From a bacterium (GTDB lineage Bacteria; Lernaellota; Lernaellaia; JACKCT01): DNA of 34,515 bases. Numbering within the stretch: position 1 is the stretch's first letter; each line of letters starts with the position of its first letter. The stretch lies in NCBI GenBank assembly GCA_019912885.1, contig JAIOHV010000225.1, positions 1 to 34,515 on the forward strand. The letters are read 5' to 3'. Shown here in pieces: positions 1 to 34,515 of this stretch. Position numbers and translations under genes: made by a program. The notes under the pieces were generated by a model. That model saw only the letters and a program-made list of their open reading frames with translations. It ran no database searches and was not told the DNA's origin.

Positions 1-221
1 CCTCGGGACAGCTCGAGATCGCCGCGCCCATGCCCGGCACGCTGATCGGCTACCTCGTCAAGGAAGGCGACGATGTCGTCGAGGGCCAGCCCGTTGTCGT
101 GCTGGAGGCGATGAAGATGGAAAATCAGCTTCAAGCGCCCAAGGGCGGCAAGGTCGCCGAACTCGGCCCCAAACCGGGCTCCGCGGTGAAACGCGGCCAG
201 CGCCTGCTGGTGATTGAATAG
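1..221 (+). CDS. Biotin/lipoyl carrier domain protein, C-terminal part
   Basis: The reading frame is open from the first bases, so the N-terminus lies outside the window. What remains is a complete biotinyl/lipoyl attachment fold ending in TAG at 219-221. The motif EAMKMEN is the classic biotinylation site, with the acceptor lysine codon at 114-116. Such domains carry carboxyl groups in acetyl-CoA carboxylase (BCCP), pyruvate or acyl-CoA carboxylases and decarboxylase pumps. The visible part cannot tell these apart. The upstream residues [12 protein letters not shown] fit the start of the carrier domain, preceded by a linker in the missing part. The 8-bp tandem repeat begins only 7 bases after the stop codon. 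Confidence 0.88.
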
Positions 222-228
222 GCCGGAG

Positions 229-332
229 GGCTGGAAGGCTGGAAGGCTGGAAGGCTGGAAGGCTGGAAGGCTGGAAGGCTGGAAGGCTGGAAGGCTGGAA
301 GGCTGGAAGGCTGGAAGGCTGGAAGGCTGGAA
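229..332. repeat. Tandem repeat, 13 copies of GGCTGGAA
   Basis: Thirteen uninterrupted copies of the 8-bp unit GGCTGGAA follow the biotin carrier gene. The copies are identical by eye. Three copies of the same octamer in the opposite orientation lie at 33992-34015. No start codon and ribosome site make it look coding, although frames on either strand stay open through it because 8 bp repeats give an 8-residue peptide period. Confidence 0.97.
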
Positions 333-364
333 GGCCATCGTAACCGCACAGGCGTTGGTCAACT

Positions 365-391
365 GTCCATAATGTCCATGATGTCCATCCT
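365..391. repeat. Short tandem repeat, 9-bp GTCCATNNN units
   Basis: The hexamer GTCCAT occurs at 365, 374 and 383, giving an exact 9-bp period with variable last three bases. The same family, four units long, is found at 22819-22854 upstream of the EVE-domain gene. Confidence 0.9.
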
Positions 392-641
392 GCCCAATGC
401 CGCGCCTCTTGCGTCGGCATAACCCGAAAACCGCTTTGCGTGTCAAAATTCAGGTGGCCGAAGATACGTGCCGATACGTTGGTTGCGGCCAACGATTCCG
501 CACCATGCGCGTCCGGCGAGTGTCGATCGTATCTACTTGAAATAATTACGGTTTTTTCATGACAGGAAATATACAAAATCGGTCGTTTTTCCGACCAAAA
601 CGCTTGCCGCTCCCTTTCGGCGGGGCTATGTTTATGCAGTC

Positions 642-1157
642 ATGAAGCGCGTATTTGCCATATTCCTTCTCGCCGTCGCCGTCGCCGTTTCGCCGGCTCT
701 CGCTTACGCGGACGAACCGGCGCCGCACACGACCGTCGCCTGGTCCACGGCGAACGGCGCTTTTGACGGGCTGCTGACGGCGGCGCCCCTGCGGTTTTCC
801 GGCGCGATCATCGATCTGCGTTCGGCGCTCTACGCCATCACGATGACGCCCGATCCTACCGGTGCGTGGACGCTGCTGCATCTGCCCGCGACGCTCGTCG
901 ATGAGAGCCCGACCGCGCCGTACACGACCTTCAATGCCCCCCGCGGCGCTTCGGTGACGCACATCGGCGATCACCCGATCCGCGGCGGCGTCCGCATGAG
1001 CGCCGATCCGCAGAAATCGTTGCTTTCGACCTTCGAGGGCGACGATCTGGACCGCGTCGCGCAGTCGCAGGACGAGTTCGACGTGACGCCGATGATCGAC
1101 AGTCCCTTCGAGTGGGACCCGTCGCTCACGAGCCTTTATCTGAACGTTTCGTTCTGA
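642..1157 (+). CDS. Small secreted protein of unknown function
   Basis: A 171-residue protein with a typical Sec signal peptide: MKR, a hydrophobic stretch to about residue 20, and a likely signal peptidase I site after AYA (residue 23). There is no lipobox cysteine, so it is probably periplasmic or released. The mature part of about 148 residues is rich in Asp, Pro and Thr and shows no motif I recognise; it ends in NVSF. No internal repeats or further membrane segments are visible. The ATG at 642 is chosen because upstream in-frame starts run into a stop. The ribosome site is poor (purine-weak TGCAGTC). It stands alone on the plus strand; the next gene starts 172 bp downstream. Confidence 0.7.
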   Translation: MKRVFAIFLLAVAVAVSPALAYADEPAPHTTVAWSTANGAFDGLLTAAPLRFSGAIIDLRSALYAITMTPDPTGAWTLLHLPATLVDESPTAPYTTFNAPRGASVTHIGDHPIRGGVRMSADPQKSLLSTFEGDDLDRVAQSQDEFDVTPMIDSPFEWDPSLTSLYLNVSF

Positions 1158-1329
1158 TCCGCCCGCCGCGCGCGCAGTAAGCGGCAGCGGTCGCCAATAA
1201 CCGTTCGCGCATTTCCGGCGATCCGCTTCCGGCCCCGCCGCCCTTGTTTTCATGCGTTGAAAAATACGAATATCCCTCGCAAATTCGCTGAAGGCGTGTG
1301 GCGAATGAACACCGATGGAGGACGTATCA
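1158..1329. other. Intergenic gap before poly-Asp lipoprotein
   Basis: No gene is visible. A possible promoter has TTGAAA at 1257-1262 with CAAATT at 1280-1285 (17-bp spacing), but the -10 is a weak match. The Shine-Dalgarno GGAGGA at 1317-1322 belongs to the following gene. Confidence 0.35.
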
Positions 1330-2193
1330 ATGACGATCAGAGCGCTTTTTTCGGTCTTACTTGTTTGCGTCTTATTCGTGGCCGCGACCGCGACGATTGG
1401 CTGCGGTTGCGGCGACGACGACGATGACGATGATGACGACGACGCCGGTGACGACGACGCCGCGGGCGACGACGACGACGCCGATGATGACGACGACGCC
1501 GATGATGATGATGACGATGATGACGATGATGACGACGACACCGGCGGCGATGACGACGACGATGACGACGATGATGATGACGATGATCTACCCGGCACGG
1601 AGACCTTTGCTGAGGATTTCGAGGACGACACCGTCGGCAACGACCCCGGCGCGCCGTGGACGGTCGTCGAGGACGGCGACGCGAACGCGGAAATCATCTC
1701 GCTCGTTTCCAAGGCCGAATCGGGCCATGCGGTCCAACTGAGCGCGGGCGACGATCTTTCCTTCACATTCATGGACACGGAAATCACGTATCCCCAAGCG
1801 CCCTCGACGATCTACGTGCGGCTTTTCGCCTCGATGAATTTCGACGGCGGCGCATTCCTGACGTTCCAGCACATCGACGAATCCAAATCGAGCGTCCCGG
1901 CGCTCGGCGTTTACGATTTCGGCCTGTCGCAGGGCGACGACTATCCGAGCGTCTTTGACGGCACGAATGTCACGTACTGCGAAACCGTCGTCGCGAATGC
2001 GTTCTTCCAGCTCGACGTCGTGCTTGACCTCATCAACTTCGTGTCCAGCACACTCATCAACGGCGTCCTGTGCGCGCAAAACGTCCCGTTCGTCAACGAT
2101 CTGGTCCCTGACCTCTTCAATCTGTACGTCGGTGGCGAAGGCGGCGGCCTGATCGTCGACGCCCTCCGAATCCATTACGACGCGGCCCGCTGA
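1330..2193 (+). CDS. Poly-Asp lipoprotein with C-terminal lectin-like domain
   Basis: A 287-residue exported lipoprotein. The start at 1330 is preferred over the ATG at 1315 because GGAGGA (1317-1322) lies 7 bases upstream and would sit inside the longer version. The signal sequence ends in TIGC, a lipobox, followed by GCG. Residues 29-86 are almost only aspartate, broken by Ala, Gly and Thr, encoded by a mosaic of GAC and GAT. The C-terminal 200 residues begin with FAEDFEDDTVGND and contain PW, the pattern of concanavalin-like (LamG type) beta-sandwich domains; this fold assignment is inference. The two late cysteines could form a disulfide. The acidic linker may bind calcium or act as a spacer to the cell surface. 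Confidence 0.85.
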   Translation: MTIRALFSVLLVCVLFVAATATIGCGCGDDDDDDDDDDAGDDDAAGDDDDADDDDDADDDDDDDDDDDDDTGGDDDDDDDDDDDDDLPGTETFAEDFEDDTVGNDPGAPWTVVEDGDANAEIISLVSKAESGHAVQLSAGDDLSFTFMDTEITYPQAPSTIYVRLFASMNFDGGAFLTFQHIDESKSSVPALGVYDFGLSQGDDYPSVFDGTNVTYCETVVANAFFQLDVVLDLINFVSSTLINGVLCAQNVPFVNDLVPDLFNLYVGGEGGGLIVDALRIHYDAAR

Positions 2194-2212
2194 TCGCATC
2201 CGCCGCATGGCG

Positions 2213-2242
2213 AAAACGGCGGCCCGAAACGGCCGCCGTTTT
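2213..2242. terminator. Bidirectional rho-independent terminator
   Basis: A perfect 12-bp stem (AAAACGGCGGCC at 2213-2224, loop CGAAAC, complement at 2231-2242) lies between the convergent genes ending at 2193 and 2268. The stem ends in A4/T4 and is followed by CTTTT on the plus strand, so it can stop transcription from both sides. Confidence 0.88.
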
Positions 2243-2267
2243 CTTTTGAGGAGACGATTCGCGAGCC

Positions 2268-2585
2268 TCAGATCAACGTGGTCGAGCCGCACTTGGGACA
2301 GCGGCGGCGGAAGGCCGGGACCTCGCCGGTCCACCCGCACGAGGCGCACTCCGCGAACTCGACGTCGAAGTCGATCGGCGTCTCGGTGAAAAGCTCGCGC
2401 TTGGGCGGAATGATAACCATCGCCAGCGCGCGCAATAGCGAACGCAGGGCAAAAAGACCCAGCAGTAAAAGGAACGCGTAAAAAATCACTTCGAACAGGT
2501 GCAATCCGAAAGGCTCCACGCGCGCAAGAGCGATGTCCTCGAGTCCCGAATAGTCGAGCCGGTGCAAAAGCTTGTCCAGCATCAC
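2268..2585 (-). CDS. Membrane-anchored zinc-ribbon protein
   Basis: A 105-residue protein with one transmembrane segment (about residues 33-59) and a C-terminal zinc ribbon with cysteines 80, 83, 96 and 99 (CASCGW and CPKCG). The ribbon resembles rubredoxin-like zinc ribbons of small regulatory proteins; no enzymatic domain is present. The start is either GTG at 2585 or the adjacent ATG at 2582; both overlap the stop codon of the lipid kinase gene (GTGATG with TGA inside), so translation is likely coupled. It is the last gene of a three-gene operon and ends at the bidirectional terminator. Function unknown. Confidence 0.78.
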   Translation of the reverse strand: MMLDKLLHRLDYSGLEDIALARVEPFGLHLFEVIFYAFLLLLGLFALRSLLRALAMVIIPPKRELFTETPIDFDVEFAECASCGWTGEVPAFRRRCPKCGSTTLI

Positions 2586-3514
2586 GAAACTCCGACGACG
2601 CGCACGACCGGACCCAGGTCGATGTTAAGCCGGGACGCGGCGTAAAACTCGCCATCGAGGAAATACCGGAACGGCGTTTCGGATTCGATGCGGACGTGCC
2701 GGGCCAGATCGTCCACCACATCCCCTTTCATCGGCAAAGACAGAAACGTACGCGGCGCGTTCATCGCGGCGGCAAGCGGCGAGAACGACGCGACGATCGC
2801 GTGGAACGCCCCCTCGCGTTCCTCGGCGCGATAAAGCGGCCGGGCGCCGATACCGACGTGCTTCACGGTGCCTATGAGGATCGTCGTGAACTCCCTTTTT
2901 TCGATCGTCTTTCGGTCCATCGTCACTTTCGCGTGAATCGACGCAAACAGGTCATCGTAACCGGACGACCGCGTCACGGCCGTCGCGATCGCATGCCATG
3001 CCGTTTGAACCGCCTGAGCGCCCCCACGATAGCGGCCGCGATAGTAGTGGTCCAGCATGTTCGCGCCGATGCCGCATCCGAACAAAAACGCATAGCGTCC
3101 GGACACGTTCATGATGTTGCGGTTGCGAAACGCGAGTTTGCCCCCGTCAAGCAAACGCGCGGCGACGCGCGCGAGCGCGTTCTCGGCCGTCGCGGCCATG
3201 CCGAGCGATCGAATGATCGTGTTCATCGTGCCGCCGGCCAGCGGAAGGACCGTCATCGGCAGCTCGCCGCTTGCCGCGCGGATGATGGCCGTCAGCGCGT
3301 GATGCAGCGTGCCGTCTCCGCCGCAGATCGCGACGACCTCGGGTTTCGCCGCCACGATCCTTTCGCCGATCTTCGGCACCTCGTCCGCCGACGAGGTCAC
3401 GGCCATTTCACCGATGCCGTCGATGGCGGCGGCAAGCGAATCCACGCGCGTGGGGCGCCTTGCGTTGCGGCCCGCGAGAGGATTGTAAACAAGGAAAATT
3501 TTAGTGCGGGACAT
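2582..3514 (-). CDS. Diacylglycerol/lipid kinase family protein
   Basis: A 310-residue protein of the DAGK catalytic family (YegS/BmrU/DgkB type), which transfers phosphate from ATP to lipid alcohols such as diacylglycerol or sphingoid bases at the inner face of the membrane. The N-terminus has the family beta strand with NP (residues 11-12), then CGGDGT (64-69), the nucleotide-binding signature, and GGTMN (94-98), matching the usual GT.ND/GTxN motif. The C-terminal half has the YegS-like beta-sandwich region ending in a DGE motif. Length is normal. The gene starts 3 bp after the thioesterase stop and overlaps the zinc-ribbon gene, so the three are probably one lipid-related operon. The exact substrate cannot be read from the sequence. 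Confidence 0.9.
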   Translation of the reverse strand: MSRTKIFLVYNPLAGRNARRPTRVDSLAAAIDGIGEMAVTSSADEVPKIGERIVAAKPEVVAICGGDGTLHHALTAIIRAASGELPMTVLPLAGGTMNTIIRSLGMAATAENALARVAARLLDGGKLAFRNRNIMNVSGRYAFLFGCGIGANMLDHYYRGRYRGGAQAVQTAWHAIATAVTRSSGYDDLFASIHAKVTMDRKTIEKREFTTILIGTVKHVGIGARPLYRAEEREGAFHAIVASFSPLAAAMNAPRTFLSLPMKGDVVDDLARHVRIESETPFRYFLDGEFYAASRLNIDLGPVVRVVGVS

Positions 3515-3517
3515 GGG

Positions 3518-4114
3518 TCAGACGCTGCCCGGTCCCCAGTCCTCGGAGTGGGCCAGCGCGGCGAGCTCCTCGATCTTCTCCTTGCCGATCCGGATGAAGA
3601 TGCCTTCGCCGTCGGAGTAAACCGTGCCGTCCGGCCCGGTCAGCGCGCCTTTCGTGTAGACGCGTCGGCCTTCGACGCCCGTGACGTGCGCCTCGACGCG
3701 AACGACGGAACCCAGGGGAAGCATGTTGCGGAAATTCACCGAGATTTTCGCGGCGACCGAGATCTGCCCGGCCAGCCACGCGGACGCGCCCATCGCTTCG
3801 TCGAGCGCCGCGGCCTGGCTGCCGCCGTGCGCGTGATTGGGCGGTCCCTCGGATTCGGGGCCGAACCAGATCTTGCCGAAAAGGCGTAGGTTGTCGGGCG
3901 ATTTGTAATAATGGATGCGCAAGCGATCGCTACGCCCGTCGCCGGTCAGAAAACGGCTGCCGCCGCTTTTGCGCGGGCGCGTGTTCAGTTCGACCCAACC
4001 CGGTTCCGGGCCGAGATCGGGTTCGCTGTCGTCGTTCTTGAAGTCGATCATGATATCCACGGGGAGTTGCGGACGTTTTGAACGCCGCGTCAAACGCGCG
4101 AGGAGTTTGGTCAT
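3518..4114 (-). CDS. Hotdog-fold thioesterase (PaaI/THEM4-like)
   Basis: A 198-residue protein with a hotdog thioesterase domain in its second half. The NHAHGGSQAAALDEAMG segment matches the HGG motif followed by an acidic residue in the long helix, as in acyl-CoA thioesterases of the PaaI/ACOT13/THEM4 type that hydrolyse acyl-CoA. Residues before it (about 1-80) are a basic then acidic extension. The frame stays open upstream to 4282, but I place the start at the ATG at 4114: the region beyond is unlike a protein and carries the promoter of the divergent toxin-antitoxin pair. No strong Shine-Dalgarno is seen, so an inner start at 4051 is possible. It leads the operon with the lipid kinase. 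Confidence 0.82.
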   Translation of the reverse strand: MTKLLARLTRRSKRPQLPVDIMIDFKNDDSEPDLGPEPGWVELNTRPRKSGGSRFLTGDGRSDRLRIHYYKSPDNLRLFGKIWFGPESEGPPNHAHGGSQAAALDEAMGASAWLAGQISVAAKISVNFRNMLPLGSVVRVEAHVTGVEGRRVYTKGALTGPDGTVYSDGEGIFIRIGKEKIEELAALAHSEDWGPGSV

Positions 4115-4216
4115 TTCGAACGCGTGAAGCAAGAGGCCGCGGTTTGACCTGCGTGCGCGTCCCGCGCCACCCCGTTCCCCGCGACATGGGACTGGCGAGA
4201 TCGCCCCAGGGCGCGT

Positions 4217-4222
4217 TACAAT
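4217..4222 (+). promoter_or_regulatory. Candidate -10 box for toxin-antitoxin operon
   Basis: TACAAT matches five of six bases of the sigma-70 -10 consensus and lies 22 bases before the antitoxin ATG; AGAGG at 4233-4237 is the ribosome site. No good -35 is present at 17 bp, so this is a moderate call. Confidence 0.4.
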
Positions 4223-4243
4223 TCGGGCAGAAAGAGGTGCACC

Positions 4244-4501
4244 ATGAGCACGGCCGAGGAAATTCTGGAGCAGATCAAGCAACTGCCGCCCGACGAGCGT
4301 CGCAAAATCGAAGAGGCGCTGACGCGCGGACTCGCGGAAGAGGGCAAAAAAGAAGTGCCACCTTCTCGCCCCGGCCGATATAAGTCACTTTTGGATCTCG
4401 CGGGCAAATTTCATTCGGACCATACGGACATTTCGACGAACAAATACGAGCACGTCGCTGCTGCTGCCCTTGACGGCCATGGCGACACTGACAACACGTG
4501 A
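4244..4501 (+). CDS. VapB-like antitoxin
   Basis: An 85-residue acidic, mostly helical protein directly before a PIN-domain gene. The N-terminal half (EEILEQIKQLPPDERRK) is a pattern frequent in antitoxins of PIN toxins; the second half (GRYKSLLDLAGKFHSDHTDIS) is the toxin-wrapping tail often seen in such antitoxins. AGAGG at 4233-4237 supports the ATG. Its TGA overlaps the GTG start of the toxin by 4 bp (GTGA), the usual coupling in such pairs. The antitoxin would bind and silence the PIN nuclease and repress the operon. Family membership is inferred from context and pattern. Confidence 0.75.
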   Translation: MSTAEEILEQIKQLPPDERRKIEEALTRGLAEEGKKEVPPSRPGRYKSLLDLAGKFHSDHTDISTNKYEHVAAAALDGHGDTDNT

Positions 4502-4908
4502 AGCGCGTATTCGTTGATTCTGGCGGGTTTGTGGCTCTATTTTTAACGAACGACGCCGAGCATGCCAGGGCGCGCGAGCTTTTCGCGATGGCGGATTCGA
4601 GCAGTTGGCGGCTCTTAACGACGAACGCGGTTGTTTTCGAAACATATGCCGTCTTGCTGCGCCGATCGCGCGAAGCGCGTCGAACCGCGATCGCATTTCT
4701 GGAAGTCGCCGAAAGGCGAGTCTTCGAAATCGAACGCATCCTCCCCGAAGACGAAGCCCGCGCCGTCTCCATCCTTCGCTGACACGCCGACAAAGCATAC
4801 TCCTTCTGCGACGCGCTGAGTTTCGCGGTGATGGAGCGGCTCGGCATCGGCGACGCGATCGCGTTTGACCGGCACTTCGCCGCTTACGGCAAGTTCAATA
4901 TCCTTTAA
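4498..4908 (+). pseudogene. VapC-like PIN-domain toxin with in-frame stop
   Basis: The frame begins with GTG at 4498 and encodes a PIN-domain RNase of 136 residues if codon 95 is read through. The first part has the N-terminal acidic residue in VFVDSGGF (D7) and the second in VVFETY (E48). Codon 95 is TGA (4780-4782). After it, in the same frame, come SFCDALSFAVMERLG (D105) and AFDRHFAAYG (D124), the remaining catalytic acids of the family, ending with TAA at 4906-4908. In relatives this point usually holds a basic or aromatic residue, so CGA to TGA is the simplest origin. The 94-residue truncated product would lack half the active site. Its end overlaps the stop of the convergent glycosyltransferase gene. 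Confidence 0.82.
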
Positions 4909-6740
4909 CGCTCGATCTGCAATTCGCTGACGGCGCGGCCGGCGTGCTTTTGCATCGGCGTCTTGATGACCAGGCGGCAGCCCGCGTCGCCGCAATCGTT
5001 CAGTCCCCATCTTGCGCGAAGCGGCGGCCGGCCGGGGATGCCGGCGGTCCTGAAAAGCACGGTGCCGTCATTTTTTGCAAGGAACACGGTGCTGCGCGGC
5101 TCGGCGTCGCCGTCAATCAGAAAGCTCACGCTCGACGCCTGGGCGGGCAGCGGCGCGGAATGCAACTCGTCGCCCGCCCGCTCAAAGCCTTCGGGCGTCG
5201 GTGCGGACAGATCGACCGTCGCGATCGTCTCGAACGGCAACATCGCGTAACGGGGATAGATGATCGTGCCCGTCATCGGGCGCGGCGCCAGCACCAGCTC
5301 GCCCTCCGTGCGATAGCGCCCCATGATCTCGCTTGAAAAAACGTCGAACGGCGGTCGCACATCGACCAGTACGCGAGAAAAATGCCTCTCATCGATCGCC
5401 CGGCGCAACGCGGCCGGCGGCGCCTGCCCCGCCTTTTGCGTCTCCGCGATGAACATCCCCTTGGGATGCAGCGGTTTGCCCGCGAGCCACGCGTAATACG
5501 GGTGATCGAGCACCAGCGTCTCGCCTTTTTCCGCCGCAAGCGACGCGATGAACTTGTTTCCCTCGTCGATCGTCTTCGCGTCGGGGATCTGGGCGAACGG
5601 ATTGAATACGCATAACGCGAACTGCACCGGAAGCAACAGGCGCGCGATGTCGTGATCCGCGCGCGCGACGAGGATCGCGAGCGCGAGGAAGATCGGAATG
5701 AAATCGTTGAGGTAGTTGCCGGCCTTGGCCCAGGGCAGCATCGCGCACGGGATCGACGCCGCGAGAAAGAGTACCCAGATCGGCGCGCCGCGCGATGATT
5801 CGCGACTTTCGCCGTTCGACGGTTTTTGTCGCGCGCGAAAAAACGCGATAAGCGCCACCGCAAGCACAAGCGGCCCGCACGCACGCAGGACGGGCCACGG
5901 ATTCAGGAGGCGCGCTGGATAGAGCTGATGCGACGCGCCGACCTTCATGACGTAAAACGAAAATTGCCCATCGCTGGCGACCTCGTATGCGGCCGCGATC
6001 GCAAGCCCGACAGCCGCAAGGACGCCGGCAAAAACGAGACCGCGCTTGCGGTCGTTCCAGATAAGCGCGACGACGGCCGCGCCCGCGTAGAAGACCGCAA
6101 CCTGCTTCGTGTACACCGCGGCGGCGAGCATCGCGCCCGCGCCGGCAAGATGCGCGATGCGCGGCTCGCGTCGATCGATCAACACGAATGCCGCGAGAGA
6201 CAGCAGGAGAAACACCGCGTCCAGCCGCGCGAGGTCGTACCAGTAACCGGTCAAGGGATAAAACGCGAGAAACGCCAGCGCCGCGGCCGCCGCGTGCGTT
6301 TTGCGCGCGCCGGCCCGCCGTCCGACAAGATAGACGAGCGCGACGAGCCCGAGCGCGGCGGCAAACGAAACCGCGCGGCATACGGCGATCGACTTGCCGA
6401 AGATCGCGATGAACGCCGCGCAAATGTAGTAGTACCCCGGCGGGTACAGCAGCGGAACGAATGTCGGGTCTTCGTCCGGGTGCGGGTAGATCTCCTTGCC
6501 GTCGAGCACGCGCAGCGCCGTGAGAAAGATATCGCCTTCCTCGAACTCGAGCTCGAATTTGTGGCCGATTCGCGAGGCTGCGACGGCGAGAACCAGAAAC
6601 GCGAGGAGAAGCGCGAACGCGAGGTTGATTGCGGAAAGCCGGCGCGACCATCGCCCGGGAATCAGGCCGGCGCCACTTGCCGCCGGCGGTGTCGCGCCGT
6701 CATCCGTCGCGGTTTCGGCCGACGGATGCGCGCGCGTCAT
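4905..6740 (-). CDS. GT-C family glycosyltransferase (GT39/ArnT-like)
   Basis: A 611-residue polytopic membrane protein. After a Pro/Ala-rich N-terminus and a first membrane segment (about 36-56) comes the loop KFELEFEEGD with the acidic residues (E67, E68, D70) that in GT-C enzymes sit at the catalytic site, then LLYPPGYYY, typical of PMT/ArnT-type dolichyl- or undecaprenyl-phosphate-sugar transferases. About ten hydrophobic segments follow, then a soluble periplasmic domain of about 170 residues. It probably transfers a sugar from a polyprenyl carrier to lipid or protein on the periplasmic side; acceptor unknown. The ATG at 6740 overlaps the TGA of the TRAP permease (ATGA), which decides the start over the ATG at 6773. 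It is the last gene of the operon. Confidence 0.85.
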   Translation of the reverse strand: MTRAHPSAETATDDGATPPAASGAGLIPGRWSRRLSAINLAFALLLAFLVLAVAASRIGHKFELEFEEGDIFLTALRVLDGKEIYPHPDEDPTFVPLLYPPGYYYICAAFIAIFGKSIAVCRAVSFAAALGLVALVYLVGRRAGARKTHAAAAALAFLAFYPLTGYWYDLARLDAVFLLLSLAAFVLIDRREPRIAHLAGAGAMLAAAVYTKQVAVFYAGAAVVALIWNDRKRGLVFAGVLAAVGLAIAAAYEVASDGQFSFYVMKVGASHQLYPARLLNPWPVLRACGPLVLAVALIAFFRARQKPSNGESRESSRGAPIWVLFLAASIPCAMLPWAKAGNYLNDFIPIFLALAILVARADHDIARLLLPVQFALCVFNPFAQIPDAKTIDEGNKFIASLAAEKGETLVLDHPYYAWLAGKPLHPKGMFIAETQKAGQAPPAALRRAIDERHFSRVLVDVRPPFDVFSSEIMGRYRTEGELVLAPRPMTGTIIYPRYAMLPFETIATVDLSAPTPEGFERAGDELHSAPLPAQASSVSFLIDGDAEPRSTVFLAKNDGTVLFRTAGIPGRPPLRARWGLNDCGDAGCRLVIKTPMQKHAGRAVSELQIER

Positions 6741-7987
6741 CGATTCACCAGAAACAGCGACAAATCCGGCCAATACGTGATGATGAGGACCGTCAGCAGC
6801 AGGATAACGAGAAAAGGAATCGTCGCGCGATAGAGCTGGAGGATCGGCCGGTCAAAGCGGTAGCTCGCGATAAACAGATTCATGCCCACGGGCGGCGTGC
6901 AATAGCCGATCTGCATGTTCGCGAGGAAGATGATGCCCAGGTGAATGCGGTCGATGCCGAACTCGTCGGCCATCGGCAAGAGCAGCGGCAGCACGATGAC
7001 GATCGCGGAGAAGATGTCGAGCATGCAGCCGAGCACCAGCAGGAAGAGGTTGAGCAACATGAGGAACGTCAGCGGGCTCGTCACGTGCGATTTCGTGAAC
7101 TCGACGAGTCTCATCGGAACCTGCGCGTCGATGAGGTAGTTCGTCGACGCGTAAGACACCGCGAGAATAATGAGGATGCCGCCGACAAGCACCATGGAAT
7201 CGCGCATCACGATCGGCAGGCGCGAAAACGGCATTTCGCGATAGACGAACACCTCGACGAGGAGAACGTACATCGCCGTCACGGCCGCGGCCTCGCTGAC
7301 CGCGAAAATGCCGCCGTAAATTCCGCCGAGCACCACGAACGGCAGCGGGATCTCCCACGCGGCGGCACGCAGCGCGGTGCCGAGCCGTTTTGCGTCAAAC
7401 CGCACGAGCGGAATTTTCGATTGCACGCCGTGATATACGCTGTACGAACCGAGCAGCACGATCATGAGGATGCCCGGCAACAGGCCCGCCTCGAACATGC
7501 GGTCGACGTCCACCTCGGCGATGATGCCGTAGAGAATCAGCGGGATCGCCGGCGCGAACAAAAGCCCAAGGCTCCCCGACGTGGTGATGAGGCCAAGGTT
7601 GAAATTTTCGCGGTAGCCCTCCTGCTGCATCGCGGGAAACAGCAGGCCGCCGAGCGCCACGATCGTCACGCCCGACGCGCCGGTGAACGCCGTGAAAAGC
7701 GCGCACGCAATGAGCGCGACGATCGGCAGGCCGCCGGGCATCCAGCCGAGCAACGCGCGCGAAACCTCGAGCAGGCGGCCCGGCGCCTTCGTTTCGCCGA
7801 GAAGGTAGCCCGCGAAGGTGAACAGCGGAATCGCAATCAGCACCGGCGTGCCCGTGATGCGGTGGATCTCGATCGCGACGACGGACAGGTCGATATCCGC
7901 GGACGCGAATCCCGAAAGCGCGCTCGCGGCGATCACCGCAAAAAGCGGCGCGCCCGCGACGGCGACGATGGCGAGCAGGATGGGCAT
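6737..7987 (-). CDS. TRAP transporter large permease (DctM/TatM)
   Basis: A 416-residue polytopic protein of the DctM family, the large membrane subunit of TRAP transporters, which drives uptake with a sodium or proton gradient. The features are hydrophobic throughout, with FTGASGVTIVALGGLLFP and the conserved NLGLITTSGSLGLLFAPAIP region matching the ion- and substrate-binding hairpins of the family, and a late PPVGMNLF motif that is highly conserved. Length is normal (about 425). Its ATG overlaps the TGA of the small permease by one base (TGATG), so the two are translated together and should form the membrane complex. Confidence 0.95.
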   Translation of the reverse strand: MPILLAIVAVAGAPLFAVIAASALSGFASADIDLSVVAIEIHRITGTPVLIAIPLFTFAGYLLGETKAPGRLLEVSRALLGWMPGGLPIVALIACALFTAFTGASGVTIVALGGLLFPAMQQEGYRENFNLGLITTSGSLGLLFAPAIPLILYGIIAEVDVDRMFEAGLLPGILMIVLLGSYSVYHGVQSKIPLVRFDAKRLGTALRAAAWEIPLPFVVLGGIYGGIFAVSEAAAVTAMYVLLVEVFVYREMPFSRLPIVMRDSMVLVGGILIILAVSYASTNYLIDAQVPMRLVEFTKSHVTSPLTFLMLLNLFLLVLGCMLDIFSAIVIVLPLLLPMADEFGIDRIHLGIIFLANMQIGYCTPPVGMNLFIASYRFDRPILQLYRATIPFLVILLLTVLIITYWPDLSLFLVNR

Positions 7988-8532
7988 CAGGCGCCCGCCT
8001 CGCCGGGGCGGTCGGGTTCGGCGACATCCGGCGGCGCGCCGCGCACGGCCTCCACGACGTGGATCACCGCGAAGCGCGCGTACCGGATCGCGATGACGCC
8101 GAACGCGAAGGGGATGACGATTTCCGTGATCCAGACCGGGATGTCCGCGAAGGTCGTGTTGCCGACCTCCATCTCGTCACGCACGAAACGCACGCCCGCG
8201 TACGCGACGAGCGCCGACACGACGCAGGTGAAAATATCGGTCCCGATACGCACAACGGCGGCACGGCGCGGCGCGAAAAACTTGGAGACGAGATCGATCG
8301 CGATGTGCCGATCCTGGCGTGTGGCGACGACCGCGCCAAGCAGGCCGACCCACAGCACGAGCGTCCGCAGCAGCGGATCGATCCAGGAGAGCCCCGTGTC
8401 GAAACCGTTACGCAGCACGATCTGCAAGACGGCCAGCACGATCATCGCCGTCAAAAGCAGAGCGAGAAAATAGTCTTCCGCCCGGTGAACGATCGAAAGC
8501 GGGCGCGGCGCGGGACGCTCCGGGCTCATCAC
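7987..8532 (-). CDS. TRAP transporter small permease (DctQ/TatQ)
   Basis: A 181-residue protein with four predicted membrane helices, the pattern of DctQ, the small permease subunit that packs against DctM. NGFDTGLSWIDPLLRTLVLWVG fits the family's conserved W-x-[DE]-E/P-x-R-x-x-x-x-W core, with the RQDRHIAIDLV stretch typical of its second loop. The start is GTG 8532 or the next codon ATG 8529; both overlap the TGA of the solute-binding protein gene (GTGATG). The C-terminal tail is rich in Pro and Asp. Confidence 0.93.
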   Translation of the reverse strand: MMSPERPAPRPLSIVHRAEDYFLALLLTAMIVLAVLQIVLRNGFDTGLSWIDPLLRTLVLWVGLLGAVVATRQDRHIAIDLVSKFFAPRRAAVVRIGTDIFTCVVSALVAYAGVRFVRDEMEVGNTTFADIPVWITEIVIPFAFGVIAIRYARFAVIHVVEAVRGAPPDVAEPDRPGEAGA

Positions 8533-9527
8533 TTCGCGCGGTATTCCGCCACGAGCTTGTCGATTTTCGCCTCGAGATCCTTTGAGAACATTCCCTGCTC
8601 GGCGAGCTTGCGCGTGGCGGCGTCGCCCACCTCCTCGATGCGCTTCACGAACTCAGGATTCGGCGCGACAACCTCGATCCCCTGCTTTTTCAGCGTCGCC
8701 ATCGCCTCGGCGTTCGATTGACGCACGCCCTTGTTGATCTCGTCCATGTGCTTCTTGAGGATGCCGCGAACCGTCTCGCGATCCTGCGCCGGAATCTTCT
8801 CCCAGCCGCGCTTGGAAAAGACGAGCGTGCCGTACGTGTAAAGCAGGGGGTAGTCGGTCAGATACTTCGCCTTGGTGAACCATTGAAGCGTCACGGTGCC
8901 GATCGGCGAGTTGGCGAACGTGTCGACAAGCCCCGTCCGCAGACCGGTGAGCACATCGGGCAGCGGCAGCGGCACGCCGGACAGGCCAAGCTCCGCGTAC
9001 ACCGTCTTGGCGACGGGATCGCCCTCCGGCTGCCACACCTTGCGTCCCTTGAGGTCGTCCACGGAATTGATCTTCTGCTGCGACATCATATAGACGAAGC
9101 CGATTTCCATCATCGCGACCGGCACGAACCCCTTATCCTCGATGCCCTTCATGATGATCGGCTCGATCGTGGGCCGGACGTAATCCACCTCGTCGTACGA
9201 GCGGAACTGGAACGGCAGGCTCATGATGCCGAAGTCGCGGTTGACCTCCGAAATGCCGCCCGCGGTGAACGTCGCGCCGTGGAGTTGGCCGACCTTCATC
9301 TTGCGCAGCACGACGGTGTCCGAGCCCTGCACGCCGCCGGGGTAGAGCGTCAGGTCGACCCGCCCGCCCGTGGCCGACTTGATCTCGTCGTTCGCCGCGT
9401 GGAACGCCTTGGCAAGCGCGGTGCCCTCGGGCGAAAGCGTCGCCACCTTCATCGAAATGCTCGCGGCCAGAAGCGGCGTCGCAACAAGAATCGTCAATCC
9501 CAAAAAAACAACGGCCAGGCGTTTCAT
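8529..9527 (-). CDS. TRAP solute-binding protein (DctP/TatP)
   Basis: A 332-residue periplasmic binding protein of the DctP family. It has a Sec signal peptide (MKRLAVVFLG... to about residue 21, LLAAS). The family signature follows: SPEGTALAKAFHAANDEI at the N-terminus, then LKGRKVW and the segment LRTGLVDTFANSPIG, which corresponds to the strand and helix where the conserved ligand-gripping residues sit. It captures the substrate and delivers it to the DctQM pair. The ATG at 9527 overlaps the TGA of tatT (ATGA). In the treponemal TPAT system the matching P protein binds a TPR protein; ligands there are thought to be hydrophobic. Substrate here is unknown. Confidence 0.94.
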   Translation of the reverse strand: MKRLAVVFLGLTILVATPLLAASISMKVATLSPEGTALAKAFHAANDEIKSATGGRVDLTLYPGGVQGSDTVVLRKMKVGQLHGATFTAGGISEVNRDFGIMSLPFQFRSYDEVDYVRPTIEPIIMKGIEDKGFVPVAMMEIGFVYMMSQQKINSVDDLKGRKVWQPEGDPVAKTVYAELGLSGVPLPLPDVLTGLRTGLVDTFANSPIGTVTLQWFTKAKYLTDYPLLYTYGTLVFSKRGWEKIPAQDRETVRGILKKHMDEINKGVRQSNAEAMATLKKQGIEVVAPNPEFVKRIEEVGDAATRKLAEQGMFSKDLEAKIDKLVAEYRAK

Positions 9528-10444
9528 TCGCTTTCCCCCTGCAATAAAGAAACATCCTCTTCCGGTTCGGCTTCCTCGTCGATCGCCACGGGCATGTCGT
9601 CCTCGAGGCGCGCCAGCATCCGCGTCGCCTGCGCGCGCGCCAGCGTGTTGATGAGCGTCAACCGCGGTTCGACGTCCGCCGGCGTCGCGAGCGCGCTGTT
9701 CAACAGGCGCACATAAAGCTCGCGATCGCCAAGCGGCAACGCGACCTGCCGCGCGTAATACACGTACGCCGGAACGAATTTGCCGCGCCCGGCCGCAAGC
9801 GCCTTCTCAAATTCCGCGCGGCCGGCCTCGAAATCGCCGCCGAGCGCCGGCGGAACGATGGTATGCAGAACACCCATATAAAGATGCGGGCTTCCGTACT
9901 CGTAATCGCCGTCGATCGCCACCATCCGCTCGGCGAGCAGGCGGATCTTCGCGAGGTCCGCGATCGCGTCCCAGTCGCCGGAGTGCGTCTGGATATAACC
10001 GGCCCACGCGCCAATGACGACCGACAGCGCGCCGATGTCGTCCCGATCCTCGAACTCCCCCGCACACGGCTCGAATGCCGAAAACGGTCCGTCGTGATGC
10101 GCGGCGAAGCAGTCGTAATCCTCCGACGCGCCGCGCACGGCGTAGTCGAACGCACGTTCGGCCAGCACGCGGGCGCGTTCGGGGTTTTCGTCAATGACGA
10201 ACGCGGAATTGTAGGCGGTGTAAAGACGCGCGGCGGCGTAGAGCGCGTCCTCGTTTTCGGGATCGCCCTTGATGACGCCGTCGAGCATGAGCAGGTAGGC
10301 GGGCAGACCGCCGGCGACCATCGCGGGGTCGTCGTGCTCGAGCACCGCCCCCTGGAGATTGTCAGCCCATCGCGTGACGAGCGAACCGCAGCCCGAAAGC
10401 GCGAACGCAAGCGTGGCGACCATGAGGAATCGGATCCATCGCAT
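9524..10444 (-). CDS. tatT: TatT-like TPR lipoprotein of a TRAP transporter (TPAT)
   Basis: A 306-residue lipoprotein with the lipobox LSGC (Cys19). The rest is helical and Ala-rich with TPR-like pairs: ALYAAARLYTAYNSAF, ARVLAERAFDYAVRG, GAWAGYIQTHSG and FEAGRAEFEKALAAG. This matches the TatT component family first described as Tp0956 of Treponema pallidum, which forms a trimer with a pore and binds the P subunit of its TRAP transporter. The assignment rests on the pattern and on its place as first gene of the TRAP operon. It would sit in the periplasm, anchored to a membrane, and may hand hydrophobic ligands to TatP. The last 30 residues are acidic. The start at 10444 follows AAGGA at a rather long distance. 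Confidence 0.85.
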   Translation of the reverse strand: MRWIRFLMVATLAFALSGCGSLVTRWADNLQGAVLEHDDPAMVAGGLPAYLLMLDGVIKGDPENEDALYAAARLYTAYNSAFVIDENPERARVLAERAFDYAVRGASEDYDCFAAHHDGPFSAFEPCAGEFEDRDDIGALSVVIGAWAGYIQTHSGDWDAIADLAKIRLLAERMVAIDGDYEYGSPHLYMGVLHTIVPPALGGDFEAGRAEFEKALAAGRGKFVPAYVYYARQVALPLGDRELYVRLLNSALATPADVEPRLTLINTLARAQATRMLARLEDDMPVAIDEEAEPEEDVSLLQGESE

Positions 10445-10578
10445 AAGGGCGGATCGTCCTTGAAGTCCGTGGAATCGCGCCGAAAACCCGTTTCGGGTGC
10501 GCGATAAAATCAGAAAGGGAGGGCGAAGTCAAAGCGCCCGTGGCGGACGGCACGACTTCGTGCGATCAGGCGCCCGCC
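10445..10578. other. Gap between lpxC terminator and tatT
   Basis: The leader of the TRAP operon must start here or further upstream. I see no clear -35/-10 pair; the stretch is GC-rich with one GA-rich patch (GAAAGGGAGGG near 10513-10523, plus strand). No gene. Confidence 0.4.
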
Positions 10579-10609
10579 AAAAAAAAAACAGCCCGGAAGA
10601 GCCGGGCCG
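10579..10609 (-). terminator. Rho-independent terminator of lpxC
   Basis: On the minus strand GGCCCGG-CTCTT-CCGGGCT is followed by G and a run of ten T (plus-strand A run at 10579-10588). It lies 64 bp past the lpxC stop and separates lpxC from the TRAP operon. Confidence 0.9.
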
Positions 10610-10672
10610 TGAATGCCTGAAGGAGGTATCGGAAACGCGCTTCGCTCCAAGGTGAAGGACGCGGCCGTTGTT

Positions 10673-11584
10673 CTAGCGGAGCGATGCGGCCGCGCCGTAC
10701 GGATACGGCCACGCCGCGGCGGGCGGCTCGGCAAGTTCGACAATCTCCCAGGAGGAGCGCTCGTTCATGAGCTTGCGCGCCAGGCGGTTGTTAAGGCCGT
10801 GGCCGGATTTTTTTGCCTCGAGCTTGCCGAGGATCGGCATGCCCGCAAGGAAAAGATCGCCGACGGCGTCGAGAATCTTGTGGCGCACGAACTCGTCCGC
10901 GTAACGCAGGCCGCCGTCGTTCAGGACGTGGCCGGGGCCGAGCACGATCGCGTTGTCGAGACTCCCGCCGGCCGCGAAGCCGTTGGCCTTGAGCGTCTGG
11001 ATCTCGGACAGGAAGCCGAACGTGCGCGCGGAGGCGATCTCGCGGACGTACGTCTCCGGGGTCAATTCGAGTTCCATCCGCTGCTTTTTTATTACCGGGT
11101 GATCGAACTCGATCTCAAAATCGATCGCGAAGCCGTCGTGAGGCTTGAGTACCGCGGATTTGCCTTCCTCGTACAGCGCGACCGGGCGCGTGATCCTGAG
11201 GTAGCGGCGCGGCGCGGGTTGCTCGACGAGGCCCGCGGACTGGATGAGCTGCACAATCGCGCGGCTCGAGCCGTCCAGAATCGGGATTTCCTCGCCCGAC
11301 ACCTCGGCGATCACGTTGTCGATCCCCAGGCCGACGAGCGCGGACATGAGGTGCTCGACGGTGGAGACTATGAAATCGCGCCCGGAGATCGTCGTGGCGA
11401 AGCTCGTGCCGGTCACGGACTCCGGCCCGGCGACGACGGACGGCCGGCCGGCGAGATCGGTGCGCACGAAGCGGACGCCGTGATTGGCGGGCGCGGGCTT
11501 GAGCGCCAGTTTGATCAGACGGCCCGTATGAAGGCCGACATTCTCGACGCTGACCGTTTTTCCGATGGTGTGCTGATAACTCAT
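10673..11584 (-). CDS. lpxC: UDP-3-O-acyl-N-acetylglucosamine deacetylase
   Basis: A 303-residue zinc amidase catalysing the committed step of lipid A synthesis, removal of the N-acetyl group from UDP-3-O-acyl-GlcNAc in the cytoplasm. The zinc ligands are visible: H78 in STVEHLMSAL, and H235 and D239 in HKILDAVGDL; H262 in SGHGLNN is the catalytic histidine. The N-terminus QHTIGKTVSVENVGLHTG is the canonical LpxC start. The frame is open back to 11725, but the ATG at 11584 gives the family's start. It is monocistronic, with a good terminator behind it. Its presence shows that the host is a diderm that makes LPS. Confidence 0.96.
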   Translation of the reverse strand: MSYQHTIGKTVSVENVGLHTGRLIKLALKPAPANHGVRFVRTDLAGRPSVVAGPESVTGTSFATTISGRDFIVSTVEHLMSALVGLGIDNVIAEVSGEEIPILDGSSRAIVQLIQSAGLVEQPAPRRYLRITRPVALYEEGKSAVLKPHDGFAIDFEIEFDHPVIKKQRMELELTPETYVREIASARTFGFLSEIQTLKANGFAAGGSLDNAIVLGPGHVLNDGGLRYADEFVRHKILDAVGDLFLAGMPILGKLEAKKSGHGLNNRLARKLMNERSSWEIVELAEPPAAAWPYPYGAAASLR

Positions 11585-12052
11585 TTTTCCGACAGACCCC
11601 ACGCTTATAAAATGGACACCCGAAACCGGCCGCGCCAAAACGCGCGGCAACGGCCCCGGAAAAGAGCAAGCGTCGTGCCGAAAACGGCCCCAGTCCGCTG
11701 CGGATAAGTCACAGGATTTATTCACGTGTTTTCAAATACTTAAGTGCTTATCCCTAATTATTCGCTTAAATAATCCCCAAGGCGATTTCGACACAGTGTT
11801 GCGTCGCCGCAACAGCGTTGTGTCATCGGCGCTACGGCCCGGATTTGCCGCCAGAAAAAGTAGAAATAACAGAGGCTCGATTCCCGAGCTGGCAGTAGGA
11901 GCGCCCTTCCAGGGCGCGATCTTGACTTCCCGCGCAATCAGGGTTTTTGCCTCATGCGGAGACGCGGAGAGCGCGGAGGGCACGGAAGCACGGCGGGATT
12001 TTTAGGAGAGCCTTTCCAGCGTGCGGGGGATCGGGTTCGTTCAACAGGCCTA
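11585..12052. other. Intergenic region upstream of lpxC with repeats
   Basis: This 468-bp gap has no convincing gene; the frame at 11732-11983 on the minus strand lacks a ribosome site and crosses the repeats. On the minus strand TATAAG near 11605 could be the lpxC -10. A short hairpin lies at 11901-11917, and 11953-11990 holds degenerate GCGGAGA/CACGGAAG units of the family seen at 23337-23498. The stretch 11710-11800 is AT-rich compared with its surroundings. Confidence 0.65.
11901..11917. repeat. REP-like hairpin GCGCCCT-TCC-AGGGCGC
   Basis: A perfect 7-bp stem with a 3-base loop, preceded by AGTAGGA. Such 'GGAGCGCCCTTCCAGGGCGC' palindromes occur as dispersed REP-like elements in many environmental bacteria. 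There is one copy here and no adjacent T run, so a terminator role is unlikely. Confidence 0.6.
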
Positions 12053-13528
12053 TCAAAGCCCGAGGTCGTCCTGGACATAGCCGCACATATTCGGGAAATA
12101 GCCGGGTAGCAATCTCCCGCGGTTACCTCTTGTCGACGCAAAAATACTTCCGTCGACTTTCTTTGCAATTCGAACATGGCCGTCCTCAAGTTGGTCACCG
12201 GCTAGATATCGGGACGTGCGCGCAACTTCCGCCAATTCTTGCGTAATTGCGTCTATATGTTGATCAAGCAAATTTGAACTTACGTACAGACTCCAAAATT
12301 TTGTATCGCTGGCCAACTTCAGAATTCGCCGTGCCTCATCGTCAACGAAATCGTCAATTTGTCCTTCGTCGGAACCAGCGTATTGATCTCGAAGAGCAAC
12401 GAACCCGATCGCGTATGCCAGTGCTTTGGCGCGGCGGACGTCCTCCGGGGCTCTGATTTTCAAATCAATGAGCATCGATTTCAGCAATTCGAAGTGTATT
12501 CGAATCGCCGGTGAATTTTTCGCGGCGATACCCATCGCGACGATGACTTCGGCCGATCGATCACCGTCGGCGAATTTCTTGACGATCTGCTCGTGAGAAT
12601 TGCCTCTGTTATGAAAAAAATAAGAGCATCGTATCCGGCTGGGGAATTCCTTTTTCATGACCGCATCCAGGTATTCGGCTTGCGTGTATTTCGATCGAAT
12701 AAAGCGCTCGACGCCGACGGTCCGCGCCACGATGTTCGAGGCCATGGCCTCGTCGTTGTTGTACCTCTGATTTTTCAACAGGAGATAGGCGTCCAGCGTC
12801 CCTAATTCGCCTAGTCCTTGAGCACAATGGCCCGCCATGAAACGCGGAATTTCCGCCGAAAGATACGGCTTGGATGACACGCTTTCCCACATTAGACGCC
12901 CCTCAAGGCACCGACGAGCAAACTCCTTCGCACGGGCGTCATTCTTCCGCGTTAATAGTGCGATCGCGCGCGCGGCCTGCAAAACTCCCCATGTTTGGCG
13001 CCCGTCTTGCGGGGATGTCCCTATCGCCCCGACATAATCAAGAAGTGTGGTAACGCTGTCCTCGTTACCGACCACTCCAAGCGCGATAGCCGCCCGTCCC
13101 ACTTCCAGAGCATCGTTTCTACGTCGGATCTTCTCGTGCAGTAACGGGATGTATTGTTCGGGATTCTTGATGGCCTGATCGAGCAAATCTTCGTATAGCG
13201 CGGAGTCTGTTTCCTCGTGGTCTGCGACTTTTGGCATCGACGACAATCGCATGATTTCGGCAAATTCCGGCGACTTCCGATCAAATGCGTTGTGAGTGAT
13301 CGCCGCGCGAACGCCGTTCGCAGATTCAAATATTTTGGGCGTCTTTTCCTTGCCACGCGCCCAATAGAGAGTGCTTAGCGCGACGAAAAAAATTATTGCA
13401 GCCGCAAGAATGCGACGGGTAACGGAATCGGAATCGTGCGGATCGTTGGTTTGCCTTTTGCAAAGCTCGCAATCCGGACGATCCCCGAGCGTCGATAAAT
13501 TTGTTTCGTTCTCCGTGCCGCAGCCCAT
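12053..13528 (-). CDS. AT-richer membrane protein, HEAT-like helical repeats
   Basis: A 491-residue protein I do not recognise. The N-terminus has Cys3 and a CELC pair (20-23), one membrane segment at about 39-57, then a long helical region, outside the membrane. Paired helices such as LGVVGNEDSVTTLLDYVGAIG, LLTRKNDARAKEFARRCLEG and GLGELGTLDAYLLL look like HEAT/PBS-type repeats; this is inference. The C-terminus (about 430-491) is not helical. Base composition is about 50% GC against about 65% for its neighbours, suggesting recent acquisition. It stands alone: TATAAT lies just upstream and the gap to lpxC is 468 bp. It could be a stress sensor or scaffold, but nothing shows this. Confidence 0.72.
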   Translation of the reverse strand: MGCGTENETNLSTLGDRPDCELCKRQTNDPHDSDSVTRRILAAAIIFFVALSTLYWARGKEKTPKIFESANGVRAAITHNAFDRKSPEFAEIMRLSSMPKVADHEETDSALYEDLLDQAIKNPEQYIPLLHEKIRRRNDALEVGRAAIALGVVGNEDSVTTLLDYVGAIGTSPQDGRQTWGVLQAARAIALLTRKNDARAKEFARRCLEGRLMWESVSSKPYLSAEIPRFMAGHCAQGLGELGTLDAYLLLKNQRYNNDEAMASNIVARTVGVERFIRSKYTQAEYLDAVMKKEFPSRIRCSYFFHNRGNSHEQIVKKFADGDRSAEVIVAMGIAAKNSPAIRIHFELLKSMLIDLKIRAPEDVRRAKALAYAIGFVALRDQYAGSDEGQIDDFVDDEARRILKLASDTKFWSLYVSSNLLDQHIDAITQELAEVARTSRYLAGDQLEDGHVRIAKKVDGSIFASTRGNRGRLLPGYFPNMCGYVQDDLGL

Positions 13529-13535
13529 AAATTCG

Positions 13536-13541
13536 ATTATA
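13536..13541 (-). promoter_or_regulatory. -10 box TATAAT of the AT-rich orphan gene
   Basis: A perfect TATAAT on the minus strand ends 7 bases before the ATG at 13528, so the transcript would be almost leaderless. No good -35 is seen at 16-18 bp. There is no Shine-Dalgarno, which is consistent with a leaderless start. Confidence 0.45.
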
Positions 13542-13559
13542 TCGCGCCTACGCGCGAAT

Positions 13560-14933
13560 TCACCTGCGAATATTCGTCGCGCGTAAAATCTCCGGCGCGT
13601 CGGGCCGCGTGAACCAGGGGTTGTCGGACGCGTCGCCGGTGATCACTTCGGCGCGGCGCCACGCTCGCCAGTACGCCACGTCATAGAGCTGCGGGGCGAT
13701 GTCGAACAGGCCGCCGGCCGCTTCGTCGTGCGTCAGGTCGACGGCGTACGCGCGGGAAAACAGCGCACGGCCGGTTTCTAGCAGCGCATCAACGCCGTCG
13801 AATGTCTCCTCCGCGATCGCCGCGGCGAACAGAACCTTCGCGGCGAAGCGGCGCGGCAGATAGAGGCGCACGAATTCCATGAAACGCTCGTAGTCGCGCG
13901 CGGGCGGGCCGGCGAGAAGGCCCGCCCATTCGACGAACGCCGGGTGGCGCACCACGCCGTCGAGCAGGAACGCCGCCGTCTCCGTCGCGATCGCGGGGGC
14001 AAACGGCGCGCCGGCTGCCTGGTCCGCCGTCATCGCGCGGGCGAAAAGCGCGTGGCCGGTTTCGTGGAAAAGAGCCTGCGTCGCGTCGGGACCGTCCGCG
14101 GGCACGTAGGCGACGCGCACATACGACGGCGCGTCGATCGCGTAACACGCCGCGGCCGACGGCTCGCGCGTGTCCGTGCGCGCCTCGTACCGCACGCCTT
14201 CGCGCGACGCGCCGATCCGCGCGAGCACGCGATCGAGCAGCGCGAACTGCACATCGCGCGCGAAGTCGTGCGCGAACGTCGGACCGGACAGCAGAAACGG
14301 AATATCCGCGCGACGCACCTGCCCCGCCGGCAGGCCAAGCTGCATCGCCGCCGCGTCGGCGAGAGCGTGTTTGTAGTCCGCGTCGGTCGCGTTGAGAAAC
14401 GCGCGCGCCCCGTTTTTGGTCGTCTCGTCGATCGCGCGTCCGAGCGGCGCAAAGAGCGACGCGGCATCCGCATACCCGGCCTTTCGCGCCGCGGCACGGC
14501 GCACGGCGATGCGCTCGAACAGCAGCGGGTTGATCTCGCGATACGCCGGCACGAGCTTTCGGAAGATCGCTCGACGCACCGCCGCGTCGGGCTCGGCGGC
14601 GAGCTTGGCGCGAAGCCCGGCGATCGGCTCGCCCTCGCCTCCCTCCGTGACGTATCGCCGGATGCGCGCGTCGTGCGCCGCGCTTGCGCGGTCCATCGCA
14701 AGGAGCGCCACGCGCGTGCGTAGTGCGGCGAGACGCGCGATCTCGCCGGCGTCGTTTGTCGCGGAAACGGCGCCGTCGATGATCGCAAGCGCGTTTTCTG
14801 GAAGCGGCGGCGCGAGACGGATATTGACCGCCGCCGGCGAATATTTGCCGACCGCCGCATTCCACGCGCGGCGCGCGCGGGCGTCGAGGATCGCGCCGAC
14901 GATCGTGCGGATCTCCGGCGCGGTCGCGTTCAT
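13560..14933 (-). CDS. M3/M2-like zinc metallopeptidase (HETGH)
   Basis: A 457-residue, mostly helical protein with HETGH at residues 290-294 and a likely third zinc ligand E318 in ATETAAFLLDG, 24 residues on. That spacing is of the gluzincin (clan MA(E)) peptidases such as M3 oligopeptidases and M2 enzymes; here the length is short for M3. No signal peptide is visible, so it is probably cytoplasmic, cutting small peptides. Start chosen at the ATG at 14933, 7 bp after the SDR stop codon; an open frame extends further upstream but overlaps the SDR gene. It is the last of a four-gene operon with TlpA, a barrel protein and the SDR. Which peptidase family it belongs to is unsure. Confidence 0.8.
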   Translation of the reverse strand: MNATAPEIRTIVGAILDARARRAWNAAVGKYSPAAVNIRLAPPLPENALAIIDGAVSATNDAGEIARLAALRTRVALLAMDRASAAHDARIRRYVTEGGEGEPIAGLRAKLAAEPDAAVRRAIFRKLVPAYREINPLLFERIAVRRAAARKAGYADAASLFAPLGRAIDETTKNGARAFLNATDADYKHALADAAAMQLGLPAGQVRRADIPFLLSGPTFAHDFARDVQFALLDRVLARIGASREGVRYEARTDTREPSAAACYAIDAPSYVRVAYVPADGPDATQALFHETGHALFARAMTADQAAGAPFAPAIATETAAFLLDGVVRHPAFVEWAGLLAGPPARDYERFMEFVRLYLPRRFAAKVLFAAAIAEETFDGVDALLETGRALFSRAYAVDLTHDEAAGGLFDIAPQLYDVAYWRAWRRAEVITGDASDNPWFTRPDAPEILRATNIRR

Positions 14934-14940
14934 GCGCGCG

Positions 14941-15699
14941 TCAACCGTGGACGGCGCCGCCGTCGACGACGAGCGTCTCGCCGGTGATGAACGCGGAGTC
15001 GTCGGAGGCGAAAAACAGCACCGCGCCGGTGACGTCGTCGACCTCGCCCAGGCGCTTGAACTTCTGCCGCGAAAGCGCGATTTCCATGATCTCCTCGGAC
15101 TCCCAGAGCGCCTTGGAAAATCGCGTCTTGATGATGCCCGGGCACACGACATTGCAACGCACCCCGAACGGCGCCCACTCGTCGGCGAACACGCGCGTCA
15201 ATCCGATGAGCGCCGACTTGCTCGCGGAGTAGAGGCCAAGGCCCGGCATCGGCTCGATCCCCGCCGTGGAGGCGATGTTGACGATCGCGCCCGCGCCATG
15301 CTCCTGAAACGTCGGCAGCAGCGCCTTGGAAAGCAGAAACGGCCCGCGCACGTTGATCTCGAAGATCTTGTCGAACGCCGCGGCGTCGGAGAACATCACC
15401 GGCCCGAAGACGGGATTCGTCGCCGCGTTGTTGACGAGAATATCGACGCGGCCGAACTCGTTTTTCACGGCGTCGACGGCGGCAACGATGTCCTCCTCGC
15501 GCCCGACGTGGCACGCAACGGCAAGCGCCTTTCCGCCGGCGGCGCGGATGGCGCCGGCGACCGGCTCGAGAGCCTCGATCTTGCGCGATAGAAGCGCGAC
15601 GGCGGCGCCCTCTTTTGCGAAGCGCTCCGCGACGGCCTGGCCGATGCCGCGGCTCGCGCCGGTGACGATCGCGACCTTGTTTTTCAATCGATCTGCCAT
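14941..15699 (-). CDS. SDR family NAD(P)-dependent oxidoreductase
   Basis: A 252-residue classical short-chain dehydrogenase. TGASRGIG (13-20) binds the dinucleotide; NNA (90-92), N115, S144, Y157 and K161 (YSASK) form the catalytic tetrad; NVVCPGIIKT and the C-terminal FITGETLVVDGG are typical of the family. Arg39-Lys40 after the second strand suggests NADPH preference. The overall pattern resembles the DHRS4/FabG-like carbonyl reductases. Substrate unknown. It sits between the barrel protein and the peptidase in one operon. Length is normal. Confidence 0.94.
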   Translation of the reverse strand: MADRLKNKVAIVTGASRGIGQAVAERFAKEGAAVALLSRKIEALEPVAGAIRAAGGKALAVACHVGREEDIVAAVDAVKNEFGRVDILVNNAATNPVFGPVMFSDAAAFDKIFEINVRGPFLLSKALLPTFQEHGAGAIVNIASTAGIEPMPGLGLYSASKSALIGLTRVFADEWAPFGVRCNVVCPGIIKTRFSKALWESEEIMEIALSRQKFKRLGEVDDVTGAVLFFASDDSAFITGETLVVDGGAVHG

Positions 15700-15736
15700 T
15701 TTTTCCCCCGTTTGCGCGATTCACTCGCGCGGATGT

Positions 15737-17329
15737 TCAGAACTTGAGCGTCACGTCGAGCTGGGCGCCGTCGAACGGCGGCACGGTGCGGCAGATGCCG
15801 CCCGAGCACACGAGTCCGCCCTTGATGCGCCCGTAGAACGCGCGCAAATCGACGTGCTCGCCGGCGCGAAGGCGCGCCTCGCCCGACCAGAAATCCGGAT
15901 CGTCTTCGCCCTCGACGCCGCCCGCGCCCGCCGCGAGCGGCTCGTCGGAGCGCTCGTAACGCAGCGTGACGCTGGCGATGCCGCCGTAGAGCCAGCCCGG
16001 CGCGACGGAAAACGATCCGTATTCGGTGCCAAGAAACGTATCCATGCCGTGGAAATCCTTGGCGCGCACGGCGAGATCCGCCTCGTGCCGGCCGAAGAGC
16101 GGATACGAAAAATCAAACTCCCCATGCACCCAGCGGCCCTCGGGCTCCTCGCGATAGCCCGCGGTCGCGACGGTGTGCGCGCCGTTCGGGAATACGATGT
16201 CGAATCCGCCGTAGGTGTGTTCGGCCCATTCGATGCTCGCGTCCAGGTCGTAATGATCGGCGAGCTCGTCTGGCGGCGTCTCGTGCCGGCGCGCGTGGTA
16301 GTAGCTCGCGAGGATCGACGACTCCCAGAACGGCAGCAGCACCTCCGCGAGCCCGCGCGCGCCGAGAATGTCGGTGCGGTCGGGCAGATGGCCGAAGGTC
16401 TGCTTTTCGAATTCAAGAATCGGCGGGGCGGCGTGCGGGTAGTCGAAACGGTAGTAGTCCTGCCCTTCGGCGAGGAACGTCACCGGGCCGGCCGCGAGGT
16501 TCATCGAGGCGTACGCGCCGCGGCCCTCGATCAGCTCGGGGTCGAGGTCCTTTTTGCGGTCCTCGCGGATGTACCAGGCGTACTCGCCGTAGATTTCGCC
16601 AAGCCCGCCAAGCTGCATCCAACGCAGGCCCGCTCCGGCGATGTCGTAGGGATCGTCCTCTTCCTGCGCGGCGAGAGCGATGTCCTCATCCGTTTGCAGC
16701 ACGCCGCCGAGAAAGCGCGCGGAGGCAAACCCCCAGCCGGGCATGCCCGCGACGATCTGTCCGCCGCCGGCGATGTCGCGCTCGTCGAGCGCCGGCTCGT
16801 CCTCGCTCGCTCGTTCAGGCTTGAACGAGAGATCGTCGCCCTCGTTGATGACGCCACCAAGGGCGCGTAGCTCGACATGCCCTCCCTTGTCGCGCACCTG
16901 CGCCACGCCGCCGAACAACGTGTCGTCCTGGCCGAATTCGTCGAGCGCCTGAAGTGCGAGCACAAGCCCTTCGCCCAGGCGATTGTGCGAGTCGCCCGCG
17001 CGCACGAACACGGTGGGGCTTTCGTATTGCACGTACGCCTTTTCGAGCCAGTACTTCAGGCGGTACTGCTCCTGTTCAAAATAAAACTCGGAATCGTAAC
17101 GGACGCCCGCGGCGAACCGGCTCTTGATGACCTGAAGGTTGAAGCGGTTGATGAGGGCGAGAAAGTGCAGGTCCTCGTCGGGCGAGGTCTGATCGTAGAG
17201 CGTCTTCAGCGTCTCGGTGATGGCGACGCTGTCGGTCACCGGCGTTTCGAGTTCAAACGCGCGCGCCGGCGGCGCAAGCGCGATCGCGGCGACAAGAGCG
17301 ATCGCGAGCCGGGCGGAGGATCGGAGCAT
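15737..17329 (-). CDS. Outer-membrane beta-barrel protein, DUF6029-like
   Basis: A 530-residue protein with a signal peptide (cleavage after ARA, about residue 24). The rest alternates in strands, many ending with Y/F/W aromatic girdles (HTVATAGYREEP, GWLYGGIASVTLRYERS), and it ends in LDVTLKF, with a C-terminal Phe, the mark of an outer-membrane barrel. The N-terminal part (INRFNLQVIKSRFAAGVRYDSEFYF) resembles DUF6029 proteins described mostly in Bacteroidota, which are often found beside a TlpA-like protein, as here. The role is unknown; it may be a substrate of, or partner to, the redox protein upstream (gap 21 bp). One cysteine pair (CSGGIC) in the last strand region could be that protein's target. 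Confidence 0.78.
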   Translation of the reverse strand: MLRSSARLAIALVAAIALAPPARAFELETPVTDSVAITETLKTLYDQTSPDEDLHFLALINRFNLQVIKSRFAAGVRYDSEFYFEQEQYRLKYWLEKAYVQYESPTVFVRAGDSHNRLGEGLVLALQALDEFGQDDTLFGGVAQVRDKGGHVELRALGGVINEGDDLSFKPERASEDEPALDERDIAGGGQIVAGMPGWGFASARFLGGVLQTDEDIALAAQEEDDPYDIAGAGLRWMQLGGLGEIYGEYAWYIREDRKKDLDPELIEGRGAYASMNLAAGPVTFLAEGQDYYRFDYPHAAPPILEFEKQTFGHLPDRTDILGARGLAEVLLPFWESSILASYYHARRHETPPDELADHYDLDASIEWAEHTYGGFDIVFPNGAHTVATAGYREEPEGRWVHGEFDFSYPLFGRHEADLAVRAKDFHGMDTFLGTEYGSFSVAPGWLYGGIASVTLRYERSDEPLAAGAGGVEGEDDPDFWSGEARLRAGEHVDLRAFYGRIKGGLVCSGGICRTVPPFDGAQLDVTLKF

Positions 17330-17350
17330 GCGCGCGGCCCCGTGTCGGCG

Positions 17351-17875
17351 TCAGTTCGCCGCGTCGAGCGCCGCGCGAATGCGCGCCTCGAGCGTTTCGC
17401 GGAATCCGGCGTCAAAGCCGGTGTGCGTGAACGCGACCTTGCCCTCGCGGTCGATCAGGACCGTGAACGGCAGGTCGCCTTTGGGATTGTAAAGCCCGAC
17501 CACCTTCGAGTTCGCGTCGTACAGCACCGGGTACGTCACCTTCTTGCGTTTGACGAGTTGCCGCGCGCGCGCCGCGCCGGAGGACGCGTCCGTGTTGATC
17601 GAAAGAACGGTGAATCCGCGGCCCTCGAATTCCTTGTAAATTTCCTCGAGCGTCGGCATCTCCTTGAGGCACGGCAGGCACCATGTCGCCCAGAACGACA
17701 TCAGGACGACGCGCCCCTTGTGATCCGAAAGCGACATCGGCTTGCCGTCCGCGTCGGTCAGCGTGAAGGCGGGCGCCGCGCCGCCCTCGGAAAGCGCGTA
17801 CGCGGATGCCGCGCAGACGAGCGCCAAAAGCGCGATCGCGGCGGCAAGGCGGGCGGATGTTTTCGGAAGCGTCAT
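17351..17875 (-). CDS. TlpA-like thiol-disulfide oxidoreductase
   Basis: A 174-residue periplasmic thioredoxin-fold protein. Signal peptide with hydrophobic core to about residue 27, then GGAAPAFTLTDADGKPMSLSD, the AhpC/TSA-like entry, and WCLPC (C66, C69), the redox-active pair. The segment FTVLIDREGK carries the cis-proline strand typical of TlpA/ResA. Such proteins reduce disulfides for cytochrome c maturation or in partner proteins. The ATG at 17875 is supported by a promoter-like pair just upstream. It leads the four-gene operon and is divergent from the RNase H-like gene. Confidence 0.93.
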   Translation of the reverse strand: MTLPKTSARLAAAIALLALVCAASAYALSEGGAAPAFTLTDADGKPMSLSDHKGRVVLMSFWATWCLPCLKEMPTLEEIYKEFEGRGFTVLSINTDASSGAARARQLVKRKKVTYPVLYDANSKVVGLYNPKGDLPFTVLIDREGKVAFTHTGFDAGFRETLEARIRAALDAAN

Positions 17876-17884
17876 GGCGGGCTA

Positions 17885-17913
17885 AAGTTACGGAGCAACG
17901 CAAGGGGCGTCAA
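17885..17913 (-). promoter_or_regulatory. Candidate promoter of the TlpA operon
   Basis: On the minus strand TTGACG (17913-17908), a 17-bp spacer, then TAACTT (17890-17885). The -35 is a good match, the -10 weak. Transcription would start about 3 bases before the ATG, so the message may be leaderless. The divergent gene starts 43 bp away at 17919. Confidence 0.4.
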
Positions 17914-17918
17914 CGAGC

Positions 17919-19184
17919 ATGGCCATCGACAAACAGACCGCGATCGACGAACTCCGGCGGCGCATCGGCGAGATCCACGCCCGCGACGCCGCGCAACGCG
18001 CGGGCCTTTCCGTCGTGGAGGACGACGACGGCATGGACCTGCGCCGCGTGGACACGCCGTTCGGCCCCGTGTCGATCGCGGAAACGACGTTCGCGGCCGG
18101 CGCGTTCTACGGTTTGGCGCGCCTGTCCGATCTGCTCGAAACGCCGCGCGAGCACCTGGCGCACGTTTTCGGCCTTGACGACGCCGGCGGGCTTGCGCCG
18201 GCGGATTCGCTTTCGCTTGATATCGAAACGGCCGGGCACCCGAGCGGCGCGGGCGCCTTCGCCTTCATGATCGGCCTGGCGTACTACGAGGGCCGCGATT
18301 TCGTGCTGCGGCAGATCTTTTGCGCATCGGCGGAAGAGGAAGCCGCGAGTCTGTGGCTTTTCGCGGAGCACGCGGCGGCGCGGCGCTTCCTTTTCACGTA
18401 CAACGGACGCGGGTTCGACGTACCGTTTCTGGCGCGGCGGATGCGGCATTTCGGGATGGACCCGGCGTTCGCGTTCATGCCGAATCTCGATGTGCTCCTG
18501 CCCGCGCGCCGCGTGTGGAAGGGCGCGGCGGCCGACTGCCGGCTGACGACGCTCGAGCGCGAGGTGCTGCGCGTCACGCGACGGCGCGATATTCCGAGTT
18601 GGCAGATCCCCGAAACCTACGGCGAATACGTTCGGCAGCGGAACGTGCGCCTCTTGCGTTCGACGTTCGATCACAATTTGTACGATGTCGCGACGATGCC
18701 GGCGCTCGCCGCGCGCATGGCCAGCGCGGCGTTTTGCCCCGATCCCGACGAAGCGGGTCTTTCGCCCATCGAATCCGCGGGAATTGCGCGGCTTCACCTT
18801 TGGCGCAAGGACGAGGCGCAAGCGGCGCCGTTTCTGGAACACGCGGCGCGCGACGGCGGCGATCACGGCCGCGAGGCGCGGCGGCAGCTTGCGCTGATCT
18901 TCAAGCGCGCCAAACAACCGGACCGCGCGGCGCGGCATTGGGAGGCGATCGTGGAGGCCATCGAGTCCGGTGCGCCATTTGACGGCACGGCGTTTATCGA
19001 GCTGGCCCGATATCACGAACGCACCCGCAAGGATCCCGCCGCCGCGCGGGAGGTCGTCATCCGCGCCCTGGCGCATTGCCCGCCGGGAAATACGCGGCTG
19101 CGTCACGAGCTGTACGAAAGAAGGGAAAAGTTGTCGGAGAAGGCGGCGAAATCGACCCCAAGGCCGCGCGCGATTCCTTCTTGA
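17919..19184 (+). CDS. YprB-like RNase H-fold exonuclease with TPR-like tail
   Basis: A 421-residue protein. The central domain (about 95-265) has the DEDD exonuclease pattern: LSLDIETAG (D101, E103), FTYNGRGFD (N162, D167) and HNLYDVATM (H252, D256), as in the RNase_H_2 (PF13482) family related to B. subtilis YprB. It should cleave nucleic acid 3' ends with metal ions; the substrate is not known. The C-terminal part (about 285-400) is helical with TPR-like repeats (SPIESAGIARLHLWRKDEAQAAPFL, GREARRQLALIFKRA), probably for protein binding. The start is supported by AAGGGG. The tail carries the tRNA promoter, its TGA lying inside the -35. Confidence 0.88.
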   Translation: MAIDKQTAIDELRRRIGEIHARDAAQRAGLSVVEDDDGMDLRRVDTPFGPVSIAETTFAAGAFYGLARLSDLLETPREHLAHVFGLDDAGGLAPADSLSLDIETAGHPSGAGAFAFMIGLAYYEGRDFVLRQIFCASAEEEAASLWLFAEHAAARRFLFTYNGRGFDVPFLARRMRHFGMDPAFAFMPNLDVLLPARRVWKGAAADCRLTTLEREVLRVTRRRDIPSWQIPETYGEYVRQRNVRLLRSTFDHNLYDVATMPALAARMASAAFCPDPDEAGLSPIESAGIARLHLWRKDEAQAAPFLEHAARDGGDHGREARRQLALIFKRAKQPDRAARHWEAIVEAIESGAPFDGTAFIELARYHERTRKDPAAAREVVIRALAHCPPGNTRLRHELYERREKLSEKAAKSTPRPRAIPS

Positions 19185-19209
19185 CGGCCTCGCGGCTTGC
19201 CCCTATAAA
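19181..19209 (+). promoter_or_regulatory. Strong sigma-70 promoter of tRNA-Gly
   Basis: TTGACG (19181-19186), exactly 17 bp, then TATAAA (19204-19209). The expected start near 19216 leaves a short leader of about 14 bases before the tRNA. The -35 overlaps the TGA of the upstream gene. It is the clearest promoter in the window. Confidence 0.85.
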
Positions 19210-19229
19210 AAGCGCGTCTTGAGGGCTGC

Positions 19230-19301
19230 GCGGGAATAGCTCAGTGGTAGAGCATCGCCTTGCCAAGGCGAGGGTCGCGGGTTCAAATCCCGTTTCCCGC
19301 T
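19230..19301 (+). tRNA. tRNA-Gly (anticodon GCC)
   Basis: A complete 72-base cloverleaf. Acceptor GCGGGAA pairs with TTCCCGC (19294-19300), discriminator T at 19301. D arm GCTC-AGTGGTA-GAGC, anticodon stem TCGCC/GGCGA with loop TTGCCAA (anticodon GCC at 19262-19264), T arm CGGG-TTCAAAT-CCCG. It reads glycine codons GGC and GGU. The CCA end is not encoded and must be added. It is alone, with its own promoter and terminator. Confidence 0.97.
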
Positions 19302-19315
19302 AGACGCGAAAAACG

Positions 19316-19342
19316 GCCGCCGGCGTTTGCCGGCGGCTTTTT
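19316..19342 (+). terminator. Rho-independent terminator after tRNA-Gly
   Basis: GCCGCCGGC (19316-19324), loop GTTT, GCCGGCGGC (19329-19337) and T5 (19338-19342). A perfect 9-bp GC stem with a T run, only 15 bases past the tRNA. Confidence 0.93.
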
Positions 19343-19611
19343 CGTCTTTGCGCCCGGCTTCCGCGCTTCTTGAACGGCGCTCCCAACGCAATTCGCGATC
19401 GTGATTCGCCGCTGAAAAACGCGCAAACGCGCAATATTCAGCGCGCGGAAACTGGCGCCGTTTGGCGCGAGCGACGGAAAACGGAGGAAAAACGCGTACC
19501 CATGCGCGCAGGATTTAAGGCACGGGTTTTGCGATAGGTCATTCTGTCCGCGACGTCCATGAATGGTAACCGAGTCGCGATCGCGACGGTTTTTCAAAAG
19601 GAGTGCGTATC
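19343..19611. other. Intergenic region before DUF5666 lipoprotein
   Basis: No gene seen in this 269-bp stretch. It has secondary structure: GCTGAA (19411-19416) faces TTCAGC (19437-19442), and a palindrome GTCGCGATCGCGAC spans 19574-19587, close to the Shine-Dalgarno AAGGAG (19598-19603), where it could bind a regulator or mask ribosome access. No clear promoter. Confidence 0.45.
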
Positions 19612-20340
<729 letters not shown>

Positions 20341-20353
20341 AATCGGCGCCTTG

Positions 20354-21016
20354 ATGAGTCCCGCAACCCAAACTTGCGCAAACCGTCCGACCCGGCCCGT
20401 CCTCGCGACGCGCCGGGCCGGGCTTTTCATTGCACTCGCCTTGCTGGCTTTCGGGTGCGCGGCTCTCGCCGCCTGCGACGATTCCGGCGGCGCATCCGAG
20501 TCGTTCGCGGTGAAAGCAAGCGATGCGCCGCTCGCGTGCGATCCCGAGGGCGAAACGCCGGGCGCGCTCGCCTGCCGGCTTGCTTACTACACCAATCGCG
20601 AACGCGCCGCGCATCCGGAGGAATCCGATTTCGCGGCACCGCTCGCCTGGGACGCCGACCTCGCCGCCGTTGCGCGGGACTACAGCGAACGCATGTGCGA
20701 CGAGGGCTTTTTCGACCATGTCGATCCGAAGGGCGCGAGCATGGAGATGCGGCTTATGGCCGCGGGTATCTCGTACGTGAAGGCCGGGGAAAATCTTGCG
20801 CGCGGCCGGAACATGTCGCCGAAGACCGCGGTCGAGATGTTCATGGACGAGCCGTCCTGCCGGCCAAACCATCGCGCGAACGTGCTTGACCCGGAATTCA
20901 CGCACGTCGGCGTCGGCGTCGCGTTCTGCCGCGGGCGTACCGTCTACACGCAGCTATTCGCGCGCTACGAACCGCGCTCGTACGCAAGCCAAATTCCCTA
21001 CTGCTTCGGCCGATAG
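20354..21016 (+). CDS. CAP/SCP-domain lipoprotein
   Basis: A 220-residue protein with a basic N-terminus, hydrophobic helix and lipobox LAAC (Cys41). The mature part is a CAP (SCP/PR-1) domain: YYTNRERA, the active-site-like HVDPKG, AGENLARG, and HRANVLDPEFTHVGVGVAF, all in family order. CAP proteins act outside the cell; roles are varied (lipid or peptidoglycan binding, protease-like). Six cysteines may form disulfides. No Shine-Dalgarno is seen; the short gap to the preceding poly-Asp gene suggests coupled translation. A longer upstream open frame is only the shifted reading of the poly-Asp tract. Confidence 0.9.
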   Translation: MSPATQTCANRPTRPVLATRRAGLFIALALLAFGCAALAACDDSGGASESFAVKASDAPLACDPEGETPGALACRLAYYTNRERAAHPEESDFAAPLAWDADLAAVARDYSERMCDEGFFDHVDPKGASMEMRLMAAGISYVKAGENLARGRNMSPKTAVEMFMDEPSCRPNHRANVLDPEFTHVGVGVAFCRGRTVYTQLFARYEPRSYASQIPYCFGR

Positions 21017-21048
21017 CCGTTTCGCGCGCCGGCCGCGCGCGATAGGCA

Positions 21049-21077
21049 ACATCCGCTCCGGGCATCGGAGCGGATGT
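21049..21077. terminator. 12-bp hairpin between convergent genes
   Basis: ACATCCGCTCCG (21049-21060), loop GGCAT, CGGAGCGGATGT (21066-21077). The stem is perfect but no T run follows on either strand, so a terminator role for the convergent CAP and pilin genes is likely but not certain. Confidence 0.6.
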
Positions 21078-21106
21078 CGATTCGCGTCGATCCGGCAGGG
21101 AGCGTA

Positions 21107-21808
21107 TCAGCCCTTGTCGCAGCCTTTCCCGTCTTTCTTGTCTTTTTTCGATTCGACCTTTCGGCAGTCGCAATTGCCATTCGCGTGCTGAAATTTCTCG
21201 TGCCCGTCCGGGCAAGACTTCCAGGCGCACGAGTCAACGTCGTCATCGCCATCGTCATCGCCGCCGTCGTCATCGCCGTCATCGCCGTTGTCGCCGCTGT
21301 CGTCATCGCTGTCGTCGTCGCCAACCGATTCCGGTATCACGCCGGCGCCACAGTTTCCGACGCCGAGCGGATCGGTGCCGGCCGCGGCGATCTTTGGTGG
21401 ATTGTCGTCGATCGAATAGACGTACGCGGCGCCCGGAATGGCGTAGAGGCTGCAGATCGCATATTCGCCGCTCGGCGCGCCCGCCGGGAGAGCCTTCGCA
21501 TCGCCGCCCGTGCCGGAAAGGGACGCCAGATTGATAACCGCGTATTTGTCCGTGATGTTCTTGCTCGACCCGCGTCCGTAGAGGCCTTGCAGGTCGCCGA
21601 TGGCCGGCACCGACATCGTTTCCGTGTAGCGAAATTCCGCCACCTTCTGGATGTCGCGAAGCTGATCAAGCGCCAGGGCGACCGTCGCCTTGCCGCGCGT
21701 ACCGGAAATCGCGGTGATCATGATGCCCGACAGCACCAGGATAACCGCCATGACGGTCACGAGCTCGACAACGGTAAAACCCGATCGATTCGTCGTCCGT
21801 GTCTTCAT
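21107..21808 (-). CDS. Type IV pilin-like protein with poly-Asp and Cys-rich tail
   Basis: A 233-residue prepilin. The leader MKTRTTNRSG is followed by FTVVELVTVMAVILVLSG: cleavage after Gly10 by prepilin peptidase, with the conserved Glu at mature position 5. The start at 21808 has GGAGGG 6-8 bases upstream. After the N-terminal helix and a pilin-like globular part, an Asp/Gly tract (nt about 21235-21325) leads to a last domain with CAWKSC and CDC (five Cys-type residues in about 30) and a Lys-rich end. Such a tail is unusual for a pilin. It could be a major pilin or a pseudopilin of type II secretion; no other pil genes are near. A sigma-54-like promoter precedes it. Confidence 0.87.
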   Translation of the reverse strand: MKTRTTNRSGFTVVELVTVMAVILVLSGIMITAISGTRGKATVALALDQLRDIQKVAEFRYTETMSVPAIGDLQGLYGRGSSKNITDKYAVINLASLSGTGGDAKALPAGAPSGEYAICSLYAIPGAAYVYSIDDNPPKIAAAGTDPLGVGNCGAGVIPESVGDDDSDDDSGDNGDDGDDDGGDDDGDDDVDSCAWKSCPDGHEKFQHANGNCDCRKVESKKDKKDGKGCDKG

Positions 21809-21842
21809 AAACGCCCCCTCCAATGGGCACGAGGGGAGTCTC

Positions 21843-21857
21843 TCAACTTCCGTGCCA
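21843..21857 (-). promoter_or_regulatory. Candidate sigma-54 promoter of the pilin gene
   Basis: On the minus strand TGGCACG-GAAG-TTGA agrees with the -24/-12 consensus TGGCACG-N4-TTGC in all but the last base. Transcription would start near 21831, giving a leader of about 23 bases that includes the GGAGGG ribosome site. PilA genes are classically driven by sigma-54 with PilR, which fits. Confidence 0.6.
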
Positions 21858-22011
21858 CGCGTCGCAAATGAAAAATACCGCCGCAATATCAAGCAGATAG
21901 ATTGCAGGCGTTCATGGCGCTTCGAAAACGTGACCGTTACGCGTTGTAAGGTTGGCGGTTTTCGTAATACGGCATTTCCGCCGCACGCACGACTGCCGGA
22001 GCGCGTCGCCG

Positions 22012-22656
22012 CTACGCGAAACCCTGCTTTTTCAAAAGGTCCAGCAGGTGCGCGTCGGGGTCCTTGCCGGTCGCCGCGCCGAGCAGGCGCTCGACGTATT
22101 TGCCGATGAGGTCGGCCTCAAGGTTCACGGCGTCGCCGTTGGCCAGATCGCCGAGCGTCGTATTCGCGGCCGTGTGCGGAATGATACCGACCGAAAAAAC
22201 GGCGCCCTCGACCTCGTTCACCGTAAGGCTCACGCCATTGATCGCGATGGAGCCCTTCGGGATGAGGTAACGTGCCACCGCCTCCGGCACGCGAACGCGG
22301 ATCGCGATGAAGTCCGGCGCCTTCTCGATGCTCTCCACCGCGCCGAGGCCGTCGATGTGCCCGGTCACCAAATGCCCACCGAGCCGATCCCCAAGACGCA
22401 CCGCGCGCTCGAGGTTCACCCGCGAGCCGGTGCGTAGCTTCGCGGCGGTCGTGCGTTTCAGGGTTTCCTGCCCGATATCGACGAAAAAGCGGCCGATGCC
22501 GACATCGGTCACGGTGAGGCAATAGCCGTCCACGGCGACGGAATCGCCCACGCGCAACTCGCCCGCGAATTTCGTCTCCACGGAGACGAACATGCCGGTG
22601 CCGCGCGGCGACGCCCGCTCAACGCGCCCCACTTCTTCGACGAGTCCGGTGAACAT
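22012..22656 (-). CDS. ribE: Riboflavin synthase, alpha subunit
   Basis: A 214-residue protein with two tandem lumazine-binding barrels. The start MFTGLVEEVGRV is the hallmark of the family; DSVAVDGYCLTVT and the second-domain copy SIAINGVSLTVNEV are the paired motifs, and GGHLVTGHIDG the conserved core. It converts two 6,7-dimethyl-8-ribityllumazine to riboflavin plus a pyrimidine, in the cytoplasm. Length normal. The frame is open much further upstream but that part is repeat-rich intergenic DNA. No other rib genes and no FMN riboswitch are visible next to it. Confidence 0.96.
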   Translation of the reverse strand: MFTGLVEEVGRVERASPRGTGMFVSVETKFAGELRVGDSVAVDGYCLTVTDVGIGRFFVDIGQETLKRTTAAKLRTGSRVNLERAVRLGDRLGGHLVTGHIDGLGAVESIEKAPDFIAIRVRVPEAVARYLIPKGSIAINGVSLTVNEVEGAVFSVGIIPHTAANTTLGDLANGDAVNLEADLIGKYVERLLGAATGKDPDAHLLDLLKKQGFA

Positions 22657-22818
22657 GAGAACGCATGGTGGCACAGACGGCACGAATTGGGAATTGCGAC
22701 AGGCGAATGGGGCGCGATGTCTATGCCGCAAACGCAGTCGCCCCGCTTCGAGCGGGGCGGGACGGAGTGCGCGGTCGGCGCCGCTACGCACAGATTGCGC
22801 GTATCTCGTGTTGCCCGC

Positions 22819-22854
22819 GTCCATAAAGTCCATTATGTCCATGAGGTCCATTTC
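22819..22854. repeat. Short tandem repeat, 9-bp GTCCATNNN units
   Basis: GTCCAT starts at 22819, 22828, 22837 and 22846, an exact 9-bp period. Same family as at 365-391. Confidence 0.9.
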
Positions 22855-22863
22855 TGCGGGCAC

Positions 22864-22884
22864 GGGCAAGGGGCAAGGGGCAAG
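22864..22884. repeat. Three GGGCAAG units feeding a ribosome site
   Basis: Three exact 7-bp copies of GGGCAAG run directly into GGAGGA (22885-22890), the ribosome site of the EVE gene at 22897. Confidence 0.9.
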
Positions 22885-22896
22885 GGAGGAATCGCA

Positions 22897-23310
22897 ATGG
22901 CCTACTGGATCATCAAACAGGAACCGTCCACCTACTGCTGGGACGACCTCGTCGCGGACAAAAAGACCGCGTGGGACGGCGTGCGTAACTATCAGGCGCG
23001 CAACAACATCCGCCTGATGAAAAAAGGCGACACCGCCCTGCTCTACCACTCCGGCGACGAGAAACGGATCGTCGGTGTGACGCGCGTCGTAAGCGAACCC
23101 TACCCCGATCCGACGACGACCGACGACTGGAGCGCGGTGGATGTCGAGCCGGTCTTTCCCCTCAAGGAGCCCGTGACGCTCAAGACGATCAAGGCGGACA
23201 AGGATCTGAATGAAATGGCGCTCGCGAAGAATTCGCGCCTGTCCGTCTGCCCGCTGTCGAAGGCGCAGTACGACAAGATCGTGAAGATGGGCGGGCGCGG
23301 GAGGATTTGA
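22897..23310 (+). CDS. EVE-domain protein (thymocyte nuclear protein 1-like)
   Basis: A 137-residue single-domain protein of the EVE family, PUA-like fold. Family features in order: YWIIKQEPSTYCWDDL, WDGVRNYQARNNIR, MKKGDTALLYHSG and GVTRVVSEPYPD. EVE domains bind modified bases in DNA or RNA, and in bacteria occur alone or with modification-dependent restriction; here no restriction gene is next to it. GGAGGA at 22885-22890 sets the start. Likely cytoplasmic. Confidence 0.95.
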   Translation: MAYWIIKQEPSTYCWDDLVADKKTAWDGVRNYQARNNIRLMKKGDTALLYHSGDEKRIVGVTRVVSEPYPDPTTTDDWSAVDVEPVFPLKEPVTLKTIKADKDLNEMALAKNSRLSVCPLSKAQYDKIVKMGGRGRI

Positions 23311-23571
23311 GCGCGGCGTGGTGAGCGGGCGGTTCTTTCGACGGTACGCGGAGCGCACGGGGGAGACACCGAGGGCACGGAGATTTTTTGTCACCGCAAA
23401 TCAACTCGCCAAAGGGCCTGGGTGAAATGCGATGGACTTGAAACCAGATTCTCTCGGTGCTCTCCGTGTCTTCCCGGTGTCCTCTTTGTACCGTCGAATA
23501 TTCGTTGACCCCGGACGGCGGCGGTGCTATCCCGTTGTCCTCTTCCCGTCCGTTTGACATTGGGGGCAAAG
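23311..23571. other. Intergenic region filled by an inverted-repeat element
   Basis: This 261-bp gap holds the element at 23337-23498 and no gene. The last 70 bp before the AIM24 gene show TTGACC near 23515 and a GGGGG ribosome site, but no clear -10. Confidence 0.6.
23337..23498. repeat. 162-bp element with inverted terminal repeats
   Basis: It begins with TTCGACGGTAC (23337-23347) and ends with the exact reverse complement (23488-23498). Inside, both arms continue for about 36 bp as imperfect copies built from CACGGAG(G)A-type units, roughly three quarters matching. The 65-bp centre codes for nothing. A solo arm with head TTCGAAGGTAC lies at 33849-33897. This resembles a small non-autonomous (MITE-like) or palindromic repeat element; no target duplication is evident. 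Confidence 0.75.
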
Positions 23572-24240
23572 ATGCAGTCCGACATCCGTCACGGGCCGTC
23601 GTTCGCGACTCTTTTCGTGTCGCTATCCGACGGCGAATCCGTCCGCACCGAAGCGGGCGCCATGCTGGGCATGTCGCCGAACCTGGAGATCAAGACCAAG
23701 GCGCAGGGCGGCTTTTTCAAATCGCTTTTGCGCAGCATCTTCGGCGGCGAAAGCATCTTTCAGAACACCTACACCGCTAAAGGCGGCGCGGGCGAATTGT
23801 ACGTCTCCCCCACGCTGCCGGGACATATCGTGCACCGGAAAATCGAAAAGGGCGCGCCGTTCACGATTCAGGCGTCCGCGTTCCTCGCGTGCACGCCGGA
23901 CGTGACGCTTTCAACGAAATACGGCGGCATGAAATCGCTGCTCTCCGGCGAGGGATTGTTCCTGCTCGCCGCCGAGGGCGAAGGCGATCTCTGGATCAAC
24001 AGCTACGGCAACATCGTCGAGGTCGACGTGGACGGCGGGTACGTCGTCGATACCGGACACATCGTCGCGTTCGAGGAAGGCCTCGCGTTCAAGGTCAAAA
24101 AAGTCGGCGGGTTGAAAAGCACGCTGCTTTCCGGCGAGGGCTTCGTCGCCGAATTCACGGGCAAGGGAAAGCTCTTCATCCAGAGCCGCACCGTGTCCTC
24201 GCTCATCGGCTGGATCACGCCGATGCTGCCGGCGCGCTAG
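23572..24240 (+). CDS. AIM24 family protein, paralogue 1
   Basis: A 222-residue protein of the AIM24/TIGR00266 family, a beta-rich fold formed from repeated strand motifs. Typical features: EAGAMLGMSPNLEI, a GG-rich basic loop, then NTYTAKGGAGELYVSPTLPG, GEGDLWINSYGNIVEV and the C-terminal VGGLKSTLLSGEGFVAEFTGKG. It has no signal peptide and is presumably cytoplasmic or membrane-associated. Function in bacteria is unknown; yeast Aim24 is needed for mitochondrial inner membrane organisation. It is the first of three adjacent paralogues, and the gap to the second is 9 bp. It differs most from the others at its N-terminus. Confidence 0.92.
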   Translation: MQSDIRHGPSFATLFVSLSDGESVRTEAGAMLGMSPNLEIKTKAQGGFFKSLLRSIFGGESIFQNTYTAKGGAGELYVSPTLPGHIVHRKIEKGAPFTIQASAFLACTPDVTLSTKYGGMKSLLSGEGLFLLAAEGEGDLWINSYGNIVEVDVDGGYVVDTGHIVAFEEGLAFKVKKVGGLKSTLLSGEGFVAEFTGKGKLFIQSRTVSSLIGWITPMLPAR

Positions 24241-24249
24241 GGGGAACCG

Positions 24250-24933
24250 ATGCGTATCGATATCCAGCACCGTCCGTCGTACGCGGTCGCCGACGTGCAC
24301 CTGTCGCCGAACGAGTCGATCGTCAGCGAGGGCGGCGCGATGGTCGCCATGAGCGCGGGCGTGAACGTTTCGACGAGCACCATGAGCCGCGGCGGCGCGG
24401 GCGGATTGCTGAAGGCCGCCAAGCGCCTGCTCGCGGGCGAAAACTTTTTCCTGAACACATTCACTGCAAACGCCCAGGGGCACGTGTCGCTCGCCCCGAC
24501 GCTCGTCGGAGACATCGAGCACATCGCGCTTGACGGCACGAAGGCGCTCATCGTGCAAAGCTCAAGCTGGCTCGCGTCCTCGCCGGGCCTTGAGATGGAC
24601 ACGAAGTTCGGCGGGCTGAAAGGGCTGTTCTCCGGCGAGGCGCTTTTCTGGATGCGCGTTTCCGGCACGGGCGATCTTCTCATCAACAGCTTCGGCGGCC
24701 TGTTCCACAAGGACATCGACGGCGCGTTCATCTGCGACACCGGGCACATCGCGGCGTACGAGGACACGCTCGAATACAAGGTCAAAAAGGTCGGCGGGCT
24801 GAAGAGCACGCTGCTGTCCGGCGAAGGGCTCGTGTGCGAGTTTTCCGGCAAGGGGCGTCTTTACATGCAGACGCACAACGCGAGCGCGTTCGGTCAGTTT
24901 TTCGGCCACAAACTTCCGCCGAGAAAGCAGTAG
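24250..24933 (+). CDS. AIM24 family protein, paralogue 2
   Basis: A 227-residue AIM24 protein, 9 bp after paralogue 1, with GGGGGAA as ribosome site. It shares SEGGAMVAMSAGVNV, the basic loop LLKAAKRLLAGENFF, GDLLINSFGGLF and VGGLKSTLLSGEGLVCEFSGKG with the other two. The C-terminal tail HKLPPRKQ is encoded by a 38-bp stretch (24901-24938) that occurs again, diverged, at 24973-25010 after the stop codon. Confidence 0.92.
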   Translation: MRIDIQHRPSYAVADVHLSPNESIVSEGGAMVAMSAGVNVSTSTMSRGGAGGLLKAAKRLLAGENFFLNTFTANAQGHVSLAPTLVGDIEHIALDGTKALIVQSSSWLASSPGLEMDTKFGGLKGLFSGEALFWMRVSGTGDLLINSFGGLFHKDIDGAFICDTGHIAAYEDTLEYKVKKVGGLKSTLLSGEGLVCEFSGKGRLYMQTHNASAFGQFFGHKLPPRKQ

Positions 24934-25010
24934 GAAAAATTGAGGATTGAGGATCGAGGATTGAGGATCGAGTTCGGGCAAGAACTTCCGCCAAGAATGT
25001 CGTAGGAGAA
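24901..25010. repeat. 38-bp imperfect direct repeat around TGAGGAT units
   Basis: 24901-24938 and 24973-25010 are equal in length, align without gaps and match at about 30 of 38 positions (both contain AACTTCCGCC and GTAGGA). Between them lie four (T/C)GAGGAT units at 24941-24968. The first copy is the end of paralogue 2; the second supplies the ribosome site TAGGAG of paralogue 3. Confidence 0.85.
24941..24972. repeat. Tandem repeat, 7-bp (T/C)GAGGAT units
   Basis: Four 7-bp units, TGAGGAT, TGAGGAT, CGAGGAT, TGAGGAT, then CGAG. The same unit occurs inside priA at 28131-28157. Confidence 0.92.
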
Positions 25011-25014
25011 CGTC

Positions 25015-25692
25015 ATGGAATACAACATCACCGGACGGCCCGATTACGCGATGGCCGACATTTCGCTATCCGCGGGCGAGAAGATCGTCGCCGAATCCGG
25101 CGCGATGGTCGCGATGAGCCCGAACGTCAAGATCGAAACGAGCGCGAAAGGCGGCCTGCTCGGCGGGCTCAAGCGCATGGTCGCGGGCGAGAGCTTTTTC
25201 GTGAACACGTTTTCCGCGGAAGGCGCGCCGGGAACGATCAAGCTCGCGCCGAGCGCGCCGGGCGACGTGGAAGTGCTGCGTTTGCAGAACCAGACGTACT
25301 ACATGCAGTCCGGCGCGTACCTCGGGCACTTCGGCGAGATCACCGTCGATCCGAAGTTCGGCGGCGCGAGGAGCTTCTTTTCCGGCGAAGGTTTTTTCCT
25401 CATCAAGGTGAGCGGTACGGGCACGGTGTTTTTCAACAGCTACGGCGGGCTCAAGAAGGTGGCCGTCAACGGCTCGTATATCGTGGACACGACGCACATC
25501 GTCGCGTTCCCCGACACGATCACCTACAACGTGGAGACGGTCGGCGGCCTGAAGGCGACGTTCCTGTCCGGCGAAGGCCTCGTGTGCCGCTACTCCGGCA
25601 CCGGCGAGATCTTCGTCCAGACCCGCTCCGGCCCCGCGTTCGCGGGATGGATCAACCCGTTCCGGCGGGTGGAGCAGAAGAATAAGTCGTAG
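25015..25692 (+). CDS. AIM24 family protein, paralogue 3
   Basis: A 225-residue AIM24 protein with the same landmarks: AESGAMVAMSPNVKIE, a basic GGLLGGLKRMVAGESFF loop, FFNSYGGLKKVAV, and VGGLKATFLSGEGLVCRYSG. The ribosome site TAGGAG (about 25003-25008) lies in the second copy of a duplicated segment. It closes the three-gene cluster; the cluster probably forms one transcript with a common job, perhaps a mixed oligomer. Function unknown. Confidence 0.92.
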   Translation: MEYNITGRPDYAMADISLSAGEKIVAESGAMVAMSPNVKIETSAKGGLLGGLKRMVAGESFFVNTFSAEGAPGTIKLAPSAPGDVEVLRLQNQTYYMQSGAYLGHFGEITVDPKFGGARSFFSGEGFFLIKVSGTGTVFFNSYGGLKKVAVNGSYIVDTTHIVAFPDTITYNVETVGGLKATFLSGEGLVCRYSGTGEIFVQTRSGPAFAGWINPFRRVEQKNKS

Positions 25693-26028
25693 GGGGTTGT
25701 CGAGACGCGGCGCCCGCCACTGTCCGTGCGCGAGCGTAGCGACGCTCGTCATCCTGAGGCGAGCGAAGCGACACCCGTCGTCATCCTGAGGCGAGCGCAG
25801 CGAGCCGAAGGATCTGGCCTCGAACCGGAAGCCGCGTGGCCGTCAACAGGGGCGAGCCAGATCCTATTTCCGGAATCGCGCGCGGCCAATCCGGGTCGTA
25901 GCTTAGCCGGCTCCCTGCGGCAACGAACTCGGCGACAAGCGCGGAGAGTTTCGGCCGGCGTTCGCTTTCGGGGGAATTGGCTACTCCACGAATTATCGGC
26001 TACTATATGGCTACTCACGGAGTTCCGG
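25693..26028. other. Intergenic region before the Fic gene, with REP-like repeats
   Basis: This 336-bp stretch has no gene although a frame on the plus strand stays open into the Fic gene. At 25747-25815 are two copies of CGTCATCCTGAGGCGAGCG, with a hairpin CGAGCGT-AGCG-ACGCTCG at 25732-25749. Near the end GGCTACT occurs three times within 40 bp (about 25979-26016). Confidence 0.65.
25747..25815. repeat. Two copies of CATCCTGAGGCGAGCG repeat
   Basis: Copies start at 25747 and 25779. They share CGTCATCCTGAGGCGAGCG; the second continues with AGCGAGCCGAAGGATCT. This 'CATCCTGAG...CGAAGGATCT' word is a widespread dispersed repeat of environmental bacteria; its function is not known to me. Confidence 0.8.
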
Positions 26029-27069
26029 ATGCTTTCCCTTAGGCCCGAAAACCTGATCGACGGTTCGATTCCTGTCGGTACCGCCTGGCTTCTCGCGGCC
26101 TGTATGGAGGCGCGGGGCAAACAGGATCTCCGGGCGCGACAGATGCCCGAGGACCTCAAGGCGCTGCGTGAACAAGCGATCATTCAAAGCGCCGAGTCGT
26201 CCAATCGAATCGAAGGAGTGACCGTCGCGCCCGATCGCCTCCGGCCCATCGTTCTCGGACAATCACGTCCGCGCGACCGATCCGAAGAGGAGGTCGTCGG
26301 TTACCGGCGCGCCCTGAACTGGATTTTCAACCGCAAGCAACCCATTCGTGTGGAGCCGCGCACAATCCTTCATCTGCACAAGCTGGCGCAGGGCGGCCTC
26401 TCCGGCGACGCCGGGAAATGGAAGACGCGCGACAACGAGATCGTCGAAATCCTTTCAACCGGCGAGCGGAGCATCCGCTTCAAGCCAACACCCGCGAAGC
26501 AGACGCCAAAGGCCATTGATCGCCTCTGCGCGGCCCATCGTGACCTCGCCGACGCGGACCAGGCACCCGTGTTGCTGGTCGCGGCAACCTTCGTGTTCGA
26601 CTTCCTGTGCGTCCATCCGTTTCGCGACGGCAATGGGCGCGTGTCGCGACTCCTCACCACGTTGTTGCTGCAAAACGCGGGCTTCACCGTCGCTCGCTAT
26701 GTCAGCCTCGAGCGCATGGTCGAGGAGACCAAGGAGGACTACTACCGCATTCTGAAGGAATGTTCGGTCGGCTGGCACGCAGGCGCAAACGACCTGCTCC
26801 CGTGGTGGAACTACTTTTTGTCCACGTTGCGAAGCGCATACACCGAATTCGAACACAAGGTGGAGGCATCAACCGCCCACGGAGGGAAAAGCGACCTCGT
26901 GCGGCACGCCATCGAGAATCAGCCGGGTCCGTTTGCGCTCGCCGAGATTCGGGCGCAATGCCCATCGGTCAGCTTGCAACTGATCAAAAAAGTGCTGATG
27001 CAGATGAAGTCGAACGGCGAGGTTACGTTGACGGGCCGCGGGCGCAGCGCACGGTGGGTTGTCCTGTAA
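26029..27069 (+). CDS. Fic family protein (AMPylase-like) with winged-helix tail
   Basis: A 346-residue Fic protein. The core motif HPFRDGNGRVSR begins at His196 and is complete (HPFx[D/E]GNGRxxR), so the AMP- or nucleotidyl-transfer site should work. The N-terminal helix has SNRIEG (S58, E62, G63), fitting the inhibitory (S/T)xxxE(G/N) motif, the class where the inhibitor helix is in the same chain. The C-terminus (about 285-346) looks like a winged helix (ALAEIRAQCPSVSLQLIKKVLMQM), often seen in this subfamily and suggesting DNA binding. CGGAG at 26018-26022 supports the ATG at 26029. It is alone and converges with priA, 31 bp away. Target protein unknown. Confidence 0.94.
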   Translation: MLSLRPENLIDGSIPVGTAWLLAACMEARGKQDLRARQMPEDLKALREQAIIQSAESSNRIEGVTVAPDRLRPIVLGQSRPRDRSEEEVVGYRRALNWIFNRKQPIRVEPRTILHLHKLAQGGLSGDAGKWKTRDNEIVEILSTGERSIRFKPTPAKQTPKAIDRLCAAHRDLADADQAPVLLVAATFVFDFLCVHPFRDGNGRVSRLLTTLLLQNAGFTVARYVSLERMVEETKEDYYRILKECSVGWHAGANDLLPWWNYFLSTLRSAYTEFEHKVEASTAHGGKSDLVRHAIENQPGPFALAEIRAQCPSVSLQLIKKVLMQMKSNGEVTLTGRGRSARWVVL

Positions 27070-27100
27070 CGGACACCGTCATCGCTTCATCGGGCAATCA

Positions 27101-29707
27101 CTATAGCACGTTCTGCGGGTCGATGTCGGCGCGAAGATCGACCGTGGACGGCAGGTTCGGCTCGCAGCGGGCGAAGACCTCGGCGACAAGAGCGGAGAGC
27201 TTCGCGGCGGTTTGCGCGCGAAGGAGAAGCTGGCGGCGGTAGCGATTCTTGACGCGGGATATCGGCGCGCGCGCGGGGCCGAGCACGTCGTCCTCCGTCG
27301 ATCCGAATGACGACGCGGCGAGCCTGGCGGCGCGGCCGACGGCGCGGGCGGCGCGTGCGACAACATCCTCGTCGAGTCCGGTGACGCGCAGCATCGCCAG
27401 GCGTGCGAACGGCGGATAATTCGCGGCGCGGCGGCGCTCGATCTCCTGCGCGTAGAACCCTTCGAAGTCGTGCGTCGATGCGCAGCGAATCGCCCAGTGG
27501 TTCGGGTTGTAGGTCTGAATGACGATGCGCCCGGGCCTGTCGGCGCGGCCCGCGCGGCCGGCGACCTGCGTCACGAGCTGGAAGGTCCGCTCCGCCGCGC
27601 GGAAGTCCGGGAAGTTCAGCGTCGTATCGGCGCGGATGACGCCGACAAGCGTCACGCGCGCGAAGTCGTGGCCCTTGGCGACCATCTGCGTGCCGAGAAG
27701 GATGTCCGACTCGCCGCGGCGGAACGACTCCGTGACACGCTCGTGCCCGTCGCGCCCGGTGACCGAATCGCGATCGAGTCGCGCGACGCGCGCGTGCGGA
27801 AAGCGATGTGCGATTTCCGCCTCCACCTGCTCGGTGCCAAGTCCCGCGTAGAACATCCTGTCCTTCCCGCACATAACGCACTGCGCGGAGGGCGCCCTGC
27901 CCTCGCCGCAGTAGTGGCACACGAGGCTTTTCGCGCCGTGGTGGTAGGTGAGCGCGACGTCGCAGTTCGCGCACATCGCCGTTGCGCCGCACTTGAGGCA
28001 GAACATGTGCGTCGAATAGCCGCGCCGGTTCAGAAGCAGGATCGCCTGTTCGCCGGCCGCGAGCGTTTCGTCCATCGCGGTCGCGAGCTCGGGGGAGAAG
28101 ATCGCGCGCGCGCGGGGGATGTCGGGGGGGGAGGATTGAGGAATGAGGATTGAGGATTGAGAGTCGGACGCGACGCGCTTGGCTTCGCGGGCGGCGTGGG
28201 CTTTTTCGAGCGCGGCGTCGCGGCGCGTTAGTGCTTCTTCCTTTTCGAGCGGGCGCAGATCGACGGTCGTGACCGACGGCATCGGATTTTCGCGCGGGCG
28301 TTTGGTCAGGCGCAACAGGCGATAGCGGCCGGACTGCGCGGCGTAATACGTCTCGAATGACGGCGTCGCTGACCCGAGCACGACGGGGCACCCGACCTGT
28401 TTGGCGAGGCGGATCGCCAGGTCGCGCGCGTTGTAAGGGATGCCGTCGTCCTGCTTGTAGGAGCCGTCGTGCTCCTCGTCGACGACGATGAGCCCGAGTG
28501 GATGGACGGGCGCGAACACGGCGCTGCGCGCACCGACGACGACGCGCACGCGGCGATGCATCGCGTCGCGCCACAGGTCCAGGCGCTCCGGTCCCGCGAC
28601 CCCGGAGTGCGATGCGCGCACCACGTCGCCGAAGCGGCCGACGAATCGCCCGACGAGTTGCGGCGTCAGCGCGATCTCCGGGACCAGAACGATGGCGCCC
28701 TTGCCCGCCGCGAGCGCGCGCTCGACCAGTTGCAGGTACACCTCGGTCTTGCCGCTTCCGGTGACGCCGTGCAGCAGAAACGGCGAAAAGCGCGCCTCGT
28801 CGATGGCCGGCGCGATCTCGGCGACGGCGGCCGTCTGCTCCGTCGTGAGCACGGGGGGCTTTTCGTCCGCGCCGCGCAACGCGCGCACGCGGCTGACGTT
28901 GACGCTCTCGGATACGACGAGCCCGCGCGCGGCGAGCGCGTTCAAAACCGCGTGCGGCGGAAAGCCAAGCGCGTCCGCGATTTCGGACGCGGTGATCGCG
29001 TCGGGCTGTCCGCGAAGCAGGTCGAGCACCTCTTTTTGCCGCGCGCCGCGAAGCTGTGCGTCCGGCTCGCCGAAAGCCCGCCAGCGCGTTTCGTATTTGG
29101 GCTTCGATGTCTGCCCCGCAAGCTCCGCGACGATCTCGACGAGCCCGCGTTCGGACAACGCGCGAACGGTCGCGCCGGAGACCGCGGGCGATCCCGATGT
29201 CAGCTTTCGCCATTCGATCGCGCCGCCGCCGGCGACAAGCGCGGCGAGCACGGCGCGTTCGCGCCTGTTGAGCGAATCGGTGGCAAGCGCCTTTTTGCCC
29301 GCGTCGTTGATGCGCGCGACGCGGCGCGTGGCGGCGAGGATCCCCGGCGGCAACGCGGTGCGCAGCGCTTCGCCAAGCGGCGCGAGGTAGTAGCGCGACA
29401 TGAAGCGATACAACTCGAGGCGCGGCGCGTCGAAAAGCGGCTCGTCGGCCAGCAGGGCTTCGATTCGCTTCAGCTCGCCGATGTCCGCGGGCGCGCCATC
29501 GGGAAAATCGACGACGAATCCCGTCACGCGGCGCGTGCCGAACGGCACGACGACGCCGGTGCCGACGGCGAGCTTTTGGGCGACGCCCGGCGGCGCGAGA
29601 TAATGGAACGTGCCGCGCACGGGAAGCGCGATCGCGACCTCGACAAGACGATCCGCGCGCGGGGCGCTTCCGGAGGCGGGACGGTCCGCGTCCGCGACGC
29701 GGTCCAT
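27101..29707 (-). CDS. priA: Primosomal replication protein N' (PriA helicase)
   Basis: An 868-residue helicase that restarts stalled forks by recognising branched DNA and loading DnaB. The N-terminal DNA-binding part is followed by Walker A GVTGSGKTEVY, the DEEH box, and then the PriA zinc region with eight cysteines: CLKCG, CANC, CHYC and CVMCG. QVAGRAGRADRPG is helicase motif VI. It is longer than usual (about 730) because of an N-terminal extension and a linker. Near residues 516-526 the sequence SQSSILIPQSS is encoded by four 7-bp repeat units (28131-28157). The ATG at 29707 lies 4 bp after the galU stop. A second long frame on the same strand is only a shadow. Confidence 0.95.
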   Translation of the reverse strand: MDRVADADRPASGSAPRADRLVEVAIALPVRGTFHYLAPPGVAQKLAVGTGVVVPFGTRRVTGFVVDFPDGAPADIGELKRIEALLADEPLFDAPRLELYRFMSRYYLAPLGEALRTALPPGILAATRRVARINDAGKKALATDSLNRRERAVLAALVAGGGAIEWRKLTSGSPAVSGATVRALSERGLVEIVAELAGQTSKPKYETRWRAFGEPDAQLRGARQKEVLDLLRGQPDAITASEIADALGFPPHAVLNALAARGLVVSESVNVSRVRALRGADEKPPVLTTEQTAAVAEIAPAIDEARFSPFLLHGVTGSGKTEVYLQLVERALAAGKGAIVLVPEIALTPQLVGRFVGRFGDVVRASHSGVAGPERLDLWRDAMHRRVRVVVGARSAVFAPVHPLGLIVVDEEHDGSYKQDDGIPYNARDLAIRLAKQVGCPVVLGSATPSFETYYAAQSGRYRLLRLTKRPRENPMPSVTTVDLRPLEKEEALTRRDAALEKAHAAREAKRVASDSQSSILIPQSSPPDIPRARAIFSPELATAMDETLAAGEQAILLLNRRGYSTHMFCLKCGATAMCANCDVALTYHHGAKSLVCHYCGEGRAPSAQCVMCGKDRMFYAGLGTEQVEAEIAHRFPHARVARLDRDSVTGRDGHERVTESFRRGESDILLGTQMVAKGHDFARVTLVGVIRADTTLNFPDFRAAERTFQLVTQVAGRAGRADRPGRIVIQTYNPNHWAIRCASTHDFEGFYAQEIERRRAANYPPFARLAMLRVTGLDEDVVARAARAVGRAARLAASSFGSTEDDVLGPARAPISRVKNRYRRQLLLRAQTAAKLSALVAEVFARCEPNLPSTVDLRADIDPQNVL
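28131..28157. repeat. 7-bp TGAGGAT repeat inside priA
   Basis: GAGGAT, TGAGGAA, TGAGGAT, TGAGGAT in a row, preceded by G-runs. On the coding strand it adds Ser/Ile/Pro/Gln residues to the linker before the second helicase lobe without breaking the frame. Same unit as at 24941-24972. Confidence 0.92.
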
Positions 29708-29711
29708 GGCG

Positions 29712-30578
29712 CTACTCCGAATAGGTGCGGAGAATCCCCCGCACGCGGTCGGCGAGCTCGGGGCGCTTGAGCGCGTACGCGATATTCGCTTCGATGAATC
29801 CGACAAGCTCGCCGGCGTCGTAGCGAAGGCCGTCGAGCACGTGCGCGTACACGCCGCCGCCCGGCTTTTCGTTCAGCAGGTTCATGGCGTCGGTGAGTTG
29901 AATCTCGCCGCCGACGCCGGCCGGCGTGCGGTCGATGCACTCGAAGATGTCCGGCGTCAGAAGATAACGCCCGATGATCGCGATGTTCGACGGCGCGTCG
30001 GCCTTGGGCTTTTCCACCATCGCCTTCACGCGCATGAGGCGCTCGTCGCCGTCGCCCGGATCGATGATGCCGTAGCGGTGCGTCTCGTTTTCCGGCACGC
30101 GGTACGCGCCGATGACGGATCGCCCGCAGCGCTCATGGCCCTCGATGAGCTGGCGCGTCGCGGGGGTTTCGGCGTCAAAGAGATCGTCGCCGAGCAAAAC
30201 GACAAACGGCTCGTCGCCGACGAGATCGCGCGCGCACCAAACCGCGTGGCCAAGCCCCTTGGGAACCCCCTGGCGCACGGACGCAATACTCGCCATGGTC
30301 GAGATTTCGCGCACCATCGCAAGGCGCGCGGTGTCGCCTTTCTTTTCGAGCGCGGCCTCGAGGCCGATGTCGCGGTCGAAGTGGTTCTCGACCGCTTCCT
30401 TGCCGCGCGCGGTGACGAAGATGATATCGGTGATACCCGAGTCCACGGCCTCAGCGACGATGTAGTGGATCGTCGGCCGATCGACGATGGGCAGCATCTC
30501 CTTGGGGATCGCCTTTGTCGCGGGCAGGAACCGGGTGCCGAGCCCGGCGACAGGAATGACCGCCTTGCGGACTTTCAC
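29712..30578 (-). CDS. galU: UTP-glucose-1-phosphate uridylyltransferase
   Basis: A 288-residue nucleotidyltransferase making UDP-glucose from UTP and glucose 1-phosphate, for LPS and exopolysaccharide. The N-terminal VIPVAGLGTRFLPATKAIPKEMLP is the family signature with the activating Arg and Lys; VLLGDDLF holds the metal-binding Asp, and VEKPKADAPSN and GEIQLTDAM are typical. The start is the GTG at 30578, with AAGGAG (plus 30585-30590) 6 bases upstream; the open frame extends upstream but without homology. It ends 4 bp before priA. Confidence 0.95.
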   Translation of the reverse strand: MKVRKAVIPVAGLGTRFLPATKAIPKEMLPIVDRPTIHYIVAEAVDSGITDIIFVTARGKEAVENHFDRDIGLEAALEKKGDTARLAMVREISTMASIASVRQGVPKGLGHAVWCARDLVGDEPFVVLLGDDLFDAETPATRQLIEGHERCGRSVIGAYRVPENETHRYGIIDPGDGDERLMRVKAMVEKPKADAPSNIAIIGRYLLTPDIFECIDRTPAGVGGEIQLTDAMNLLNEKPGGGVYAHVLDGLRYDAGELVGFIEANIAYALKRPELADRVRGILRTYSE

Positions 30579-30729
30579 GCCTCGCTCCTTTTCGTTGCGC
30601 GGATGGATCGTGTTCCGGGCGGAACGTGGATCACCGTAGCGCATGGGTCGCGTTGCGATCAAGGCAAACGCGGCGCGGGGCGTTTCGCGCTTTACAGGCC
30701 CTCGCGTTTGAGACTATCGTCCCGGCGTT
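30579..30729. promoter_or_regulatory. Divergent promoter region of galU and the barrel gene
   Basis: For the plus-strand barrel gene TTTACA (30691-30696), an 18-bp spacer and TATCGT (30715-30720) is a fair sigma-70 pair; the transcript would start about 3 bases before the TTG. For galU a weaker TTGATC/TACGGT pair on the minus strand near 30630-30660 is possible. Confidence 0.35.
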
Positions 30730-31725
30730 TTGATCGGGAATTTTTCCATTCGACGCGCCCGCCTCGCGGCGCCCCTTCTGGCGGCGGTTCTCGTCCTTTG
30801 CGCGTCGCCCGCGCACGCGGTGTGGTTCTGGGGAACCAAGCCGCTTGGCATGGGCACGGCCTTCACGGCCGTCGCCGACGACAACAACGCCATTCAGGTG
30901 AATCCCGCGGGCATCGCGCAAGCGAGCTGGTACGCCATCGCGTTCAACTACGAGCGCCGCGAACACGAGATCGGCGACTATCCGCAGCTCCACGAGGACG
31001 AACTGACGCCGGACGAGGACGTTGCCGACTTCGGCTCGGAATTTTTCGTGGACGAGGACAACACCATCGACGCACGCGAGAAGAACATCTCCGATTTCTT
31101 CCACGGGTCGGTCGTTGACGGAAAGACCACGTCGAATTTCGCGGCGGGTATCTCCTTTACGGCGGCGAACTTCCCATCGCGCACGTTCAACGAGGGCAAG
31201 GACTATCGCGCGGCTCTCGCGCTGGCCGGCAACTTCGCGGACACGGTCTTTATCGGCGGCGCGGCGAAATACAACCAGCTCGAGGCCGGCGAAGGCAACA
31301 TCAACGCGGACTTCGGATTTCTCGTGCGTGCGTTTGATCTTGTCGGGTTTGGTCTCGCCGGACGCAATGTCTTCGGCAGCCAGGATCCGTACCGCATCGA
31401 GCGCGAGGTGGCGGTCGGCGTCGCGGGCTTCGTGCTCGATTACGCAACGGTTGCGTTCGACCTGACGAAAATCTTCGATGTGGACGAGGAACAGACGTTC
31501 AATTTCGCGACCGGCGTCGAGGGTTTCGTTTTCCGCCAGGCGTCGACGCGTTCGGGCCTCGCGCTACGCGGCGGATTCACGTGGGATCAGATCTTCGATC
31601 GCGATCACTATTCGCTCGGGTTCGCGTGGATCGCGCCCGAGGGCACGCTCGGCTATTCGTTCCGCGGCGACATCGAGAATTCGCGCAACTTCCAGCACTC
31701 GATCGAGATTTCGATTCGCTTTTAA
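30730..31725 (+). CDS. PorV/FadL-like outer-membrane barrel protein
   Basis: A 331-residue protein with a signal peptide cut after AHA (residue 30). The mature N-terminus contains PLGMGTAFTAVADDNNAIQVNPAGIAQ, the hallmark of the PorV/UPF0164/FadL-related barrels ('GMG.AF.A.ADD..A...NPAG'). The rest has alternating strands and ends in IEISIRF, with the terminal Phe of outer-membrane proteins. The start is a TTG at 30730, since no ATG or GTG precedes the signal peptide in frame; no Shine-Dalgarno is seen. It may carry hydrophobic compounds or serve in secretion. It is transcribed away from galU. Confidence 0.82.
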   Translation: MIGNFSIRRARLAAPLLAAVLVLCASPAHAVWFWGTKPLGMGTAFTAVADDNNAIQVNPAGIAQASWYAIAFNYERREHEIGDYPQLHEDELTPDEDVADFGSEFFVDEDNTIDAREKNISDFFHGSVVDGKTTSNFAAGISFTAANFPSRTFNEGKDYRAALALAGNFADTVFIGGAAKYNQLEAGEGNINADFGFLVRAFDLVGFGLAGRNVFGSQDPYRIEREVAVGVAGFVLDYATVAFDLTKIFDVDEEQTFNFATGVEGFVFRQASTRSGLALRGGFTWDQIFDRDHYSLGFAWIAPEGTLGYSFRGDIENSRNFQHSIEISIRF

Positions 31726-31827
31726 GACCCGATCGTCCGGAAGCCGGAAAAACCGGAAGGCGGGACGGTCATTGCGGAATCACGGCGCCCATGATTCCAT
31801 TCCCGATTCGCGCTTCCCGATTGCGAA

Positions 31828-33261
31828 TCAATTCATTTCAAATACGCGAATCTCGCCCTCGTGTTCCGGGTCGACGTACCACAAAATCACGTCGGGTTTT
31901 TCGTTGCCGCGTACGTTTTTCACGATGACGTTGCCGGTCGGCGGCGCGTTGAAGGTCGCTGCCGCTTCGGGCGCGAACGCATCGCCCTTGCGCTCGCGCA
32001 CCTCGAGCCGTCCGAGCGCCGGCGAGATCAGCGCGTCGGGTTCGCCGTCGCCGGTGAAGTCGTGCCCATAGACGGGCGGCGTGCCGAGCAGGCCCGCGCG
32101 GCTCATCACGTCCAGACGAAACGTCGTGGCGCGAACCTCCCCGGGCTCGAGCGCGTAGAGCGATGGGCCGCCGCAGTAGAAGAGCTGATAGTCGATGCCG
32201 ACCTTGCTTGTCGTCAGCATCTTGACCACGGTCATGACGCTCACCTCGACGGACGGCATGACCAGATCGCGGCAGCCGTCGCCGTCGGCGTCCGGAAATT
32301 CGAACCCGCCCGAAAAGCCCTTGCCCGCGGACTCGTATGTCGGCGTTGTCGGCAGGCCGCCCGCGCCGCCGCGAAAGATGCGGGTCTGCGAGCGGTAGTT
32401 CGTCAGCCCGCCGCCGAATTTGTTGACGATTACATCCCCGCGGCCATCGCCGTCCAGGTCACGCACGACGGCCTGCGCGCTCACGTTGCCCTCGCGCCTT
32501 TCTGCGGTGGTGCGTACCTCGTAGTCGCGCCGAAACGCGGCCTTCGTCGCGAACTTGCCCGCTTCCTGCCTGAAAACCGTTAGCGTCGTGCCGGCGATGA
32601 CGTAGAGATCCGTCGCGCCGTCGCCGTCGTAATCGAAAAGCGCGGGATACGGCACATCGATCGTGACGTTGGCGAGCGCCCCCGCCGCCTCGTCGTCGTT
32701 GGATGGACCGTGCATCGATCCCGTTACCGCCAGCGGCAGGGACTCCGCGGGCGCAAGCCCCTTGCCGTTTTTTTCGAGCACGACCACGCGGTCAAGGCCG
32801 ATGGAAAGCAGCTCGGTTTCCGGCCCGCCGCGCCAGTTCCGCGCAAGCGAAAGGCGCGGCAGGCGTTCCTCGTCGGGGACGAGGATCGGCGCCCCGACGG
32901 TCGCCACACGGCTCGATTCGCCGGCCGCGCCGCCTTCGACACGCACGGCGTCAACGCGCCCACGCCCGATGAACAAGATTGCCGCGCCGTCACCAAGGTT
33001 CGCAATATCGAACGCGGCGGCCCATCCCGGCACATCGAGCGTCACCTCGCCCGCGCCGTTCGCGAACACGCGCAGCTTGCGCGACGTACCCTCATCGCCG
33101 ACGCGCGCGTAGGCGGCGACGATCTCCGCACGGCCGTCGCCGTCGAGATCCTCCGCGACCACGGCGGACAGCGGTCCGTCCACGCGCATCGGCAGCGCTT
33201 CGTCGGCGAGAGCGTTTGCGGCGAAGATCCACGCCAGCGCGATGGCGACAATCCGCTTCAT
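31828..33261 (-). CDS. Exported FG-GAP/VCBS repeat protein
   Basis: A 477-residue protein with a signal peptide (cut after ALA, about residue 19). At least five DxDGDG-type calcium loops are spread through it: EDLDGDGRAEIV, FDYDGDGATDLYV, RDLDGDGRGDVIV, PDADGDGCRDLV and HDFTGDGEPDALI. This is the pattern of FG-GAP/VCBS beta-propellers, as in integrin alpha chains, used for binding on the cell surface. The ligand is unknown. Its ATG at 33261 overlaps the TGA of the shikimate kinase gene (ATGA), an odd partner in function. Confidence 0.9.
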   Translation of the reverse strand: MKRIVAIALAWIFAANALADEALPMRVDGPLSAVVAEDLDGDGRAEIVAAYARVGDEGTSRKLRVFANGAGEVTLDVPGWAAAFDIANLGDGAAILFIGRGRVDAVRVEGGAAGESSRVATVGAPILVPDEERLPRLSLARNWRGGPETELLSIGLDRVVVLEKNGKGLAPAESLPLAVTGSMHGPSNDDEAAGALANVTIDVPYPALFDYDGDGATDLYVIAGTTLTVFRQEAGKFATKAAFRRDYEVRTTAERREGNVSAQAVVRDLDGDGRGDVIVNKFGGGLTNYRSQTRIFRGGAGGLPTTPTYESAGKGFSGGFEFPDADGDGCRDLVMPSVEVSVMTVVKMLTTSKVGIDYQLFYCGGPSLYALEPGEVRATTFRLDVMSRAGLLGTPPVYGHDFTGDGEPDALISPALGRLEVRERKGDAFAPEAAATFNAPPTGNVIVKNVRGNEKPDVILWYVDPEHEGEIRVFEMN

Positions 33262-33779
33262 GCCTTCCGTCCCGTCAACGCATCCACGATTTTCTCCACG
33301 ATTTCTTCCTCCGGCGCCGCACCCGTATCGATGACAAGGTGCGCCGACGCGCGATAAATCGCGTCGCGTTCGGCGAGTACGCGCCCGATTTCCGCGACGG
33401 GGTCCTGGCCGGTCAGCGTCGGCCTGTCCGCGATATTCGCGCGAACGCGCCTGGCGAGCACGGCGACCGGCGCGACGAGGTAAACGACGAGATCCGCACG
33501 CGCGAGATATTCGCGATTTTTTTCGGCGAGCACCACGCCGCCGCCCGAATCGCAGACGAAATCCGCCGGCCCGTTTTCGAACAGATCGGCAAGCGCCGCG
33601 GACTCAATCTCGCGAAATGCCTCCCACCCGCGTTCGGCGACGAGATGGTCGATCGACGTCCCCGTACGCCCGCGCACGAGATCGTCCGTCGAAACGGCCG
33701 GCACACCGACGCGCGCCGCGAGCCACCCCGCGATCGTCGATTTCCCCGCGCCGCGTGGACCGATAAGGACTACGCGCAC
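33258..33779 (-). CDS. aroK: Shikimate kinase
   Basis: A 173-residue kinase that phosphorylates shikimate at the 3-OH in the aromatic amino acid pathway. Walker A GPRGAGKST (7-15), the shikimate-binding TDD (31-33), FREIE (55-59, with the substrate-binding Arg56), GGGVV (79-83) and the lid RPTL (119-122) are all in place. Start is a GTG at 33779; GGAGA upstream serves as ribosome site. The shikimate dehydrogenase gene lies upstream on the same strand, separated by a 259-bp repeat-rich gap. Confidence 0.93.
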   Translation of the reverse strand: MRVVLIGPRGAGKSTIAGWLAARVGVPAVSTDDLVRGRTGTSIDHLVAERGWEAFREIESAALADLFENGPADFVCDSGGGVVLAEKNREYLARADLVVYLVAPVAVLARRVRANIADRPTLTGQDPVAEIGRVLAERDAIYRASAHLVIDTGAAPEEEIVEKIVDALTGRKA

Positions 33780-33800
33780 GATGTCTCCGTGGCGTGCGAT

Positions 33801-33828
33801 TTCGGAATTCGAATTTCGGATTTCGGAT
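33801..33828. repeat. 7-bp TTCGGAT-type tandem repeat
   Basis: Four 7-bp units: TTCGGAA, TTCGAAT, TTCGGAT, TTCGGAT. Confidence 0.85.
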
Positions 33829-33848
33829 TTGCAAACTCAAAATCGCAT

Positions 33849-33897
33849 TTCGAAGGTACACCGAGGGCACGGGGAAGACACGGAGGACACGGAGGGA
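33849..33897. repeat. Solo arm of the TTCGACGGTAC element
   Basis: Begins TTCGAAGGTAC, one base different from the ends of the element at 23337-23498, then CACCGAGGG, CACGGGGAAGA, CACGGAGGA, CACGGAGGG. Confidence 0.8.
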
Positions 33898-33950
33898 TTG
33901 TGGATGTCCGTCGCTCATTGGTCCCGCGAATGAGGACACCGTTGTTTCGC

Positions 33951-33978
33951 ATTCGCCATTCGCAATTCGCCATTCGCA
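33951..33978. repeat. 7-bp ATTCGC(C/A) tandem repeat
   Basis: Four units alternate: ATTCGCC, ATTCGCA, ATTCGCC, ATTCGCA, then ATTG. Confidence 0.92.
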
Positions 33979-33991
33979 ATTGAGCGCGGCC

Positions 33992-34015
33992 TTCCAGCCT
34001 TCCAGCCTTCCAGCC
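33992..34015. repeat. Three copies of TTCCAGCC
   Basis: Three exact 8-bp copies. The unit is the reverse complement of GGCTGGAA, repeated 13 times at 229-332. Confidence 0.95.
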
Positions 34016-34038
34016 ATCCATTCTTTTCAGTTGCATCA

Positions 34039-34515
34039 TCACACCCATTCGCAGCCCGGTATCGCCATGAGCGCTTCGCGCATGGCGTCCATCGGCGCGT
34101 CGCGCGCGGCGAAGGCACGGATTTGCGCGGCAGCCTGCGCAAGGAACATGCGCGTGCCGGGGATCGCGATGGCGCCGGCGGCGAGCGCGTCGCGTAGAAG
34201 GCGCGTTGACGCGGGGCGATAAATCGCGTCGAGCACGGCAAGCTGCGCGTGCAGCGCTTTCGGCTCAAGCGGCGTCGCGTCCGGATCGGTCAGGCCGACC
34301 GGCGTCGTGTTGATGAGAATTTCGACGCGCGTGATCGCCTCCGAAACGTCGTCGGCCGCATCGACGATTTCGACGTCGTCGATCGACGCGAGAAGACGCA
34401 TATCGGCCACGAGCCGGCGCGCGCGATCCGGCGTGCGCGCGATGAAGACGACCCCCGCGGCGCTACCCTCGATCGCCGCGGCAGCCGCCGCGGCGATCGA
34501 GGGTAGCGCCGCGGG
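34039..34515 (-). CDS. aroE: Shikimate dehydrogenase, C-terminal part
   Basis: The frame is open to the window's end, so about 158 C-terminal residues are seen. They include the NADP-binding half: GVVFIARTPDRARRL (the strand with the phosphate-binding Arg), INTTPVGL (a hallmark of AroE), and the closing GTRMFLAQAAAQIRAF helix. The enzyme reduces 3-dehydroshikimate with NADPH. The dinucleotide glycine loop (GAGGxxR) should come about 26 residues before ART, but here ALPSIA stands there, encoded by the outer arm of a perfect inverted repeat. Thus the first about 10 visible residues are suspect. The stop is at 34039, followed by the repeat-rich gap and aroK. Confidence 0.88.
   Translation of the reverse strand, partial: PAALPSIAAAAAAAIEGSAAGVVFIARTPDRARRLVADMRLLASIDDVEIVDAADDVSEAITRVEILINTTPVGLTDPDATPLEPKALHAQLAVLDAIYRPASTRLLRDALAAGAIAIPGTRMFLAQAAAQIRAFAARDAPMDAMREALMAIPGCEWV
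34454..34515. repeat. Perfect 29-bp inverted repeat at the window end
   Basis: 34454-34482 and 34487-34515 are exact reverse complements with a 4-base loop AGCC. The second arm ends on the last base given. It lies in the aroE coding region. Such a perfect long palindrome in a gene, at the very end of a sequence, is more likely a snap-back or assembly artefact than a natural hairpin. Confidence 0.9.

Follow-up and report, generated by a model that had tools for sequence, protein, structure and literature searches.

Gene content and junctions of the locus

The window, i.e. the whole stretch of 34,515 nucleotides analysed here (contig JAIOHV010000225.1, from the genome designated G000), carries on its minus strand five genes in the order tatT-dctP-dctQ-dctM-glycosyltransferase (GT), in which neighbours overlap by 1 to 4 bp as read from the sequence. 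The first gene, tatT (9524..10444), encodes a periplasmic TPR-type lipoprotein, the T component of the system, matching the TAtT family PF16811. It is followed by dctP (8529..9527), coding for a TRAP solute-binding protein (PF03480, 133.3 bits; NF037995, 302.5 bits), by dctQ (7987..8532 with a GTG start, or up to 8529 with an ATG start), coding for the small TRAP permease subunit (PF04290, 83.8 bits), and by dctM (6737..7987), coding for the large one (PF06808, 269.2 bits; TIGR00786, 344 bits). The last gene (4905..6740) encodes a GT-C type glycosyltransferase of 611 aa, with matches to PMT_2 (PF13231) and GT87 (PF09594, 27.0 bits). For all five proteins, the Pfam matches exceed the curated cut-offs, and since orthologs of all five genes are present in other genomes, these are not chance ORFs.

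The tatT/dctP and dctM/GT junctions are both ATGA, with a 4 bp overlap (9524-9527 and 6737-6740, respectively). The dctQ/dctM junction is TGATG, with a 1 bp overlap at 7987. At the dctP/dctQ junction, GTGATGA, the overlap is 4 bp if dctQ starts at the GTG (8532), and 1 bp if it starts at the ATG (8529). The overlapping five-gene operon proposed in the preliminary description, with its coordinates and gene order, is therefore borne out. Such overlaps are by themselves ordinary for a dense operon.

The upstream neighbour of tatT, on the same strand, is lpxC (10673..11725; PF03331, 341.5 bits). A terminator-like stem (10610-10588, minus strand; 9 base pairs including 7 G-C, then a series of Ts) separates the two genes, so that lpxC was rejected as an operon member, and the operon most likely begins at tatT.

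Elsewhere in the window, a small ORF overlaps a PIN-domain ORF on the plus strand (4244-4782), in a toxin-antitoxin-like arrangement; the PIN match there extends no further than position 84 of the 120 in the profile, and the ORF is apparently truncated. Three tandem AIM24-family genes lie on the plus strand at 23572-25692, and are followed by a Fic-domain gene (26029-27069).

TatT and its structural relatives

The first four genes had been described beforehand as a TatT-type TRAP operon, of the TPR-protein-associated kind (TPAT). The homology of TatT was confirmed by profile search (PF16811, 208.9 bits, above the cut-off). Its lipobox, LSGC at residues 16-19, can be read from the sequence after a hydrophobic stretch; a crude pattern recovered a lipobox in 52 of the 96 surveyed TatT ORFs with a length of 230 aa or more. 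Among PDB sequences, TatT matched BstC (8g52), the nearest by E-value (1.7e-7), and Tp0956 (3u64, 7.2e-6). A model of TatT, built from 3 sequences and with a mean pLDDT of 69.7, was submitted to a fold search, in which 3u64, 4di3_A and 8g52 were the sole matches at E ≤ 0.001. The match with 3u64 had an E-value of 4.9e-7 and TM scores of 0.61/0.67, and 4di3_A corresponds to TatT in its complex with TatP. The genome of the window has one more PF16811 match, a weak one (locus L002, G000:C6:20957-21190; 27.4 bits for a cut-off of 26.5), with no DctP found nearby.

The carboxylate clamp of DctP

According to Fischer et al. 2015 (PMC4646407), an Arg equivalent to SiaP Arg147 is present in 96.8% of DctP proteins, and in SiaP the high-affinity binding of carboxylates was shown to depend on it. 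The same source gives Phe as the commonest replacement of this Arg in DctPs, reports an Ala in Tp0957, and suggests that DctPs with a replaced Arg may bind hydrophobic substrates. In the DctP of the window, which has a plain signal peptide and no lipobox as read from its sequence, the residue aligned with the conserved Arg of solved DctPs is Trp165. Absence of a lipobox is the rule among surveyed DctP ORFs of at least 230 aa, the crude pattern being found in 3 of 82.

We examined the clamp position in 74 TatT-linked DctPs, that is, those encoded within four called genes of tatT. An aromatic residue was present in 68 of them (58 W, 9 F and 1 Y), the others having R (4), H (1) or a gap (1, in a fragment). 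Among control DctPs, whose unlinked status was judged from only about 1.5 kb of flanking sequence, Arg was found in 36 of 36 rows (32 distinct after removal of four duplicates); one control row of three had shown a gap at the clamp column, and exhibited Arg after realignment with more rows. Three more control loci had a TatT nearby, with R in two cases and W in one; two of them repeat survey loci. No paper mentioning Trp in TatT-linked DctPs was found in a search of the open-licence literature.

In a quick, midpoint-rooted tree of 106 DctP rows, all TatT-linked proteins fell into a single clade of 74 rows (support 99). Seven rows had been left out of this tree: 4 duplicate controls, the 2 controls repeating survey loci, and the fragment from locus L045. 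Within the TatT-linked clade, 70 rows formed a subclade (support 100) with 58 W, 9 F, 1 Y, 1 H and 1 R, and four Arg-bearing TatT-linked DctPs branched outside of this subclade. The loss of the clamp Arg thus apparently corresponds to one change within one clade, as judged from this tree. The simplest reading would be that TatT joined first, followed by a single loss of the Arg and, later still, by one reversion to it; as the tree is rooted by midpoint only, this order is tentative. The TatT-linked DctPs that kept Arg and lie outside the Trp/Phe group (L062, L130, L134 and L205) are possible intermediates in the origin of TPAT.

The TPAT assignment is therefore supported by the TatT profile, the Tp0956 and BstC sequence matches, the fold, the gene order and the loss of the clamp Arg. 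We conclude that tatT-dctPQM encodes a TPAT-type TRAP transporter, a further example of a known but little-understood class, in a poorly known phylum.

Distribution of TatT

TatT was previously reported in T. pallidum and 35 other species (2018 review, PMC5812351). In our sample of 386 genomes, which spans the domain and is not random, PF16811 was detected at E ≤ 1e-10 in 88 genomes, which represent 79 of the 329 genera; the 14 control genomes gave no match. A scan of named genomes with one TatT sequence gave 2 loci only. In the phylum of the window, 5 of 7 genomes had a TatT over the cut-off and a single DctP each (in two pieces in G002), so that the TPAT operon is the sole TRAP system of these 5 genomes; a single TRAP operon is also reported for Treponema pallidum (PMC5812351). 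The two remaining genomes, G003 and G006, had neither a TatT over the cut-off nor a DctP.

The genomic surroundings of tatT were analysed in 100 regions, 99 of which had a TatT-family ORF and 61 of which held TatT, DctP and DctM; we refer to the latter as complete TPAT loci. The TatT places without a long region were G187 C4, C13 and C22, G156 C20, G054, G042 C26, C31 and C37, the second G106 place and one G244 place. No shared neighbour that might explain TPAT function dominated these surroundings, the largest non-TRAP cluster being made of 12 loci, at scattered positions and on both strands.

Family matches of the glycosyltransferase

The fifth gene product had been described as an ArnT-like sugar transferase. 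With PMT_2, it scores 45.5 bits for a cut-off of 26.1, and it passes both the PMT_2 (GT39-like) and the GT87 Pfam cut-offs, as GT-C enzymes of these two families do; it differs from them in having no specific match to ArnT or to any named enzyme. In NCBIfam, there was no ArnT-specific match, and only a weak one to TIGR03663, far below the cut-off. In the PDB, no glycosyltransferase was matched either by sequence or by a two-sequence profile. ArnT identity was rejected on these grounds, and the protein is best described, from its family matches, as a generic PMT_2/GT87 GT-C protein. A single-sequence model had a mean pLDDT of 42.4 and was unusable for fold reading. An ortholog from G001, a genome of the same family, is 48% identical, and E68-G69-D70, D169 and D174 are invariant between the two, so that acidic residues of the first loop region are conserved. 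These acidic residues may be catalytic.

The glycosyltransferase is rarely found behind TPAT

Given the overlap with dctM, the preliminary description had proposed that the imported compound and envelope glycosylation are linked, and it is this GT link that made the finding look unusual. We quantified its recurrence downstream of the complete TPAT loci, 55 of which (out of 61) have at least 600 bp of downstream sequence. Genes of the fetched regions had been called with a home-made codon-based caller; as it missed TatT in several loci (L063, L067, L105 and others), the downstream GT count was performed on ORFs from all six frames. For PMT_2, the profile was derived from 30 sequences. A same-strand PMT_2-type gene was found within 3 kb downstream in 2 of the 61 loci: the window itself, and L045 of G002, a genome of the same family and of another genus.

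In G002, tblastn showed that the order lpxC-tatT-dctP-dctQ-dctM-GT is kept, despite identities to the window of only about 49-78% for most protein pieces. The GT there starts 355 nt after dctM, with no overlap. Inspected by eye, this gap shows a short run of GCAGAG-type repeats, which may represent the insertion of a repeat element. In the same locus (G002:C1:450001-470000), tatT, dctP, dctM, GT and lpxC are split by frame breaks, which suggests sequencing errors rather than decay. In G001, the GT ortholog lies on contig C36 and TPAT inside contig C47, where a different PMT_2 gene is convergent with dctM. In G004 and G005, which belong to the class of the window, TPAT is present and no GT is found beside it.

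PMT_2 genes are abundant in all these genomes, with 36 copies in G000, 33 in G001, 41 in G002, 66 in G003, 58 in G004, 60 in G005 and 76 in G006, the two highest counts being those of G003 and G006, both without TPAT. Such a range, from 33 to 76 genes per genome, is in itself an unusual expansion in a small phylum. Assuming about 4,500 genes in G000, we estimate that any one operon neighbour has a chance near 1 in 125 of being a PMT_2 gene there.

Besides the window, 17 loci had a gene within 100 nt behind TPAT, 15 of which were scanned (L100 and L116, a near-duplicate of L115, were left out). The genes close behind these operons were mixed, and included CinA, SAM synthetase, TGT, NAPRTase, SDR, GNAT, PorV and a cyclase, among others. 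The one suggestive exception is L107 (G233:C30, 6595-8106 and 12532-14244), where a divergent PMT_2 gene lies on the upstream side, and where the gene found 82 nt downstream of dctM encodes a TMTC-like TPR protein, weakly related to GT-C enzymes and not flagged by our PMT_2 profile. The G233 genome contains 35 PMT_2 genes.

Recurrence of the tatT-dctP-dctQ-dctM-GT arrangement was thus not found among these loci beyond the family of the window; among them, the GT sits beside TPAT in this lineage only, which is the outcome that the preliminary description had named as refuting its proposal. A general TPAT-GT pairing was rejected on the count of 2 out of 61 complete loci. As for a functional link, the restriction to one family, the split in G001, the lack of overlap in G002 and the PMT_2 richness of the genomes all speak against it, and it is not supported. 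Our search of the open-licence literature found no paper on a TPAT-GT pair.

Discussion

We consider it likely, with good confidence, that the locus combines a TPAT-type TRAP transporter with a lineage-specific passenger glycosyltransferase working on its own. In the periplasm, the TatT lipoprotein would accept a ligand of hydrophobic or lipid-like nature via its central channel and pass it on to DctP; from DctP, the ligand would reach DctQM, which would import it through the inner membrane in an ion-driven manner. One member of the very large PMT_2 family of the phylum may have settled downstream of dctM in a common ancestor of two genera. In this organism, it is probably co-transcribed with the transporter and would function independently, acting at the periplasmic face, where a sugar carried by polyprenyl-phosphate would be transferred to an acceptor of the envelope. 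That just one related genus keeps the GT in this position makes it very likely to be a local passenger. The arrangement is explicable without a shared pathway. Still, as G002 keeps the gene order despite protein identities of about 49-78%, the adjacency between dctM and GT is of some age, and may be under some selection.

Alternatively, GT and transporter might belong to one pathway and be co-expressed for this reason: the substrate of the GT would be either an envelope acceptor or the very lipid, or lipid-linked intermediate, that is transported by TPAT. The four-base dctM/GT overlap, the order kept in a second genus, TPAT features indicative of a hydrophobic ligand, the proximity of lpxC in both the window and G002, and the GT-C genes flanking TPAT in G233 are all consistent with this. 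We nevertheless judge it unlikely: the pairing is restricted to a single family among the complete loci, it is broken in G001 and loosened by 355 nt in G002, PMT_2 genes abound in genomes of the phylum devoid of TPAT, and the terminator-like stem cuts lpxC off. In an extended form of the idea, TPAT would be one DctP clade whose clamp Arg became aromatic after TatT joined, marking a bacterial lipid-uptake class, and in this lineage a GT-C enzyme would have been coupled to it, envelope glycosylation being fed by the transported lipid or by a lipid carrier that TPAT recycles; as a whole, this seems to us improbable.

A second alternative concerns the direction of transport. TPAT could be a periplasmic lipid shuttle, working outward or between membranes, rather than a nutrient importer, as TatT homologs include BstC, which comes from a study of sterol-binding proteins (PMC10942540). 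We give this little credit, since in TRAP systems the binding protein is reported to confer unidirectional transport (PMC4646407). Least probable is an ordinary organic-acid TRAP transporter with a TPR lipoprotein adjacent by chance, a reading in keeping with the standard Pfam families of DctP, DctQ and DctM and with the few basal TatT-linked DctPs that retain Arg, but at odds with Trp165 at a position occupied by Arg in 96.8% of the family (PMC4646407) and in all 36 control rows.

In DctP, KxW or KxF in place of KxR is a simple mark separating TatT-linked from carboxylate-binding proteins, and it makes ligand prediction and the choice of proteins for binding studies direct.

Compared with SiaPQM, the canonical DctP-type TRAP transporter, the system of the window is alike in the Pfam families of its P, Q and M subunits, whereas SiaPQM has no T component and possesses the Arg147 carboxylate clamp. 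With BstC (PDB 8g52), a member of the TatT family and its nearest PDB sequence by E-value, TatT of the window shares the fold. BstC differs in that it is grouped with BstA and BstB in a set of sterol-binding proteins (PMC10942540). Another parallel is the Treponema pallidum TPAT (TatT Tp0956, TatP Tp0957, TatQM), with which the window shares the TatT family and fold, and the adjacency to TRAP genes. Treponema TatT is described as a trimer with a hydrophobic pore that binds three TatP, for a putative hydrophobic ligand (reviewed in PMC5812351). In both systems, the binding protein is devoid of the conserved Arg, replaced by Ala in Tp0957 (PMC4646407) and by Trp in the window. The window differs in that its DctQ and DctM are encoded by separate genes, in that its binding protein has a signal peptide and no lipobox, a lipoprotein at this place being a Treponema feature, and in the GT gene that follows dctM.
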